Both the position numbers and the translations under genes were made by a program. 64,000 nt of DNA from Halopelagius longus (GTDB lineage: Archaea; Halobacteriota; Halobacteria; Halobacteriales; Haloferacaceae), in the NCBI RefSeq assembly GCF_900100875.1, contig NZ_FNKQ01000002.1, forward strand, positions 62,001-126,000, written 5' to 3'. Below the pieces are notes generated by a model. The model worked only from the letters and a program-made list of their open reading frames with translations. It searched no databases and was not told where the DNA came from. This document shows positions 1 to 64,000 of the stretch, one piece after another (the first letter of the stretch is position 1; each line of letters begins with the position of its first letter).

Positions 1-389
1 GACCGCCAGACGCGCGACACCGCGCTCACCGGCCCCTCCTCGTCGGTTATCGTGACCAACCACTCGGGGCCGAGGAACAGTCCGACCGGCCGCGTGCGAA
101 CCTCCTCGTCGAACGTGGTCTCCCCCCGGCGGAGCATCGCCGTCTTCACGAGGACGAACGTGTGTGCGGGGTACTCCTCGGTTTTCGGCCGCACGTCGTT
201 CTGGATGTCCTCGACCGCGAGGGGGTGGACGCCGAACGCGTCGATTATCCGCTCTAGCTCCGCGTCCGTCGGGTCGGCGACGCGCACCCACGTCGTGCCG
301 GGCGCGTCGCGCGCCTCTCTGAGGTCCGTCTCCGACTCGACCCGGAACTCGTCGACGTCGCCCGCGTCGTAGACGAGAGACGAAATCAT
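1..389 (-). CDS. corA: CorA-family magnesium/divalent cation transporter (N-terminal part)
   Basis: The reading frame starts at an ATG at 389 and runs off the left edge without a stop, giving about 129 N-terminal residues. The translation has the CorA cytosolic hallmark: a W-V-x-V-x-D-P-T segment followed by EL..I..FGVHPLAVED and then the QNDVRPKTEEYP stretch. CorA proteins form pentameric membrane channels for Mg2+ or Co2+; the two C-terminal helices and the GMN signature would lie outside the window. Its ATG overlaps the stop of the upstream 56-residue membrane protein (ATGA overlap), so the two are probably co-transcribed. The family call is firm; the exact ion is inferred. Confidence 0.85.
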   Translation of the reverse strand, partial: MISSLVYDAGDVDEFRVESETDLREARDAPGTTWVRVADPTDAELERIIDAFGVHPLAVEDIQNDVRPKTEEYPAHTFVLVKTAMLRRGETTFDEEVRTRPVGLFLGPEWLVTITDEEGPVSAVSRVWR

Positions 390-556
390 TCCGCGGTCTC
401 CCTGTCGATACTCCGGCCGATGGAGTAGAGCGTGACTCCGACCATCACGCCGATGACCGACGCGGAGCGACCGGGGTACGCCTCGACGGTTCCGGCGACG
501 TACCCGACTACTCCCACGACGGTCAGGGCGATACCCGCGGTCCGCAACCTGTTCAT
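386..556 (-). CDS. Small two-helix membrane protein upstream of corA
   Basis: This is a 56-residue frame with an ATG at 556. It holds a hydrophobic helix (about residues 8-23: AGIALTVVGVVGYVAG), a short polar turn (EAYPGRS) and a second helix (about residues 33-45: VIGVMVGVTLYSI), then a charged tail RSIDRETAE. The stop overlaps the CorA start by 4 bases, which implies translational coupling and supports the gene being real. It has the shape of many tiny haloarchaeal membrane proteins of unknown function. It may only be an operon partner of the transporter; nothing in the sequence shows a transport role. Confidence 0.6.
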   Translation of the reverse strand: MNRLRTAGIALTVVGVVGYVAGTVEAYPGRSASVIGVMVGVTLYSIGRSIDRETAE

Positions 557-650
557 GTCCGGTTCTTTCTCCGGGGGGAGAAAAGCGTTGTTCGGTCGAC
601 GGCGGCCCGGTGCCCGGACGCGAACGTCCCGTCTGGGCGTCGTTCGCCGA

Positions 651-1295
651 CTATGCGGGGTGCTGAATCGCCCGCATCATCGAGATGACGTTCTGCTGTT
701 CACCGTTAAGCTGTTGCGGGTAGATGCCGATGGCGACCACGAAGTCGTCGCCGTCGCGGTACTTCGTGACGTGGACGTACACGTCCACCTGCCGCCCTTG
801 GACGTTCGCCTTCCCGGCGAACTTCGTCACCTCGGTCTCCGTCCCTTGGACGGTGATAGTCCGCGAACTCACCTTCCGGACGTCCGAGAGGCCGCTGTAT
901 CGGTTCTGCACGAGTTCGACGAGGCGCGCGTTCGAGTAGTCGCCGATGGGGTTGAGCGTCTTCCCGGCGACTTCGACGGCGGGCGTCGAGACGACGGTGA
1001 AGACGCCCAACTTCGCCTCGACGACCACGAGGTCCAGCGACTTCTCGTACGTCGTCATCTTGTTCTCCGCGACGACCGTTCGCTCCTGCCCGGCGACGCT
1101 GAACGTGCGGTTCACCTCGACGGTCCTCGTCCCGTTCGAGGCGTACCCGGCGTTCGACGCGACGGACTCCTCGACGGCGGCCGGGTCGGCGGAGACGGTG
1201 AGCGGTTCCTGCCCGGTGAGAACGCCCACGCATCCGCTCGTCGAGACGAGCACCGCGACTGCGAGAAGGACGGCTACTGTACGGCTGATTTTCAT
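651..1295 (-). CDS. Secreted lipoprotein, DUF6517-like
   Basis: The 214-residue product opens with a basic MKISR, a hydrophobic core and a lipobox (STSGC, Cys at about 22), so it should be lipid-anchored outside the membrane. The mature part is a mostly beta domain with an SxxSNAGYxSNGTRTVEVNRTFxVxGQERTV segment and a C-terminal ISMMRAIQ, a layout I associate with the haloarchaeal DUF6517 family. There are no catalytic motifs and the function is unknown. It reads toward corA with a gap of about 95 bases, so it is probably its own transcript. The lipoprotein call is strong; the family name is from memory. Confidence 0.75.
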   Translation of the reverse strand: MKISRTVAVLLAVAVLVSTSGCVGVLTGQEPLTVSADPAAVEESVASNAGYASNGTRTVEVNRTFSVAGQERTVVAENKMTTYEKSLDLVVVEAKLGVFTVVSTPAVEVAGKTLNPIGDYSNARLVELVQNRYSGLSDVRKVSSRTITVQGTETEVTKFAGKANVQGRQVDVYVHVTKYRDGDDFVVAIGIYPQQLNGEQQNVISMMRAIQHPA

Positions 1296-1328
1296 AGTGT
1301 GCGACCGTTTCGCGCCGAGAGAAATAAA

Positions 1329-1790
1329 CTACGTGGACCGCGCCGGAGGGTCGTCGGACGCGTCCTGCCTCCCGTTGTCGGCGTCACTCGCGTCACCGGC
1401 GTCGGCCACGCCGCGGGATTCGTTCACCCGCCGGACGACGCGTCCGCTGTACCAGTAGTAGGCGAGGGCGACGAACGGGAGGGTGAACGCCGCGCCGAAC
1501 CATAGGTGCCGCGAGTGCCCCCAATCGACGCCCTGCCGCCGGAGCGACTTGATGTCGGCGCGGATCAGTCCGGCGAAGAAGATGTGCGTGACGAGGAAGA
1601 CACCCGCGATTGCGCGCAGGACGACTCCGAATCCGATGTTCAGGAACGAGAGCACGAGTATGACCGCCGCTCCGGTACCCCAGATAACCGGGAGCACCTG
1701 CCGGTAGCGACCGCTCACCGTCGAGTCGTCCCGCTCTCGTTCGACGTCGCGTCCCCGCCTGTACCCGTCGCCGCTTGAACCGCGACTCAT
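1329..1790 (-). CDS. Membrane protein with acidic tail, unknown function
   Basis: The 153-residue product has a charged, Arg/Asp-rich N-terminus (about residues 1-30), three predicted transmembrane segments (about 34-52, 55-75 and 98-112) and a very acidic C-terminal tail (DAGDASDADNG). Between helices two and three lies a conserved-looking loop, RADIKSLRRQGVDWGHSRHLWF. The design is like the small haloarchaeal membrane proteins that sense or scaffold, but I do not recognise the family. It lies 33 bases upstream of the lipoprotein gene on the same strand, so the two may form a short transcript. Confidence 0.65.
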   Translation of the reverse strand: MSRGSSGDGYRRGRDVERERDDSTVSGRYRQVLPVIWGTGAAVILVLSFLNIGFGVVLRAIAGVFLVTHIFFAGLIRADIKSLRRQGVDWGHSRHLWFGAAFTLPFVALAYYWYSGRVVRRVNESRGVADAGDASDADNGRQDASDDPPARST

Positions 1791-1832
1791 CTCGTCCGTT
1801 CTACTCGGCGCAGGCGGTAAAAGTCGTCGCGG

Positions 1833-2342
1833 TCAGCCGAGATATCGCACGTCCACGGCGTGGGAGTCGCCGTCGAGCGGAATCGTCACGCTACCTGCGA
1901 GCGAGTTCCGGACCGCCGCGCGCCACCGCTCGACGGCCTCGGCGTGCCGCGACCGGTGTCGCTCCCGCGTGTACGCCTCCTCGGACGCCCGCAGTTCGTC
2001 ACCCGTCTCGTCTACGGTCGGGTACGGGAGGTTCGTCGCCAGAAACGCCTCGGGGTCGATGTGAAGCGGCGTCACCTCGCCGCCGTACTCGCCCTCTCCG
2101 CCCTCGACGTGCAACCGCGCGCGCATCCGCCCGGCGAACGGCGGCGTCACGCGGAGGACGGCGTCCGTCCCGCGCCGTTGGTTCGCCTCCAACGCCGTCA
2201 CCACGTCGTCCGTCGTCACCGCGAGCGAACGGACGACGCGGGGGTCGGTCGAACCGCCGGCGTCGTCGGGCGCATCGACGGACGCGTCGCTCCGCGCCTC
2301 GTCGTCACCGTCCGACCGAGAGCGCTCGCCGTCCGCGCCCAT
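1833..2342 (-). CDS. Haloarchaeal conserved protein, unknown function (cytosolic)
   Basis: The 169-residue product is soluble. After a low-complexity acidic leader (residues 1-33) comes a globular domain with VVRSLAVTTDDVVTALEANQRR, RVTPPFAGRMRARLHV and HIDPEAFLATNLPYPTVDE, ending in SVTIPLDGDSHAVDVRYLG. Phrases such as TPPFAGRMRARLHV and the helical EAYTRERHRSRHAEAVERWR look conserved rather than random, and codon use matches the chromosome. It follows the 44-residue zinc-ribbon gene with only 3 bases between them, so the pair is surely co-transcribed. No function can be assigned. Confidence 0.65.
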   Translation of the reverse strand: MGADGERSRSDGDDEARSDASVDAPDDAGGSTDPRVVRSLAVTTDDVVTALEANQRRGTDAVLRVTPPFAGRMRARLHVEGGEGEYGGEVTPLHIDPEAFLATNLPYPTVDETGDELRASEEAYTRERHRSRHAEAVERWRAAVRNSLAGSVTIPLDGDSHAVDVRYLG

Positions 2343-2345
2343 CGG

Positions 2346-2480
2346 TCAGTCGCCCGCCGCCGCCCGCGGTTCGGCGTCCGGCCCGAGTTCGCCGCCGCAG
2401 TTCGGACAGTTCGCCCGGAACGAGCCCGGAGAAACCCGTGCGCCGCACTCTCGACAGACGAAGGACACCCGCTCGCTCAT
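2346..2480 (-). CDS. Mini zinc-ribbon protein (44 aa)
   Basis: An ATG at 2480 starts a 44-residue protein with two CxxC knuckles (FVCRECGAR and ANCPNCGGEL), a complete rubredoxin/zinc-ribbon unit, followed by a short acidic tail. It ends 3 bases before the next gene on the same strand. Haloarchaea carry many such single zinc-ribbon proteins, often called rubrerythrin-like; they are thought to bind nucleic acid or partner proteins, but the role here is unknown. Both intact knuckles and the tight spacing to the next gene support it being real. Confidence 0.75.
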   Translation of the reverse strand: MSERVSFVCRECGARVSPGSFRANCPNCGGELGPDAEPRAAAGD

Positions 2481-2616
2481 ATGTACGACGCTACGTTATC
2501 GTCTCACAATGTTAAGAGTTGCCATGGTTCGGGGACGGGGACCACCCGCCGACGCGGTCCACGGCGGTGCGACCGCATCGAGAACGCATATACAAGGCCG
2601 ACGTGAAGGGGTGGGT

Positions 2617-3465
2617 ATGACCGACGGAACCCCCGCGGAGGCGGGATGGTTCGAAGACGCGGACGCCGGCGACGACGCGGCGGCGACGGCGATTCGCGAG
2701 GGCCGTGCGGAGGCGCCCGCGGACTGGCCGACGCGAGCCGTAGACGCCGGGTTCGCCGCCGACGAGTCGGACTACTACGAGAAACTCCGCGCTGCGACCA
2801 TCGACGCGGCGCGCGACGCCGCCGCCGAACGCGAACGCGCAGACGACAAGCAACTGGTCCACGCCGTCAGGGCGATGGACGACGCCGAACGCACGGCGAA
2901 CGAACTCGCCGAACGCCTCGCGGAGTGGGCCGGGACGCTCTACGACGACGCGGGCGTCGGCATCGACGGCGCGCGCGACATCGCCGAGAAAGAGCCCGAG
3001 ACGCCGGTCGAGGAGCGAGTCGTCTCCCTCGCGGAACGCGTCGCGGACCTCGCGGACGAACGCGACGACCTGCGCGCGTTCGTCGAGACGCGCGCGCCGA
3101 CGGCCGCGCCGAACCTCTCGGAGATGGCCGGGCCGGTGCTGGCGGCGCGACTCGTCGCCCTCGCGGGCGGTCTGGAATCGCTGGCGAAGAAGCCCTCCGG
3201 CACCGTGCAGGTCCTCGGCGCGGAAGACGCCCTCTTCGCGCACCTCCGGGGTCGCGGGTCCTCTCCCAAACACGGCGTCATCTTCACCCACGAGTACGTC
3301 CGCGGAACCCACCCCGAAAACCGGGGATCGGCCGCCCGCGCGTTCGCCGGGAAACTCGCCATCGCCGCGCGAATCGACCACTACGCCGGCGACTTCCGCC
3401 CGGACCTCCACGAGGAGTTGCGGGAACGCATGGAGACCATTCGCGCGCGGGAGGTGGACGAATGA
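2617..3465 (+). CDS. nop5: Nop5/Nop56 family C/D box sRNP core protein
   Basis: The 282-residue protein is the archaeal Nop5 scaffold of the C/D box guide RNA methylation complex, bridging L7Ae-bound sRNA and fibrillarin. Visible features are a long coiled-coil region (about 95-180) and the NOP domain: the NLSEMAGPVLAARLVALAGGLESLAKKPSGTVQVLGAEDALFAHLRG segment followed by PKHGVIFTHEYVR and RGSAARAFAGKLAIAARIDHY. I chose the ATG at 2617 because an ATATAC box lies about 27 bases before it, which fits a leaderless mRNA. The stop overlaps the fibrillarin start (ATGA), matching the conserved nop5-flpA pair. Confidence 0.95.
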   Translation: MTDGTPAEAGWFEDADAGDDAAATAIREGRAEAPADWPTRAVDAGFAADESDYYEKLRAATIDAARDAAAERERADDKQLVHAVRAMDDAERTANELAERLAEWAGTLYDDAGVGIDGARDIAEKEPETPVEERVVSLAERVADLADERDDLRAFVETRAPTAAPNLSEMAGPVLAARLVALAGGLESLAKKPSGTVQVLGAEDALFAHLRGRGSSPKHGVIFTHEYVRGTHPENRGSAARAFAGKLAIAARIDHYAGDFRPDLHEELRERMETIRAREVDE

Positions 3466-4097
3466 GCGACTCCCTCCCCGAGGGCGTCGAACGCCGCAGG
3501 TTCGACGGCCGAGAGAGACTGGCGACGCGGGGGGCGACCGTCTACGGCGAACCGACCGACGAGGGGTGGCGCGCGTGGGACGCGGGTCGGTCGAAACTCG
3601 GCGCGATGCTCGAACTCGGCGTCGAGACGGGGTTAGAGGGCGGCGAGACGGTCCTGTATCTGGGGGCGGCCTCCGGGACCACCGTCTCGCACGTCGCGGA
3701 CTTCGCCGGGCCGACGTACGCCGTCGAGTTCGCGCCGCGTCCCGTCCGCGACTTGGTCGGCGTCGCCGAGGACCGACAGAACCTCTTTCCCCTCCTGAAG
3801 GACGCCCGAAAGCCCGAGACGTACGCGCACGTCGTCGAGTCGGACGTGGACTGCATCGTCCAAGACGTGGCGACGCGGGGGCAGGCGACGGTCGCCCTCC
3901 GGAACGGGCGGTTCCTCGCCGACGACGGCGTTCTCCTCGCGGCGGTCAAAGCCAGAAGCGAGGACGTTCTCGAAGACCCTGCGGACGTGTTCGAGAGCGT
4001 CACCGACGAACTGTGCGAGGGGTACGAGATTCTGGAGACGGTGCGCCTCGACCGCTACCACGACGACCACCTCGGCGTGGTCGCGAAACCGAAGTAG
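3462..4097 (+). CDS. flpA: Fibrillarin-like rRNA/tRNA 2'-O-methyltransferase
   Basis: The 211-residue SAM-dependent methyltransferase is the catalytic subunit of the archaeal C/D box sRNP. It has the Rossmann SAM-binding loop as VLYLGAASGTTVSHVAD (about 65-81), the AVEFAPRPVRDL motif, DCIVQDVATRGQA and the closing RYHDDHLGVVAKPK. The start overlaps the nop5 stop by 4 bases. Length and motifs are typical of haloarchaeal FlpA, and nothing is unusual. Confidence 0.95.
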   Translation: MSDSLPEGVERRRFDGRERLATRGATVYGEPTDEGWRAWDAGRSKLGAMLELGVETGLEGGETVLYLGAASGTTVSHVADFAGPTYAVEFAPRPVRDLVGVAEDRQNLFPLLKDARKPETYAHVVESDVDCIVQDVATRGQATVALRNGRFLADDGVLLAAVKARSEDVLEDPADVFESVTDELCEGYEILETVRLDRYHDDHLGVVAKPK

Positions 4098-4164
4098 GGG
4101 TTTCGCCCCTCCGCCTCGCCGGGGTCCACGACATATTTAATCGACCGTCTCGAACGACGGAGCG

Positions 4165-5286
4165 ATGGAGCTAGGGTCCGCGGACGCGTTCGACCGGATG
4201 GGTACGCTCGGCGTCGAAGAGGAGTTCTACATCGTCGACGCCGACGGTCGCCCGACATCGGGCATCGCGGACTTGATCTACGACCACGAACCGTCGGGGA
4301 TACTCGAAGGCCGCCTGGACCACGAACTGTTCCAGTTCACCATCGAGACGCAGACGCCCCTCATCGAACGCCCGGACGAGGCCGCAGAGAAAGTCCGCGC
4401 CGTCCGCGAGGCGTTAGTCGACTACGCCGCGGAACACGGCTATCGCATCGCCGGCGCGGGTCTGCATCCCGCCGCGAAGTGGCGGGAACTCGACCACGCG
4501 ACGAAACCGCGCTACAAGGAGCAACTCGACCGCATCCAGTATCCGCAGCACCGAAACACGACCGCGGGCCTCCACGTCCACGTCGGCGTGGACGACGCGG
4601 ACAAGGCGACGTGGGTGGCGAACGAACTCCGGTGGTACCTCCCGCCGGTGTTGGCCCTGTCCGTGAACTCGCCGTTCTGGAACGGGTTCGACACGGGCCT
4701 GTCGTCGGCCCGCGCGAAGATATTCGAGAACCTCCCGAACACGGGCATGCCGACGCACTTCGAGGACTTCGAGGCGTACCGGCGGTTCGAACGCCGGATG
4801 GTCGAGTCCGGGTCGATAAACGACCGCGGGGAACTGTGGTACGACGTGCGCCCCCACACGGGCCACGGCACCGTCGAGGTCAGAACCCCCGATGGGCAGG
4901 CGGACCCCGAACTCACGATGGCGTTCGTCGAGTACGTCCACGCCCTCGTCCTCGATTTGGCGGACCGCTACGAGGACGGCGAGTCGGGCTCGGACGTCCG
5001 CCGCGAACTCCTCGACGAGAACAAGTGGCGCGCGATGCGGTACGGCCACGACGCGGAGTTCATCGTCGGAGACGGCGTCGCGGACCGCTGGTCGGCGGCA
5101 CGCCGGGATTCTCTCGACGATGCGGACACCGTCTCCCTCGAAACGTTCGTCGCCGAGGAGTGCGACAGACTCGGCGTGTCCGGCCTCCGCGAGGTGTACG
5201 ACCGCGAAAGCGGCGCGGAGCGACAGCGACGAATCCACGAGTCGGAGGGATTGGACGCCCTCTGTCGGGACCTGTGTCTCGACTGA
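4165..5286 (+). CDS. gshA: Glutamate-cysteine ligase (GCS2/YbdK type)
   Basis: The 373-residue enzyme belongs to the carboxylate-amine ligase GCS2 family: [15 protein letters not shown] near the N-terminus, the [13 protein letters not shown] segment, [16 protein letters not shown] and the [18 protein letters not shown] segment. It joins glutamate and cysteine using ATP. Many haloarchaea make gamma-glutamylcysteine rather than glutathione as their main thiol, and this is the known type of enzyme for that step. It starts 67 bases after flpA and is followed by an HTH gene in the same direction. The family call is firm; the substrate follows from the haloarchaeal precedent. Confidence 0.88.
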
Positions 5287-5337
5287 CGCCACGGAAAACT
5301 TTTCACGGTGCGGTTTTGTCCCTGTTGGTAGAACAGT

Positions 5338-5862
5338 ATGTCTGCGGACGATATCGACGACGACACGGAGGCGGGGACTGCCGATACAGACGAGGTAGCC
5401 GCCGACGAATCGACGACCGAACGCTCGCCGCGAACGCGCCTCGAAGCGGAGGCCGACCGCGCCGTAGAGGAGTTCGACGAGGGCATCGTCGACCTCTTGG
5501 CGTGGCTTCTCGACACGGAGACGCGCGCGCGAATCTACGTGTTCCTCCGACAGCACCCCCACTCGACCAGCGAGGAAGTCGCCGACGGGACGGGACTGTA
5601 CCCGAGCACGGTCCGCGAGGCGTTGGCGGAACTCCACGACGAGGAGACGGTTGCCCGCCGGAAGCGACAGAACTCCGGCGCGGGCAACAACCCCTACGAG
5701 TACACGGCCATCCCGCCGAGCGAACTCGTCCACGGCGTCGTCGGGCAGGTGCAGTCGCAGTTGAACACCGTGTTCAACCTCGACCGGCGTCTCGGCGGCG
5801 CGGACGCCGACGGCGACGCGGAACCGGTCACCATCACCGTCGAGGAAGCGGCCGAGGAGTGA
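5338..5862 (+). CDS. Winged-helix transcriptional regulator
   Basis: The 174-residue protein has an acidic low-complexity leader (1-45), then DLLAWLLDTETRARIYVFLRQHPHSTSEEVADGTGLYPSTVREALAELHDEETVARRKR, a clear MarR/ArsR-type winged helix in which TSEEVADGTGLYPSTVREAL is the helix-turn-helix. The segment NSGAGNNPYEYTAIPPSEL forms the wing, and a short helical tail (VVGQVQSQLNTVFNLDR) may dimerise. It resembles haloarchaeal helix-turn-helix proteins of unknown target. It lies 51 bases after gshA on the same strand, so a role in thiol metabolism is possible but unproven. Confidence 0.8.
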   Translation: MSADDIDDDTEAGTADTDEVAADESTTERSPRTRLEAEADRAVEEFDEGIVDLLAWLLDTETRARIYVFLRQHPHSTSEEVADGTGLYPSTVREALAELHDEETVARRKRQNSGAGNNPYEYTAIPPSELVHGVVGQVQSQLNTVFNLDRRLGGADADGDAEPVTITVEEAAEE

Positions 5863-5953
5863 CCGGTTCGCCGCCGGTCCCCTCGCCGGGGCGGTGCGGT
5901 CCTTCGCTTTGCCGAGCCGACCTGTTTAAGTCGCGGCGGGCCGACGCCCGGAT

Positions 5954-6469
5954 ATGAACGTCGCGCTGGGGGGGACCTTCGACCCGGTCCACGACGGCCA
6001 CGTCGCACTCTTCGAGCGGGCTTTCGAACTCGGGGACGTGACCGTCGGTCTCACGAGCGACGAACTCGCGCCCGAAACCCGCCACGTCGACCGCTACGTC
6101 CGGTCGTTCGAGGAACGCCGCCGCCGCCTCGTCGAGGAACTGGAACCGCTCGCGGCGGAGCACGACCGCTCCTTCGAGGTCCGAGAACTCACCGAACCGA
6201 CCGGCATCGCGACCGAACCGCAGTTCGACGTCCTCGTCGTCTCCCCGGAGACGACCGACGGCGCGGAGCGAGTCAACGAGATTCGAAAAGAGCGCGGGTT
6301 GGACCCACTCGACGTGGAGGTGGTGGACCACGTCGTCGCCGAGGACGGCGAGCGCATCTCCTCGACGCGCATCGTCCAAGGCGAAATCGACCGCCACGGG
6401 AACGTGACGCCCGAACGCGAGGGGCGCGACCCGATGGAACCGGTGGACGACGACGGCGACGACTCCTAA
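5954..6469 (+). CDS. coaD: Phosphopantetheine adenylyltransferase, archaeal type
   Basis: The 171-residue nucleotidyltransferase has the GGTFDPVHDGHVALF signature (HxGH equivalent at about 12-18) and the distal ISSTRIVQGEID motif (about 135-147), as in archaeal PPAT. It transfers AMP to 4'-phosphopantetheine to make dephospho-CoA. The C-terminus carries a disordered acidic tail typical of halophiles. A TTTAA-like box about 25-30 bases upstream of the ATG supports this start. It converges with the TFB-like gene, with a single base between the two stops. Confidence 0.92.
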   Translation: MNVALGGTFDPVHDGHVALFERAFELGDVTVGLTSDELAPETRHVDRYVRSFEERRRRLVEELEPLAAEHDRSFEVRELTEPTGIATEPQFDVLVVSPETTDGAERVNEIRKERGLDPLDVEVVDHVVAEDGERISSTRIVQGEIDRHGNVTPEREGRDPMEPVDDDGDDS

Positions 6470-6470
6470 C

Positions 6471-6806
6471 TCACCACGACGGCGGGCGGAACCCCGCGTC
6501 TTCGAGGATGTCTTTCCACCGCTGTTGGATGCTCAGCCGTGTGACGTCGGCGGCGTCCGCGACTTCGGTCTGGGAGCGTTCCTCGCCCGCGATGAGTGCG
6601 CCCGCGTAGAGGCTGGCGGCGGCGATGGCCTTCTTCGACCTATCGGACGCCGGTATCTGCGAGAGGAACATATCCGACGCGTAAGACCGCGCTTCGGAGC
6701 CGAGTTCGAGTCTGTCCGCCGCCGTCTCGATGTGCGTCAACCACTCCTCGTTCTCGACTCTGTCCCGGGCGCTGTACATGCCAGTTCGTTGCGCGCCATC
6801 GTACAT
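6471..6806 (-). CDS. Single-cyclin-repeat TFB-like protein
   Basis: The 111-residue protein matches one TFIIB/TFB cyclin repeat: HIETAADRLELGSEARSYASDMFLSQIPASDRSKKAIAAASLYAGALIAGEERSQTEVADAADVTRLSIQQRWKDIL. Full archaeal TFB has a zinc ribbon, B-reader and two repeats (about 300-330 residues); this one has only one repeat and no zinc ribbon. It might bind BRE-like DNA or modulate initiation, but cannot replace TFB. It is convergent with coaD and sits next to the tRNA-Leu gene. ATGs at 6806 and 6779 are both possible starts. Confidence 0.8.
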   Translation of the reverse strand: MYDGAQRTGMYSARDRVENEEWLTHIETAADRLELGSEARSYASDMFLSQIPASDRSKKAIAAASLYAGALIAGEERSQTEVADAADVTRLSIQQRWKDILEDAGFRPPSW

Positions 6807-6862
6807 GAACCCTCCGCGCGGAACGACAGGTTGATTGTCCCGATGGGGCTAGCAGGGAGTGC

Positions 6863-6947
6863 GCGCGGGTAGCCAAGCTAGGCCAACGGCGCAGCGCTTA
6901 GGACGCTGTCCCATAGGGGTCCGCCGGTTCGAATCCGGTCCCGCGCA
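6863..6947 (+). tRNA. tRNA-Leu (anticodon UAG)
   Basis: The 85-base sequence folds as a class II tRNA: acceptor GCGCGGG/CCCGCGC, a D arm with GCC/GGC, anticodon stem CAGCG/CGCTG with loop CTTAGGA giving anticodon TAG (reads CUA, leucine), a variable arm (TCCCATAGGGGTCC) and T arm GCCGG-TTCGAAT-CCGGT. The discriminator base is A and no CCA is encoded. No intron is seen. The 3' 65 bases form the left attachment site of the integrative element, so integration left this gene intact. Confidence 0.97.
6883..6947 (+). repeat. attL, 65-bp direct repeat inside the tRNA-Leu gene
   Basis: This stretch is identical base for base to 17280-17344. It begins in the D arm (CCAACGGC) and ends at the discriminator base (CCCGCGCA); the flanking bases differ between copies on both sides. 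It is the usual target of archaeal tyrosine recombinases: the tRNA anticodon and T-arm half is duplicated on integration. Confidence 0.95.
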
Positions 6948-6949
6948 CT

Positions 6950-6978
6950 AAGACGGCTACGCCGTCTTCGTGTTTTCT
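6950..6978 (+). terminator. Hairpin with T-rich tail after tRNA-Leu
   Basis: AAGACGGC (6950-6957), loop TAC and GCCGTCTT (6961-6968) form a perfect 8-bp stem directly after the tRNA, followed by CGTGTTTTCTT. It lies inside the element (beyond attL), so it would be brought in by integration and could insulate the integrase gene from tRNA transcription. Archaeal termination depends mainly on T tracts; the hairpin may also act in 3' processing. Confidence 0.6.
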
Positions 6979-7008
6979 TGCCGCGTCTGACTGCAAAAAA
7001 GACAGCCT

Positions 7009-8106
7009 ATGTCAGACGAACGCCCAAACACACTGGAACGCTGTCCCGTAATGGACGGCGACGAGATGGAACCGAGTAGAAACATCGTCATTGTCCCCGA
7101 GTCAAACGCTGACTTGCTCACGGAGAAGGAGGAGATAGACTATTACGAACACAGGAAGGCGTTTCTCACGTTCCTCCTCAAGTTCGGAAAGAATCCCAAG
7201 AAGGCGAAGGGGTACTCTCCTTACACGGTCTACAACACTGGTTACAGAGCCGCCGCGTTCGACCGTTGGGTATGGCAGGAAGGCGGGGAGTACCGGTTCC
7301 CGCCTACAGAAGACGACGCTGCGGAGTACATGAAGCAGGTTGCTCTAAGCGAGGTCTCTGATTCGACCAAGGGCAAGAAACTCGAAATGCTCCGGCGGTA
7401 CTCCAAGTGGTTGTCCGACCAGTATGGGGTAGCTGACTGGGAGTTCCAATGGGAGTTCAAGAGCGGCGGCGGTAACTCCGGGCCTCGGGACTTCCTCTCT
7501 ATCGAGGAACGCAGGAAGGTTCGACAGGCAGCGCTCAGTATCGACGGGAACCCCGCTTACGGCGTAGAAGACAAGGACGCTCTCGCTGTGACCGATGGCT
7601 CTTGGAAGTTCACCTCGCTGGTGTGGACCAGTCTCGATACGGGACTCCGTCCGGTTGAGGTAGGTCGCGCAACTGTAGATTGGGTTGACGTCGATAATGG
7701 AGTACTCCGTATCCCCCGTGAAGAGTCCAGTAAGAACGAGGGGAACTGGACTGTTAGCCTCACAGACCGAACAGCAACGGCTCTGGACCGCTGGATTGAC
7801 GAACGAAGCCAACACCCCCGGTACGCCGACACCCGCTCTCTGTGGCTCACAAGACACGGGAATCGCTACGGAGCAAACGAACTTCGACGTCTCCTCCACC
7901 GGCTCTGTGAACGAGCAGGTATCGATACTACTTCCCGCCAGATGTCGTGGTACACTATCCGGCACTCTGTGGGGACGTTCATGACGAAGGAACGGGACTT
8001 GGCAGCAACGAAGGCACAACTCCGTCACAAGAATGCGAAAACGACAATGAAGTACGATCAAGTCCCGGTTGAGGACCGCAGAGATGCATTAGATCGGATG
8101 GGGTAG
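7009..8106 (+). CDS. Tyrosine recombinase (integrase) of the element
   Basis: The 365-residue protein has an N-terminal SAM-like DNA-binding domain (about 42-150) and a C-terminal catalytic domain. Active-site candidates are R214 in DTGLRPVEV, R318 in SWYTIRHSVGT, H340 in LRHKNAKTT and the nucleophile Y349 in MKYD. The first His of the usual HxxR box is Tyr315, a variant seen in some archaeal integrases. The gene is not interrupted by the att site, unlike SSV-type integrases. It reads away from attL, and its ATG lies 62 bases after the tRNA. It should catalyse integration at, and excision from, the tRNA-Leu repeat pair. Confidence 0.92.
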   Translation: MSDERPNTLERCPVMDGDEMEPSRNIVIVPESNADLLTEKEEIDYYEHRKAFLTFLLKFGKNPKKAKGYSPYTVYNTGYRAAAFDRWVWQEGGEYRFPPTEDDAAEYMKQVALSEVSDSTKGKKLEMLRRYSKWLSDQYGVADWEFQWEFKSGGGNSGPRDFLSIEERRKVRQAALSIDGNPAYGVEDKDALAVTDGSWKFTSLVWTSLDTGLRPVEVGRATVDWVDVDNGVLRIPREESSKNEGNWTVSLTDRTATALDRWIDERSQHPRYADTRSLWLTRHGNRYGANELRRLLHRLCERAGIDTTSRQMSWYTIRHSVGTFMTKERDLAATKAQLRHKNAKTTMKYDQVPVEDRRDALDRMG

Positions 8107-8181
8107 GCCTCTATCTGGCGGGAAGGGGAAGTGGCCAGAACGTATCTTTAACTTACTCTTCCGAAGTTAGTCTATTGTCAA

Positions 8182-8856
8182 ATGGCCTCCAAAGAGGACG
8201 TCTGGAACCAATGGATAGATGAATACGTTTCATATGACCAGCCCATTCCTCTGTACGATACTGATGCTGAAGGAACAGTATCCGTCAAAAGGCATGGGAG
8301 AGATAATCGCCCTGTTCTCCGACGAAGCCGCCAGATGGAATCACATCTCCGGACAGAGGGCTGGAAGGTAGTCGAGGACTGGAAGGACTCTGACGATAAC
8401 TACGAGGGCGTTATCTACATGATGTATACTCTTGACGGAGATACCCTCGTACCCAGATACATTGGGAAGGCTGGAAAGTACGGTCGTGACGATGAAGGGC
8501 TAAGTGCGAATCTCCAGAACATCCGAACCAATAATACAAAATTTGCCCGTTGGGGTGACGGATACGCCTACCACATTGGAGAACTCAGTGCAGTTGTTCT
8601 CAACCATCAGGACGATGAGAGCGTGAATCGAGATAGAGACCCAAAGGGGAAGTACCAGAAGTGGGCTGATGCGCTCTTCGTACCGGATTCAAGGACATTA
8701 CGTGAGGAAATTTACTTTTGGGCGAGAGCGTGGCAGATTGAGGATACCGGTCCATTCTACGGCTTTGAGACAAGTCTTGAGGCATTAGAGTACAATCTCA
8801 TCAATCTCGCTTCAGACTTATTTCCTGACCGCTTACTGAACTCAGAGGGTGCATAG
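8182..8856 (+). CDS. GIY-YIG domain nuclease
   Basis: The 224-residue protein carries the two GIY-YIG strands in order: GVIYMMY (76-82) and PRYIGKAGKYGR (91-102), with Tyr79, Tyr93 and Lys96 as expected active-site residues. The conserved late glutamate is E203 in LEYNLI, and an Asn at 220 fits the end of the fold. An extra helical N-terminal segment (1-70) and the FARWGDGYAYHIGELS stretch have no domain name I know. A TTTAACTTA box lies 27-35 bases before the ATG, fitting a leaderless promoter. GIY-YIG folds occur in homing, repair and restriction nucleases; the setting next to two other nucleases makes defence the best guess. Confidence 0.75.
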   Translation: MASKEDVWNQWIDEYVSYDQPIPLYDTDAEGTVSVKRHGRDNRPVLRRSRQMESHLRTEGWKVVEDWKDSDDNYEGVIYMMYTLDGDTLVPRYIGKAGKYGRDDEGLSANLQNIRTNNTKFARWGDGYAYHIGELSAVVLNHQDDESVNRDRDPKGKYQKWADALFVPDSRTLREEIYFWARAWQIEDTGPFYGFETSLEALEYNLINLASDLFPDRLLNSEGA

Positions 8857-9026
8857 AAAATCGACCTTACGTTTGTGGGTTAGTAGAAAAGTAGCTACCA
8901 GCAGTCAATCATAGTACAGCATGAGGGGTTCTGAGTCTTTTCCTCTTATCTCCTTCACGCTAAAGGCTCCCGCGACCATCTGTAGAGAAGGACCGTTCTC
9001 CTACACAAATTCCCCACACAGAGATG

Positions 9027-9335
9027 TTATGTGCTTGTTCCACTTCGTGCTCTTCTGTAGAGATAATAAGAGCCGACCAAGATCGACATACTGACCAACA
9101 TCACATTACCAGCAAAGGTGTCTGAGTTCCCAGAAGACTCTGGTCGGATGGTGAGATAAATAATTGCTACTATGAACATCACTGCACCAACGATTGCGAG
9201 GTTTTGGAACCAAAGTATATTTTCCGTGACCCACTTCGGTTCTCCTCCTGCGGCAATTGCTTCACCACAATCTGAACAGAAAGAGGCATCCGAGGCCAAT
9301 TCATTTCCACAATTTGAACAGTAATTTTGTTTCAT
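9027..9335 (-). CDS. Zinc-ribbon membrane protein of the element
   Basis: The 102-residue product begins MKQNYCSNCGNELASDASFCSDCGEAI, a two-knuckle zinc ribbon (CxxC...CxxC), then has two hydrophobic helices (about 42-63 and 74-91) and a basic end RRARSG. I prefer the ATG at 9335 to a GTG four codons earlier because the zinc ribbon then starts at the usual distance. Such zinc-ribbon-plus-two-helix proteins are common in haloarchaea and their role is unknown. It lies between the GIY-YIG gene and the FokI-like gene, separated from both by AT-rich gaps of about 170 and 230 bases that hold nothing else I can call. Confidence 0.75.
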   Translation of the reverse strand: MKQNYCSNCGNELASDASFCSDCGEAIAAGGEPKWVTENILWFQNLAIVGAVMFIVAIIYLTIRPESSGNSDTFAGNVMLVSMSILVGSYYLYRRARSGTST

Positions 9336-9569
9336 CGAACTATACACTCAGTTGAGGCATGATAATTGCACTGCCGCTGCTGGATGGCTCGACCTGAATG
9401 CTCTCCGTACTTCCCGCAGTCCTTCGTAGGGACAGGACTGTGCTTTGAAAGCAGGATAGGTATTTACAGGACAAATGAGCGGTCAGGATAGCGATGGCCG
9501 GTCGATATTAAATAGAGATCTTGGAAAGGACGAAGGACATTATTGTTTATAACCTTCACAGATTTTCAA

Positions 9570-11966
9570 TCAACTTTCTGTATATTCCTGTATATCCCTA
9601 TCTTTATCCCTTCCGTCCAGTTCTTGAATCAGCTTCTTTTTAATTTCATCACATGACTCCTCGTCAAACTCGATATGTCCACTCTTGGCTGAGAGTTGGT
9701 TAACAACTTCCTCTCGGAACGTAGCCATTACTCCAGGATATTCTCGTAGGAATGTGTAATTAGAATCGAATATTTCGTATAGTCCGAGTAAATCCTCAAC
9801 TCGAAGGAAAACTATCGGCACGTCAAGTGTAGATTCCTCACCTTTGACCAATGAGAACCAATCTTTTACTCTATCAGCAGTTGGCCCAAATTGACCATCT
9901 CTAAATATGTCTGAAATGAATATGTGGGCATCGATAGGATCACCGTCCTTTAACACATCTTTGATGTATTCTCGGTCACTCTCTTCAAGAATATAATATG
10001 CGACCTTATCCTTCTCTGTGGAACGTATGTTATATCCTTTTGCATCAGTCGTTAGCTTAGGATCATACCCACCGACCCAGTATCCCTCATCACCTTTCGG
10101 AATCACCAAACAACCATCTGTCTCCTTCTTGCCTTCTCGCCCCCACCTTTCAGTAAAGTTGAATATAGATTTCAATAGATGGAAGACGTCTTTCTCAAAC
10201 TTTTTTGCTGAATAGCCGTCCAGGAATTCATCTTCTGGACCATCCTCAGAGCCATAGTCGTTAATCACTCCAGTATCTACTTTCGACTGAAGCTGTCTTA
10301 GATTGCGAACTGCCTGCTTTGCTCGGTTTCTGTATCGGTCCTGAGTCCCTCGATGACTTTTTTCAATGGCCTCAAGGAGTAGTTGACCAGGATCCTTGGA
10401 GCGCAATAATTCCAATAAGTGGACAGTTCCATAATTATCTAACTCCTGTTCATACGCAGTCCCATATGTGACGAAAACTGTATTCAAAAGGTACTGTCCG
10501 ATTCTTTGGGGTTTGTGTCCTGACAGGGGATAAATAAAGTACTCGTATCGATAGTCCTGTGTCGCTTCAAGCCCTCCCTGTCCTGAGTTCTGTGTACGGC
10601 GGAAGAGAGCACGAATGTAATCGCTGGAACCTATTTCGACTTCCTTCATCTGTAACCCTTCGATCTTTACATCTAACTCTTCACTTTCAACCGTCTGGCC
10701 CAGATCCGCTAAGGAATCTACTACATCGTCGTAGATGAGTTCGTGGTCGATAGAAAGTTCACTTTTGGAGTCAAATGATTCATTACCACATTCCTCACAT
10801 TCTGTCGGTTTCTCCTCATATTCGGTTCTACATCCCCAACAAACGAATTGATCTTCTTGAGTATAGTTGAGATACGGATCTATGATCTCCTTCTCTTTCT
10901 TTTTGAGATCGTCATAATAGGTCTGATATGCTTCAGTACTCCCAGATAATATTTGGTGAAGAATATAGTCTGTTTGATACTGGAGATGGTACGGATATAC
11001 TTTATCGAATGAAATGTTAAAATTGTCTTCAACTACGCTCTTAATAGCTTCTGTCTCCTCGTCATCGATGTAATTTGCTTGAATCTCAAAGGAAAACCCT
11101 CTCGTCTGACGTACTACCTTGATAGTGGCTATATTCCCGCTGTTTTGATCTCTAAACTTCAGATACGCTATTTTTGACGCAATCTCAGGAGAGATAACTT
11201 TTGGATTGATGGTTTCATCCTGTAGATCCTCCTGTACCCCCGACATATTCCGAAGGGTTAGCTGAGAACCGTTAGGTAGTCTACTTTGTCTGAACCGAAC
11301 CTCAATTAGATCAAGCGAAGCCAGTTGTTCACCAAATATGGTGGATAGGTCATCTAAGACTGATTCCTCAGAACGCTCTTTTAAAATTTTAGTAGCGGCA
11401 CCTTCCTCTGAAAACTCAGAGTTGAGTTGGTGACGCCGTCGTTTCGGTCCTCTAATTTCGATTAATGTGGATTCCCTTCGACGGACAAAGAGCGGCGACC
11501 AATCGCTGTCCAAATAGCTTCTAACAGTCTGGTCCTCTTCCCTGGGGCGAGAGACCTGCTTTTGTGTCCAAATGATTATCAGACTATTATATAACGTATC
11601 AACGACAAATTTCTCCTTCGAGATCCGTCCTAATTCCTCTTGGAGAGCATCTCCAGATTCAAATTCAAATTCGTCACCTGGACTCTTCTCCTGCCACTTC
11701 CCCTCAGCCCAAACCGTCATCAAGACCTTCTCTGGATCTTTTTCATCAGACTGTATTTCAGATATCAGAGCCTGCTTTGAACCATAGAGTGAATCAACAA
11801 TTTGCCCCTCTCGCCGGTAAATTTCATTGAGTAAATTGCTATCAGTTCTTTCTTTTTGCTTTAGATTATCATATCTTCTGCCGAGAAGTAGCCGCCAAAA
11901 TTCGTCCGATTTAGGGAGATTCAGCTTTGAGCCTTCATCTGGACCGCTTCCAGATTCTGATGACAT
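9570..11966 (-). CDS. Large zinc-ribbon protein with FokI-like PD-(D/E)XK nuclease domain
   Basis: The product has 798 residues. Residues 1-330 are helical and charged with no domain I recognise; a zinc ribbon follows at 376-393 (CWGC ... CEEC), then a second unnamed region (about 405-570). The C-terminal part (about 585-735) reads like the FokI cleavage domain: an AKKFEKDVFHLLKSIF helix, ETDG (D617) in place of FokI PDG, then YDPK (D635, K637) followed by GYNI, as in FokI DTK...GYNL, and a late strand pair (AHIFISDIF, VPIVFLRVEDLL). D641/K643 is an alternative second motif. It likely cuts DNA; target recognition probably lies in the N-terminal two thirds. A TTTTATG box 23-29 bases before the ATG suggests a leaderless transcript diverging from the HNH gene. 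Confidence 0.7.
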   Translation of the reverse strand: MSSESGSGPDEGSKLNLPKSDEFWRLLLGRRYDNLKQKERTDSNLLNEIYRREGQIVDSLYGSKQALISEIQSDEKDPEKVLMTVWAEGKWQEKSPGDEFEFESGDALQEELGRISKEKFVVDTLYNSLIIIWTQKQVSRPREEDQTVRSYLDSDWSPLFVRRRESTLIEIRGPKRRRHQLNSEFSEEGAATKILKERSEESVLDDLSTIFGEQLASLDLIEVRFRQSRLPNGSQLTLRNMSGVQEDLQDETINPKVISPEIASKIAYLKFRDQNSGNIATIKVVRQTRGFSFEIQANYIDDEETEAIKSVVEDNFNISFDKVYPYHLQYQTDYILHQILSGSTEAYQTYYDDLKKKEKEIIDPYLNYTQEDQFVCWGCRTEYEEKPTECEECGNESFDSKSELSIDHELIYDDVVDSLADLGQTVESEELDVKIEGLQMKEVEIGSSDYIRALFRRTQNSGQGGLEATQDYRYEYFIYPLSGHKPQRIGQYLLNTVFVTYGTAYEQELDNYGTVHLLELLRSKDPGQLLLEAIEKSHRGTQDRYRNRAKQAVRNLRQLQSKVDTGVINDYGSEDGPEDEFLDGYSAKKFEKDVFHLLKSIFNFTERWGREGKKETDGCLVIPKGDEGYWVGGYDPKLTTDAKGYNIRSTEKDKVAYYILEESDREYIKDVLKDGDPIDAHIFISDIFRDGQFGPTADRVKDWFSLVKGEESTLDVPIVFLRVEDLLGLYEIFDSNYTFLREYPGVMATFREEVVNQLSAKSGHIEFDEESCDEIKKKLIQELDGRDKDRDIQEYTES

Positions 11967-11988
11967 TGAAGGTGAATTTACACCATAG

Positions 11989-11995
11989 CATAAAA
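11989..11995 (-). promoter_or_regulatory. TATA-like box for the FokI-like gene
   Basis: On the minus strand TTTTATGC sits 23-29 bases before the ATG at 11966, the normal distance for a haloarchaeal promoter with transcription starting at or near the start codon. No Shine-Dalgarno sequence is present. Confidence 0.5.
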
Positions 11996-12125
11996 TGGTT
12001 TCTACTCACATGATGTCTGTGATGCGAATTAGTGAGGCTATGCCTACGAATCAACCCCATCCGGAGATTTCGTCGCCAGCCATTCGGGATTCTGTTTAGT
12101 TTGGTTGGTAGGGGTGAATGGGGCA

Positions 12126-12134
12126 GATATATTG
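12126..12134 (+). promoter_or_regulatory. TATA-like box that fixes the HNH gene start
   Basis: GATATATTG lies 25-33 bases before the ATG at 12159. A longer frame starts at a TTG at 12105, but that would place the TATA box inside the coding region, so the ATG at 12159 is preferred. Confidence 0.55.
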
Positions 12135-12158
12135 CAAAATAGCAGAGTCCGTTACTCG

Positions 12159-13004
12159 ATGAAGATCAGTGACGTTCCTGGAAAACCTCAATTTGAGGTT
12201 GGAAGGCAGTATCTCCGAAAAGAGCTCCACGATCAATTTCAGGGACAGCGTCAGCACGGAATCTCGACCCCCTCCTCAAAATCATTTATATTCATCTTCA
12301 CGGATCCTGCTTCTGAAGAACATGGGTATAGCGATAGGTTTCTCGAAAACGGGCATTTTGTCTACTCTGGAGAGGGTCGAGTTGGCGACATGACTTTCGA
12401 TGGCGGGAACGAGCGTATCTTGAATCACAAAGAGAACGGCGATTCATTATTTGTCTTCGAGAAGGTGGATGAGCACAATGGAGCAGACGTAGTGACCTAT
12501 GATGGAGAGTATGAATACATAGACCATTACTGGGAAAGAGCTCCAGATGACAACGACGAAATGCGTGACGCAATACGCTTTAAATTAACACCGTTGGGTG
12601 GACTTGATCCAGGTATAAATAAATCAGAAGCAGCCAATCTTTCGCGAGAAGACCTATTCAAGCGGGCCAGAGAGAGTACACAGGAAGTACCCACTTCGAC
12701 CAAACCTGGGGCAAGAACATCATATACACGTAGCGACCTCGTTCGAGACTTTGCCCTCAAGATGGCCGATGGGGTTTGTCAAGCCTGCAACGAGGAAGCA
12801 CCGTTTGTTTCTAACGGGGGGAAGCCATTTCTGGAAGTACATCATCTCTATCGGGTGAGTGACGGTGGTGTAGATGACCCCGAAAACGTAATCGCGATCT
12901 GTCCAAATTGCCACCGAGAAGTCCATCATGGACAGTATGGCGATCAGTTAAATGACCGTCTCATTGAGAATGCGAAAATGCGAAACCAACGTATTCAGCC
13001 GTGA
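12159..13004 (+). CDS. SRA-like/HNH modification-dependent endonuclease (ScoMcrA-like)
   Basis: The 281-residue protein has two parts. Residues 14-110 (YLRKELHDQFQGQRQHGISTP, KSFIFIFTD, YSGEGRVGDMTFDGGNERIL) match what I know of the SRA-like domain of ScoMcrA-type type IV enzymes, which binds modified bases. Residues 205-260 are a zinc-bound HNH nuclease: CQAC (207-210), EVHHL (H228, H229), N243 and CPNCHREVHH (248-257). Such enzymes cut DNA carrying methylcytosine or phosphorothioate; the exact modification sensed here is unknown. It is divergent from the FokI-like gene, whose ATG lies 193 bases away. A plain HNH endonuclease is the fallback call. Confidence 0.85.
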   Translation: MKISDVPGKPQFEVGRQYLRKELHDQFQGQRQHGISTPSSKSFIFIFTDPASEEHGYSDRFLENGHFVYSGEGRVGDMTFDGGNERILNHKENGDSLFVFEKVDEHNGADVVTYDGEYEYIDHYWERAPDDNDEMRDAIRFKLTPLGGLDPGINKSEAANLSREDLFKRARESTQEVPTSTKPGARTSYTRSDLVRDFALKMADGVCQACNEEAPFVSNGGKPFLEVHHLYRVSDGGVDDPENVIAICPNCHREVHHGQYGDQLNDRLIENAKMRNQRIQP

Positions 13005-13313
13005 AGTCGGAGAAGTCGTAACTTCGGGAGGTTATCCATCTCCTGCCCTATTCACCCATCATTTTTCTCACCAAGGGTTTCAACAAGGCCGTACCCAACT
13101 ATCCTCCTACGGTTCCTGAAATGCAGGAACCCTTCACCTCTAACTGGTCGATATCACTGTACGGTTCAGAGTAGACTTGCTCAACTACCCCTTCGAGGCG
13201 TACATGATTTGCTGATACCGTGGCATGATCTACATGAGTTCGATGGTGAATAAATACCCATCCGACCTACCAGGTATAGGTGCGTTTTCGTAACAATCTC
13301 CTTGAGAGAGGCC

Positions 13314-13365
13314 GGTTAGAACACGACGATGGGGTGTGTCCACTGAATAACGTAACCTGCCGCGA
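13314..13365 (+). repeat. Imperfect direct repeat, copy A
   Basis: GGTTAGAACACGAC (13314-13327) and, 35 bases from its start, AACGTAACCTGCCGCGA (13349-13365) recur at 16110-16161 with the same 35-base spacing: 14 of 14 and 14 of 17 bases match, while the 21 bases between them do not. The two copies bracket the ATPase gene. Confidence 0.65.
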
Positions 13366-13477
13366 AATGTTCCGTTGATTTTCCCACACGCATTGCCTAA
13401 TTCTTGTTTGCTTGAGTCTTGGCACAGACGATCAAACCAAAGCAGGAAGAGCGTGATTATAACCAGGCCCTCATATT

Positions 13478-13492
13478 ATTACTGGTAGTAAT
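13478..13492. repeat. Perfect 15-bp inverted repeat
   Basis: ATTACT-GGT-AGTAAT is a perfect palindrome with a 3-base centre, placed in the non-coding gap of the element. It could be a repressor operator or part of an origin. Confidence 0.5.
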
Positions 13493-13601
13493 GTGGGGGT
13501 GGTTCCTGACCAGGTCTCTCTCCCCTGAACCCCACCAGTAGGACTCTTGACCACTGAAGAGGGTATCAGTAGTCTCTAACGAGAAAGACTTGATAGCCAC
13601 C

Positions 13602-13742
13602 ATGAGGCGTTCTCGCTCAAAAGAGGCCGTCGATTCAATTCAAGTTGAAGGGTCTTCTGTCACTCTGTGCCCTTCCTGCCTTAGAGAGGCTACTGATTCA
13701 ATCAAGTCTCCCAATAAGACTACTAAACGTCTATCTTTATAA
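13602..13742 (+). CDS. Possible small CPxC protein (46 aa), doubtful
   Basis: An ATG at 13602 opens 46 codons ending at TAA. The product has one CPSC knuckle in the middle (VTLCPSCLREATDSI) and a Ser/Lys-rich end. A single CxxC could bind zinc only as a dimer. The frame lies in AT-rich DNA with no clear promoter, so it may be chance. It ends 10 bases before the convergent ATPase gene. Confidence 0.25.
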   Translation: MRRSRSKEAVDSIQVEGSSVTLCPSCLREATDSIKSPNKTTKRLSL

Positions 13743-13752
13743 CCGTAGGACA

Positions 13753-15579
13753 TTACGAACCAGAAAACGACGAGAACTGGACGTGGCCAAAGTCACCTAC
13801 AGAGTCCAGGGATTTGGTAGACCATATTTTAGTTTTTCCTGATTTCTCACTAACAATGTAGCCGAGGTCTTCGAGTGAACGAAGATTGACCATCACTTGC
13901 TGATATGAGATCGAGACCTCATCTGCGATGTCGTGACCTACCCACGTTTCCTCAGTATGGTTCTGGATCGCCTCGATAATCTCTCGCATTCCAGAGGACC
14001 ATTTCTTCACGTCTGGAATTGGCTCACTACGCTTGACCCAATTAGGAAGAGCCGCGGTGTGAACATAGACAGTCGCTCCTTCACCATCCCGTCCAAACCG
14101 CATCACGGCTTGCAGGACTTCCTGTTCCCGCATTCCGTGGAGGATTTTGTTCCCGAATGGGCCATAGTCAGCGTCCATCCCCCGTGAATCATCTTCTCGT
14201 GAGGCAGACTTCCCCGCCAGTGCGGACCACATCTCCATGTGACTATCACCGTAATGTGGGCTTCCTGCTACGATACCAACTCTCGTTTTAGCAAATCTGT
14301 TGCTCCCTTTTATACCACCGTAATAGGCACTTTCTCCGACGAACTTCGAGAGACCCTCCCGCTTGTACTTCTGCAGCGCCTTCTGTGAGGTGATCAGAGC
14401 GGGCTTACACTGTTCACGGTTGCTAATAGCCTCAATGAGCGTGAGGTCTTGCCTTACTGTCACGCCTCCTCCTCCGGAATAGGGCTTCGCTACGGTCGGT
14501 TCCACTGTCTGAATGATATCCAGATTGAGAACATTACTGAGGTAGCTTTGCTTCTCTTCGTTCGACATGATTTGGGACCACTGGAGCGTTTCACCCAACA
14601 GTAGACGCCACTGCTCAACTGTAGGCGTTCCATCGAGCGCTATCACTCCCTCTGCCTCGCCAAGTGGGGGACGTGAAAGAATCGTAAGTGACTGCCCTTC
14701 TGGATCTCTTACTGCACGCTGGCCATTCGGAAGTTCGGCATATTCCCACCGGTTTTCCAAGTCTTCCGCATTGAGGATCGCGTAGGTCATAGAAGGTGCT
14801 CGTGCGTGAGCACTTCCAGTCACATTCTTTGCTGCACCAGCAACGTCCCTTCTGAGTCCTGGATTGTGGGTGTTGAACCAAACCATTCCATCCTGCTTGC
14901 GAGAGGGAACTCTCCGATACTCTTCTAAGTCCTTCACGTAGGTGAAGGGAAGACTATCATGTTCATCCAGATACGTGCTTACGGCTCTATTGACCGTCTC
15001 GGAGCTATACGTGGTCAAGAACTCCCCTTCTGGGAACTCATCGATTGCGACGTACCTTCCCTCGACGTACGCCGGAACGTGGGCATGCCGGTAGTGCCCT
15101 ATTAGAACCTCATACGCGTCGGGATCAAAGTCTCGTCTGGAGATGTACGGGCAGGTCCCGTTCTTGCTGCAGGGGAGTTCCTGCCCAAACAACGTCTTTG
15201 CCTGAGTGTGGATCTCCCCCGGACGTAGCCCGGAATCTCGGTAGACGTCTCTAACGTTGGTCTTCCATCTGTCTCCGTGTTCTCCGTTTGCAGTTGTACA
15301 GTCATCATGGAATGAGGGTAGTTTTCGAGGAGTAAGCCTAAGTTCATGACACCAGCCGATATACTGATTGAACAGGTCATTCCGGGAGGTGAATATGGTT
15401 AGCGGTTTTCCGGACTTTGCGGCCCACTCCACAACCCCTCTACTCTTTCCGACCGAGGGGAGCGCTTCAATCAGTACCGGACTGTCTTGGTCGAATGCCC
15501 GTTTTATCTCTTGACTGAGACGCTTTCGAGCTAATTGGATAGTGATACCACTCTGCGGATGTAGTTTTCCAGCGCTCAT
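13753..15579 (-). CDS. SF2-like helicase/ATPase with C-terminal winged helix
   Basis: The 608-residue protein has a Walker A-like loop ALPSVGKS (39-46), a Walker B-like AIDEF (178-182), LDGTP (315-319, motif III-like) and LQAVMRFGRDG (489-499), which fits helicase motif VI with R494 and R497. Two cysteines in ELPCSKNGTCPY (137, 143) recall the metal-binding insert of some SF2 helicases. Residues about 535-590 (EETWVGHDIADEVSISYQQVMVNLRSLEDLGYIV) form a winged helix. It may unwind DNA for element replication or work with the nucleases. It is the only gene between the two non-coding gaps, and one copy of the direct repeat lies on each side. I do not recognise the exact family. Confidence 0.7.
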   Translation of the reverse strand: MSAGKLHPQSGITIQLARKRLSQEIKRAFDQDSPVLIEALPSVGKSRGVVEWAAKSGKPLTIFTSRNDLFNQYIGWCHELRLTPRKLPSFHDDCTTANGEHGDRWKTNVRDVYRDSGLRPGEIHTQAKTLFGQELPCSKNGTCPYISRRDFDPDAYEVLIGHYRHAHVPAYVEGRYVAIDEFPEGEFLTTYSSETVNRAVSTYLDEHDSLPFTYVKDLEEYRRVPSRKQDGMVWFNTHNPGLRRDVAGAAKNVTGSAHARAPSMTYAILNAEDLENRWEYAELPNGQRAVRDPEGQSLTILSRPPLGEAEGVIALDGTPTVEQWRLLLGETLQWSQIMSNEEKQSYLSNVLNLDIIQTVEPTVAKPYSGGGGVTVRQDLTLIEAISNREQCKPALITSQKALQKYKREGLSKFVGESAYYGGIKGSNRFAKTRVGIVAGSPHYGDSHMEMWSALAGKSASREDDSRGMDADYGPFGNKILHGMREQEVLQAVMRFGRDGEGATVYVHTAALPNWVKRSEPIPDVKKWSSGMREIIEAIQNHTEETWVGHDIADEVSISYQQVMVNLRSLEDLGYIVSEKSGKTKIWSTKSLDSVGDFGHVQFSSFSGS

Positions 15580-15597
15580 TGTTCGTAAGGAGATTAG

Positions 15598-15830
15598 TCA
15601 ATCCTGGACTACGTGTTCAGCGAGCCCAAACAGCAATTCAGCCGCTTCAATCGCAGAATGCCAGCTAAACGCGTAAGCATCTCTGGCGCGCGAGATTTCG
15701 CAAAGCCATCATAACGACCTGAGACGGTACTCTATGGCGTGTCTAAGGTCTGAGTCACGAAGATAAGAAGACGACTTCTCCTCAGTTAATAGACGTGCTC
15801 CACGAACATAAATGTTCCTATTTAGAGAAT
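15598..15830 (-). pseudogene. Remnant of a small helical protein broken by an in-frame stop
   Basis: On the minus strand a frame ending at TGA (15598-15600) reads RDAYAFSWHSAIEAAELLFGLAEHVVQD; directly upstream an in-frame TGA (15709-15711) interrupts it, and beyond that the same frame continues as NIYVRGARLLTEEKSS and LRDSDLRHAIEYRLRSL. Read together it looks like one helix-rich protein in which an Arg codon (CGA) may have become TGA. No ATG heads either half. The amino acid mix is more protein-like than its surroundings, but the call rests on visual impression. Confidence 0.3.
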
Positions 15831-16109
15831 AACTATATTCGAAGAGTATACCTCTGCGAACTGATTCGGTTGCTGGCCACCATTCGCTTCAGAACCCAGT
15901 CGTAGTAGGCTTCCAACCCGTCGGGACTAACGTTCATCCGGTCACTAACCACTTCAGGGTATCTTCCTGGTCAGATCGTTGGCAATTGACCCTCGACACC
16001 AGCCATGAGGACTCTGAAACGACGGACATACAGAAGGGGTCTTCTCGGGTCCAGTCAGTCCTCGGCAGGAAGCGATACTGCTTGAATCATAGAAGGCCCC
16101 TTCCTAAAA

Positions 16110-16161
16110 GGTTAGAACACGACTGAGTGCCACAGTCGTAGACCAACGTGACCCACCGCGA
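16110..16161 (+). repeat. Imperfect direct repeat, copy B
   Basis: GGTTAGAACACGAC (16110-16123) and AACGTGACCCACCGCGA (16145-16161) pair with copy A at 13314-13365 at identical spacing. Past the repeat both copies run into an A/T-rich ATTTT stretch. Confidence 0.65.
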
Positions 16162-16378
16162 GAAAATTTGGCAATTTTGGGTAGGTCATAGGGCTCGATT
16201 CCAAACTTGATCGAAGGGCCTCTGTCGAAGCAAACACGGGAGGTGCGTTCCCGCGCGATGATGTCACTTTCAGAAAACTGGAGAGTTATGCTGAATACTG
16301 GTCGCTTATTGAGAAGGAGGGCTGTTCAACGTGTTTCGTAGGTAAACAACTTTGTGCTTCTGTCGCAACGGTGGCTGT

Positions 16379-16564
16379 ATGAACGAGGCGTTCTGGGACG
16401 GTATCGCCTACGTGCGATACACGCTGTACGCGCTCGCAGGGATCCTTATACTGGTTAATCCGTCTTCTGGCGCTCAGACCGTTGCTATCGCGTTCCTCAT
16501 TGTCGGCGTGCTTCTGGCGGCGTTCAGTATGGGGGCTACAAAGGATAATGAAGAGATTGTTTGA
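16379..16564 (+). CDS. Small two-helix membrane protein
   Basis: An ATG at 16379 gives 61 residues: MNEAFWDGIAYVRYTLYALAGILILVNPSS, a helix-turn, then a second hydrophobic helix (VAIAFLIVGVLLAAFSM) and a charged end KDNEEIV. The last 17 bases overlap the start of the next gene in another frame, which suggests coupled translation. Function unknown; small membrane proteins at the tail of integrative elements can be toxins, holin-like or pore-forming, but nothing here proves that. Confidence 0.55.
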   Translation: MNEAFWDGIAYVRYTLYALAGILILVNPSSGAQTVAIAFLIVGVLLAAFSMGATKDNEEIV

Positions 16565-17093
16565 GGACTCGACTCGAATCTTTGGTCTCTTCGAGATAGT
16601 TGGCATCTTCGGTTTTCTGGTCCTCCTGCTGGCCCAAGTATCGGTGATGGGTATTCCTCTTTCCCAGTTGGCAGGTATCGGAACCCTGTACATTGCGCTT
16701 TTTGGAGCCTTCCGGAGACTGAGTATTCAACAGTCCCGTGAAGATCAACATGAAGAAAACCCCGAACGAGAACGACGCAAGTGGGAGCACGAGGTAGGGC
16801 TGCCTTTAGAGGAATCTGATTCACAGATGGTCGTCTACAATGTATACGGGGAGAACGCGTACATTGATGCCAGGCAGGAGCGCCGTGAGCGATCGGACCG
16901 TGCCTTGGACCACACCCCCGTGGAGAAGCGAGCTCTGCAGAATAGAAACCTGGATGAATTTGAGTCTGAACGTGCAGGGCCTCACCAACAGGATAATAAG
17001 GAGGAACAAACTCCACGGGAGACTGTCCGATTTGTTCACGAGAAGGAGTCGGAGGAAGAGCGGGAACATGAGTTTGATCTGGAACGCGAATAG
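16548..17093 (+). CDS. Membrane-anchored acidic protein, unknown function
   Basis: The 181-residue product starts at the ATG at 16548 inside the end of the preceding gene. It has two hydrophobic helices (about residues 12-34 and 38-54), then a long cytosolic, strongly charged helical region (QQSREDQHEENPERERRKWEHEV; ending EKESEEEREHEFDLERE) that should form a coiled coil. A VVYNVYGENAYIDARQE segment lies between. The frame could be extended upstream to 16482, but that would overlap the previous gene heavily. The pairing with the 61-residue protein suggests a two-component membrane unit. No family recognised. Confidence 0.6.
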   Translation: MKRLFEDSTRIFGLFEIVGIFGFLVLLLAQVSVMGIPLSQLAGIGTLYIALFGAFRRLSIQQSREDQHEENPERERRKWEHEVGLPLEESDSQMVVYNVYGENAYIDARQERRERSDRALDHTPVEKRALQNRNLDEFESERAGPHQQDNKEEQTPRETVRFVHEKESEEEREHEFDLERE

Positions 17094-17279
17094 AACATTC
17101 ATGCTCTTTCAACAGGGCCAAAAACAGAGCGCGGAGACGGATCGTTGTTCATGTGGGTGTCATTTTCGAAGTATCGCTTAACGCTGTCCCCCTGAATGTT
17201 TAAGTAGTCTGCTGCATTTGACTTAAACAGACGCGACAAGAGGGGACAATGCGGTAATACTCTCCTGCAAAGGAGAGCC

Positions 17280-17344
17280 CCAACGGCGCAGCGCTTAGGA
17301 CGCTGTCCCATAGGGGTCCGCCGGTTCGAATCCGGTCCCGCGCA
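17280..17344 (+). repeat. attR, 65-bp direct repeat of the tRNA-Leu 3' half
   Basis: Identical to 6883-6947. It lacks the acceptor 5' strand and most of the D arm, so it is not a working tRNA. It marks the right end of the element. Confidence 0.95.
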
Positions 17345-17442
17345 TACTGCCTCGAACGAACGTGAGAGGCATGTCTGCGCAACGGCCGGAGAGAACCCTG
17401 CAAGGAACGCGCAGCGACCATCGGGAGCGAGCATTTCTTGCT

Positions 17443-17466
17443 CCGGTTCGAATCCGGTCCCGCGCA
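17443..17466 (+). repeat. tRNA-Leu 3' end scar, 24 bp exact
   Basis: The stretch CCGG-TTCGAATCCGGT-CCCGCGCA matches the T arm and acceptor 3' strand of the tRNA-Leu gene exactly for 24 bases, 99 bases beyond attR. It is probably an old attachment site left by an earlier element. Confidence 0.75.
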
Positions 17467-17546
17467 TTTTCTGTCCGAGCGACAGCGAGGACGAAAACCG
17501 TTACGAGCGGATTCGAAGCAGGGAGCGAACGGACGTGAGCGACCGA

Positions 17547-17565
17547 GGTTCGAATCCGGTCCCGC
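17547..17565 (+). repeat. tRNA-Leu 3' end scar, 19 bp exact
   Basis: GGTTCGAATCCGGTCCCGC matches the T arm of the same tRNA, with the last acceptor bases changed to ACT. It lies 81 bases after the previous scar. Confidence 0.7.
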
Positions 17566-17630
17566 ACTCTGAACGAGTGAGGGAGCAGGCTGGATTCGCG
17601 GCCCAGAGGACGAGCGAAGCGAAGTCCTCG

Positions 17631-17651
17631 CGGTTCGAATCCGGCCCCACG
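17631..17651 (+). repeat. tRNA-Leu 3' end scar, degraded
   Basis: CGGTTCGAATCCGG is exact (14 bases), then CCCCACG against TCCCGCG. It is the fourth copy in the row counting attR. Confidence 0.6.
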
Positions 17652-17706
17652 ACTTTCACGTCTCCGCACGATAGTGTATTAGCGTCGCCTTCGCTAGTAG
17701 GAGACG

Positions 17707-17901
17707 ATGACCACGTACGAAATCGAACGGCCGGACGGGCCGGAACGAGGGGTTCGCGTACGGTGTCCCGAACACGGTGAGGAGAAGGAGTTCCAGCCCG
17801 GCTATCAGGGAGGTGCGTTCTACTGTTCGGGGTGCGGAATCGAAATCGAGGCGCACCTGCACGACACCCACGACTGGCGAGACTGGGGAGAGCGGTGTTG
17901 A
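17707..17901 (+). CDS. Small zinc-binding protein between att scars
   Basis: The 64-residue protein has CPEH (about 20-23) and CSGC (about 40-43) as a metal site, with a His/Asp-rich end HLHDTHDWRDWGERC that could add ligands. The ATG at 17707 gives the only sensible start. It lies exactly between the fourth and fifth copies of the tRNA 3' end, so it may be cargo kept from an older element. Small CxxH/CxxC proteins of this sort are common in haloarchaea and their role is mostly unknown. Confidence 0.7.
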   Translation: MTTYEIERPDGPERGVRVRCPEHGEEKEFQPGYQGGAFYCSGCGIEIEAHLHDTHDWRDWGERC

Positions 17902-17935
17902 GTCCGTCTACAGGCGGCTGACCGTGAGTGACCGA

Positions 17936-17955
17936 GGGTCGAATCTGGTCCCGTA
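17936..17955 (+). repeat. tRNA-Leu 3' end scar, most decayed
   Basis: GGGTCGAATCTGGTCCCGTA matches the tRNA T arm with several substitutions. It is the farthest and most diverged copy, which fits age increasing with distance from the tRNA. Confidence 0.5.
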
Positions 17956-17993
17956 CTGGACGGCGACGGGTACCACGGAATGTCGCTTACTGG

Positions 17994-18389
17994 TCAGTGG
18001 GGGTCGGCCACCGCGGTGCTCTGCTCCTCGCGAGACGCTTCGCTCATTTCGGCGCCCAACCCGATACCCGCGGCTGCAACACCCATGGTAAGCAGGACGA
18101 GCGCCATCCGAAGGTCACCCAGCGGGAGCTCGGGGTGAATACTAAACATCGGAGTTCCAATCACTAAGCCGACGTACAGAATCTGTTGGAGTGGTTCAGC
18201 ATCATTCAAAGTACGGCGATTTCGAGCCAGTAACCACCCGGCCAGCCCCCACGTGAGGCCGAGGAAGAACAACAGTTGCGGGTCCCACTGACCCTCCGCG
18301 TAGTATGCTCCACCCATAAGCACTCCGGCGATCGCACCGATGGATACGTGTTTGAAATCGGCCACGATAGTTCTGCCCGCCGCAATCAC
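17994..18389 (-). CDS. Four-helix membrane protein, unknown function
   Basis: The 131-residue product has four hydrophobic segments (about residues 15-30, 38-55, 68-84 and 92-113), short loops and an acidic C-terminus (EMSEASREEQSTAVADPH). The loops PLQQILYVGLVIGTPMFSIHPELPLGDLRMA look conserved in style. No motif or family recognised. It lies just past the last att scar and may mark the return to ordinary chromosome, although its GC content is somewhat lower than that of its right neighbours. Confidence 0.55.
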   Translation of the reverse strand: MIAAGRTIVADFKHVSIGAIAGVLMGGAYYAEGQWDPQLLFFLGLTWGLAGWLLARNRRTLNDAEPLQQILYVGLVIGTPMFSIHPELPLGDLRMALVLLTMGVAAAGIGLGAEMSEASREEQSTAVADPH

Positions 18390-18815
18390 AAAAATGTTGG
18401 ATCAGTGGTTTACTTGAGGGTATGACATTTTGCGCGCTACGTAGCAGTTCGTTCGGAGCCACCGAGACGAATTGTACGCGTCTCCGTAGGAGATGCAACT
18501 GCTGTATCTTGCGTACCACCCCTGTCAGTTCGCTGCTCTAGCGGAGCCAGAAAGCGGGACGCAGGGAGAGCGCCTTGTTCTTCGCGGCTATCCGTGGGGA
18601 AGACGTCCGCTGGTGTACGAAATGAGTCATGTCCGGTCCGCCAACCCGATAGCAACACCGACTGCTAATCTGACTGTGCGTACACGACTCTCGGCGGACT
18701 CGTTTCGATCACTCCCTCGAACCCCGAATCACGAACGCGTTAGCCGCTATCTACTGTTTCTCACCTTTGAGAACATGCCGCAACTCTTTTTCACACCGGC
18801 GCTGACGTATCAACG
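18390..18815. other. Gap of about 430 bp with no gene
   Basis: Frames here (such as the 18493 and 18658 candidates) have no start context, domain or haloarchaeal acidic composition. The last 60 bases should hold the dacZ promoter. Nothing else is seen. Confidence 0.5.
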
Positions 18816-19631
18816 ATGGCGGCCTTACCGGACCTCCTCGGAGATATCGTCGAGAACGTGGACGGGTTGTTCCTGTTCTCCCCCAGCAGTTCGTTCTACG
18901 AACGCTTCGTCGAAGCGGACCCCGACGTACCGGTGGTGGTCGTCGCACCGGAGAACGTCGTGGACGCCGAGACGTACGTCCAACTCCCCTTGGAGTTCGA
19001 CAACGTCCGCGACAGAATCCGCTTCGGCGTCGAGGGCGCGATGGAGCACGGACTCGTCGAAGACGGCGACGCCGTCGCCTGTAGCGTCTCGGTGTTCGAC
19101 GGCGACATCGATTCGGTCATCCGCGTCCGCGTCAGCGAGGGGATGCGCTCGGGCATCTTCGACCTGTTCGCGAACTCCCGCGCGGACCCGAGCGTCATCC
19201 GCGACGTGTTCGAGGTGGCGATAGAACTCGGGAAGAAGGGCCAGAAGGGCAAGCCCGTCGGCGCACTGTTCGTCGTCGGCGACGCCGGCAAGGTGATGAA
19301 CAAGTCCCGACCGCTCTCGTACAACCCCTTCGAGAAGTCCCACGTCCACGTCGGCGACCCCATCGTGAACGTGATGCTCAAGGAGTTCTCCCGCCTCGAC
19401 GGCGCGTTCGTCATCTCCGATTCGGGGAAGATAGTCAGCGCGTACCGCTACCTCGAACCGTCCGCCGAGGGCGTCGACATCCCCAAGGGTCTCGGCGCGC
19501 GCCACATGTCCGGCGCGGCTATCACCCGCGACACGAACGCCACGTCCATCGTCCTTTCCGAGTCCGACGGCCTCGTCCGGGCGTTCAAGGGCGGGAAGAT
19601 GATTCTCGAAATCGACCCGGAGGGACACTGA
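18816..19631 (+). CDS. dacZ: Diadenylate cyclase DacZ (c-di-AMP synthase)
   Basis: The 271-residue protein ends in a DAC domain: RLDGAFVISDSGKIVSA (D195-G196-A197, the DGA motif) and GLGARHMSGAAIT (R229-H230, in the place of the RHR motif), as in the archaeal DacZ shown in Haloferax volcanii to make c-di-AMP from two ATP. The N-terminal domain (1-140) is the archaeal accessory part. The ATG of the next gene, an MscS-type channel, overlaps its stop, and c-di-AMP is linked to osmotic control in haloarchaea, so the operon is biologically coherent. Confidence 0.93.
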   Translation: MAALPDLLGDIVENVDGLFLFSPSSSFYERFVEADPDVPVVVVAPENVVDAETYVQLPLEFDNVRDRIRFGVEGAMEHGLVEDGDAVACSVSVFDGDIDSVIRVRVSEGMRSGIFDLFANSRADPSVIRDVFEVAIELGKKGQKGKPVGALFVVGDAGKVMNKSRPLSYNPFEKSHVHVGDPIVNVMLKEFSRLDGAFVISDSGKIVSAYRYLEPSAEGVDIPKGLGARHMSGAAITRDTNATSIVLSESDGLVRAFKGGKMILEIDPEGH

Positions 19632-20446
19632 TGGTCCGGGGGACACTCGCACAGGCCGGGACGGGCGGCGGGTCCGTCCTCGGAGAACTGTTCGACTCCG
19701 TCCCGCAGGACGCGTGGTTGGCGCTCGGCGTCCTCGTCGTCGGCGTGGTTATCGCCTTCATCCTCGGGTCTCTCACCCGTCGCGTCCTCGACGGACTCGG
19801 CATCCCGGAGGCCATCGAGGGAACCGCCTTCGAGCGAACCGCGCGCGACTTCGACACCTCGACGGTAGAGCTGTTGGGATGGCTCGTCCGCTACTTCGTC
19901 ATCGGCGTCGCGGTGTTGGCCGCCCTGTCGCTGTCGGACGTGAACTACGCGAACCAGTTCTGGAGCCGCGTCGTCGGGTTCCTCCCGATGCTGTTCTTCG
20001 CGGTGGTCATCCTCATCATCGGCATCCTCGTCGGCGACAAGGTGGAACTGCTCATCACGGAGCGACTGCGCGGCGTCAAACTCCCGCAGATAGGCATCAT
20101 CCCGGCCATCGCCAAGTACACCATCTTCTTTCTGGCGACGCTCATCGCCCTCTCGCAGGTTCGGGTGGCCACCGAGGCGTTGGTCGTCGCCCTCGCGGCG
20201 TACCTCTTCGCCCTCGTGGTGTTCGCCGCGATAGCGTTCGCGGACCTGCTGAAGTCGGGGGCCGCCGGGACGTTCCTCCTCCTGAACCAACCGTACGCGA
20301 TAGGCGACCGGATTCGCGTCGGCGAGACGGCGGGCATCGTCCAAGAGGTTGACCTGTTCGTCACCCACATCGAGACGGACGACGAGGAGTACATCCTCCC
20401 GAACCGGAAGGTGTTCGAGGAAGGCATCGTCCGCGTTCGGTCGTGA
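19631..20446 (+). CDS. MscS-family mechanosensitive channel-like protein
   Basis: The 271-residue protein has an extracellular N-terminal part, four or five hydrophobic helices (about 30-50, 80-100, 108-130, 150-170 and 175-200) and the start of an MscS beta domain: LLNQPYAIGDRIRVGETAGIVQEVDLFVTHIETDDEEYILPNRKVFEEGIVRVRS. It ends soon after that domain, so it lacks the large cytosolic cage of E. coli MscS. It shares the ATGA junction with dacZ. A c-di-AMP-linked turgor valve is the inference. Confidence 0.85.
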   Translation: MVRGTLAQAGTGGGSVLGELFDSVPQDAWLALGVLVVGVVIAFILGSLTRRVLDGLGIPEAIEGTAFERTARDFDTSTVELLGWLVRYFVIGVAVLAALSLSDVNYANQFWSRVVGFLPMLFFAVVILIIGILVGDKVELLITERLRGVKLPQIGIIPAIAKYTIFFLATLIALSQVRVATEALVVALAAYLFALVVFAAIAFADLLKSGAAGTFLLLNQPYAIGDRIRVGETAGIVQEVDLFVTHIETDDEEYILPNRKVFEEGIVRVRS

Positions 20447-20569
20447 GGCCGTCTCTCTCGTCGCAGTTTTCTCCGCGCCACCGTCGACGAAACCGCCGTG
20501 CTGCGGCGAGATACCGTGCGATATCGAAGTAACCCGGAAAGTGAAATACCCTCACCACGACGTAGTGCC

Positions 20570-21610
20570 GTGGACGGGAGCGACGACGGGGCGGCCGAGG
20601 GGGAACTCGACGAGGAGGTGTACCGCAGGGCGTTCCGAAGCACGGAAGCGCCCGCGGTCATCGCCGACCCGGACTTCGTGATACGTGACATCAACCGCGG
20701 CGGACTGGATTTTCTGGGGTACGAACTGGACGACGTCGTCGGCCAACCGCTGACGGTCATCTCCGGCGACGACGACGTCTCCGCGGAGATTCTCGACTCC
20801 CTCTCGCGGGGGGAACGGTGGCGCGGACAGTTCGCCGTCGAGACGCGCAACGGGCGCAACGTCTACGGCACCGGGTCCGCCTCGCCCATCGTCGTCGACG
20901 GCGAGACGAAAGGTATCGTCGCCGTCTTCGTCGATACGACGAAGCAACGCCAGTACGAGAACGCGGCGGAGGTGTTGAATCGGCTGCTCAGACACGACCT
21001 GCGCAACGAACTCAACATCATGTACGGACACATCCAACGCGCGCAGTCCGCCGCCGAATCTCCCGCCGCCGACGAGAGCCTCGAACGCGCGCGAGACAAA
21101 ATCGTGGATATCGTCCACAAGACCGAACGCGCCCGCGACCTGCGGGACTTACTGGAGAAGTCCCACTCGGCTTCGAACCGGCCGGTCAGACTCGATATCG
21201 TCCTCAACAACAAGCTGGTCGAGGTGATGCACGAGTACGACGAGGCCGAGTACGAGTTCGAGGTGTTCCCGGAGGTCACCGTCGTCGCAGACGACCTGCT
21301 CCCGGCGGCCGTCGAGGCCGTCCTGGAAAACGCCGTCACGCACAACGACGCGGAGACGCCGCGGATCGAGGTGTCGGTGGACGTGGGAGACGGCGACGTC
21401 GTCGTCTCCGTCGCGGACAACGGCCCGGGCGTCCCCGAGTCGCAACGCGACCTCATCTTCGGCCGCGAGGAGTTCGACCAACTCCACCACGGCACCGGAA
21501 TCAGCCTCTTTTTCGCGGACAGCGTTCTCAGCGGCTACAACGGCGACATCTGGGTCGAGGGCAACGACCCCCGCGGAGCCGTCTTCAAAATCCGGCTCGA
21601 ACGGCCCTGA
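20570..21610 (+). CDS. PAS-domain sensor histidine kinase
   Basis: With a GTG start the product has 346 residues: a PAS domain (about 18-125, EVYRRAFRSTEAPAVIADPDFVIRDINRGGLDFLGYELDDVVGQPL), a HisKA-like dimerisation helix with RLLRHDLRNELNIMYGHI (phosphoacceptor His in RHDLRNEL) and a HATPase_c domain (VEAVLENAVTHN, VADNGPGVP, GTGISLFFADSVLSGY). A longer frame opens at a GTG at 20498, but its extra residues do not look like protein. It is cytosolic with no membrane helix, and no response regulator gene is adjacent, as is usual for haloarchaeal orphan kinases. Confidence 0.88.
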   Translation: MDGSDDGAAEGELDEEVYRRAFRSTEAPAVIADPDFVIRDINRGGLDFLGYELDDVVGQPLTVISGDDDVSAEILDSLSRGERWRGQFAVETRNGRNVYGTGSASPIVVDGETKGIVAVFVDTTKQRQYENAAEVLNRLLRHDLRNELNIMYGHIQRAQSAAESPAADESLERARDKIVDIVHKTERARDLRDLLEKSHSASNRPVRLDIVLNNKLVEVMHEYDEAEYEFEVFPEVTVVADDLLPAAVEAVLENAVTHNDAETPRIEVSVDVGDGDVVVSVADNGPGVPESQRDLIFGREEFDQLHHGTGISLFFADSVLSGYNGDIWVEGNDPRGAVFKIRLERP

Positions 21611-21634
21611 GTCACGACCGTCCGTCGCCCCGTC

Positions 21635-22198
21635 TCACTCGCGTTCTGCGTCTCCAGAGTCGTCCCCGTCGCTTTCGCCCATCGGCCGCGCCGGAACGCC
21701 CGCGACGGTCGTATTCGGCGGCACGTCCCGCGTGACGAGGGAGTTCGCGGCCACCTGCGCGCCCTCGCCGACGTGGACGCCCGGAAGGATGACCGCCTTC
21801 GCGCCTATCATCGCCCTGTCGCCGATAACCACCTCGCCCGTCCGGTACTCGTCCTGCAGGAACTCGTGGCAGAGAATCACCGAATCGTAGCCGACGACGG
21901 CGTGGTCGCCGAGGGTGATGAGTTCGGGCCAGAACACGTCCGGGGTGGCCTCAAGTCCCCACGAGACGCCGCGGCCGACGGTGACGCCGAGGCGTCCCAG
22001 CGCCCAGTTTTTCAGCCAGAAGAACGGTGCGACGCGGGCCACCCACACGAGCAGGTAGTTCAGCGTCACGCGCCAGAGGGGCTTTGCGTCCGTCCAGTGT
22101 CGCAGGGAGTTCAGCGGTCCCGGCGTCGGGTGCGTCGTCACCCGGTGGTGTCGTCGCCCCGCGGGGTCCGCGCCCGTCCCGTCGCTCTCGTCGCTCAC
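21635..22198 (-). CDS. Left-handed beta-helix acyltransferase (hexapeptide repeat)
   Basis: The 187-residue protein has a short N-terminal hydrophobic/helical part (TLNYLLVWVARVAPFFWLKNWALGRLGV) followed by hexapeptide-type repeats: LGDHAVVGYDSVILCHEF, VVIGDRAMIGAKAVILPGVHVGEGAQVAANSLVTRDVPPNTTVAGVPARP. That pattern marks the maltose/serine O-acetyltransferase superfamily; the acceptor is unknown. I placed the start at the GTG at 22198, but a GTG 19 codons further in is equally possible. It faces away from the purD gene. Confidence 0.82.
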   Translation of the reverse strand: MSDESDGTGADPAGRRHHRVTTHPTPGPLNSLRHWTDAKPLWRVTLNYLLVWVARVAPFFWLKNWALGRLGVTVGRGVSWGLEATPDVFWPELITLGDHAVVGYDSVILCHEFLQDEYRTGEVVIGDRAMIGAKAVILPGVHVGEGAQVAANSLVTRDVPPNTTVAGVPARPMGESDGDDSGDAERE

Positions 22199-22257
22199 GC
22201 TCTCGGATTCGCGGGCGCGGTACAAAAGCCATACCCGAATCGCGCCGCCGCGCGGCG

Positions 22258-23550
22258 TTACTCGCCGCGGAGCTCGGCCACGTGGTCGATGCGCTTTTCG
22301 ACGAGTTCGGGTTTGCCGATGTCGTGGCGGATGCGGACGCCCTCGCCCGCGGCGGCGAGTCCCTCCTCGGCCTGCTTCTCGGCCTCCTCGATGGAATCGG
22401 CGACGCCGACGACGGCGAAGGACCGCGAGGTGGTCGTGTAGATGCCGTCCTCGCGGGCGTCCACGCTGGCGTAGAACAGTAGCGCCTCGCCGACGTTCTC
22501 CTCGTCCACCGTCACCGTCGCGCCCGAGTCGGGGTCCGTCGGGTAGCCCTCGGGGACGGCGTACTTACAGACGGTGGCCTTCCCCGCGAACTCCAGTTGC
22601 GGAATCTCCTCGCCGTCCCGGGCCGCCGTCACCACGTCGAGGAACGACGTCTCGAGGACGGGCAGGGTGTTCATCGCCTCCGGGTCGCCGAACCGGGCGT
22701 TGAACTCGATGACCTTCACGCCCTCGGCGGTGAGCATGAACTGCCCGTAGAGGACGCCCTTGTAGTCGGGGAGGGCCTCTATCGTCGCCTCCAGAACCTC
22801 GACGGCGTCGGCGTAGTCGTCGCCGGTCATGAACGGCAACTGCGGCGAGGCGTCGGTGTAACTGCCCATGCCGCCGGTGTTCGGCCCCTCGTCGCCCTCG
22901 TAAGCGCGCTTGTGGTCCTGCACCGCGGGCGTCGGATGGACTTCGCCGTTCGCCACGAACGCTTGGACGGTGAACTCCTCGCCGACGAGTCGTTCTTCGA
23001 GGACTATCTCCTCGTACTCCGACTCGCGGAGGTACTCCTTGGCCTCCGCCTTCGTCACTTGGTCGCCGGTCACCTTCACGCCCTTCCCCCCCGTCAGACC
23101 CGCGGGCTTGACCGCCAAGTCGCCGTCGTACTCGTCGATGTACTCGCACGCCTCCTCGACGTCCTCGAAGACGGCGAAGTCGGGGCATCCGGGGATACCC
23201 TCCTCCTCCATGAACCGCCGTTGGAACGCCTTGTCCGTCTCGATGCGGGCCTCTTCGGCCTTCGGGCCGAACGTGTAGACGCCCGCGTCGTCCAAGGCGT
23301 CGGCCACGCCCGCCTCCAGTGCGGACTCGGGGCCGACGACGGCCACGTCTGCGCCGACGTCCTCGGCATAGGCGACGATGTCCTCGGCCGCCGTCTCCGA
23401 AATCTGCTCGAATCCGGCCGCGAGCGAGGCGATGCCGGGGTTTCGGTTGCTCGCGCAGGCGTACAGTTCGCACTCTGAATCCGCGGTCAGTGCGCGGGCT
23501 ATCGCGTGTTCTCGGCCGCCGCCGCCGACGAGGAGCGCAGTCTCGGTCAT
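22258..23550 (-). CDS. purD: Phosphoribosylamine-glycine ligase
   Basis: The 430-residue ATP-grasp enzyme has ALLVGGGGREHAIARAL at the N-terminus, GLTGGKGVKVT, GPNTGGMGSYTDASP and EFNARFGDPEAMNTLPVLET, the standard PurD motifs. It makes glycinamide ribonucleotide in purine synthesis. The ATG at 23550 gives the right N-terminus; an upstream extension of the frame is non-homologous. It is a single gene transcribed away from the DUF255 gene. Confidence 0.95.
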   Translation of the reverse strand: MTETALLVGGGGREHAIARALTADSECELYACASNRNPGIASLAAGFEQISETAAEDIVAYAEDVGADVAVVGPESALEAGVADALDDAGVYTFGPKAEEARIETDKAFQRRFMEEEGIPGCPDFAVFEDVEEACEYIDEYDGDLAVKPAGLTGGKGVKVTGDQVTKAEAKEYLRESEYEEIVLEERLVGEEFTVQAFVANGEVHPTPAVQDHKRAYEGDEGPNTGGMGSYTDASPQLPFMTGDDYADAVEVLEATIEALPDYKGVLYGQFMLTAEGVKVIEFNARFGDPEAMNTLPVLETSFLDVVTAARDGEEIPQLEFAGKATVCKYAVPEGYPTDPDSGATVTVDEENVGEALLFYASVDAREDGIYTTTSRSFAVVGVADSIEEAEKQAEEGLAAAGEGVRIRHDIGKPELVEKRIDHVAELRGE

Positions 23551-23725
23551 ACGCGGTACGGCGATGCACGAGAGTGTAAAAGTTGCTCTTCGGACAGCGC
23601 GAGATGCGCACGAACGTGGAGTCGATTCGCGAGTCCACTGCACACGTCACCCGGTGACCGCCCGAACGCCCGAACGAGTCGCCGTCTCCACGCCCCTTTA
23701 GTCCCTCACTCCCCTACCCCCACCC

Positions 23726-25885
23726 ATGAGCGACGTTCTCGGGCGAAATCGGCTGGACGACGAAGAGAGTCCGTACCTCCGCCAGCACGCGGACAACCCC
23801 GTGAACTGGCAACCGTGGGACGACGACGCACTCGAAGTCGCCCGCGAGGAGGACAAGCCCATCTTCCTCTCGGTGGGCTACTCCGCCTGCCACTGGTGTC
23901 ACGTGATGGCCGAGGAGAGCTTCGAAGACGAGGAGGTGGCGTCCGTCCTCAACGAGTCGTTCGTCCCGATAAAGGTCGACAGGGAGGAGCGACCCGACTT
24001 GGACCGCATCTACCAGACCATCTGCCAACTCGTCACCGGCGGCGGCGGGTGGCCCCTCTCGGTGTGGTTGACGCCGGAGGGCAGGCCGTTCTACGTGGGG
24101 ACGTACTTCCCGAAGGAGGAACGCGCAGACAGGGGGAACGTCCCCGGGTTCTTGGACCTCCTGCGCTCGTTCGCGGAGTCGTGGGAGACGGACCGCGAGG
24201 AGATAGAGAACCGCGCCGACCAGTGGACCGACGCGCTACGGGACAACCTCGAGACGACGCCCGAGGCATCCGGCGACGCGCCGGGCGAGGAGATTCTCGG
24301 CACCGTCGCGGCGGCGGCGGTTCGCGGCGCGGACCGCGAGTACGGCGGGTTCGGCTCCGGCGGCCCGAAGTTCCCGCAGGCCCGCCGCGTCGAATCGCTC
24401 CTCCGGACGTACGTCCGAACCGGCGACGAGACGGCGATGGACGTGGCGACGCAGACGCTCGATGCGATGGCCGGCGGCGGCCTCTACGACCACGTCGGCG
24501 GCGGCTTCCACCGCTACGCCACCGACCGCGAGTGGACCGTCCCGCACTTCGAGAAGATGCTGTACGACAACGCGGAACTGCCGCGTGTCTACGTCGCCGC
24601 GCACCGACTCACCGGTCGCGAGGACTACGCGCAGGTGGCCCGCGGCACCTTCGAGTTCGTCCGGCGCGAACTCCGCCACCCCGACGGCGGGTTCTACAGC
24701 ACCTTAGACGCCAGAAGCGGCGGCGAGGAGGGGACGTTCTACGTCTGGACGCCCGAGCAGGTTCACGAGGCACTCGACGACGAGACGACGGCCGACCTGT
24801 TCTGCGACCGGTTCGGCGTCACGGAGTCGGGCAACTTCGAGGACGGGACGACGGTACTGACGGTGTCGGCGTCCTTCGAGCAACTCGCCGAAGAGTACGA
24901 CCTCTCGGCCGAGGAGGTAGCCGACAGACTCCACGAGGCGCGACAGACGCTGTTCGAGGCGCGCGAGGACCGCGTCAGGCCCGCGCGCGACGAGAAAGTG
25001 CTCGCGGGGTGGAACGGCCTGATGATATCCTCGCTGGCGGAGGGCGGACTCGTCCTCGGCGACGAGTACGTCGAACTCGCGGAAGACGCCCTCTCGTTCG
25101 TCCGCGACCACCTCTGGGACCCGGAAGAGAGGCGACTCGCCCGGCGCTACAAGGACGGCGACGTGAAGGGCGACGGCTACCTCGAAGACTACGCCTTCCT
25201 CGCCCGCGGCGCGTTCGACCTGTATCAAGCGACGGGCGACGCCGAGTACCTCGCGTTCGCCCTCGACCTGACGCGCACGTTAGAAGAGCAGTTCTACGAC
25301 GAGTCGGCGGGGACGCTGTACATGACGCCCGCCGAGGGCGAGTCGCTCGTCACCCGCCCGCAGGAACTCCAGGACCAGTCCACGCCGTCGAGCGTCGGCG
25401 TCGCCGCGTCGCTCCTCCTCGATTTGGACGCCTTCGCTCCCGAGGCGGACTTCGCGTCCGTCGCCGGGGCCGTCGTCGACACCCACGGCGACCGGATTCG
25501 CGGCCGACCGCTCGAACACGTCTCGCTCGCGTTCGCGGCAGAGAAGCGCGCCCTCGGTGGGACGGAACTCGTCGTCGCCGCGGAGGCGCTTCCGGAGTCG
25601 TGGCGCGAGACGCTGGCTGACCGCTACGTGCCCGACACCGTCCTCTCGGTTCGCCCGCCGACGGACGACGAACTCGGACCGTGGCTGGACAGCCTCGGCC
25701 TCTCCGACGCGCCGCCGGTGTGGAAGGGCCGGGAGGCGCGCGACGGCGAACCGACCGTCTACGCCTGCGAGGGGCGGACGTGCTCCGCGCCAGCCCACTC
25801 CGTCGAGGAGGCGTTGTCGTGGCTCGAAGGCGGCGCGGACGACGCGGACGTGTCGCTGGACGACGTGGACGACATCGACCTCTGA
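23726..25885 (+). CDS. YyaL/DUF255-type thioredoxin-domain protein
   Basis: The 719-residue protein begins with a thioredoxin-like domain (NRLDDEESPYLRQHADNPVNWQPW ... SACHWCHVMAEESFEDEEVA, with the CHWC pair near 53-56) and continues as an (alpha/alpha)-barrel resembling sugar epimerases (GGGFHRYATDREWTVPHFEKMLYDNAEL, QDQSTPSSVGVAASLLL). This is the SSP411/YyaL family. A role in thiol or sugar modification is assumed; the true substrate is not known. It is followed convergently by a thioredoxin-family gene. Confidence 0.9.
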   Translation: MSDVLGRNRLDDEESPYLRQHADNPVNWQPWDDDALEVAREEDKPIFLSVGYSACHWCHVMAEESFEDEEVASVLNESFVPIKVDREERPDLDRIYQTICQLVTGGGGWPLSVWLTPEGRPFYVGTYFPKEERADRGNVPGFLDLLRSFAESWETDREEIENRADQWTDALRDNLETTPEASGDAPGEEILGTVAAAAVRGADREYGGFGSGGPKFPQARRVESLLRTYVRTGDETAMDVATQTLDAMAGGGLYDHVGGGFHRYATDREWTVPHFEKMLYDNAELPRVYVAAHRLTGREDYAQVARGTFEFVRRELRHPDGGFYSTLDARSGGEEGTFYVWTPEQVHEALDDETTADLFCDRFGVTESGNFEDGTTVLTVSASFEQLAEEYDLSAEEVADRLHEARQTLFEAREDRVRPARDEKVLAGWNGLMISSLAEGGLVLGDEYVELAEDALSFVRDHLWDPEERRLARRYKDGDVKGDGYLEDYAFLARGAFDLYQATGDAEYLAFALDLTRTLEEQFYDESAGTLYMTPAEGESLVTRPQELQDQSTPSSVGVAASLLLDLDAFAPEADFASVAGAVVDTHGDRIRGRPLEHVSLAFAAEKRALGGTELVVAAEALPESWRETLADRYVPDTVLSVRPPTDDELGPWLDSLGLSDAPPVWKGREARDGEPTVYACEGRTCSAPAHSVEEALSWLEGGADDADVSLDDVDDIDL

Positions 25886-25912
25886 AGCGGGTTCGAAAAC
25901 GCGGGCGAGCGG

Positions 25913-26299
25913 TTACGATTCGAGTCGGTCCGCGAGGTAGACGGCGATGGGGGAGGCCTCCTCCTCGACGAACCGCGCCACCTCCTCGCCGTCGCGTTCG
26001 ACGACGACGGTGGGGATGAGTTCGATGCCGTACTCCTCCACCTTCGGTCCGACCTTGCTCCCGTCGTCAACCTTTTCGACGGGGTAGTGGTGGACGTTCT
26101 CCTCGGGGACGCCCGCGGCGTCGAGTGCGGCCCCGAAGTCGGGCAGTTGCCCCCGGCAGTCGCCGCACCAGTCGCCGCCCCACACCCGGAACACCAGTCC
26201 GTCCTCCGAGAGGGTCTCGACGGCGTCCTCGTACGACTCCTCGTCCCACATCGGGTTCGGCTCCATCGTCTCTAACGTCTGTGACTCGGCGTCGGCCAT
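25913..26299 (-). CDS. Thioredoxin-family protein
   Basis: The 128-residue protein has the active-site segment FRVWGGDWCGDCRGQLPDFGAAL (CxxC as CGDC) and the later GIELIPTVVVERDGEEVARFVEE with the cis-proline (IPT), so it is a thioredoxin fold reductase. It is strongly acidic. I used the ATG at 26299 because upstream residues of the frame do not look like protein. Its position close to the DUF255 gene and the cysteine synthase gene makes a thiol-redox cluster. Confidence 0.88.
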   Translation of the reverse strand: MADAESQTLETMEPNPMWDEESYEDAVETLSEDGLVFRVWGGDWCGDCRGQLPDFGAALDAAGVPEENVHHYPVEKVDDGSKVGPKVEEYGIELIPTVVVERDGEEVARFVEEEASPIAVYLADRLES

Positions 26300-26465
26300 G
26301 GGAGACGGTACCGGACGGAGGGCTTTAATCGGCGCGGTCCCGGTCAGGTTCGCACGCGTCCCGGCCGGGTTCGGTACCGCCTCCCTCTCGCCGCCCGTCA
26401 CGGAATCCGGCGCGTCTTGCCCTCGTCCGCCATCGTTTTCGGTCCGAGTCGTCTACACGTCGGTA

Positions 26466-27434
26466 ATGGACGCGAGTATCCTCGAGACCATCGGGTCGCC
26501 GTTGGTCCGAGTGTCGTCGCCGCCGGGGGCCCTCGTGGCGGCGAAGATAGAGTCGAAGAACCCCGGCGGCTCCGCGAAGGACCGCCCGGCCCTGGGGATG
26601 ATAGAGGCCGCCGAACGCGAGGGGGCGATATCGCCCGGCGACGAACTGGTCGAACCGACGAGCGGAAACACCGGCATCGGTCTGTCGATGGCCGCCGCGA
26701 GCAAGGGCTACGACATCACCATCGTGATGCCGTCCTCGAAGTCGCCGGAGCGGCGCGAAATCATGCGCGCGTACGGCGCGACCATCGAACTCGTCGACGG
26801 CGACATCTCCGCCGCGAAGGACCGCGCCGACGAACTGGAGGCCGAGGGGATGACCCAACTGCGCCAGTTCGAGAACCCCGCGAACCCCGACGCCCACTAC
26901 CGCACCACCGCCGAGGAGATTCTCGAACAGGTGGAGGGGCGGAGCGTCGACGCACTCGTCGCGGGCGTCGGCACCGGCGGCACCCTCTCGGGCATCGGGC
27001 GACGCCTCCGCGAGGAGTTCCCCGAGATGGACATCGTCGCCGTCGAACCCGAGGAGAACGCCGTCCTCTCGACGGGCGAGTCCGGCGACGACGACTTCCA
27101 AGGGATGGGACCGGGCTTCGTCAGCCCGAACCTCGACAGGGACCTCGTAGACGGCGTGGAGACGGTCTCCCTCGACGCCGCCGAGGCCGAGTGTCGCCGC
27201 CTCGCCCGCGAGGAGGGCATCCTCGTCGGGCAGTCCTCGGGCGCGTCGAACATCGCCGCCCGGCGCGTCGCCGAACGACTTGCCGACCCGGACGCCGACT
27301 GCGAGAGCGACGACGCAGGCCCCGTCGTCGCCGACGGGTCGGGCGAGACGCTCCCGGACGACGACTGCCCCCTCGTCGTCACCGTCTTCTGGGATAGCGG
27401 CGAGCGCTACATGTCCACCGGCATGTTCGACTGA
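26466..27434 (+). CDS. cysK: Cysteine synthase-family PLP enzyme
   Basis: The 322-residue protein shows the PLP-lysine motif SKNPGGSAKDRPALGMIEAAE (Lys in SAKDR), PTSGNTGIGLSMAAASKGY, GVGTGGTLSGIGRRL and the serine of LVGQSSGASNIAARR. It would form cysteine from O-acetylserine (or a similar activated serine) and sulfide; the family also contains cystathionine synthases. The ATG at 26466 is the natural start. Its last 28 bases overlap the convergent alpha/beta hydrolase gene. Confidence 0.9.
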   Translation: MDASILETIGSPLVRVSSPPGALVAAKIESKNPGGSAKDRPALGMIEAAEREGAISPGDELVEPTSGNTGIGLSMAAASKGYDITIVMPSSKSPERREIMRAYGATIELVDGDISAAKDRADELEAEGMTQLRQFENPANPDAHYRTTAEEILEQVEGRSVDALVAGVGTGGTLSGIGRRLREEFPEMDIVAVEPEENAVLSTGESGDDDFQGMGPGFVSPNLDRDLVDGVETVSLDAAEAECRRLAREEGILVGQSSGASNIAARRVAERLADPDADCESDDAGPVVADGSGETLPDDDCPLVVTVFWDSGERYMSTGMFD

Positions 27435-28279
27435 AGGAAGAGGCGAATCAGCGCGTTCACGCGGTTCGGCTTCTCGCGCGGCGGCCAGTGGCCGCAGTTC
27501 GGCAAGATGCGTACCTCCGCGTCCGGAACGAGAGACCCCGCGCGGACCGACCACGACTGCGGGACCAGCCTGTCGTCTTCGCCGTGGACGAACAGCGACG
27601 GAACCGACACGTCCGGCAGTCGGTCCACGTAGTTCGTCTTCGGCCCGCGCAGACCGATTTCGGCCCGCTGGAACCGCCGCCACGCCTCCCCGCCGTTCCG
27701 CTGTGCCTCCGCGTACACCTCGTCCACCAGCGTCGGCGAGACGTTGCCGTACCCGACCACCGCCCGAACCGAGAAGTACGCGACGGTGCGACTCCGCGCG
27801 ACGGCCCGCCACGAGAGGTCGCTCAGGTACGGAATCCGCGGGACGAGTGCGCTCAGGACGCCGCCGGGCACCGACCCGCCGAGTCCGTACCCGTCGATGG
27901 CGACCAGCGCGGACACGTCGTCGGCGTGTTCGAGGGCGTACCCGACGGCGACGCCGCCGCCCATCGATACGCCGACGACGACGGGGTCTTCGACGCCGAT
28001 TTCGGGGAGGAACCGTTCGAGCACGCGCACGTAGTAGTCGGTCGTCGGCGTCCGTTCCGGCGGGTCGCTCTCGCCGTACCCCGGCAGGTCGGGCGCGACG
28101 ACGCGGAAATCCTTCGCGAGGGCGGGCATGACTTCCTTCCAGGAGAGCGACGCGCTGTCGAGGCCGCCGCCGTGCAGGAGGACGATGACGGGGTCTTCCG
28201 AGTCGCCGGCCGTCAGATAGCGGAGACCGAGGCCGTCGAGTTCGACTTCTCGCGACTCGGACCCGTATGGAACCGCCAT
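27407..28279 (-). CDS. Alpha/beta hydrolase
   Basis: The 290-residue hydrolase has VIVLLHGGGLDSASLSW (oxyanion loop), VVGVSMGGGVAVGYAL (nucleophile elbow, Ser in GVSMGG), VHGEDDRLVP (acid) and PNCGHWPPREKP (His of the triad). The ATG at 28279 starts at MAVPYGSESREVELDGL. The C-terminal codons lie over the end of the cysK-like gene in antisense. Substrate unknown; esterases, epoxide hydrolases and haloperoxidase-like enzymes share this fold. Confidence 0.88.
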   Translation of the reverse strand: MAVPYGSESREVELDGLGLRYLTAGDSEDPVIVLLHGGGLDSASLSWKEVMPALAKDFRVVAPDLPGYGESDPPERTPTTDYYVRVLERFLPEIGVEDPVVVGVSMGGGVAVGYALEHADDVSALVAIDGYGLGGSVPGGVLSALVPRIPYLSDLSWRAVARSRTVAYFSVRAVVGYGNVSPTLVDEVYAEAQRNGGEAWRRFQRAEIGLRGPKTNYVDRLPDVSVPSLFVHGEDDRLVPQSWSVRAGSLVPDAEVRILPNCGHWPPREKPNRVNALIRLFLQSNMPVDM

Positions 28280-28317
28280 GGCGTCGCCTACGACCTCCCG
28301 AACAAAAAGGTGCGCAA

Positions 28318-28773
28318 CTACCGACCGAACTCGTCGTCGCTCACGCGGACGACGACCGTCTCCTCCACGTCGCGGAGGTCGTACGTCGGCACCGTCCCGT
28401 CGGGCCGCCGGGTGACGTACATCGGTTCGACGAGGCGGCCGTCTTCGAGGCCGTAGACGGCGAGTCGCTCCTTCGTCTCCTCGGGGCGAACCTCGCCGTC
28501 GCGGACCTGTTCCGCGAGGCCGCGAGAGAGCCACTCGGTGTCGCTGATGCTCGGTTCGCGGACGAGGACCGTATCGACGAAGCGGACGAGATACCAGTTG
28601 AGGTCGTTACAGAGAGAGACGGCGGCGCCGACGCTCACCGTGTCGACGGCCACGGAGTTGGCGAACGGCTGGCGTATCTCGTACGTCGAGAGGGCGGCCC
28701 GCGCCGTCTCGCGGGAGAGGAGTTCGTACTGGACGTTCACCTCGGGTGCCCCGACGAAGCAAACCCGCGTCAC
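28318..28773 (-). CDS. Conserved haloarchaeal protein, DUF5804-like
   Basis: The 151-residue cytosolic protein (MTRVCFVGAPEVNVQYELLSRETARAALSTYE ... ANSVAVDTVSVGAAVSLCNDLNWYLVRFVDTVLVREPSISDTEWLSR) matches what I remember of the DUF5804 family, which is confined to haloarchaea. It shows no catalytic motif. It is followed by the alpha/beta hydrolase gene on the same strand, with 38 bases between them. The family name is from memory. Confidence 0.75.
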   Translation of the reverse strand: MTRVCFVGAPEVNVQYELLSRETARAALSTYEIRQPFANSVAVDTVSVGAAVSLCNDLNWYLVRFVDTVLVREPSISDTEWLSRGLAEQVRDGEVRPEETKERLAVYGLEDGRLVEPMYVTRRPDGTVPTYDLRDVEETVVVRVSDDEFGR

Positions 28774-28851
28774 GTTTCGAGCCTGACGGCGGGCGGCTAA
28801 ATCGGTTGCGGTGCGGCGGTCTGCGGTCGATTCCGGGCGCGGTTCGAGCGC

Positions 28852-29139
28852 TCACTCGTCCGTCGGAGACTCGTCGGCGTCGATACCGTCGAGCCACGTC
28901 GTCGCGCACAATTCGTCGCAGAACGACAGCAGTCGTCGCTCGTACGTCAGCTTCGAACCTCCGTCGGGGCGTCTGTCGCGGCCCAGTTCCGCCTGATAGT
29001 GGTCGCCGTCGAGGTTCACGGTGCCGCCGCACGCCGGGCACGTCTCCGTTCCGACCCGCCACGAGGAACGGGGGACCACCTGTCTGACGGTCCACGAGGA
29101 GTCGATTCGGCCGTGGGGAGGGCGGCGCGTCTGTGACAT
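28852..29139 (-). CDS. Zinc-finger protein with split Cys pairs
   Basis: The 95-residue protein has TETCPACGGTVNLDGDHYQ in the middle and FCDELCATTWLDGI near the end: CxxC followed about 40 residues later by CxxxC, a spacing that builds one zinc site. It resembles the HVO-type haloarchaeal zinc-finger families (DUF7576-like). It lacks membrane helices. It stands alone between the thiI and DUF5804 genes. The function may be protein or nucleic acid binding. Confidence 0.7.
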   Translation of the reverse strand: MSQTRRPPHGRIDSSWTVRQVVPRSSWRVGTETCPACGGTVNLDGDHYQAELGRDRRPDGGSKLTYERRLLSFCDELCATTWLDGIDADESPTDE

Positions 29140-29252
29140 CACGCGAGGGTACGTTCCGAACGCACGTAAATCCATTTTAACCCCATTATTCACGGTATAG
29201 GCGGCAGAACGAAGTAAAATGTCCATTATAATCGACGTTCGTACAGACCCCG

Positions 29253-30449
29253 TTACGGTCCGAGGTCCACGACGGACCGGTCCGCCGCCGCCGCCCGCGC
29301 CATCGACAGGAGTTCGTCCGGTTCGGCGTCTTCGACCGCCTCCACCGTCGCGTTCGTCTCCGGGTGCGAGGGGGCGACCCGTTCGCACCCGACGGGGAGC
29401 GTCGAGTCCGAGAACGTATCGAGGGCGCGCGCCTCCTCGACGATGGCCGTCTTGTCCACCGTCAAGAGGGGACGGTGGACCGGAATCGAGACGGCGGCGT
29501 CGGTGGTGGCGAGGTTCGCGCCCGTCTGGGAGGACTTCTGTCCGAGGGACTCGCCCGTCACGACGGAGTGTGCGCTCACCTCGCGGGCCACTGCCTCGCC
29601 GGCGGCGAGCATCGCCCGTCGGAGCGACAGCATCCGCGTGTCGTGCAGTTCCTCGACCACCGTCTGCACCACCTCGCCGCCGGGGACGACGTGGAGTCGA
29701 ACGTCCTCGTCGGGCGCGCGCCGCGAGAGCGTCGTCGCCACCTCCGTCGCGCGGGCGCGGTGGTCCGCGCCGCCGTAGTCGCCCAGATCGACGTACACCG
29801 GCACGATAGAACAACCGCGGCGCATCATCCGCCACGCCGCGACGGGCGAGTCGATGCCGCCGCTGAGGAGGACCACCGCGCGGCCCTGCGTGCCGAGGGG
29901 GAGTCCGCCCGGCCCGTCCATCTGGACGGCGGAGACGAACGCCTCGTCGTCGCGCACTTCGACCCTGTACGTCCGGTCGGGGTCGTCTAAGTCCACGGGC
30001 GCGTCGGTTTCCGCTTGGACGGCGCTTCCGCCCTCCACCTTCAGGTCGCGACTTGAGAACGGGTGCGCCGAGGGCGGGCCGACGCGGCGACTCTCGACGG
30101 CGAACGACTCCTCGGCCCCGTGGCCGCGTTCCGTCGAGAGCGTCCGGAGGGCGTCGGAGACGGAATCGAGCGTCGCGTCGGCCAGCACCGCCGGTCGCGC
30201 CCAGACGACGCCCGGTAGGGTGGCTATCGTCTCCGCGACCGAATCCGCCTCCTCTGTCTCGACGAGGATGCGCGCCCACCGCCTCTCGACGGTTCCCGAG
30301 AGGCCGGCGTCGGCGAGGGCGGCGCGGACGCTCTCGGCGAGTCGCTCCGCCATCTTCGCGCGCACCTCGCTACTCTTCGTCCCGAAGTCCCCGTACCCGA
30401 CAGCGACGACGTTCTCGGCGTTCACTACCGTGCCGTACTCCGCGGTCAC
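29253..30449 (-). CDS. thiI: tRNA 4-thiouridine synthase ThiI
   Basis: The 398-residue protein has a NFLD/THUMP N-terminal part (about 10-165, VAVGYGDFGTKSSEVRAKM and GVVWARPAVLADATLDSV) and a PP-loop AMP-forming domain (RAVVLLSGGIDSPVAAWRMMRRGC, SGGxDS). GESLGQKSSQTGANLATTD and the late PVGCERVAP cysteine fit ThiI. It thiolates tRNA U8 and supports thiamine thiazole synthesis in some lineages. The GTG at 30449 is preferred to the TTG just before it. No rhodanese domain is attached. Confidence 0.92.
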   Translation of the reverse strand: MTAEYGTVVNAENVVAVGYGDFGTKSSEVRAKMAERLAESVRAALADAGLSGTVERRWARILVETEEADSVAETIATLPGVVWARPAVLADATLDSVSDALRTLSTERGHGAEESFAVESRRVGPPSAHPFSSRDLKVEGGSAVQAETDAPVDLDDPDRTYRVEVRDDEAFVSAVQMDGPGGLPLGTQGRAVVLLSGGIDSPVAAWRMMRRGCSIVPVYVDLGDYGGADHRARATEVATTLSRRAPDEDVRLHVVPGGEVVQTVVEELHDTRMLSLRRAMLAAGEAVAREVSAHSVVTGESLGQKSSQTGANLATTDAAVSIPVHRPLLTVDKTAIVEEARALDTFSDSTLPVGCERVAPSHPETNATVEAVEDAEPDELLSMARAAAADRSVVDLGP

Positions 30450-30510
30450 CAATCAGCGTCTCGGTCCGTGGCTCGGTCCGATTCCGCCGCCGAAAACGTC
30501 GACTGCCCTA

Positions 30511-30530
30511 TATATTTACTGTATATTTAC
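30511..30530. repeat. Direct repeat TATATTTAC x2 in the thiI-ppk gap
   Basis: TATATTTAC occurs at 30511-30519 and again at 30522-30530, an 11-base period (one helical turn). It lies in an AT-rich gap between divergent genes, 62 bases upstream of the thiI start. A second box, TATTATAAACTTC, lies 65-85 bases before ppk. These could be paired regulator sites; overlapping TATA boxes are the simpler reading. Confidence 0.45.
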
Positions 30531-30646
30531 CAACAACTACGTTTGACAAAGTGTCTACTATTATAAACTTCTTAATGGGTTACTGGTGGTTTCGTAATTG
30601 ATTGACGACCTCACCCGCGGCAACGGATACCACTACTCCTCCACAA

Positions 30647-33268
<2,622 letters not shown>

Positions 33269-33286
33269 AAAGGCGGCGTCGGTCCC

Positions 33287-34492
33287 TCAGAACGTCGTCA
33301 GGTCGCCGTCGATGGCCTGCCGCGTGATGTCGGTGACGTTCGCGAGGCGGTCGTCGACGATCTCCTCGACGTCGGCTTCGATGTCCGAGAGGGCGACTCC
33401 CTCGTCGGTGACTATCTTCGCGTCCGCGACGTGCGGTTCGTCGATGGGGCGGCCGATCTGGGAGAGCAGGCGAATCTGCAGGTCGCGGATGCCGTCTACC
33501 TCGGCGACGACGGTTTCGGCGATGTCCGTCGACAGCAGGTTGTATATCTTCCCGATGTGGTTGACGGGGTTCTTCCCGGAGGTGGCCTCCATGCTCATCG
33601 GTCGGTTCGGCGTGATGAGGCCGTTCGCGCGGTTCCCGCGGCCGACGGACCCGTCGTCGCCCTGTTCGGCGCTGGTTCCGGTGACGGTGAGGTAGATGGA
33701 GCCCTCGTCGTAGTCGTCGGCCGTGTTGACGGCGACGTTCACCTCTCGGTCGGTGTACTCGCGGGCCACGTCGCCGGCGAACTCCTCGACGGACGCGACG
33801 GCGTCTTTGTACTCCTCTAAGTCGTCGATGTAGGAGTCTATCATCGCGGCGGCGACGGTGATGTCTATCTCGTCGCCCTCGCGCTTGCCCATCACCTTCA
33901 CGTCGGGGCCGAGGTGCGGGTTCTCGTCGGCGTACGTCGAGTTGAGTTGGCGTTCGACGTTCAGCACTATCTCCTCGGTTTCGGTCAACGGCGCGTGGCC
34001 GACGCCGAAGGAGGTGTCGTTGGCCATCGGCACCTGCACGTTCTCCTCGCCGAAGACGTCCTGCAGGTCGCCGGACCCCTCGCCGAGTTTCACGTCCACG
34101 ACGATGTCGGTGCCGAATTCGAGTTCGGGAATGTGCTCGTCGAGGTAGTCGCGGGCGGCCTCAAGAGCGACCGAATCGACGGGGAGTCGTTCGCCGTCGT
34201 ACTTCTTCGTCGCGCGACCCACGATGAGGAGGTAGATGGGTTCGACGACTTCGCCGCCGCCGAAGGCGGGGGCGGCCTCGCCGGCCACGAGTTGGGTCTC
34301 GTCGGTGTTGTAGTGGAGAACTTTCCCCACCCGGTCGAGGTACAGATTCGATAGGGCCCGGGAGACGCTCTCGGCGATTCCGTCGGAGATGGAGTCGGGG
34401 TGACCGATTCCCTTTCGCTCGACGATTTCGACCTGTTGGTCCTCGACGGCGGTCCTGTCGGCCGCCTCGATGCTGATGTTCCGGTCGGTCAT
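33287..34492 (-). CDS. mat: Archaeal S-adenosylmethionine synthetase
   Basis: The 401-residue enzyme is the archaeal [101 protein letters not shown]. It makes SAM from methionine and ATP. The ATG at 34492 (MTDRNISIE) is the standard start, and TTATAGC about 28-33 bases before it fits a leaderless promoter. A GTG six codons upstream extends the frame but is unlikely. Confidence 0.95.
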
Positions 34493-34597
34493 TGTGGGGT
34501 CGTTCTTCACCGGCGATGCTATAACTTGCGGAAAAGATTAGCGACACGAGAATTACTATCAAACATCATCCGGCCGACGCGACGGCCCGACGAGGGG

Positions 34598-35170
34598 TCA
34601 CTCCTCGGAACCGAGGAGCATCCCGAGGTACGACGTCCGAATCTGTTCGCCGGGGTCGAGTCCGAGTTCGCGCGCGACGGCGTACGCCCCCTCCCGGACC
34701 GACTCGACGTCCGCCTCCGATCCGGCCTCGCGTTCGATTTCGACGAACTCCCCGACGCCCTCCACGGCGTCGAGGGTGACGGTGTAGCCGTCCACCCGGT
34801 AGAACTCCCGTTCCTTCTCCACCGTCGCCGCCGGTTCGAATCCGAGGCCGTCGAGGACGGCGTCCATCGTCCCGCCGTCGGCCACTTCCGTCTCGTGTTC
34901 GGCCCGCGTCTTCGACTCCGCCTCCACGAGTGGCCCTTTGTAGGTGACGCGCGCCGTCGTCTCCCCGTCTCCCTTCTCACCGTCCCCATCTCCGAGTCGC
35001 GTCTCGCGGCGGATGCGGAGGGCCTCGTCGGTCGCCGCGAAGTCGCGGTGCGGCGCGTCGTAGTAGGTGTCTACCTGCCGCACGCGCCCGACGCGTTCGG
35101 CGCGCCCGTCGTCGAGTTTCGCCCGCACCCCGTCGCGGTCGGCCCGCACCTTGACCTCGACTTCGTACAT
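34598..35170 (-). CDS. CYTH-domain protein, class IV adenylate cyclase-like
   Basis: The 190-residue protein starts MYEVEVKVRADRDGVRAKL (the ExExK signature of CYTH as EVEVK) and has QVDTYYDAPHRDFAATDEALRIRRET, ARVTYKGPLV, ESKTRAEHETEVADG, KEREFYRVDGYTVTLDAVEGVGEFVEIE, the alternating charged strands of the tunnel fold. Archaeal CYTH enzymes are often triphosphatases (thiamine triphosphate or inorganic) rather than cyclases, so the substrate is open. ATG at 35170 from homology of the start. Confidence 0.9.
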   Translation of the reverse strand: MYEVEVKVRADRDGVRAKLDDGRAERVGRVRQVDTYYDAPHRDFAATDEALRIRRETRLGDGDGEKGDGETTARVTYKGPLVEAESKTRAEHETEVADGGTMDAVLDGLGFEPAATVEKEREFYRVDGYTVTLDAVEGVGEFVEIEREAGSEADVESVREGAYAVARELGLDPGEQIRTSYLGMLLGSEE

Positions 35171-35379
35171 GCGTCGGTCGTCGTCCCCGCCGAGCAAAAG
35201 CGTGGGTGACTCCGAAATCCGGTCGGCCCGCCGTTTGCGCCCACCGCCTCTGGCGCGCCGAGAGCGTCGCAGCCGTCGCCTGTGGCCTCCGATTTCGGCG
35301 GAAAACGGCGCGATTCGGGCGTTTTCTCCGCGACGGGCGAAACGTGATTCTTAAGGGTCACACGAGTATTGTACCGCGT

Positions 35380-36408
35380 ATGAGTGACGAACCGCAGGCG
35401 GAGGCGGCCGACGCCGACGCAGCAGACGTCGAAGAAGAGGTCGCCGAAGACGAGGAAGTCGCCGAGGACGGAATCCAGGACGGCGACTTCGTGCGCCTCG
35501 CGTACACCGTACGAACGGTCGAAGACGACACCGTCGTCGACACGACCGACGAAGAGGTGGCCGAAGAGGCCGACATCGACACCGAGGAGTACGACTTCGA
35601 ACCCCGCGTCATCGTCGTCGGGGCCGGACACGTCTTCGAAGCGGTCGACGACGCCCTCGTCGGCGGCGAAGTCGGCGACGAAGACATCGTCGAGATTCCC
35701 GCCGCGCAGGCGTTCGGCGAGTTCGACGACGACGACGTCCGCACGGTCAGCGCCAACAAGATCGACGAGGACGACCGCTACCCCGGCGCACAGGTCCAAG
35801 TCGACGGCGAACAGGGCCGCGTCGAGACCATCATCGGCGGCCGCGCCCGCGTGAACTTCAACCACCCCCTCGCGGGCGAGGACCTCGAGTACGACTACGA
35901 GATTCTCGACGTCGTCGAGGACCGCGAGGAACAGGCCGAGAGCCTCCTCAGCATGTACCTCCAGCAGGCCCCCGAGGTCTGGATCGAGACCGACGAGGTC
36001 GAAGAGGAGACGGTCGTCGAACCCGACGAGGACGACGAGGACAGCGAGACTCCGGAGGAGTCTCAAGCAACCGGCGAAGCCGGTGACGCCGAACCCGAGA
36101 CCGAAGTCGAGACCGTCGAGAAGGAGACGCTGTACATCGAGGCCACGCCGCAGATGACGATGAACCAGCAGTGGATGTTCTCGAAGCAGCAGATCGCACA
36201 GGACGTCATCGACCGCCTCGAGTTAGACCGCGTCATCGTCCAAGAGACCATCGAGGGCATGGGCGGCATGATGGGCGGCATGGGCGGTATGATGGGCGGC
36301 ATGGGCGGCGGCGCCGACGCCGAAGACATCGAGGAAGCCATCGAGGACGTCGACGTGGACGCCGACGAACTCGTCGAGGAACTCGAAGGCGAAGAGACCG
36401 AAGAGTAA
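35380..36408 (+). CDS. FKBP-type prolyl isomerase with chaperone domain and Gly/Met tail
   Basis: The 342-residue protein has a charged leader (1-35), an FKBP core (DGDFVRLAYTVRTVEDDTVVDTTDEEVAEE, PRVIVVGAGHVFEAVDDALVGGEVGDEDIVEIPAAQAFGE) with an IF-type insert (VQVDGEQGRVETIIGGRARVNFNHPLAGEDLEYDYEILDV), then an acidic linker and a second domain (EKETLYIEATPQMTMNQQWMFSKQQIAQDVIDRL). Near the end GMGGMMGGMGGMMGGMGGG is followed by a D/E tail. That GGM repeat resembles the C-terminal tails of GroEL and thermosome subunits. TTCTTAAGG lies about 25 bases before the ATG. Confidence 0.9.
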   Translation: MSDEPQAEAADADAADVEEEVAEDEEVAEDGIQDGDFVRLAYTVRTVEDDTVVDTTDEEVAEEADIDTEEYDFEPRVIVVGAGHVFEAVDDALVGGEVGDEDIVEIPAAQAFGEFDDDDVRTVSANKIDEDDRYPGAQVQVDGEQGRVETIIGGRARVNFNHPLAGEDLEYDYEILDVVEDREEQAESLLSMYLQQAPEVWIETDEVEEETVVEPDEDDEDSETPEESQATGEAGDAEPETEVETVEKETLYIEATPQMTMNQQWMFSKQQIAQDVIDRLELDRVIVQETIEGMGGMMGGMGGMMGGMGGGADAEDIEEAIEDVDVDADELVEELEGEETEE

Positions 36409-36483
36409 CGCCGACGGCCGCCGCCCCCGCGGGCGACGGAACCGTCGGGTTCTTACTCCGCGTTTTCGCACGTTAGGAGAGAG

Positions 36484-36765
36484 ATGGCCGACCGAGACGC
36501 CGAGGAGGTACCGTCGGAGCTCGAACTCCCGGACGACGCCCTCGTCGCCGCCGTGGCGGCGGTTTCGACTATCGCGCTCACGCTCGCACTCGAATACGGA
36601 CTCGGGTCCGACCCGCCGATTCTGGCGCGACTCGCACCGCTCGCTCCGTACTTCCTCTCCGTGTTCACCCGCCGCATCGACCTCGGACCGTTCGATACCG
36701 TCCGCGTCTGGACGGGGGTGACGGTGGCGGTGACGCTCGGCGTCTTCCTGTTTTACGCGGTTTGA
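36484..36765 (+). CDS. Small membrane protein, unknown function
   Basis: The 93-residue product has a charged leader, a first helix at about 20-38 (ALVAAVAAVSTIALTLALE), a loop GLGSDPPILARLAPLAPYFLSVFTRRIDLGP and a C-terminal helix (VRVWTGVTVAVTLGVFLFYAV). The layout is regular for a two- or three-helix haloarchaeal membrane protein. No motif is recognised. It lies 75 bases after the FKBP gene and convergent with the RecA-like gene. Confidence 0.6.
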   Translation: MADRDAEEVPSELELPDDALVAAVAAVSTIALTLALEYGLGSDPPILARLAPLAPYFLSVFTRRIDLGPFDTVRVWTGVTVAVTLGVFLFYAV

Positions 36766-36784
36766 TCGGACGAAAAAATCCTCT

Positions 36785-37411
36785 TCACGCGATGTCGCGG
36801 CTGGTGTCGACGGTCACCTGTTCGCTCAGGCGGAGTTTGATCGTCTCCTCGGGCGCTTTGCCGCCGCGGAACTTCGGGACGGCGAGGCGGTTCTCTATCT
36901 CGGAGCCGTCCACCTCCGTCTGCAGGTCGAACACCACGTCCGACATGTGTTCCGTGTAGCGGCGGTTCCGCGGCGCGTCCCCCGTCTTCAGGCCGTGGAG
37001 GACGGCGAGCCCGCCGGTGTTGACCATGTGCGTCTGCAGTTCGTTGAGGAACTCCCGGTACCGAGCGGTGCCGGTCTCCTCCAACACGTCGACCACGTCG
37101 ATGATGAGGTTCGCCCCCTCCGGCAGTTCCGTGACGAGTTTGTTCGCGGAGTCCAACGGCGCGCCGCCGCCGATGTCCCGAATCGTCGGACTGCCGACGG
37201 TGCCGGGGGTTCTGTTCACCGCGTCGAGGACCGCCGCGTCGGAGCGGACGGTCGTGAGATACAGCGTCCCGCGGACCGCGGTGAGTTCGTAGAGGAACAG
37301 CTCCGACTGGCTGGCGGGTTCGGCGCCGAGAAAGACGATACTCCCCGCCGGGATTCCGCCGTCGAGTTGCCGGTCGAGAACGTCGATGCCGGTCGTGAGC
37401 CGTCCTGACAC
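36785..37411 (-). CDS. RecA/KaiC-like domain protein with degenerate P-loop
   Basis: The 208-residue protein looks like a RAD55/KaiC-type RecA-fold domain: TTGIDVLDRQLDGGIPAGSIVFLGAEP, then FLYELTAVRGTLYLTTVRSDAAVLDAV and ANLIIDVVDVLEETG. At the P-loop site the sequence is GAEPASQSE (29-37) instead of GxxGxGKT/S, so nucleotide binding is probably lost or changed. It starts 22 bases after the MinD-like gene, suggesting one transcript. Such pairs of ParA-like and KaiC-like proteins often have signalling or positioning roles in haloarchaea. Confidence 0.78.
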   Translation of the reverse strand: MSGRLTTGIDVLDRQLDGGIPAGSIVFLGAEPASQSELFLYELTAVRGTLYLTTVRSDAAVLDAVNRTPGTVGSPTIRDIGGGAPLDSANKLVTELPEGANLIIDVVDVLEETGTARYREFLNELQTHMVNTGGLAVLHGLKTGDAPRNRRYTEHMSDVVFDLQTEVDGSEIENRLAVPKFRGGKAPEETIKLRLSEQVTVDTSRDIA

Positions 37412-37432
37412 GTCACCTCTTACGACGGTCTG

Positions 37433-38059
37433 TTATATTATCTCTTCGGCGGTCTGTAAATCGGTTGCCACGTTCTCGTAGGCCCGCCTGACCGAGGCGT
37501 CTTCGAGGACCGGCGGACTCGCCTCCGGAACGCGCCCGACCACCGGACAGCCCAACAGTTCCGAGACGCCGGACGGCGCGACGCGCGCCCGCGTGAGCAC
37601 CGCTCCCACGACGGGCGTTCCGAGCGTTCGCGCCATCGACGCCGTCTTGGCCGCGTCGCGGAGGGACGGCGCGCAGAGCGACGAGACGACGAGGGCGCCG
37701 TCGCAGGCGCGGAGGGGGGCCGCGGCGTCCGGCCCCGCGCCCGCCGGGCAGTCGACGAGGACTGCGCCGTCCGCCTCGGCGCGGATCCGCCGCAGTCGCG
37801 CCGACGGGTCGTCGCACCCGCCGTCCGCACGTGCGCTCTGCCCCGGCGGTGCGGGGGAAACCGAGACGCGGTCGTACTCGGGGTGCCGGTACGGCGGCGT
37901 TCGCTCGTCCGAATCGCGGGGGACGCCCGCGAGTGCGTGCAGATTGGGCATGTCCCGGTCGGCGTCCACGACGCGCGCCTCCCCGTCCATCGCCGCGGCC
38001 AGACCGAGCGTCGTCGTCGTCTTCCCGCATCCGCCCTTTCCGCCGGCTATCGCAAGCAT
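37433..38059 (-). CDS. minD: MinD/ParA-family ATPase
   Basis: The 208-residue ATPase begins with the deviant Walker A MLAIAGGKGGCGKTTTTLGLAAAM (K8 and K13, both lysines present) and has VVDADRDMPNLHAL and AVLVDCPAGAGPDAAAPLRACDGALVV. The C-terminal amphipathic membrane-targeting helix of bacterial MinD is not obvious. Haloarchaea carry several MinD paralogues that control archaellum and chemosensory positioning; which one this is cannot be told. It is upstream of the RecA-like gene on the same strand. Confidence 0.85.
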   Translation of the reverse strand: MLAIAGGKGGCGKTTTTLGLAAAMDGEARVVDADRDMPNLHALAGVPRDSDERTPPYRHPEYDRVSVSPAPPGQSARADGGCDDPSARLRRIRAEADGAVLVDCPAGAGPDAAAPLRACDGALVVSSLCAPSLRDAAKTASMARTLGTPVVGAVLTRARVAPSGVSELLGCPVVGRVPEASPPVLEDASVRRAYENVATDLQTAEEII

Positions 38060-38159
38060 GGCGACGCTGGCCCCGTCTCGGTATAAAAAGTCGCGGCGGC
38101 GAAGGCCGACCCGTCGCTACGGGCCTCGCGTCGCCGAAAAAACCGCCCGCCGGACGTCG

Positions 38160-38534
38160 TCAGTCGTGGCAGCAACCGCCCGCCTCGCCGCCGAAGTCGA
38201 CGGCGAGGGGTTCGGAGATGGCCTCGTTGACAGCTTCGAGGCGCGTCTGTAGCTCCTCTTGGGCTTCGAGGTATTCAGCCATCACGGGCATCGAGTGGAG
38301 TTCCTCTTGGGCGGATTGGACCTTCTGAAGCCCCTCCTGCGTCGCGTTCCCCGTCTGCCGAGCGAACATGAACTCCTCGCGGAGCGACTCGAACTCCGAA
38401 ATCTTGGCCTGCACTTCGTCGTCGTTCTCGACGGCCGCTTTCGCCTCCTCGAAGGCTTCGTACTCGGGCGTCTCGGTCAGCGCTTCGCCGAGTTCTCGGC
38501 CCATCTCTTCGAGGGGGTCCGTCTGCATGCTCAT
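38160..38534 (-). CDS. YlbF-family protein
   Basis: The 124-residue helical protein (MQTDPLEEMGRELGEALTETPEYEAFEEAKAAVENDDEVQAKISEFESLREEFMFARQTGN) is the YlbF/YmcA fold known from bacterial RNase Y partner proteins. It ends EAGGCCHD with two cysteines, an ending shared by bacterial YlbF-family members that bind iron-sulfur clusters. Its archaeal role is not known. Two starts, ATG at 38534 or 38528, are equally possible; the first is given. Confidence 0.85.
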   Translation of the reverse strand: MSMQTDPLEEMGRELGEALTETPEYEAFEEAKAAVENDDEVQAKISEFESLREEFMFARQTGNATQEGLQKVQSAQEELHSMPVMAEYLEAQEELQTRLEAVNEAISEPLAVDFGGEAGGCCHD

Positions 38535-38626
38535 ACCCCTCGCTTCGGACGCGAGTCGTTTCAACCTGCCGGATGCGGGGGTTCGCGGGGGAAAGAGTCG
38601 TGGTCGCACGCACGTTACTAGTTGGC

Positions 38627-40087
38627 ATGCCAGTCGTCTCCGCGCGAACCTTCGAACGGTGGCTCCGCCGCCTCGATTCGGCGAGTCTGCGGGAGTTCGT
38701 GCGCGACCTGTACGCCGCCGCCGGCCGGGAGGTGCGGGTGCGGGGGGACGGCACCCTCGCCGTCGGATCGGACGGCCGCGTCGTCGTTACAGTCTCGGCG
38801 CGGCGGCGACTCCGGACGCCGCGCGTGCCCGACGACGCAGACGTAGTCGTCGCCGCCAGCCCGTCGCGGCGCCTCGTCGGCCGCGTCACCGAGTCGGGGG
38901 CGACGCTCGTCGGCCCGAGCGACCTCCGGACTCTGGCGCTGTACGGCGCGGACCGGGACGACTGTGAGCGCCTGTTCCGGCGCTACTTCGACGAGTCGCC
39001 GTCCGTCGAACGGCCGGACGCCGTCGCGGCGCGAGAGACCGACGGCGACCGGCGGCACGCGAGCGTTCGCGGCGTCGAGCGAATCGCGGCGGACCCGGTT
39101 TCGGGCCTCGCCGTCCTCGCTCTCGCGGGACTCGTCGTCGCGGCCCTGTTGGGCACGTTCGGCGTCGCGCCCGAGACGGGCGATTCGGCCGGGCCGACCG
39201 CCGAACCGGTCGTCGCCGCCTCCTCCGACCGTTCGTCGGACTCCGACGCCGACGCCGATGTCAACGCCGACGCCGATGCCGGCACCTCCTCCGACCGGCC
39301 GTTCCCGCCGGGCGTCGGACCGACGGGCGTCGCGGACGCCGAAACGCTCGCGGCGGCGCACGCCGACGCCGTCGCCGGGCGGTCGTACCAACTCATCGTG
39401 CGGCGGTCCGGAACCGACGCGCGGACCGGCGGGTGGCCCCGCGCGTACCGGCGGGCGGAAGTCGCGAGTCCGACGCGGTATCGGTCCTTCGTCACCGGCT
39501 ACCGAGCGACCGGCGACGGAGGGACCGAACTCGTCCACTGCTCGATGTACGCCGACGGGGAGTACACCTACGTCTACAGGGAGCACGGCGAGGAGCGGTC
39601 GTACGCCAGATACGCCGTCGAAACCGACGAGGAGGGACACGGGCCGTTCGAGAACCGCGCCGCCGCGGCCGTCCGACGGTATCTGAACGCGCCGCGAACG
39701 ACCGTCACCCGGAAGAACTGGAGCGTCCAACCGTACCGCGTCGTCGCCACCGGGACGCCGGCGTCGCTCCCGAACTTGGCGAACGTCACCGACTACAGGG
39801 CGGAGGCGCGCGTCGGCGCGGACGGGTTCGTCTCGCGTCTCCTCGTCTCCTACGAGGTGCGCGCGGGCGAGGAGACGCGGTCCGTCTCGTTCCGGATGGA
39901 GTACGCGGACGCGGACCCGCGAACGGTCCGCGCGCCGCCGTGGTACGGCGAGGCGCGGAACGCAACCGACGACGCCCCGTCCGAGGCGGCCGCGGCGTGC
40001 ACGCCCGCGAGGACGCGTGCGAACGAAACGCAGACGGCTTCCCTCCCGGTGCGCGTCCCAGGCGGGGCCGCGGGCGTGCGGTTCTGA
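38627..40087 (+). CDS. Membrane protein with endonuclease-like N-terminal and lipoprotein-like C-terminal domain
   Basis: The 486-residue protein has three parts. Residues 1-140 (ARTFERWLRRLDSASLREFVRDLYAAAGREVRVRGDGTLAVGSDGRVVVTV ... LRTLALYGADRDDCERLFRRYF) resemble a restriction-endonuclease fold seen in haloarchaeal proteins, but no catalytic D/E-x-K is clear. Then comes one transmembrane helix (about 160-182), an acidic linker, and an extracellular beta domain (DAETLAAAHADAVAGRSYQLIVRRSG, YADGEYTYVYREHGEERSYARY) like haloarchaeal lipoproteins of DUF7537 type. The ATG at 38627 is used; the frame extends upstream without homology. Confidence 0.6.
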   Translation: MPVVSARTFERWLRRLDSASLREFVRDLYAAAGREVRVRGDGTLAVGSDGRVVVTVSARRRLRTPRVPDDADVVVAASPSRRLVGRVTESGATLVGPSDLRTLALYGADRDDCERLFRRYFDESPSVERPDAVAARETDGDRRHASVRGVERIAADPVSGLAVLALAGLVVAALLGTFGVAPETGDSAGPTAEPVVAASSDRSSDSDADADVNADADAGTSSDRPFPPGVGPTGVADAETLAAAHADAVAGRSYQLIVRRSGTDARTGGWPRAYRRAEVASPTRYRSFVTGYRATGDGGTELVHCSMYADGEYTYVYREHGEERSYARYAVETDEEGHGPFENRAAAAVRRYLNAPRTTVTRKNWSVQPYRVVATGTPASLPNLANVTDYRAEARVGADGFVSRLLVSYEVRAGEETRSVSFRMEYADADPRTVRAPPWYGEARNATDDAPSEAAAACTPARTRANETQTASLPVRVPGGAAGVRF

Positions 40088-40171
40088 CGCCTCGAGGCGG
40101 GTGACGCGACACCGCGGCCGCCGCATCGGGGAACGCCGACGTTATACCTCCTGACCGGCAACGAAGGGACA

Positions 40172-41206
40172 ATGAGTCAGGACGCTTCTTCCGAGGGTGA
40201 CCTCCGGAACACCGGGATGTCGCTCAGACACGACAGAGAGTGGGACTACGAACTCGACCGAATCATCGACGAAATCGAGGAACGCGACGCCACGCGCGTC
40301 GGACTGCAGTTCCCCGAGGGACTGAAGCGGCGCGGCCCGGCCGTCGCCGACGACCTGCGGGAACTGTGCGACGACGACGTGACGTTCATGCTGTCGGGGC
40401 AACCCTGCTACGGCGCCTGCGACTTAGACACCTACCTGATGCGCCGGACGGACGTGTTCGTCCACTTCGGCCACTCCCCGATGAAGGAGTCCGACAAGAT
40501 AATCTACGTCCCCCTGTTCTCGAACGTGGACCCGTTCCCCATCCTCGAGGAGTCCTTAGAGGAACTGGAGGGCGAGGAGGTCGGTCTGGTGACGACGGCC
40601 CAGCACATGAACCGCTTCGAGGACATGTGCGATTGGCTGGAGGAACGCGGCTACGACGTCCACACCCGCCGCGGCGACGACCGACTCACCTACGAGGGGC
40701 AAGTTCTCGGCTGTAACTACGCCTCCGCGGACATCGACGCCGACCAAGTGCTGTACGTCGGCGGCGGGAAGTTCCACCCCCTCGGCCTCGCGATGGAACA
40801 CCCCGAGAAGAAGGTGGTCATCGCCGACCCCGTCAACAACGTCGTCACTATCGCCGACACGGAGAAGTTCATGAAACAGCGCTACGGCGCGGTCCACCGC
40901 GCGATGGACGCCGAGAAGTGGGGCGTCATCTTCTGCACCAAGATAGGGCAGGGGCGCATGGAGATAGCCGAGAAGATAATCGAGGACAACCCGAACGCCT
41001 ACCTCATCACCATGGACGAGGTAACGCCGGACCGACTCCGGAACTTCGACATGGACGCGTTCGTCAACACCGGCTGTCCCCGAATCACCACCGACGACGG
41101 CCCGCGGTTCCACAAGCCGATGCTGACGCCGCAGGAGTACCGCATCGCCGTCGGCGACGAACCCCTCGACTCGCTCTCGTTCGACACGTTCCACGGCACG
41201 TGGTGA
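40172..41206 (+). CDS. dph2: Diphthamide synthase Dph2 (2-(3-amino-3-carboxypropyl)histidine synthase)
   Basis: The 344-residue radical-SAM-like enzyme has the three cluster cysteines: C83 in PCYGACDLD, C181 in VLGCNYASAD and C302 in VNTGCPRI, and the surrounding motifs VGLQFPEGLKRRGPAVADDL, GHSPMKESD and IFCTKIGQGRMEIA. It attaches the first part of diphthamide to a His of elongation factor 2. It is a single gene and the upstream sequence is ordinary. Confidence 0.94.
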   Translation: MSQDASSEGDLRNTGMSLRHDREWDYELDRIIDEIEERDATRVGLQFPEGLKRRGPAVADDLRELCDDDVTFMLSGQPCYGACDLDTYLMRRTDVFVHFGHSPMKESDKIIYVPLFSNVDPFPILEESLEELEGEEVGLVTTAQHMNRFEDMCDWLEERGYDVHTRRGDDRLTYEGQVLGCNYASADIDADQVLYVGGGKFHPLGLAMEHPEKKVVIADPVNNVVTIADTEKFMKQRYGAVHRAMDAEKWGVIFCTKIGQGRMEIAEKIIEDNPNAYLITMDEVTPDRLRNFDMDAFVNTGCPRITTDDGPRFHKPMLTPQEYRIAVGDEPLDSLSFDTFHGTW

Positions 41207-41310
41207 ACTGACCGCGGCGACGCGCCGCCGTCCGCGCCGTCTCGCTTTCCTTTCTCTCCGTTCTATTCACGATAGCAAGATATATCAAAACGAGAACTAA
41301 TATCGGCTCG

Positions 41311-41859
41311 ATGGTCCCCTCCAACGAGTTGTCCCTCGCTTCCGGTACCGCACCGCTCCAATCGAGCGATCCGTCGGCTCTCGTCCAGTTCTTCGGGACG
41401 GGCCTCGGGGTAACGCTCGCCGCCGTGTTCGGCGGCATCGTCGCCGTCATCGTCGCCGCCGTCGCGCCGAAACTCACCGAACAGAGCCTGCAGCGTATCC
41501 GCGACGACGGCGTCGTCGCCTTCCTCGTCGGACTCGGTATCTCCATCGTCGGGGCTATCGTCATCGTCCTCCTCGCGATAACCGGGTTCGGACTGATACT
41601 CGCCATCCCCGGCGTCATCGCCCTCGCCGTCCTCGGAATCGTGGGGTCGGCCATCGGTACCCTCCTCGTGGGCCGGTTCGTCCTCGACGTCGTCTCCTCG
41701 TCCGCGGGCGAACCGGACACCGTCGTGGTCGCGTTCGCCGGTGCCCTCGTCCTCGCCGTCGTCTCGTTGGTCCCGATACTCGGCAGTCTCGTGAACTTCG
41801 TCGTCTCGACGACGGGGTTCGGCGCGGTGTTGTTCGTCCTCTGGGAACGCCACGGCTGA
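41311..41859 (+). CDS. Polytopic membrane protein, unknown function
   Basis: The 182-residue product has a short extracytoplasmic N-terminus (maybe a weak signal), then four hydrophobic helices (about 27-50, 69-93, 97-120 and 137-160) joined by short loops and a small basic end. Phrases such as TEQSLQRIRDDGVVAFLVGLGISIVGAIVIVLLAI and GFGLILAIPGVIALAVLGIVGSAIGTLLVG look like the membrane half of haloarchaeal bactofilin-type proteins. No function is given. Confidence 0.65.
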   Translation: MVPSNELSLASGTAPLQSSDPSALVQFFGTGLGVTLAAVFGGIVAVIVAAVAPKLTEQSLQRIRDDGVVAFLVGLGISIVGAIVIVLLAITGFGLILAIPGVIALAVLGIVGSAIGTLLVGRFVLDVVSSSAGEPDTVVVAFAGALVLAVVSLVPILGSLVNFVVSTTGFGAVLFVLWERHG

Positions 41860-41916
41860 GTCCCGACCGCTCGCGTTCGACGTCTCCGACCGCTTTTTTC
41901 GCTCGTCTCGCCGCTC

Positions 41917-42381
41917 TCACCGGCCGTTCGAACCGCTCGTCGGGTGTGCTTTCTCGACGTACTCGACGGCTTCCTCGGGCGTCTCGCAGGCTTCGACGCC
42001 CGGCACGTCGTGCGTGCCGAGTCCGGCGACGGGCCTGTCGTAGACGAACGAGAACCCGATTTCCGACAGCGTGCCGCCGCTTCCGCCGATTGCGACGACG
42101 GCGTCGCCGTTCATCGGGACCAACGCGTTCCGGGCGTGCCCCAGTCCCGTCGCGACGGCGACGTCCACGTACTCGTTTGCGTCCGCCCTCCGGTCCGTCG
42201 GGAGGACGCCGATGGTCCGTCCGTTCTCCGCTTTCGCGCCGCGACACGCCGCCTCCATCACGCCACCTAACCCGCCGCAGACGACCGTGTGTCCGCGCCG
42301 CGCGAGCGAGCGACCCGTCTCGGCGGCGACGTCGAGTTTCTCTTCGGTGACGGTTCCGCCGCCGATGACACTTACGCGCAT
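41917..42381 (-). CDS. LOG/TIGR00725-family nucleotide-binding protein
   Basis: The 154-residue Rossmann-like protein has MRVSVIGGGTVTEEKLDVAAETGRSLARRGHTVVCGGLGGVMEAACRGAKAENGRTIGVLP and AVVAIGGSGGTLSEIGFSFVYDRPVAGLG. The GGxGGxMEA and GGxGTLSE patterns mark the SLOG superfamily that includes cytokinin-activating LOG; the PGGxGT box is present here as IGGSGGTLSE. It may bind nucleotides; the substrate is unknown. Confidence 0.88.
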   Translation of the reverse strand: MRVSVIGGGTVTEEKLDVAAETGRSLARRGHTVVCGGLGGVMEAACRGAKAENGRTIGVLPTDRRADANEYVDVAVATGLGHARNALVPMNGDAVVAIGGSGGTLSEIGFSFVYDRPVAGLGTHDVPGVEACETPEEAVEYVEKAHPTSGSNGR

Positions 42382-42463
42382 ACCGCCGCGTTTCGCGCCG
42401 GAAAGAAAGAGTCGTTTCGTTCGGTGCGGTCTCCGAGGCGTCCCTGCGACGACGACCGGAGCG

Positions 42464-42571
42464 TCAGTTGTAGAGGTCCGCCGCGGGCGGTTCGGGGTCC
42501 CACGTACCGAGCGTCCGCATCGTTGCGTCCATCTGGCTGAAATCCGCGGTGTTGCGTCGGCGCTCAGACAT
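42464..42571 (-). CDS. Possible 35-residue protein
   Basis: ATG at 42571 opens 35 codons ending at TGA: an Arg-rich start (MSERRRN), a short helix with two methionines (FSQMDATMRTLG) and a WDPEPPAADLYN end. Codon use fits the chromosome. It sits between the LOG gene (same strand, about 80 bases on) and the MBL gene (opposite strand). The frame is too short to prove. Confidence 0.35.
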   Translation of the reverse strand: MSERRRNTADFSQMDATMRTLGTWDPEPPAADLYN

Positions 42572-42821
42572 GGCACTTCGTACCACTCAGCTTCGGAATA
42601 TATGCTTTCCTCCGGTTATCAGCGCTTTAACGCCTACTTTTGCGTCGTTTATCGCACGCGCGTTCGGAAGGTGGCGCATAACGTCCCGTTATTTCGGACG
42701 GCTGGCCGGTGCGCGTTCGGCGGTGACCCCGACGCGGCACCCGGTTCTCCCGCCGCGGACGGTCGGACGCGGGGTCGCGGACTTCGCAACACTTAGTCCC
42801 CGCCCGCCCGCACCCGGTCGT

Positions 42822-43655
42822 ATGTCCGTAAGCGACTGGAGCGATTGGCTTCCGCGCGCCGTCGAGGCGGCCGACCCGGAGACGGTGGCCGTCTGGTATC
42901 TCGGCTGTAACGGCTTCTTCCTCAAGGGGAGCGACGGGACGACGCTCGCTATCGATCCGTACGTCGGCGTCGGCGACCCGCCGCGGACGGTTCGGATGAT
43001 TCCCGTCCCGTTCGACCCCGAAGACGTGACGGAACTGGACGGACTCCTCGCGACGCACGAACACACCGACCACGTCCACGGGCCGAGTCAGGCCCCCATC
43101 TTGGAGAACACCGACGCGACGTACTACGCGCCGGACGACTCCGTGGACGTGGCACTCGAAGACGAGGCCTGGACGGAGAACTACGACGTCTCCGAGGACC
43201 GGTTCGAAGTCGTCGCCGAGGGCGACACCCTCGAAATCGGCGAGTTCACCGTCCACGTCGAAGTCGCCCACGACCCGGACGCGACGCACCCCGTCTCGTA
43301 CGTTATCGAACACGAGTCGGGCACGTTCTTCCACGGCGGCGACACGAAACCCGCAGAGGAGTTCGCCGAACTCGGCGAGGAGTACGACATCGACCTGGGC
43401 GTCCTCGCGTTCGGCGCGATAGGCAACATCCCGGACAAGGAGACGGGCGAACCCGTGCGCACGAAGTGGTACTCCACGGAGAACGAGATTATCGAGGCCG
43501 CTTCGGACCTCCAGTTGGACCGCCTCCTCCCGAGTCACTGGGACATGTGGAAGGGCATGACCGCCGACCCGACGACTCTGCACCACCACGCCCAGAGCTT
43601 CGAGTACCCCGAGCGCTTGGAGATAACCGAAATCGGCGACCGAGTGGATATCTAG
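42822..43655 (+). CDS. Metallo-beta-lactamase fold hydrolase (UlaG-like)
   Basis: The 277-residue enzyme has LATHEHTDHVHG (HxHxDH metal motif), YLGCNGFFLKGSDGTTLAIDPYVG at the start, GTFFHGGDTKPA (the later Asp) and LLPSHWDMWKGM (third His). It is the UlaG/RNase Z-like branch; substrates may be cyclic lactones or nucleotides, and none is shown. It has no signal sequence and is probably cytosolic. Confidence 0.88.
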   Translation: MSVSDWSDWLPRAVEAADPETVAVWYLGCNGFFLKGSDGTTLAIDPYVGVGDPPRTVRMIPVPFDPEDVTELDGLLATHEHTDHVHGPSQAPILENTDATYYAPDDSVDVALEDEAWTENYDVSEDRFEVVAEGDTLEIGEFTVHVEVAHDPDATHPVSYVIEHESGTFFHGGDTKPAEEFAELGEEYDIDLGVLAFGAIGNIPDKETGEPVRTKWYSTENEIIEAASDLQLDRLLPSHWDMWKGMTADPTTLHHHAQSFEYPERLEITEIGDRVDI

Positions 43656-43745
43656 TTCCTCGTCTGACATTATTCGCCGAACGTGACAGTCTCGCGTTCG
43701 AAATTCCCCGGTTATTTTATGTAATGGCTTTCGGAAGGGACGGGC

Positions 43746-45434
43746 ATGAGCCACGAGGCCGACCTAGGGGGTCCGGTGTACGTCTCCGACGGCGACGTGA
43801 AAGTAGAGAAGTCGTTCGCCGCCGAAGAGTTCCCGGTACCCGCGATAAAGTTCCGCATCACATCCGAGAGCGAGGAGTCCGTCCACGTCCGAATCGTCGA
43901 CAGCATCCCGAAGGACTTCCCGATGGAGGGGGTGGGGTTCCACCCCGATTACGAGAGCGACAACTGGACCGCATACAAGGACCAACGCGTCGAGTACGAG
44001 CGAACGCTGGAGCCCGAGGAGTCGGTGACGACGGTGTACGGCATCCGCCTCAACAACGTCAGCGAGGCGTCGAAGTTCCTCGTCGAACCCGTCCTCGAAC
44101 GCCCGCCCGTTCCCGCGGAGGGCGAGGAGCCCGAACACGACGACGGCGTCGAGGACATCCTCGGCGAGGACCGCAGCCAACTCGTGCGCGACGCGTTGCA
44201 GGGCAACGGGTCCCTCGCCGAGGAGGGGGAACTCGTCGAGGACGACGCCGAATCCGAATCCGAGGCCGACGCGGATGCCGCGGAGGCCGAGGACGACGAG
44301 GACGCCGACGCCGGCGACGCCGCCGAAGGCGGGTCCGCCATCGCGGAGGCCGAGGACGCGGGAGCGGAGGACGCCGACGCCGCCGCCGACGTCGCGGCGA
44401 GCAGTCAGGCGCAGTCCGACGACACCGACGTGGCGGCCGCAATCGGGTCGAGCGAGGTGGCGGCCGACGCGGACGCCGATGCGGACGCGGACGAACCGAC
44501 CGGCGACGCCGACGCGGCGGAACCGGCCGACGAGGTGACGGAGTACGTCGACGTCGAAGACTCCGTGTCCGACGCCGATGCGGACGCCGGTGCCGGCGAC
44601 GCCGACGCGACTGCGACTCCGGCGGTCGAAGGGTCGCTGGCGGCGACGCTGGCGGCGGAGATCCGCGACGGGAGCGTCTCCGAGGAGGACCTCGACGTGC
44701 TCCGGTCGGAACTCGACGTCGGCCTGCCGCGGAGCGCCGACGTGCGCATCAGCCGCCTGCAGTCGAGGATGGAGGACTTGGAGGCGTACAGCGACGCGCT
44801 CGCGGAGTTCATCGACGAGGAGGGCACCGGAGCCGAAGTCGTCGAATCGCTCCGCGAGGAGATGGGGGACGTCTCCGAGGAACTCGACGCCCTCGAATCG
44901 AGCCTCGACGCCGCCGAGGACGACCGCGAAGCCATCCGGTCCGACGTCTCCCGACTCCGCGGGGACCTCGGCGCACTCGACGAACGCGTCGAAGACGCCG
45001 CGCAGGGACTCGTCGACGTCGAGGAGACGGCCGACGCGAACGCCTCGGCGGTCGAGGGCCTCCGCTCGAAGTACGACGACGTCTCCGACCGCGTCGAGAG
45101 CGTCGAATCCGACCTCTCGGCGGTGTCCGGTCGAGTCGAGAGCGCCGCCGAGGACGCCTCGGACGCCGAGAGCGCCGTCTCGGAACTCGACGGCGAAATC
45201 GGCGACGTTCGGGAGGACATCGCGTCCCTCGACGGCGACATCGTGGCGGTCAGAGAGACCCTCTCGGAGGACATCGAGGAGATTCGCTCCGACCTCGAGG
45301 ACCTCTCGTCGGCGATGGAGCGCATCGAGGACCTCGAAGCGACCGTCGAAGGCCTCGAATCGTTCCGCCACCGCCTGAACGACGTGTTCGGCGCGGGCGC
45401 GACGGCGGGTAACCCCGGCGGCGACGGCGAGTAA
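43746..45434 (+). CDS. Acidic coiled-coil protein with N-terminal beta domain
   Basis: The 562-residue protein has an N-terminal beta domain (1-115, VYVSDGDVKVEKSFAAEEFPVPAIKFRITSESEESVHVRIVDSIP...TTVYGIRLNNVSEASKFLVEPVL), a very long Asp/Ala/Glu low-complexity region (about 155-300 with alternating DADADADADE) and a long coiled coil (about 330-545). The coiled coil has heptad-like LRSELDVGLPRSADVRISRLQSRMEDLEAY and repeated 'LxxLexxxxxxxxxIxxxxxxL' units. It may tether or span a structure, e.g. a chromosome- or cytoskeleton-like role. No family is recognised. Confidence 0.7.
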   Translation: MSHEADLGGPVYVSDGDVKVEKSFAAEEFPVPAIKFRITSESEESVHVRIVDSIPKDFPMEGVGFHPDYESDNWTAYKDQRVEYERTLEPEESVTTVYGIRLNNVSEASKFLVEPVLERPPVPAEGEEPEHDDGVEDILGEDRSQLVRDALQGNGSLAEEGELVEDDAESESEADADAAEAEDDEDADAGDAAEGGSAIAEAEDAGAEDADAAADVAASSQAQSDDTDVAAAIGSSEVAADADADADADEPTGDADAAEPADEVTEYVDVEDSVSDADADAGAGDADATATPAVEGSLAATLAAEIRDGSVSEEDLDVLRSELDVGLPRSADVRISRLQSRMEDLEAYSDALAEFIDEEGTGAEVVESLREEMGDVSEELDALESSLDAAEDDREAIRSDVSRLRGDLGALDERVEDAAQGLVDVEETADANASAVEGLRSKYDDVSDRVESVESDLSAVSGRVESAAEDASDAESAVSELDGEIGDVREDIASLDGDIVAVRETLSEDIEEIRSDLEDLSSAMERIEDLEATVEGLESFRHRLNDVFGAGATAGNPGGDGE

Positions 45435-45501
45435 CTCTCCGCCCCGTTCCGTTCCTGCCCGAAACGCAACCTGTTTAGCGCGTGCCTCCGTGAACTCGAC
45501 A

Positions 45502-46398
45502 ATGACCGCTACGGTGCGCGTCGCCGTTCCGCGCAAGGGACGCCCCCTCGAAGCCGTGTTGGAGCGCTTCGCCGAGTGTGCCGACGCCGCGGCACTCGCG
45601 GACGAAATCACGTCCACGCTTCGCTACGAGAAGTCCGTCACCAAGGGGTCCGTCCATCCGGAACACGACGTGTACGAACGCCTCGCGTCCTACAGCGACC
45701 TCTCGGACGAGGCGGAACCGGAGTACACACTGCTTCGCGACGACCGCGAGGGGATGCCCCGCCGCATCGTCTTCGACAGCGTCACCCTCGACGTCGAGGG
45801 CGTCTCCGTCCAACTCGTCGGTCGCGAGGAACCGTTCCGCGCCCTCCGCACCCACGAGTTCGGCCTCGGGTTCGACAGCGCCGACCTCGTCCTCGAAGAA
45901 GTCGTCCAACTGCGGGCGGACGGACTGGGGAGCATCGCCGACATCAACGCCCGAATCGACCCGATGGACACCGACGTTCGGGTCGTCTCCGGCCTCGGCG
46001 ACACCGTCTACCACACGCTCATGGCCAAACCCGAGGTGCTCCCGCCGGGCGCGGACCTCGACCGGTCGTTCGTCGAGGGGTACGAGGGTCCGCTCTGCAT
46101 CTCCCCGCGGTACGAACGACTCGTCGAGGCGGTCCTCGGGACGCGACAACTCGACGGCGTCACCTTCGCCTACCCCGACGAGTCGGACGAGGAGGAGGCC
46201 GCGATAGCGGAGACGGGTCTCGGCGTCTACCTCACGATGACCGGTTCGACCGCCCGCGAGCACGGACTCGTCCTCGGCGAACACCTCTTCCCCAGCGAGA
46301 CGGTGCTGATGGAGAACGTCGCCGAGTCGAACGCCGCCGCCGAACGGGTGAAGGCCGCCGTCGCCGACGGCGACGTCGAGACGGAGATTCCGGTCTGA
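45502..46398 (+). CDS. HisG-like (periplasmic-binding fold) protein, function unknown
   Basis: The 298-residue protein begins with VRVAVPRKGRPLEAVLERFAECA, resembling HisG (KGRL) starts, and later has GLGFDSADLVLEEVVQLRADGLGSIADINARI and VVSGLGDTVYHTLMAKPE, which echo the ATP phosphoribosyltransferase pattern of adjacent half-domains. Key phosphoribosyl loop residues differ, so it is probably a relative rather than HisG itself. Its ATG lies 67 bases after the coiled-coil gene, in the same direction, so the two may be co-transcribed. Confidence 0.5.
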   Translation: MTATVRVAVPRKGRPLEAVLERFAECADAAALADEITSTLRYEKSVTKGSVHPEHDVYERLASYSDLSDEAEPEYTLLRDDREGMPRRIVFDSVTLDVEGVSVQLVGREEPFRALRTHEFGLGFDSADLVLEEVVQLRADGLGSIADINARIDPMDTDVRVVSGLGDTVYHTLMAKPEVLPPGADLDRSFVEGYEGPLCISPRYERLVEAVLGTRQLDGVTFAYPDESDEEEAAIAETGLGVYLTMTGSTAREHGLVLGEHLFPSETVLMENVAESNAAAERVKAAVADGDVETEIPV

Positions 46399-46841
46399 CT
46401 TCGGGCCCCGCAGAGACGGAGACGACGACCCGCGTCGTATCGAAACGCGGCTTCCCGCCGCGGGCGTGGTCGATTACCGCTGCGTCGGCGAGTCGTCTGG
46501 GTACCCCGCGCGCCGCCGCGCGTTCCACTGTCCCGTCTCGGCGAGTCGGAACTCCGGCAACTCGTCTTCGGGGGGTCGAGCGACGCCCGTCGTTCGCGGC
46601 GTCGTACCGCCGAACGCTGTCGTTCGACCCGCCGATGGGCGTCTCGCCTGCCCCGGAGAACTTCGATTCCTTCCGCCTTAATACCCGTCTCCTCCGGTAC
46701 GATGTGGTCGTTTTATCTCCCGGTAGTGACACCTGCCGAACATGATCCCTCGAAGGTCCCCTCCTCCGAACCGGTTCGTCGCCCACTCCAGTCCAGCGTC
46801 CGCCCGCGAGGCGTGAGACCCGACACACCCACCCTCGACCG
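46399..46841. other. Gap of about 440 bp with no gene
   Basis: Frames here have skewed composition and no haloarchaeal features. The right part (TTAATACCC at 46678, ACGATGTGGTCGTTTTATC) should hold the promoter of the serine hydrolase gene. Nothing else is seen. Confidence 0.5.
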
Positions 46842-48746
46842 ATGCCCTCCCCACTCTCACGACGCCAGTTCCTGTCGCGGTCCGCGGTCGGCGCCGGAAC
46901 CGCAGTCGCCGTCGGCGGGTTCGCGACCGGCGAGTCCGCCGCGGCGCAGGAGACCGAGGTAGAAGCGCTCGTCGACGACGCGGCCGACCGCGCGTTGACG
47001 GAACACGACGCGGGCGGATTGACCGTCGCGGTCGTGGACGGCGACGACGTCCTCACGAACGGCTACGGCCACGCCTACCGGAGCGAAGACGTGCCGGTCC
47101 GGGCCGACGAGACGCTCTTTCGCGTCGGGTCGGTGTCGAAAGTCGTCACGTGGACGGCGGCGATGCGGGCGGTCGACCGGGGTCGAGTCGCCCCGGACAG
47201 CCCCGTGAACGACCACCTCCGAGCGGTGACCATCCCACAGACGTACGACGACCCCATCACGCTCGAACATCTCGCCACCCACACGCCCGGATTCGAGGTT
47301 CGGAGCCGAGGCGACTCGGTGCGGGACCCGGAGTACGTCCGCCCCCTCGCCGAGTCGGTTTCGACTCACGTCCCGACGCGCGTTCGGCCGCCGGGCGAAC
47401 TCCCCCAGTACACCAACTACGCGGCCGCCTTGACGGGCCAGTTGCTCGCGGACGTAAGCGGACAGACGTTCGGAGCGCACGTCGCCGAAAACGTCTTCGA
47501 GCCGTTGGGAATGGAGAACAGTACGTTCCGACCCGCCCCCTCCGGCCTCGTCCCGGCCGAGGGGACGGCCGTCGAAGACGTGGTGAGTTTCTACTCCGAC
47601 GCCGCGCCCGCGTCCGGACTCCACACGACCGGCGCGGACATGGCGCGTCTGCTCCGAGCGCACCTCGAGGGCGGCGTCGTCGACGGCGAGCGAATCCTCT
47701 CGGCGGACGCGGTCGATGCGATGCACCGGCGGTGGTACACGCCGCACGAACGGATGGACGGGATGGCGTTCGGCCTGTTCGAGGCATCTCGCGGCGACGC
47801 CCGCTTGGTCCGGCACGGCGGCGCGGTCCCGGAGTTCGCCTCCGAGTTCGCACTGCTCCCCGACGAGGGGGTCGGTCTGTTCGTCGTCGCCCACGGCGAG
47901 GAGGCGTCGGGGGCCACGCAGACGGTAACGGACGCCCTCCTCGGACGGTTCGCGCCGGTCGAATCGGACGGAGGCGGCGGACGACCCGCGCCGTCCGGCA
48001 CGCCCGAACGCGCGGACGAACTCGGCGGCCGGTACCGGTCGGTGCACGCGGCCGACAACGCCACCGCCGAGAAACTCCTCTTCGCCTTCGTCGCCGACGA
48101 ACCGATAGACGTCCGCGTCGCGGACGACGGCCGCCTGATAACCGAACAGGGGAGCAGGAGAGACGAGTGGGTGGAGGTCGAACCGCTCGTCTTCGAACAC
48201 GTCGAGGAGGATTCGACGCTGCTGTTCCGAACGGACGGCGGCGAGGTGACGCACCTGGTGGACACTCTGAGCGCCTACGAGAAGGTTCCGTTCCACGAGC
48301 AGTTGTCGGTCCACGGGTGGACGGCGACCGTCGCCGCGGTGACCGCGCTCACCGGACTCCTCGGTTGGCCGGCGGCCCGCGGGGTGCGTCGGTTCCGCGG
48401 CGGCGAGTCGCCGCCCGCCTCCGCCGCCCGGGCCCGGGGGGTCGCCGGCGCGAGCGTCGCCGCCCTCCTACTGTTCGTCGTCGTCCTCGCCGGCGTCACC
48501 GTCGCGGTGACGACGATGGACCGACCGACCCTGTTCAACCGCCCGCCTCCGTGGTTCGGTGCCGTGTTCCTCGCGCCGACGATAGGGGCCGTCGCCACCG
48601 TCGGCGCGGTCGGCTACGCGGCGCGGGCGTGGTACCGCGGGGAGTGGTCGCTCGCCTCGCGCCTCCACTACTCCGCGGTCGTCGCCGCGTCGGCCGTCCT
48701 CTACTGGTTCCTGCGGTACTGGAACCTGCTGGTCGTCCGCGCGTAG
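46842..48746 (+). CDS. Tat-exported beta-lactamase-like serine hydrolase with C-terminal membrane part
   Basis: The 634-residue protein has a twin-arginine signal (SRRQFLSRS, R7-R8) and an alanine cleavage region (ESAAAQ). The catalytic domain shows SVSK (S97-K100, SxxK) and QYTNYAA (Y190-T-N192, YxN) and then DGMAFGLFEASRGDARLVRHGGAV. It is a class C beta-lactamase/penicillin-binding-like esterase. A beta domain (about 390-470) and four C-terminal membrane helices (about 480-630) would anchor it to the outside of the membrane. Substrate unknown; S-layer glycopeptide or ester cleavage is a guess. Confidence 0.88.
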   Translation: MPSPLSRRQFLSRSAVGAGTAVAVGGFATGESAAAQETEVEALVDDAADRALTEHDAGGLTVAVVDGDDVLTNGYGHAYRSEDVPVRADETLFRVGSVSKVVTWTAAMRAVDRGRVAPDSPVNDHLRAVTIPQTYDDPITLEHLATHTPGFEVRSRGDSVRDPEYVRPLAESVSTHVPTRVRPPGELPQYTNYAAALTGQLLADVSGQTFGAHVAENVFEPLGMENSTFRPAPSGLVPAEGTAVEDVVSFYSDAAPASGLHTTGADMARLLRAHLEGGVVDGERILSADAVDAMHRRWYTPHERMDGMAFGLFEASRGDARLVRHGGAVPEFASEFALLPDEGVGLFVVAHGEEASGATQTVTDALLGRFAPVESDGGGGRPAPSGTPERADELGGRYRSVHAADNATAEKLLFAFVADEPIDVRVADDGRLITEQGSRRDEWVEVEPLVFEHVEEDSTLLFRTDGGEVTHLVDTLSAYEKVPFHEQLSVHGWTATVAAVTALTGLLGWPAARGVRRFRGGESPPASAARARGVAGASVAALLLFVVVLAGVTVAVTTMDRPTLFNRPPPWFGAVFLAPTIGAVATVGAVGYAARAWYRGEWSLASRLHYSAVVAASAVLYWFLRYWNLLVVRA

Positions 48747-48846
48747 TTCGCTCCCCTATTCTCCGTGTGCGTTCTTCTAGCGGTTCGTCCCTACATTCGT
48801 CGCGACGAACTCGTCGGCGACTGCACCGGCGTTCGCTCCGCCGCGT

Positions 48847-49020
48847 TCAGGTGACGAGACGGGCGTAGGTGAGCGAGAGAAATCCGACTGCCACGAGAAT
48901 TATGTACAGCCACTCTGAGGTCCGTTCGTCGTCGATAACTCTGGCCGCGAGATATCCGAGGCCGACCGAGAGTATCACCAACGCCGGTTTCCACGCGGCA
49001 CCCATCGTTCTCCCCAACAT
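48847..49020 (-). CDS. Two-helix membrane protein (57 aa)
   Basis: An ATG at 49020 gives a 57-residue product: MGAAWKPALVILSVGLGYLAARVIDDERTSEWLYIIL and VAVGFLSLTYARLVT, two helices joined by a charged loop. A second ATG at 49005 gives 52 residues. It abuts the P450 remnant that reads the other way. Codon use is haloarchaeal. Function unknown. Confidence 0.55.
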   Translation of the reverse strand: MLGRTMGAAWKPALVILSVGLGYLAARVIDDERTSEWLYIILVAVGFLSLTYARLVT

Positions 49021-49035
49021 TCCCTCAGAACATGA

Positions 49036-49314
49036 TTATTCGCATCTGTCGCACGCGACGAACGATTCCAACCGGGAGCGATACGGGAATTCGATGCGCC
49101 CGAGGAGTTCCGGCCCGAGCGGAAGTCGGACCGTCACTTAGCCTTCGGAACGGGCGTTCACTTCTGTTTGGGCGCCCACCTCGCTCGCATGGAGGCGGAC
49201 GTCGCGCTCCAGCAACTCTTAGACCGATTCACCCGTCTGGACGCGGACCGCTCGAATTTGGAACCCTCGACCAGCTTCTACGGTCTCGAATCGCTCCCCT
49301 GCAAAGTGGAGTGA
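49036..49314 (+). pseudogene. Cytochrome P450 C-terminal remnant (heme-binding end)
   Basis: The frame between an in-frame TGA (49033) and TGA (49312) reads as the last 92 residues of a P450: LFASVARDERF, FDAPEEFRPERKSDRHLAFGTGVHFCLGAHLARMEADVALQQLLDRF. The HLAFGTGVHFCLG stretch is the heme-cysteine loop (FGxGxHxCxG) and DERFQP...APEEFRPER is the usual run-up to it. The ExxR helix and everything before it are missing and the upstream DNA is a different gene, so it is a truncated relic. It has no start codon. Confidence 0.8.
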
Positions 49315-49403
49315 GAACGCCGCAGAATCAGACGGCGCTTCGAGGCCGTCGTGTTCGCTTGCTCCTCTCGAACGAGGCGGCCGTTGGTTAGAGTTTCGGA
49401 CCC

Positions 49404-49742
49404 CTACCCCTTGCCCCGTATCGAGAGCGAGTATATTATGAAACTAAGTCCGAACGCTTGAATCAAAGAGGTGGATAAAGGTAAATAATACACGAAGATT
49501 ACCAATTCGACCTCGAACACCTGTGCGATCGAGGCGATGAGGAGGGAGACGAGGGGTGGAATCACGGTAACGAAGGCGAGACCCACCGCGAGAAACAGCA
49601 TCCGTCGGTTCGCGTTCCGACGGTACCCCCAGTACGCTTGGAAGACGATGAACAGTCCCATCGCGATAGTGAGGAGGAAAACCGCGAAGAGAACGAGATA
49701 GCGCGGTGGGAGCATGAACAAATCAAACTGTGACTGTATCAT
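49404..49742 (-). CDS. DUF7521-like small membrane protein
   Basis: The 112-residue product has three hydrophobic helices (about 11-36, 46-70 and 78-105), a FQAYWGYRRNANRRMLFLAVGLAF loop and a short basic C-terminus. It shares its start with the stop of the HTH gene (bases 49742), i.e. overlapping junction, so the two are coupled. The pattern of an HTH gene plus a membrane protein of this type is common in haloarchaea, and I recall the family name DUF7521. Function unknown; it might regulate the HTH protein. Confidence 0.75.
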   Translation of the reverse strand: MIQSQFDLFMLPPRYLVLFAVFLLTIAMGLFIVFQAYWGYRRNANRRMLFLAVGLAFVTVIPPLVSLLIASIAQVFEVELVIFVYYLPLSTSLIQAFGLSFIIYSLSIRGKG

Positions 49743-50089
49743 TAGAGCTCGTCCCAGATTGCGGTGAAGCGGTCCGCCATGCTTTCGTCCGTCTGTTCTT
49801 CGATTGTGAGTTTGAGTTCATCGTTCTCTAGTTCTACTGTGAGGCGCTTGAGCCGCGCTTTGTAGACACTGTGGTGGTGTCCGTTGTCTTCGAGTTTGGT
49901 TCGCTCTTCGAGGAGTCCGCAGTCGATCAAACGCTCGACGCGCCGGTAGACTGTCGGGAGCGACGCGTCGCACTCTTCGCTGAGTTCCTTCGCGGACTTC
50001 GTCGTCGTGTTCGTCGAAGTGAGGATACGTCGAGCGTATTCGTCGTCTAAAAGGGCGTACACCTCGCCCGACGGCGTGTCCTCACTCAC
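49742..50089 (-). CDS. ArsR-type winged-helix transcriptional regulator
   Basis: The 115-residue protein is one winged helix: VYALLDDEYARRILTSTNTTTKSAKELSEECDASLPTVYRRVERLIDCGLLEERTKL with a wing around EDNGHHHSVYKARLKRLTVEL. The helix-turn-helix is KSAKELSEECDASLPTVYRRVE. A perfect palindrome (50130-50146) lies 41 bases before its ATG and a second similar one lies toward the ABC operon, so it may repress itself and the divergent operon. Confidence 0.85.
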   Translation of the reverse strand: MSEDTPSGEVYALLDDEYARRILTSTNTTTKSAKELSEECDASLPTVYRRVERLIDCGLLEERTKLEDNGHHHSVYKARLKRLTVELENDELKLTIEEQTDESMADRFTAIWDEL

Positions 50090-50129
50090 GTCTGAGCGTT
50101 CTCGTAGTCGCCCATCATATCTGCGGTGA

Positions 50130-50146
50130 TTTTCTGGCCCAGAAAA
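50130..50146. promoter_or_regulatory. Palindromic operator candidate 1
   Basis: TTTTCTGG-C-CCAGAAAA is a perfect 17-bp inverted repeat. It lies 41-57 bases before the ATG of the HTH gene, upstream of the TATA-like AGATATGAT seen on the minus strand. The related site at 50219 shares the GATTTTCTGGC half. Confidence 0.6.
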
Positions 50147-50218
50147 CGCGCTCGCTACTATATCTTCTCGGGTCCGCTGGAATAGGATGGGACGGGGAGT
50201 GGACTGCCGACGTCGGAC

Positions 50219-50239
50219 GATTTTCTGGCATGGAAAATC
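50219..50239. promoter_or_regulatory. Palindromic operator candidate 2
   Basis: GATTTTC (50219-50225), a 7-base centre TGGCATG and GAAAATC (50233-50239) form an inverted repeat. It shares GATTTTCTGGC with candidate 1 about 90 bases away. It is 140 bases upstream of the CARDB gene start. Confidence 0.55.
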
Positions 50240-50380
50240 GGGATCCGCGTTTAATGACCTCCCAATCTCCTCTCCTCTCGTGGTAAGGCAACAGTTTCAG
50301 CACGACCGCTCTCGGGGAGTGAGTAGTCGCTCCGCCGAGCGAAGCACTGTTCATCGAATAACCGGCGATGGGGGCCATCT

Positions 50381-51841
50381 GTGAGACGGATAGTCTCCGC
50401 GACGCTGGTTCTGTTGATGCTCACGTCGTCGGTCGGCAGTGTCGCACTCACGGCCGGTGCGGCCGACGTCTCCATTCAAGCGAGCACCTCCGTCGACGAC
50501 CCGGCGCCGGGCGAACCGTTTACGGTCACGGTGAATCTGAGCAACGTCGGTAACGGATCCGCCGACGTGACGGACATCTACGTCCGCGACTCCGGTGGCA
50601 CCGAGTACGCGCGGGCGGAAGACCTCGGGACGATCACCGCGGGCGGCAAGATGAGTGTCCCCGTAAGCGTCGTCCTCGACGACGCAGGGCGGAAGCGCCT
50701 TACCGTCCATGCGGTGGTCAAAGGGCCTGACGGCGGCCACACCCGGGTGAGCTACCCGGTGTACGTCGACGTCGAGAAACCGGACGAAACCGCCGTCTCG
50801 TTCGAGAAGCTCGATCCGATCGCCGGAGACGAAAGTTCCGTCGAGGCTACTGTCGCAAACGGTGACGAAAATCCGATCTCGAACGTCAGGCTCAACCTCG
50901 GCGGTGACGCCGAGATCGAAGACTCCCAACGCGTGAACGCCTCGCTCCCGGCCGGGAAACAGACGAGCTACACCTACAACGTAACGTTCCCCGACTCCGG
51001 CGAACAGACGCTCAACGCGACGGTCACCTACAAGACCGCCGACGGAACGACTCGGACGGCGTCGTTCGAGAAGTCGACGACCGTCGAGGCGGCGACCGTC
51101 GACGCGGACCTGACCGCGACCGTGGACGAGATCAACGGGTCCTCCGTCATCCGGACCGAACTCACCGAGTACGGCAACGTCGACCTCACCGACGTTCGAC
51201 TCCGAGCGCTCGTCGACAGGAACGTCGTCAAACGCAGTCTCGTGTCGGACGTTCCCGCCGAGTCGACGCGGACGTTCACGCTCAACGAGACGGACATCCC
51301 CGCCGGCGAGATGACCGTCGTCGCCGAGTACACCGCCGCGGGGAAGTCGCACACCTCCAACGCGACCCTCGACTACAGTCCGCAGGAGCAATCGAACGTC
51401 GAACTGACCGGGATCGAGGCGACTCGAGCGGGGTCCACGCTCACGCTGAGCGGGGACGCCGCGAACCTCGGGAGCGCCGACGCCAACTCCGTACTCGTCA
51501 GCGTCGCTAACGCGAACGGAGTCTCGCCGGTCTCGCCGAACGGGGAGTACTTCGTGGGTACCGTCGAGTCGAGCGAGTTCGCCACGTTCGACCTCACCGC
51601 GAACGTAAACGGGTCCGTCGACAGTCTCCCGGTGAAGATTCGCTACTCGGCGAACGGCGAGCAGTTCACGCGGACCGTTCGAGTCGACATCTCCGACAGT
51701 CAGGCGGCCTCCGGGAGCGACGGGGCCGCCGCCAGCAGCGGTTCCGGTGGCAGTGGCGGTTCCGATCCCCCGCTGATGGTTATCGGTGCCGTGCTCCTCG
51801 TCGTCGTCGGTGCGTGCGGTATCTACTGGTGGCGTCGATAA
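50381..51841 (+). CDS. Secreted CARDB-repeat protein with C-terminal membrane anchor
   Basis: The 486-residue product (GTG start) has a Sec-type signal (about 1-28, TLVLLMLTSSVGSVALTAGAA), then several immunoglobulin-like CARDB units (PAPGEPFTVTVNLSNVGNGSADVTDIYV, ESSVEATVANGDENPISNVRLNL, LTGIEATRAGSTLTLSGDAANLGSADANSVLVSVAN), a Ser/Gly linker and a C-terminal helix (PPLMVIGAVLLVVVGACGIYWWRR). The ABC ATPase gene starts 3 bases after its stop. As the first gene of an MacB-type operon it could be the extracytoplasmic partner of the transporter. Confidence 0.85.
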   Translation: MRRIVSATLVLLMLTSSVGSVALTAGAADVSIQASTSVDDPAPGEPFTVTVNLSNVGNGSADVTDIYVRDSGGTEYARAEDLGTITAGGKMSVPVSVVLDDAGRKRLTVHAVVKGPDGGHTRVSYPVYVDVEKPDETAVSFEKLDPIAGDESSVEATVANGDENPISNVRLNLGGDAEIEDSQRVNASLPAGKQTSYTYNVTFPDSGEQTLNATVTYKTADGTTRTASFEKSTTVEAATVDADLTATVDEINGSSVIRTELTEYGNVDLTDVRLRALVDRNVVKRSLVSDVPAESTRTFTLNETDIPAGEMTVVAEYTAAGKSHTSNATLDYSPQEQSNVELTGIEATRAGSTLTLSGDAANLGSADANSVLVSVANANGVSPVSPNGEYFVGTVESSEFATFDLTANVNGSVDSLPVKIRYSANGEQFTRTVRVDISDSQAASGSDGAAASSGSGGSGGSDPPLMVIGAVLLVVVGACGIYWWRR

Positions 51842-51843
51842 TC

Positions 51844-52521
51844 ATGAGCGTCATCGAACTCGAAGACGTCGTCAAGCGCTACCAGAGCGGAATGGAGGTC
51901 ATCGAGGCGCTCGAGGGCGTTGACTTCAGCGCCGACCGCGGTGAGATGGTCACTGTCATCGGTCCTTCGGGTTCCGGCAAGAGTACGATGCTCAACATGA
52001 TCGGATTACTCGACACGCCGACGGAAGGCCGCGTTCGACTCGACGGACGCGAGGTGACGGAGTTCACCGAGGACGAACTCACCGAAGAGCGTCGGACGGG
52101 CATCGGGTTCGTCTTCCAGGACTTCCACCTGCTTCCGATGCTCACGGCCACCGAGAACGTCGAACTCCCCTCCATGTGGGACACGTCGGTCGATCGCCAC
52201 GACCGCGCGGTCGACCTCCTCGAACGGGTCGGCCTCGGTGACCGCCTCGACCACACGCCCGACCAGTTGTCGGGCGGCCAACAACAGCGCGTCGCGGTAG
52301 CGCGGTCGCTCATCAACAAACCCGACATCCTGCTCGCAGACGAACCGACGGGCAATCTCGATCAGGACACCGGTCAGACGATTCTCGAGGAACTGACCCG
52401 GTTAAAAGAGGACGAGGACGTCGCCATCGTCTCGGTGACGCACGACGACCAGATGCTCGAATACACCGACAGCACCGTCAGAATCGTCGACGGAGTGATA
52501 CAGGAGGTGACCCGGACGTGA
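51844..52521 (+). CDS. MacB/LolD-type ABC transporter ATP-binding protein
   Basis: The 225-residue ATPase has Walker A GPSGSGKST (about 39-47), Q-loop FVFQDFHLLPMLTATENVELP, signature LSGGQQQRVAVARSL, Walker B ILLADEPTGNLD and H-loop SVTHD. The family pairs with FtsX-type permeases for lipid, peptide or protein export. The stop overlaps the permease start by 4 bases. Confidence 0.95.
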   Translation: MSVIELEDVVKRYQSGMEVIEALEGVDFSADRGEMVTVIGPSGSGKSTMLNMIGLLDTPTEGRVRLDGREVTEFTEDELTEERRTGIGFVFQDFHLLPMLTATENVELPSMWDTSVDRHDRAVDLLERVGLGDRLDHTPDQLSGGQQQRVAVARSLINKPDILLADEPTGNLDQDTGQTILEELTRLKEDEDVAIVSVTHDDQMLEYTDSTVRIVDGVIQEVTRT

Positions 52522-53663
52522 GCGTCTCGGACTGGCTGTGGCGGTATCCGAGTGCGCTGATGGCCTGGCGCAACCTCGGTCGAAACAAGACGCGAACGGC
52601 GCTCGCCGCACTCGGTATCGTCATCGGGGTGATATCGATAGCGTCGCTCGGGATGGCGGGCGCAGCGCTACAACAGCAAGCGACCTCGAACCTCGGTTCC
52701 ATCGGGGGTGACGTGACGATTTCGGCGGGTGCGGACAGCGATACCGACGGTGTGACCCAAGACCAAGTCGAAACGCTTCGGAACATCGTCGGCGACGCGC
52801 CGGTCGTTCCCCAAAAGACGAACTCGACCACGCTCTCGGCGAGAAACGGGGAAGAAGCGAGGGTGAGCGTCACGGGGGTGACACAGGCGGACGCACTGTA
52901 CAACCTCACGGACGGACAGGCGCCGAACCGTCTCGTGTCGGGAGCGCTCATCAGCAACAGTACCGCGGAGACGCTCGGTCTCGAAATCGGAGATCCTGTA
53001 GAGTACGACGGCCAAATCTACCGGATCGAAGGCTTCATCGAGTCGTCGGGGGGCGGATTCGGCGGCGGCGGAGGGTCGCTCGTCTTGCCGATGTCGGCGC
53101 TCTCCGAGCAAGAGAACTACGACACGGTGACTATCGCCGCGGGTAGTAGCGACGCAGCGACGAGTATCGCGAACACGGTGGACGACTACTTCAACACCGA
53201 AGATAACGAAGAACTGAGCGTCAACACCTTCGGGAGCGTAGAAAGTCTCAACACGTTCCTGAACACGCTCAACTACGCGCTGCTCGGAATCGGCGGGATA
53301 TCGCTGGTCGTCGCGAGCGTCGCGATTCTCAACGTGATGCTCATGAGCACCGTCGAACGCCGCGGCGAAATCGGCGTGCTTCGAGCCGTCGGAATCCGGC
53401 GCGGAGAGGTGCTCCGAATGATCCTGACCGAGGCGGCGTTGATGGGGACGGTCGGCGGTCTCGTCGGGGCGATCGGGTCACTCGGCGTGGGATTGGTCAT
53501 GTTCCAACTCCTCACGGGCGACGCGATGGCCGTCTTCGACTGGAGCAGTTCGCAGTATCTCCTGTTCGGGTTCGCGTTCGCGGTCGTCGCGAGCGTCCTG
53601 AGCGGACTCTACCCCGCCTGGAAGGCGGCGAACGACCGCCCCGTCGACGCCCTTCGAAGCTAA
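52518..53663 (+). CDS. FtsX/MacB-type ABC transporter permease
   Basis: The 381-residue protein (GTG start, overlapping the previous stop) has the N-terminal helix (ARNLGRNKTRTALAALGIVIGVISIASLGMAGAAL... region), a large extracytoplasmic domain (about 45-245) and three C-terminal helices with NVMLMSTVERRGEIGVLRAVGIRRGEVLRMILTEAALMGTVGGLVGAIG. The last segment ends PAWKAANDRPVDALRS, a typical FtsX/MacB finish. It works with the ATPase, and the substrate is unknown; the CARDB protein may be the partner. Confidence 0.93.
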   Translation: MSVSDWLWRYPSALMAWRNLGRNKTRTALAALGIVIGVISIASLGMAGAALQQQATSNLGSIGGDVTISAGADSDTDGVTQDQVETLRNIVGDAPVVPQKTNSTTLSARNGEEARVSVTGVTQADALYNLTDGQAPNRLVSGALISNSTAETLGLEIGDPVEYDGQIYRIEGFIESSGGGFGGGGGSLVLPMSALSEQENYDTVTIAAGSSDAATSIANTVDDYFNTEDNEELSVNTFGSVESLNTFLNTLNYALLGIGGISLVVASVAILNVMLMSTVERRGEIGVLRAVGIRRGEVLRMILTEAALMGTVGGLVGAIGSLGVGLVMFQLLTGDAMAVFDWSSSQYLLFGFAFAVVASVLSGLYPAWKAANDRPVDALRS

Positions 53664-53788
53664 CCGACGAACGAACCGCGATCCGAGGTAAGCTCACGTA
53701 CTCCACCCGCCGTCCGATTCGGCGGGTACTCCCTTAGACGACCTCTCTAGCGGTGATCCGACCGGAAGGATCCGTAGAGGCAACGGTG

Positions 53789-53833
53789 CCTATTCCATAT
53801 AGCGAAATAGGATTTACGAGTCCGATATCGGAC
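53789..53833. promoter_or_regulatory. Palindrome-rich site 3' of the Xer-like recombinase
   Basis: CCTATT (53789-53794) and AATAGG (53806-53811) form an inverted repeat with an 11-base spacer, and nine bases later GTCCGATATCGGAC (53820-53833) is a perfect palindrome. The site lies in the gap between the convergent permease and recombinase genes. The first repeat has roughly the 28-bp two-arm shape of a dif-type recombination site, but its spacer and arms do not match known dif consensus well. Confidence 0.45.
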
Positions 53834-53844
53834 GCCCGAAATGG

Positions 53845-54900
53845 TCAGTAAACCGAATAGATGTGCTCCTCGTACGTCTCTCGCACCCTATCGCCCCAGT
53901 TGTGGGTGTAGGTGTCGATGATGTCGCCGCCGACGTCGCCGCGGAGGTACTTGACGATGCCTCGGTCGCCGGTTCGATCCCGGAGGTGGGTGGTGAAGAA
54001 GTGCCGGAAGTAGTGCGGCGTGACGTTCTCCTCGGCGTCGCCGCCGGCGCGGTGCCACCCGACGTCGCCGGCGTGGCGTTCGACGATGTGGTGGACCATG
54101 TCGGGGGTGAGCCTGCGGCCCCAACTCCCGGATGTGCTGACGAACAGGGGGTCCGCGGGCGACTGCACGTCCGGGCGGACGGCCAACCAACGGGCGAGGA
54201 CGGATTCGAGTTCCCCGTCCACCGGGACGACGGTGGAGCGCTTCCGCTTGTTCGAGGCGGTGCGTTCCTCGCCGTTCGTCACCTCGCCGACGGTCGGTTC
54301 AGCGGAGACGTACACCGAGGGCCCGCGGCCGTCCAACTGGGCGCGACTCGATACAGCGCCGAGGGGTGTATCGTCGGCCAGGGACACGTCCCGAAGGTCG
54401 AGGTTGCAGAGTTCGCCGACGCGCATCCCCGTCTTCAGTAGCGTGACGAGGACGGCGTGGTCGAGGGGATGGTGGACGCCGCGAAGGAAGCGCCGCATCT
54501 CCGCGAGGGATATCTCCCGCCGGGAGGGGTTGGTGTCGATTCGCTCGTCCATCTCCTCCATGACGAGCGTCATCGGGTTGGCGTCGAACGCGCCGACCTG
54601 CGTCATGTAGGCGTAGAACCGATGGAGGTAGGATGCGTACGTCGCGACGGTGCTGTCCGCGACGTCCGACCCGCGCAGCGAGTGTATCCACGCCATGCAG
54701 TCGCGGTGAGACGCCGCCTCGACGCGCTTTCGGGCGTCCACGGGATTCGCGTCGGGGTCTCGGAGAAACGCCTCGAAACGCCGCAGAACGCGCTCGTACG
54801 CCTCCCGGGTTCGGTCGGTCTTCCCGTGGTACGTCATGTCCTGCAGGAAGTACGCGACGGGGTCCTCGACGGACTCGCCGTCGGCCGTCTCAACGGCCAT
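53845..54900 (-). CDS. Chromosomal Xer-like tyrosine recombinase
   Basis: The 351-residue protein has an N-terminal SAM-like domain (about 10-115, YLHRFYAYMTQVGAFDANPM) and a catalytic domain with R160 (LKTGMRVGELCNL), KRKR (218-221), H296 and R299 (TPHYFRHFFTTHL), and Y331 (IDTYTHNW). It is about the length of XerA proteins and is not next to a tRNA. Its start overlaps the small partner gene by 11 bases. The ATG at 54900 (MAVETADG) is preferred. It could resolve chromosome dimers or move DNA; the palindromes just past its 3' end are a natural site to test. Confidence 0.85.
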   Translation of the reverse strand: MAVETADGESVEDPVAYFLQDMTYHGKTDRTREAYERVLRRFEAFLRDPDANPVDARKRVEAASHRDCMAWIHSLRGSDVADSTVATYASYLHRFYAYMTQVGAFDANPMTLVMEEMDERIDTNPSRREISLAEMRRFLRGVHHPLDHAVLVTLLKTGMRVGELCNLDLRDVSLADDTPLGAVSSRAQLDGRGPSVYVSAEPTVGEVTNGEERTASNKRKRSTVVPVDGELESVLARWLAVRPDVQSPADPLFVSTSGSWGRRLTPDMVHHIVERHAGDVGWHRAGGDAEENVTPHYFRHFFTTHLRDRTGDRGIVKYLRGDVGGDIIDTYTHNWGDRVRETYEEHIYSVY

Positions 54901-55321
54901 CGTTCGCCTCCTCGACGGCACCGGGAGCGACGGTGTACCCGCCGTGACGGCCGCTGTACTGGACGAGGTTCTCCGCCTGCAACTCCTGTAACGTTTCGTC
55001 TAAGCGGTCCTCTATGTCCTCTGTGAGGGTGTCGAGGAGTTCGTCCCACGAGCGGTATTCGGCCACCGAGAGGGCGTCGAGGACGCTCTCCTCGAACCCG
55101 TCGGTTCCGCCTTCGTCGGACGAGTCCCCCTCGGACTCCGCCTCGCCGTAGGACCGTTCGGGCACCTCGAAGTCCCGACGGCCCGCCTGCACCATCGTCC
55201 GGACGAACTCGCTTTGGCTCATCCCGAGTCTGTCGGCGTGTTCGGCCCACGCCTCCTTCTGGTAGGCGGGGACGTACGTCTGCACCGTCTTTCGCTCCCC
55301 GTCTGCACCGTCACTCGACAT
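54890..55321 (-). CDS. Small winged-helix/ribbon-helix partner of the recombinase (DUF5805-like)
   Basis: The 143-residue protein has RKTVQTYVPAYQKEAWAEHADRLGMSQSEFVRTMVQAGRRDFEV, a ribbon-helix-helix-like DNA-binding start, then a linker and a second helical domain (ESVLDALSVAEYRSWDELLDTLTEDIEDRLDETLQELQAENLVQYSGRHGGYTV) like a winged helix. I recall the family as DUF5805 and as a standing partner of this recombinase. Its 11-base overlap with the recombinase gene suggests coupled expression. Confidence 0.8.
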   Translation of the reverse strand: MSSDGADGERKTVQTYVPAYQKEAWAEHADRLGMSQSEFVRTMVQAGRRDFEVPERSYGEAESEGDSSDEGGTDGFEESVLDALSVAEYRSWDELLDTLTEDIEDRLDETLQELQAENLVQYSGRHGGYTVAPGAVEEANDGR

Positions 55322-56209
55322 ACCGACTCACCCGCCGTCGGCCTACTTCGGTTTTGCCGTCGGTGCGTCCCGTCGCTTCCGCCGACGTCTCGACTCGCTG
55401 TCCGCCCCTCCGGGCGCGGCGTCGTCGGGGGGCGTCTCCCGTCGGCGATGGCCCCGCGGCCACCGACGTTCGACTCGAACGCTCCGAAGCGTTCGGCGGA
55501 GTGAAGTGCCGCCGAGTTTCACACCAGTTCGACGCACCGCCGACCGGGTTGCGCGCGTCGCCGTCCTCGTTCATCGGTTGACTGCACATTTCAGCATAAC
55601 CCTACTTATACTGTTCTATAGGGGTGTCCAAATTTATTTTATCTGTGTTTGTGATGGCATTTCGGTGGTTCCAGCAAGCAGACACACAAATAATAATTCG
55701 GCGATTCTGTTGCATTCTGTAGGACGAATTGTCCGCGCTGAGGTGGAAGACCGAAATCCTTCGCCGGCCAACAGGGAGCGTTGGCTCCACTTGTATTCTC
55801 TACAAACCACACCGAAAATATCTTCGCTGGAGGACCGTGTTCGCCCCGTCTACCCTCGGGGTAACGGGGGGAAGACCGCCCTCCAGAAACCGGCAATTGT
55901 GGCCTTTTCTTTCACTCCGTCCTCGATGGTAGGACTTCAGTTGGATCGGCCGGCACGCGGTTCGTCGGACGGTCCGCCCTCCTCGTTTCGTGGTGTTGTC
56001 GCGACGGTTACGCGGCCGACTCGCCTCCCCGTCGGTCAGTCGAAGATTATCGTTTCGTGGGGGGTGGTTAGCCGATTCAATGATTGAAACGGGACATTAA
56101 GAAATAGAATAAATTCTCTTCATATTTGTTAGTTTTCAGTACATATGTCTCCCAATCGCGCGAATAACAGGATAAAGTATATATCTCGTTGGAGAGATTC
56201 GTCATTTGA
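55322..56209. other. Gap of about 890 bp with no gene
   Basis: No frame here has protein-like composition. GC falls after 55590 (runs such as AAATTTATTTTATCTGTG) and AT-rich stretches occur up to 56180. The right end holds the promoter for the first beta-helix gene (AAAGTATATATC about 25-35 bases before the ATG). The remainder may be relic DNA. Confidence 0.5.
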
Positions 56210-57712
56210 ATGTCAGAAGATATGGCCGGTTCGGAGACGGAAGACGGGGAGAACCAGACTCGAAAGCAGCAGGCTCGGGGGGACAAATCCGGGCTCAAAC
56301 GCCGTGACGCACTGAAGATGAGTGCGACTGCGGCCGCCGTCGGGCTGACCGGCGCGGGCGCGATGGCGAGTTCGGCCGCCGCCAGCGCCGAACGATACGG
56401 CATCTCGTTCGACCGCGTGGTGAACGCGGTCGACGATTTGGGCCTCGACCCCGACGGAGACGAACCCATCGACTCGGCGATAGACCGAACCACCGAGGAG
56501 GGAGATTACCTCATCGAGTTCCCGCCGGGAACGTACTACTGGGAGGACAGCGTCACCGAGAGCGGACTCGACAACTGGGGCATCCGCGGTCTCGGCGACG
56601 ACCCGACGGACGTGAAGTTCGTCTCGGAGGAGGGGGCGGCGAAGTTCCTCCTGAAGACGAACGGCGGAGACGGCATCCTCGTCGAGAACGTCGCTATCGA
56701 CTACGGCTCCGACTGGGAGGGGAGCCTCGGGCTGATGCTGAAGGCGGACGACAACCTCCGCGTTCAGGACCTTCACTTCGTCGGCTACAACCCCACGCAG
56801 AGCCACGGTACCGTCGACAATCTGAGTCCGCAGATTCTCGACCCCGACGGTAAGGCTGTGGTCGACGGACTGGTACGTACGGGCCCCACCGATATCGCTT
56901 CGCACGGCCACATCGGCGGCGACGTCAACGAGGGGTGCGTCTGGCTCGGCGGGAAGCACGTCGGCGAACTCGTCATCCGGAACACCCACATCGAGAACAG
57001 CGGGACGAACGCCATCTACGCCCGCAAATCGCCGGGCGACGTGAAGGTAGAGGACAGCCTCTTCGTCAACAACAATCAGACCTCTCTCCGCATCGGCGGG
57101 AGGGGCTCCTACGTCAAGGGTTGCCGGTTCGTCGTGGATACGGACAACGCGACGGAGGAGAACAGAGGCGAGTTCATCAATCCTCACGCAATCGTCTGGG
57201 AAACCGACAACAGAGGCGAATCGGGTGGGTATATCGTGCACTGCGACTTCATCTACAAGTCCGCCCCCGCGAAGACGACGGCGGCCGTCTGGGTCGACGG
57301 CACGGCGGGGAGGATGGCCATCCGCAAGAGTCGGTTCCAGATGGACGCCGACGACGTGGCGGCTATCCGCATCGACGACCCGGAGGACCCGCGTCTCGGC
57401 ATCACGGCGTCGAAACCGTGGTTCTCCATACTCAATAACGTGAGCATCACCGGGTCCTCCTCGGGGTCGGAACCCGCCGTGTTCATCGATAACCGTAACA
57501 ACTCGACCATCAGCAACAGCTGTTTCCAACTGACGGGCGACCGCGACGCTATCCGCTTCCGCAACTCGGACGGAAGCGTCATCAAGAACACGACCATCAA
57601 CGTCGACGGCGAGGCGACCATCTTCGACGACTCGGACGTGTCCACCGAGGATATCTCCCACTCCGGTAGCTGCCCGGTGCCCGAGGACTCGTTCCACATC
57701 GGCGACGAGTGA
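56210..57712 (+). CDS. Tat-exported beta-helix protein, copy 1
   Basis: The 500-residue protein starts with a long polar leader and a twin-arginine signal (GLKRRDALKMSATAAAVGLTG, R31-R32, alanine cleavage region). The rest is a right-handed parallel beta-helix: FPPGTYYWEDS, GLGDDPTDVKFVSEEG, LRVQDLHFVGYN, ELVIRNTHIENSGTNAIYARKSPGDVKVEDSLFVNNNQTSLRIGG, YVKGCRFVVDT, FSILNNVSITGSSSG. No catalytic residue of known pectate lyases is evident. It is one of two tandem paralogues. Confidence 0.85.
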   Translation: MSEDMAGSETEDGENQTRKQQARGDKSGLKRRDALKMSATAAAVGLTGAGAMASSAAASAERYGISFDRVVNAVDDLGLDPDGDEPIDSAIDRTTEEGDYLIEFPPGTYYWEDSVTESGLDNWGIRGLGDDPTDVKFVSEEGAAKFLLKTNGGDGILVENVAIDYGSDWEGSLGLMLKADDNLRVQDLHFVGYNPTQSHGTVDNLSPQILDPDGKAVVDGLVRTGPTDIASHGHIGGDVNEGCVWLGGKHVGELVIRNTHIENSGTNAIYARKSPGDVKVEDSLFVNNNQTSLRIGGRGSYVKGCRFVVDTDNATEENRGEFINPHAIVWETDNRGESGGYIVHCDFIYKSAPAKTTAAVWVDGTAGRMAIRKSRFQMDADDVAAIRIDDPEDPRLGITASKPWFSILNNVSITGSSSGSEPAVFIDNRNNSTISNSCFQLTGDRDAIRFRNSDGSVIKNTTINVDGEATIFDDSDVSTEDISHSGSCPVPEDSFHIGDE

Positions 57713-58638
57713 CGGCGACGAGTACGCGGTCTCGGTGCGCCGCCGAGACACACCGCTACTCTCTTTCCGCGGGGACGGACCGCCTCCCGGCTCCTTCTCT
57801 GTCGTCTCTGCACCCTTCGCGACCATATTCGTAGAGAGCTCTCACCCCCTATTCGACCGTATTTCGTTCGCTGTACGGTACCATCTGACACTGATTCGGG
57901 CGTTCGACGCCGGACACATACACTGCATATCGCTATATCGAATTTGGTGGTGAGGCCGTACCGGTTCGGAACGTGAATCTCCGGAAGACAGGTGTCCTCA
58001 GGAAGAGACGGTCCGGAACGGGGCGTGTATTCGCTGGTGGAACAGTCACCGGAATGCTATCGGACTTCTGCATCCTCCGAAGTCGAGATGTCACAGAAAT
58101 ATGACGGCCTCGTGGTACCAGAGTGGGACCTTCGCTCGAACCTGCTCTCCTCGGGACATCGCGGTATCGGCCCTCTAGAGAAGAGATATACGCCGGCAGT
58201 TCCGGTGGATAACGATGCCGCTCGACCGACGCGAATCGTGGTTCCGGGGTACACCCGCTGGTACGTCCGCGCAACGTCCTGTTCGTTCAACTCACAGCCG
58301 TCGTGGGCGTCCTCTCCTCACTCTTCGGCACTCCCGGAACAGTTCTCGGCGGGTTCGTGGGTACGCTCCTCCTCTTTCGACAGATGACGCTGTGCATCCG
58401 CCAAGAACTCCGACGGGCGTCAGACTGAACGCGACGAGGGAAATCGGGCCATCGGCGAGTGGATCCGGCTAGGTGAGAGCCGACTACGCCGTATCGGCGA
58501 GCTAAAATATGTGGATTCGAACACATTCAGGATATCTATACAAACGTCCATTGTTTGATGTTCTAGGTTACACCTATTTTGCTTTCTGAGAGTTATACGG
58601 AAAGGAATATACATGGATAGTCGGATTGTTTCTTTGGA
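57713..58638. other. Gap of about 930 bp, with one coding-like fragment
   Basis: Apart from the fragment at 58216-58428, no gene can be supported. The right end holds the promoter of the second beta-helix gene (GGAATATACAT, about 30-40 bases before the ATG). Confidence 0.5.
58216..58428 (+). pseudogene. Fragment of a membrane protein
   Basis: One frame reads LVRPRNVLFVQLTAVVGVLSSLFGTPGTVLGGFVGTLLLFRQMTLCIRQELRRASD followed by TGA (58426-58428): a hydrophobic segment of protein-like composition, closed upstream by TAA. It has no ATG, GTG or TTG start. The neighbouring frame reads VDNDAARPTRIVVPGYTRWYVRA just before, so a frameshift between the two is possible. Confidence 0.3.
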
Positions 58639-60348
58639 ATGCCAGAAAACACGGACTGTGTCGAGAAGGAGAGCGGGGGCAACCGAGGTAAGACGTCTGA
58701 GGGGACTGAATCCGGAGTTAGCCGTCGCGACGCGCTGAAGATGAGCGCGACTGCGGCCGCCGTCGGGCTGACCGGTATAAGTGCGATGACAGGTTCGGCC
58801 GCCGCCACCGAACGACAGGGAATCTCGTTCGACCGCGTGGTGAACGCGGTCGACGATTTGGGCCTCGACCCCGACGGGGACGAGCCCATCGATTCTGCGA
58901 TAGAGGAGACCATCGAGGAGGGAGATTACCTCATCGAGTTCCCGCCGGGAACGTACTACTGGGAGGACACCGTCGACGAGAGCGACGTCAACAACTGGGG
59001 TATTCGCGGCCTCGGCGACGATCCGACGGACGTTCGGTTCGTCTCGGAGGACGGTGCCGGGAAGTTCCTCCTGAAGACGAACGGCGGGGAGGGTATCCTC
59101 GTCGAGAACGTCGCTATCGACTACGGCTTCGACCGGGAGGGAAGCCTCGGACTGATGCTGAAGGCGGACGACGGCCTCCGCGTTCAGGACCTTCACTTCG
59201 TCGGCTTCAAACCGACGCAAGGCGAGGGTGCCGTCGAGAATCTGAGCCCGCAGGCGCTCGATTCCGACGGTCAAGCCATCGTCGACGGACTCGTGTGTAC
59301 CGGTCCCACCGACATCGCCCCGCACGGCCACCTCGACGGCGACGTAAACACCAGTTGCGTCTGGCTCGGCGAACGCCACGTCGGCGAGTTACTCGTTCGG
59401 AACTCCCACATCGAGAACGCCGGGACGAACGCCATCTACGCCCGCGAATCGGCGGGCGACGTGAAGATTGAGGACAGCCTCTTCGTCAACAACAACCAGA
59501 CGGCGCTCCGCATCGGCGGGAGCGGTTCCTACGTCAAGGGTTGCCGGTTCGTCGTCGATACGGACAACGCGACGGAAGAGAACGACGGCGAGTTCATCAA
59601 CCCCCACGCCGTCACGTGGGAGACGGGCGAAAGAGGCGAGACGGGCGGGTACATCGAGGACTGCGACTTCGTCTACGAGTCCGCCCCCGCGAAGACGGCA
59701 GCCGCCGTCTGGATCGATGGCTCGGCGGGCGAGATGGCCATCCGCGACAGCCGATTCCGGATGGACGCCGACGGCGTAGCGGCCATCCGCGCCGACGACC
59801 CGCGCGACCCGCGCCTCGGAGACACGGCGTCGAAACCCTGGGGCGTCACCCTCGAGAACGTGAGCATCACCGGGTCGTCGTCCGGGTCCCACCCCGCCGT
59901 GTTCGTCAACAACCGTGACGGCTCGGCTATCCGAGACTGCTGTCTCCAACTGACGGGGAACCGCGACGGCATCTACCTCCGCAACTCCGACGACAGCGTC
60001 GTCGAGAACACGAACGTCAACGTCGAGGGTGAGGCGACCACCTTCGCCGGGTCGGACGTGTCCACCGAGGACATCTCCCACTCCGACAGTTGCCCGGTGC
60101 CGGACGATTCGTTCTCCATCGACGACGAGACTGAGACGGAGACGCCGACGGACGACGAGACTGAGACGGAGACGCCGACGGACGACGAGTCGGAGTCGGA
60201 GACGCCGACGGACGACGAGTCGGAGGCGGAGACGCCGACGGACGACGAGTCGGAGTCGGAGACAGAGACGGAGGCATCGACGGAAACGGAGACAGAGACA
60301 GAGCCGGAGACACCGACGAAAACGGAGACAGAGACGGACGACGAGTAG
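58639..60348 (+). CDS. Tat-exported beta-helix protein, copy 2, with Glu/Thr/Asp tail
   Basis: The 569-residue paralogue of the gene at 56210 is highly similar through the beta-helix domain (FPPGTYYWEDTVDES, LHFVGFKPTQGEGAVENLSPQ, ELLVRNSHIENAGTNAIYARESAGDVKIEDSLFVNNNQTALRIGG). The twin-arginine signal is SRRDALKMSATAAAVGLTG (R29-R30). At the end it gains a tail with five copies of a TDDExExETP decapeptide, then a Glu/Thr run to the stop. The tail would be flexible and strongly acidic; the copy at 56210 lacks it. Confidence 0.85.
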   Translation: MPENTDCVEKESGGNRGKTSEGTESGVSRRDALKMSATAAAVGLTGISAMTGSAAATERQGISFDRVVNAVDDLGLDPDGDEPIDSAIEETIEEGDYLIEFPPGTYYWEDTVDESDVNNWGIRGLGDDPTDVRFVSEDGAGKFLLKTNGGEGILVENVAIDYGFDREGSLGLMLKADDGLRVQDLHFVGFKPTQGEGAVENLSPQALDSDGQAIVDGLVCTGPTDIAPHGHLDGDVNTSCVWLGERHVGELLVRNSHIENAGTNAIYARESAGDVKIEDSLFVNNNQTALRIGGSGSYVKGCRFVVDTDNATEENDGEFINPHAVTWETGERGETGGYIEDCDFVYESAPAKTAAAVWIDGSAGEMAIRDSRFRMDADGVAAIRADDPRDPRLGDTASKPWGVTLENVSITGSSSGSHPAVFVNNRDGSAIRDCCLQLTGNRDGIYLRNSDDSVVENTNVNVEGEATTFAGSDVSTEDISHSDSCPVPDDSFSIDDETETETPTDDETETETPTDDESESETPTDDESEAETPTDDESESETETEASTETETETEPETPTKTETETDDE

Positions 60349-60424
60349 CGATTCAGCACGTCGACCGCTCCGTTCGCCGAGGTATCGTCGTCTCTGACTC
60401 GGCGGTCGACGGGAATCGCCGCCG

Positions 60425-61132
60425 CTACTCCTCGACCGGTTCTATCAGGTCCGGCGCGTCGTTGGCGGGGTTGTTCACCCGCGCGGAGACGGGGTACGCG
60501 CGCATCTCGTCGCCGGGGTGGGTGTCGAGGAGGGAGGCCGCCTCCTCGCTGTCGCCGTGAAGCCACGTCTCCTCTTCGTCGGGGTCTAAGACGACGGCCA
60601 TCCGGTCGTGAAGCTCCGCGACCACCTCGTTGGGGTCCGTCGTCACGACGGTGAACGTCTCCAGTACGTCCGGGTCGGCGTCCGCCGCCCCGCCGTCGGC
60701 GAAGTCTCCCAGCCCGGTCTGCGTCCGTTCCGGCCGCCACCGCTCCCAGAGGCCGGCCATCGCGAACGGCCGGTCGTCCTCGAATGCGACCCGGTAGGGC
60801 CGTTTCTCCCCGTCGGGGGCGGCCCACTCGTAGAAGCCGTCAGCGGGGACGAGACACCGGCGGCGCTCGAACGCTTCCCGGAAACTCGGCTTCTCGTCCA
60901 CCGTCTCCGCGCGCGCGTTGATGAGACCGTCCTTCGCCGATCGGTCGTCGGCCCACCCGGGAACGAGCCCCCACTTCAGAAATCGCATCTCCTCGGGCGC
61001 GTCGTTCGTCACGACGGGGAGTTCCTGCCCGGGCGCGCAGTTGTACCGCGGTTTCAACCGCCGCGCCGGTTCGGCGTCGAAGCGGTCGCGGAGTTCCTCG
61101 GCCGGGGTGAACAGACTGTACCTGCCGCACAT
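60425..61132 (-). CDS. YedK/HMCES-type abasic-site protein (SRAP domain)
   Basis: The 235-residue protein begins MCGRYSLF: Cys2 is the residue that crosslinks to abasic sites in HMCES/YedK after removal of the initiator Met. Other SRAP residues are visible: INARAET (Asn), CLVPADGFYEW (Glu) and ELHDRMAVVL (His). It protects single-stranded abasic DNA. The ATG at 61132 is the only start that leaves Cys at position 2. It is divergent from the exonuclease gene. Confidence 0.92.
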   Translation of the reverse strand: MCGRYSLFTPAEELRDRFDAEPARRLKPRYNCAPGQELPVVTNDAPEEMRFLKWGLVPGWADDRSAKDGLINARAETVDEKPSFREAFERRRCLVPADGFYEWAAPDGEKRPYRVAFEDDRPFAMAGLWERWRPERTQTGLGDFADGGAADADPDVLETFTVVTTDPNEVVAELHDRMAVVLDPDEEETWLHGDSEEAASLLDTHPGDEMRAYPVSARVNNPANDAPDLIEPVEE

Positions 61133-61248
61133 GGCCGACCGTTGGCGCGACGGACACAAAAACTCGCCCGACGCACCGGACGCGGTTCCCTCCGACTCGT
61201 CGGCCCGCACTCGAAGGGTTTAGGCCCGCTGACGACCGCTTGGCGCAC

Positions 61249-62037
61249 GTGCGAATCGAGAACAGTTTCATCCCCGTCCGCGGCGTCGGCGAGCGGACGG
61301 AACAGACCTTGTGGACCGACGGAGTGCTCACGTGGGACGACTTCGACCCCGCGGCGGCCCCCGTCGGGACCAAGACCGGCGAGCGAATCGAGTCGTTCAT
61401 CGCCGACTCCTTAGAGCGACTCGACGACGGCGACGCGCGCTACTTCGGCGACGTGTTTCCCTCCGGCGAGCGGTGGCGACTGTACGAGAACTTCCGCGAG
61501 GAGGCCTGTTTCTTCGACATCGAGACGACGGGGCTCGACTCCTCGCGGCACGACGTGACCACCGTCTCCTTCCACCGCGGCGGCGAGACGACGACGCTCG
61601 TCCGCGGGGACACGCTCACCGCCGAGGCCCTGCGCGAGCAGTTCCGCGACGCCTCGCTCGTCGTCTCCTTCAACGGAAAGCGCTTCGACGTGCCGTTCCT
61701 CGAAGAGTCGTTCGACCTCTCCGTGGACCTGCCGCACGTGGACCTGATGTACCCCTGTCGCAGACTCGACCTGACGGGCGGGCTGAAACAGATAGAGACG
61801 GACGTCGGCATCGACCGGGACCGCCCGGACCTCTCGGGCCGCGACGCGGTCAGACTCTGGCGGCAGTACGAACGCGACGGCGACGACGACGCCCTCGACA
61901 CTTTAGTCTCGTACAACCGCGACGACACGGTCAACCTCAAGCGCCTCATGGACCTCGTCGCCGGCACCCTCCACGAGCAATCGCTCGGCGGAATCGACGG
62001 CGCGACGTGCGACCTTCCGGCGCGCGAACTCGTCTAA
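61249..62037 (+). CDS. RNase H-fold 3' exonuclease-like protein (YprB family)
   Basis: The 262-residue protein has an N-terminal helix-hairpin-like RGVGERTEQTLW segment, then an RNase H-type exonuclease domain: ACFFDIETTGLDSS (DEDD first motif), VVSFNGKRFDVPFL (second), LPHVDLMYPCRRL and YNRDDTVNLKRLMDLV (third and fourth). The acidic quartet appears complete. It may trim DNA or RNA ends. GTG at 61249 is preferred; a TTG at 61240 also works. It is divergent from the YedK-like gene, so a shared repair function is plausible. Confidence 0.85.
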   Translation: MRIENSFIPVRGVGERTEQTLWTDGVLTWDDFDPAAAPVGTKTGERIESFIADSLERLDDGDARYFGDVFPSGERWRLYENFREEACFFDIETTGLDSSRHDVTTVSFHRGGETTTLVRGDTLTAEALREQFRDASLVVSFNGKRFDVPFLEESFDLSVDLPHVDLMYPCRRLDLTGGLKQIETDVGIDRDRPDLSGRDAVRLWRQYERDGDDDALDTLVSYNRDDTVNLKRLMDLVAGTLHEQSLGGIDGATCDLPARELV

Positions 62038-62116
62038 CGTCGCGCCGTCTCGGGTCGCGCCGTCTCGGCGGTGTGGGAAGAAGTGGTCGGATTCGGTCGC
62101 GGACGCGGCGGTGCGG

Positions 62117-62314
62117 TCAGTGCAGGATGTCCTTCACGCGGCGAGGTTCGCCGCTGAGGTTCGGGTTCTTCTCGACGATTTTGAGGACTTCGTGGTCCGT
62201 CACGTCCGGGTACGCCTTCTCGGTGGCGTCTTCGATGAGGTCCTTGTCGAGGCGGAACTGGGTGCCCTCGTACTCGACGTCGACCCCTTTGTCGTCGAAG
62301 GAAAGGACGGTCAT
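62117..62314 (-). CDS. Conserved haloarchaeal 65-aa protein, DUF5800-like
   Basis: The 65-residue protein (MTVLSFDDKGVDVEYEGTQFRLDKDLIEDATEKAYPDVTDHEVLKIVEKNPNLSGEPRRVKDILH) has the compact beta-then-helix shape of the haloarchaeal DUF5800 family as I recall it. It is cytosolic and acidic, with no known function. It is convergent with the exonuclease gene. Confidence 0.78.
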   Translation of the reverse strand: MTVLSFDDKGVDVEYEGTQFRLDKDLIEDATEKAYPDVTDHEVLKIVEKNPNLSGEPRRVKDILH

Positions 62315-62412
62315 AGGTGACCGTAGCTTACGAGAGAATAAAAACGCACGCCCGGTTCGTCTGACGCGCGTCGTACGGTCGGTTTATTACCCAGCATGTG
62401 TTGGTCCGAGTT

Positions 62413-63264
62413 GTGTCACTCGGTTCGGACCCGCTCGACGCGCTCGAGATACCCGACGGGACGACCGTCGAGGAGCACGATTTGGTGACGGAGAGCGACG
62501 TCATCGTCGGCGGACAGAGCACGATCGAGTTCGGCGTCCGCGGGCGGAACGTCGTCGCCGGCGAGCGAGTGCGGTTCGGCGGCGACATCGAGGCGGAGGG
62601 CGACTGTCGGTTGGACACGTGGTGCGACGTGGCCGGAAACGTCCTCGTCGGCGAGAACGCCTACCTCGGCGAACGCGTCCACGTCGGCGGCCGCCTGATG
62701 GTATCGGGCGATTTGGACATCGGCGACGACGTGGACATAGAGGAGGGGTTCGAGGCCAACGGCTGGATAGTCATCCGAAACCCCGTCCCGACGCTCGTCT
62801 TCTACTTCATCGTCCTCTCGCAGTTGCTCCGTCTCGGCGAGAACGACGCCGCGGGCGAACTCGCGGACTCGCTGAAGGGCGAGAGCGAACACCAACCGCT
62901 GACGATTCCCCGCGGATCGACCGTCTCGGACGACGCGTGGCGCGCCTCCACCCCCGCCACCGTCGGCGACGGCTGCCGACTCCACGGCAACATCCGCGCG
63001 GAGTCCATCGACGTCGGCGAGGACAACAACATCTTCGGCAGTCTGCGCGCCCGCGAGGACATCGTCGTCCGGTCGGGGACGCGCATCCACGGCGACGTGA
63101 CCACCCGGAACGGGACGGTCACCATCGAGGAGGGCGCGCGCGTCCTCGGCGACGTCTCCTGCGGCGAACTCGAACTCCACGAGGGTGCGCTGGTCGACGG
63201 GACGATGCGCGCCCGCGGCGAGATGCGCATCCACAGTTCCGACCCCACGCGCGATATCGAGTGA
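62413..63264 (+). CDS. Bactofilin-like polymer-forming protein
   Basis: The 283-residue protein is two beta-helical halves of the bactofilin type: VRGRNVVAGERVRFGGDIEAEGDCRLDTWCDVAGNVLVGENAYLGERVHVGGRLMV and GDGCRLHGNIRAESIDVGEDNNIFGSLRAREDIVVRSGTRIHGDVTTRNGTVTIEEGARVLGDVSCGELELHEGALVDGTM. Between them a hydrophobic stretch (about 126-140, VPTLVFYFIVLSQLL) could anchor it to the membrane. A GTG at 62413 gives a start about 28 bases after a TTTATTA box; a GTG five codons earlier also fits. It may form a membrane-linked scaffold. Confidence 0.85.
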   Translation: MSLGSDPLDALEIPDGTTVEEHDLVTESDVIVGGQSTIEFGVRGRNVVAGERVRFGGDIEAEGDCRLDTWCDVAGNVLVGENAYLGERVHVGGRLMVSGDLDIGDDVDIEEGFEANGWIVIRNPVPTLVFYFIVLSQLLRLGENDAAGELADSLKGESEHQPLTIPRGSTVSDDAWRASTPATVGDGCRLHGNIRAESIDVGEDNNIFGSLRAREDIVVRSGTRIHGDVTTRNGTVTIEEGARVLGDVSCGELELHEGALVDGTMRARGEMRIHSSDPTRDIE

Positions 63265-63363
63265 GTCGCCGCTCTCCGACGCCGTCGCTCCGCCGAGATG
63301 AGTCAAACGGTCGTTTGTGTCTACGGTACTCCTTTCTGACGTGTCGCGGTAGTCGGTGGCAGT

Positions 63364-64000
63364 ATGCACACGAGACGAACGCTCGCCGCCGTCGCACTCG
63401 CCGCCCTCCTCGTTCTCGCGGGGTGCGGGGGCGCATCGACCGGCGGCGCCGGCGATTCGGGTGAGATTGCCGCCGAGAGACAACAAAGCGCCGGGTCGGT
63501 GACGGGGGCGCAAGCGACGGCCTCCGGCGACGACGGCGCAAGCGGCGGTAGCGACGGCGGGTCGGCGTCCGAGGCGGCCCTGCAGGAACGCGCGCTCATA
63601 AAGACGGGAACCGTCGTCGTCGAAGTAGACGACTTCGAGTCCTCGCGGGCGAACCTCACAGACTCCGTCGAGGGGTACGGCGGGTTCGTCAGCGAGACGC
63701 GGACGCGACGCCGCGGGCCGGAGAACCACACGTACGTCCACGGAACGCTCGTCCTCCGCGTCCCGTCCGAGGAGTACGAATCGCTGCTCTCGGACGCCGA
63801 AGCCGAGGGCGACGTCGTCTCCTCGGAGACGAACACCGAGGACGTGACCGACCAGTTGGTCGATTTGGAGGCCCGATTGGAGAACCTCCGGGCGGAACGC
63901 GACAGGCTCCGGACGCTGTACGAACGGGCGAACTCGACGGAGGACGTCCTCGCGGTGCAGCGAGAGTTATCGGACGTGCAGGGCGAAATCGAGCGACTGG
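63364..64000 (+). CDS. DUF4349-type lipoprotein (C-terminal part beyond the window)
   Basis: The gene starts at the ATG at 63364 and is open to the right edge (about 212 codons seen). It opens with a lipoprotein signal (MHTRRTLAAVALAALLVLAGCG, lipobox LAGC), a Gly/Ser-rich linker and then the DUF4349 core: LIKTGTVVVEVDDFESSRANLTDSVEGYGGFVSETRT, VLRVPSEEYESLLSDAEAEGDVVSSETNTEDVTDQLVDLEARLENLRAERDRLRTLYERAN, a beta-alpha part followed by a coiled coil. The usual C-terminal helices lie outside. Function unknown. Confidence 0.85.
   Translation, partial: MHTRRTLAAVALAALLVLAGCGGASTGGAGDSGEIAAERQQSAGSVTGAQATASGDDGASGGSDGGSASEAALQERALIKTGTVVVEVDDFESSRANLTDSVEGYGGFVSETRTRRRGPENHTYVHGTLVLRVPSEEYESLLSDAEAEGDVVSSETNTEDVTDQLVDLEARLENLRAERDRLRTLYERANSTEDVLAVQRELSDVQGEIERL

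What the first reader, a model, noticed from the sequence alone, without database searches (positions are those of the whole stretch)
9570..13004. Divergent FokI-like zinc-ribbon protein and SRA-HNH nuclease: candidate undescribed restriction system
A 798-residue protein with a zinc ribbon and a FokI-like cleavage end (D617, D635-x-K637, GYNI) is divergently transcribed from a ScoMcrA-like SRA-HNH gene, each with its own leaderless-type TATA box in a 190-bp shared gap. The FokI-like protein has no methyltransferase partner, so it is either modification-dependent or relies on another recognition subunit. The N-terminal 600 residues match no domain I know.
Basis: partly seen in the sequence, partly recalled or inferred. 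Interest (0 to 1): 0.85.

Follow-up and report, generated by a model that had tools for sequence, protein, structure and literature searches.

The report
Undescribed archaeal defence-island FokI-like nuclease family
A salt-loving archaeon carries, on a small integrated plasmid-like element, a member of a so far unnamed family of probable DNA-cutting enzymes that archaea keep beside many different antiviral systems; the neighbouring SRA-HNH gene is a separate, ordinary restriction enzyme rather than its fixed partner.

Summary
In detail: window 9570-11966 (-) is an intact 798-aa ORF with a C4 zinc ribbon and a C-terminal PD-(D/E)XK motif. The divergent 12159-13004 (+) gene is a TagI-type SRA-HNH enzyme (SRA part sub-threshold). 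The fold call is supported: E591, D635 and K637 are invariant in 24/24 relatives; FokI is the second Foldseek hit with the highest TM of the list (E 0.15, not significant alone), and a FokI profile aligns colinearly with the catalytic residues in register.

The two-gene 'system' is not supported: no relative lies beside an SRA-HNH gene. Relatives occur inside or beside Hma/BR, McrBC, BREX-5, Gabija, type III R-M and GmrSD loci; the two closest (73-74%) are both beside Hma/BR genes. The host genome lacks Hma/BR, BREX and McrC markers, so this copy is an orphan.

New here: no Pfam, PADLOC or NCBIfam model covers the family; it was found only in archaea; it exists as one chain and as two overlapping genes (N-module; zinc ribbon + nuclease). 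Best reading: an auxiliary or stand-alone restriction DNase, carried with SRA-HNH and GIY-YIG genes on a 10.4-kb element integrated in tRNA-Leu. Substrate and trigger are unknown.

The parts
6863..6948 (+). tRNA-Leu gene, integration site; its 3' 65 bp (6883-6947) is attL
   Evidence: ARAGORN; exact 65-bp direct repeat
7009..8106 (+). tyrosine integrase of the 10.4-kb element
   Evidence: Pfam Phage_integrase 3e-17
8182..8856 (+). GIY-YIG-type nuclease (P0003), third putative nuclease gene of the element
   Evidence: no Pfam hit, but plasmid homologues at 33-41% are annotated GIY-YIG nuclease family; motif VIYMMY...RYIGKAGKYGR read in the sequence
9570..11966 (-). 798-aa zinc-ribbon + PD-(D/E)XK nuclease (P0001), the subject of the finding
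10989..11966 (-). N-terminal module of P0001 (about residues 1-326); encoded as a separate gene in the split relatives
   Evidence: hhalign split gene A vs family, E 3e-9 to 5e-29; 8 split loci
10788..10841 (-). C4 zinc ribbon, C376/C379/C390/C393
   Evidence: invariant in all 23 members that cover it
9687..10220 (-). PD-(D/E)XK nuclease domain (about residues 583-760): E591, D617, D635, K637
   Evidence: E591, D635, K637 invariant in 24/24; predicted order alpha-beta-beta-beta-alpha-beta; FokI second PDB fold match, not significant alone
11967..12158 (.). shared divergent promoter region with two TATA-like boxes (11988-11995 and 12128-12133)
   Evidence: sequence reading, untested
12159..13004 (+). 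TagI-type SRA-HNH type IV restriction endonuclease (P0002); ATG 12159, alternative TTG 12105; independent cargo
13753..15579 (-). P0004, putative P-loop protein with a C-terminal winged-helix-like end, like the large protein of small haloarchaeal plasmids
   Evidence: 38-39% over 97% to proteins of 8.9-, 10.8- and 23.7-kb plasmids; weak winged-helix hits only; P-loop read by eye
17280..17344 (+). attR: exact 65-bp copy of the tRNA-Leu 3' part, right end of the element

Best explanation
P0001 belongs to an undescribed archaeal family of defence-associated nucleases with two modules: an N-terminal module of about 330 residues, and a half made of a zinc ribbon, a central region and a C-terminal FokI-like PD-(D/E)XK domain. 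It most likely works as an auxiliary or stand-alone restriction DNase: the N-terminal module and zinc ribbon recognise invading DNA or an infection signal, and the metal-dependent C-terminal domain cleaves DNA. Elsewhere it is a backup effector carried beside Hma/BR, BREX-5, McrBC and other systems; here it is an orphan on a small integrated plasmid-like element that also carries a type IV SRA-HNH enzyme and a GIY-YIG nuclease. Shown by computation: the domain layout, invariant active-site residues, purifying selection, defence-locus contexts, fused and split forms, and the integrated element. Inferred: DNA as substrate, metal dependence, dimerisation, and recognition by the N-module. The trigger and the basis of self/non-self discrimination are unknown.
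For: E591, D635-x-K637 and the four cysteines are invariant across haloarchaeal members and three members outside that class; the D617 position is a D/E-G motif (TDG, PDG or PEG). AF2 of residues 566-798 (pTM 0.70) gives the alpha-beta-beta-beta-alpha-beta order with DxK at the end of the third strand; top folds are Cap4 and FokI, FokI with the highest TM (0.43) and probability (0.77) of the list. The full-length model's best hits are also restriction-type folds: Cap4, Nt.BspD6I, Can2. hhalign to a FokI profile is colinear over 130 columns with the catalytic residues in register, P 0.016-0.024. Contexts: Hma/BR (L029, L030), McrB-McrC-P0001-like operon (8 near-identical loci), BREX-5 between pglZ and pglX with an OLD-like gene (about 5 loci), Gabija (L078), type III R-M (L080), MTase + PLD (L073), GmrSD (L075). 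Tree: P0001 is sister to the two Hma/BR copies, support 100. Split form: 8 loci with A and B overlapping, by 4 bp in six. Host lacks DUF499, DUF1156, PglZ and McrC. PMC12839542 describes PD-(D/E)XK, SRA-HNH and OLD nucleases as recurrent auxiliary effectors beside BREX and BR systems.
Against: No biochemical or phenotypic data. No structural match is significant on its own (all E > 0.001) and both models have mean pLDDT of about 66. Many loci of one context are nearly identical, so independent contexts number roughly eight, not twenty. Several loci (L025, L026, L035, L036, L074, L076, L079) show no recognised defence partner among the neighbours scanned. Nothing excludes an RNA substrate or an abortive toxin-like role.
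Confidence: 0.6

Rival explanations
1. P0001 and the SRA-HNH protein form one dedicated two-gene modification-dependent restriction system.
For: Divergent neighbours with a 192-bp gap and a TATA-like box each; both look like restriction nucleases.
Against: No relative of P0001 has an SRA-HNH neighbour; relatives of the SRA-HNH protein are widespread on other plasmids; the two closest relatives of P0001 sit in a different context, Hma/BR.
Confidence: 0.05
2. P0001 is an obligate nuclease subunit of larger methylation-based systems (Hma/BR, BREX-5, McrBC) and here is a stranded remnant.
For: The closest relatives lie in Hma/BR loci, others in BREX-5 and McrBC operons; the host has none of DUF499, DUF1156, PglZ, McrC.
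Against: One family serving several unrelated core machines argues against obligate contacts; some copies stand without a recognised system; strong purifying selection among relatives and an intact ORF here; the split form occurs as its own two-gene operon.
Confidence: 0.15
3. P0001 is itself a type IV enzyme: its N-terminal module or zinc ribbon reads a DNA modification and the FokI-like domain cuts nearby.
For: No cognate methyltransferase here; type IV neighbours in the window (SRA-HNH) and in the McrBC and GmrSD loci.
Against: No known modification-reading domain is detectable; many relatives sit beside adenine methyltransferases, which could equally provide protection.
Confidence: 0.2
4. 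It is an abortive-infection or toxin-like nuclease with a protein or nucleotide trigger rather than DNA recognition.
For: A paired OLD-like ATPase in BREX-5 loci; weak fold similarity to Cap4 and Can2 effectors.
Against: No CARF/SAVED or other ligand domain found by family searches; FokI is the better match for the nuclease domain by TM and probability.
Confidence: 0.15

Closest known systems
FokI cleavage domain (PDB 2fok)
   Same: Catalytic spacing D617-x17-D635-x-K637 against FokI D450-x16-D467-x-K469, GYN motif after the lysine, colinear profile alignment, highest TM in the PDB hit list.
   Different: No significant sequence match; no FokI family hit in Pfam; no adjacent methyltransferase (FokI relatives have one); unrelated zinc-ribbon N-terminal architecture.
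Auxiliary PD-(D/E)XK effectors of BREX and BR/Hma systems, including Shedu (PMC12839542; Shedu mechanism summarised in PMC12904381)
   Same: PD-(D/E)XK C-terminus with a variable N-terminal sensing part, single gene or small module, encoded inside or beside BREX and DUF499 systems.
   Different: No SduA model hit (Pfam SduA_C, PADLOC); zinc ribbon; split two-gene form; the BREX paper has no mention of zinc ribbons and names FokI only for the DNA-binding part of BrxA.
TagI / SRA-HNH type IV endonucleases (PDB 6ghc; PMC6212794), for P0002
   Same: SRA then HNH order, HNH 5e-21 to TagI.
   Different: SRA part below the Pfam cut-off; modification specificity untested.

Membership tests
PD-(D/E)XK nuclease superfamily (P0001) | alpha-beta-beta-beta-alpha-beta core with acidic residue ... 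D-x-K | tested here: met
   AF2 secondary structure order and invariant E591/D635/K637; model confidence is moderate, so the fold is supported, not solved
FokI cleavage-domain family | sequence-level match to the FokI C-terminal family | tested here: inconclusive
   no Pfam hit; hhalign P 0.016-0.024 but colinear with catalytic residues in register; Foldseek rank 2, E 0.15
FokI / type IIS restriction-modification system | cognate methyltransferase beside the nuclease | tested here: not met
   no MTase among the genes of the element
Shedu (SduA) | SduA_C (DUF4263) domain | tested here: not met
   no Pfam or PADLOC SduA hit for 12 members
Hma / DUF499-centred BR system | DUF499 ATPase + N6-MTase + helicase core | tested here: not met
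   no DUF499 or DUF1156 in the host genome, controls rang; the two nearest relatives do lie beside Hma/BR genes
BREX | PglZ present | tested here: not met
   no PglZ in the host genome; control genomes rang
McrBC | McrC present | tested here: not met
   no PF10117 in the host genome; one control genome rang
SRA-HNH type IV (P0002) | HNH nuclease domain related to TagI | tested here: met
   6ghc 5e-21 over residues 204-289
SRA-HNH type IV (P0002) | SRA domain | tested here: inconclusive
   SAD_SRA 8.4e-4 across nearly the whole profile but below the curated cut-off
SRA-HNH type IV (P0002) | cleavage of modified DNA only | not testable with these tools
   needs enzyme assay

The most novel reading that the evidence does not exclude
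The family is a new archaeal restriction system in its own right: a recognition subunit plus a zinc-ribbon FokI-like nuclease subunit, ancestrally or repeatedly encoded as two overlapping genes and fused into one chain in other lineages, with an unknown way of telling invader from self that needs no methyltransferase, and freely recombined with many other defence systems as a backup effector.
Probability: 0.4. Interest if true: 0.75.

Novelty: new variant of a known kind. Interest (0 to 1): 0.55.

Why it matters
Archaeal antiviral nucleases are poorly catalogued. This family has no model in Pfam, PADLOC or NCBIfam, yet sits inside or beside several well-known defence loci, so tools built on those models would miss it. 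Its natural split form separates a candidate recognition subunit from a FokI-like cleavage subunit, which makes the recognition question directly testable and could be of practical interest because FokI-type cleavage domains are widely used tools.

Tried and rejected
Family and sequence-to-PDB searches with P0001 and with its alignment gave only zinc-ribbon and spurious kinase hits. Viral contigs and phage records held no relative. The class-wide profile search listed 293 genomes, but nearly all weak hits (below about 30 bits) are zinc-ribbon-only matches and were discarded; two weak ones, G343 and G378, turned out to be the split form. The SduA_C search of the host had no positive control, so it says nothing. 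The viral fold library gave nothing usable. The SRA-HNH partner hypothesis was tested and rejected. Bacterial chromosomes were searched only with one short peptide pattern, so 'archaea only' is provisional; the plasmid collection, which holds many bacterial plasmids, gave only haloarchaeal hits.

Full report
What is there. P0001 (9570-11966, -, 798 aa) and P0002 (12159-13004, +) are intact, divergently oriented genes in a haloarchaeal genome. They lie inside a 10.4-kb element inserted in a tRNA-Leu gene: integrase at 7009-8106, and an exact 65-bp repeat of the tRNA 3' part at 6883-6947 and 17280-17344. The element is GC-poor (41-54% over most of its length against about 65% outside). Its 608-aa protein P0004 resembles the large protein of 8.9-, 10.8- and 23.7-kb haloarchaeal plasmids, so the element is best described as an integrated small plasmid with nuclease cargo: a GIY-YIG-type gene (P0003), P0001, and the SRA-HNH gene.

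P0001 as a nuclease. No Pfam, PADLOC, NCBIfam or PDB sequence model recognises it, nor its relatives in Pfam and PADLOC. Relatives were found in about 20 of 394 sampled genomes of the class, counted from full-length or long profile hits, on nine plasmid records, all haloarchaeal, and in three genomes outside the class. In an alignment of 24 members E591, D635 and K637 are invariant; the four zinc cysteines are invariant in the 23 that cover them (one member is truncated). The D617 position reads TDG, ADG, SDG, PDS or ADA in one clade and PDG or PEG in the distant ones, where the aligned column is shifted by two residues. The secondary structure of the C-terminal model (mean pLDDT 65.5, pTM 0.70) follows the PD-(D/E)XK order. 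Foldseek against 350,542 PDB chains gives Cap4 first and FokI second, FokI with the highest TM and probability in the list, but at E 0.15. Against a six-member FokI profile hhalign gives P 0.016-0.024, colinear over 130 columns with both FokI aspartates and the lysine in register (single sequence). These are agreeing but individually non-significant signals on top of strong residue conservation. I accept 'PD-(D/E)XK, FokI-like' and leave 'member of the FokI family' open.

Neighbours of relatives. The two closest relatives (73-74%) lie in Hma/BR loci: HmaC/DUF499 and HmaB methyltransferase genes in Haloglomus (L029), and a PLD/SNF2 helicase with an HmaB-like methyltransferase in Halarchaeum (L030). 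A second clade is the third gene after McrB and McrC, beside DUF1156 methyltransferase and, in several, GmrSD-like genes. A third is between pglZ and pglX of BREX-5, followed by an OLD-like ATPase gene. Distant members lie beside Gabija (L078), type III R-M (L080), a methyltransferase plus PLD gene (L073), GmrSD (L075) and an E2-E1-JAB-type gene (L077). Loci within a clade are near-identical, so these are roughly eight independent contexts. None has an SRA-HNH neighbour; only HNH-domain matches appear in L075 and L032. The host genome lacks DUF499, DUF1156, PglZ and McrC, so P0001 is an orphan there.

The split form. Two weak profile hits were not zinc ribbons but half-genes. A first gene (390-443 aa) matches the N-terminal part of the family, and a second (444-511 aa) matches zinc ribbon plus nuclease: hhalign E 5e-29 and 5e-52 against the distant clade, 3e-9 and 1e-16 against the clade of P0001. 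Eight loci with enough flank show A followed by B, overlapping by 4 bp in six, 1 bp in one and about 20 bp in one; a ninth (L103) is cut by the contig end. Split B genes occur in 7 of 394 sampled genomes of the class. On the tree the split state needs at least two changes; P0001 is sister to the two Hma/BR copies with support 100 (quick tree, long branches flagged). Genome G181 has a fused and a split copy about 5 kb apart.

Selection. Relatives compared pairwise give dN/dS of about 0.05; P0001 against its nearest relatives has dN 0.18-0.19 with saturated dS, across N-module, middle and C-terminal domain alike.

Mechanism and its limits. The most economical reading is an auxiliary or stand-alone restriction DNase with a separable recognition module. 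This agrees with the published pattern that BREX and BR systems carry varied backup nucleases, including PD-(D/E)XK enzymes, SRA-HNH enzymes and OLD ATPases (PMC12839542). Shedu offers a working analogy, an N-terminal clamp on a PD-(D/E)XK nuclease that binds DNA ends (summarised in PMC12904381), but P0001 does not match the Shedu model. DNA as substrate, the trigger, and self/non-self discrimination are inferred or unknown.

P0002. It is a TagI-type SRA-HNH enzyme by its HNH domain; the SRA call is sub-threshold. Relatives are common on plasmids that carry no P0001 relative. The shared promoter region in the window is therefore most simply a cargo arrangement.

Noticed in passing
window 8182-8856: GIY-YIG-type nuclease gene on the same element; a 70% relative lies on a Halobacterium hubeiense plasmid just before an HNH gene (L087), and in Natrinema sp. 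DC36 a relative lies about 1.2 kb from an SRA-HNH gene (L088), so GIY-YIG and HNH genes may travel together.
   Followed up: partly
window 17443-17467, 17545-17569, 17630-17654: Further copies of the tRNA-Leu 3' end beyond attR, as if earlier elements had inserted at the same site.
   Followed up: no
window 9027-9347 (-): 106-aa protein with a CxxC...CxxC zinc-ribbon start and two hydrophobic stretches, on the same strand downstream of P0001; a possible operon partner.
   Followed up: no
window 13753-15579: P0004 matches only the last 600 or so residues of a 1062-aa protein on an 8.9-kb plasmid (L120); the N-terminal part appears to be missing here.
   Followed up: partly
L027, L028, L034: In BREX-5 loci the relative is followed by an OLD-like (Old/AriA/GajA-type) ATPase gene on the same strand, between pglZ and pglX.
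   Followed up: partly
L091: A GIY-YIG relative in Salinigranum marinum lies between tRNA-guanine transglycosylase-like genes, which suggests a link to deazaguanine DNA modification.
   Followed up: no
L077 (G181): A fused and a split copy of the family lie about 5 kb apart, near an E2-E1-JAB-type gene.
   Followed up: partly
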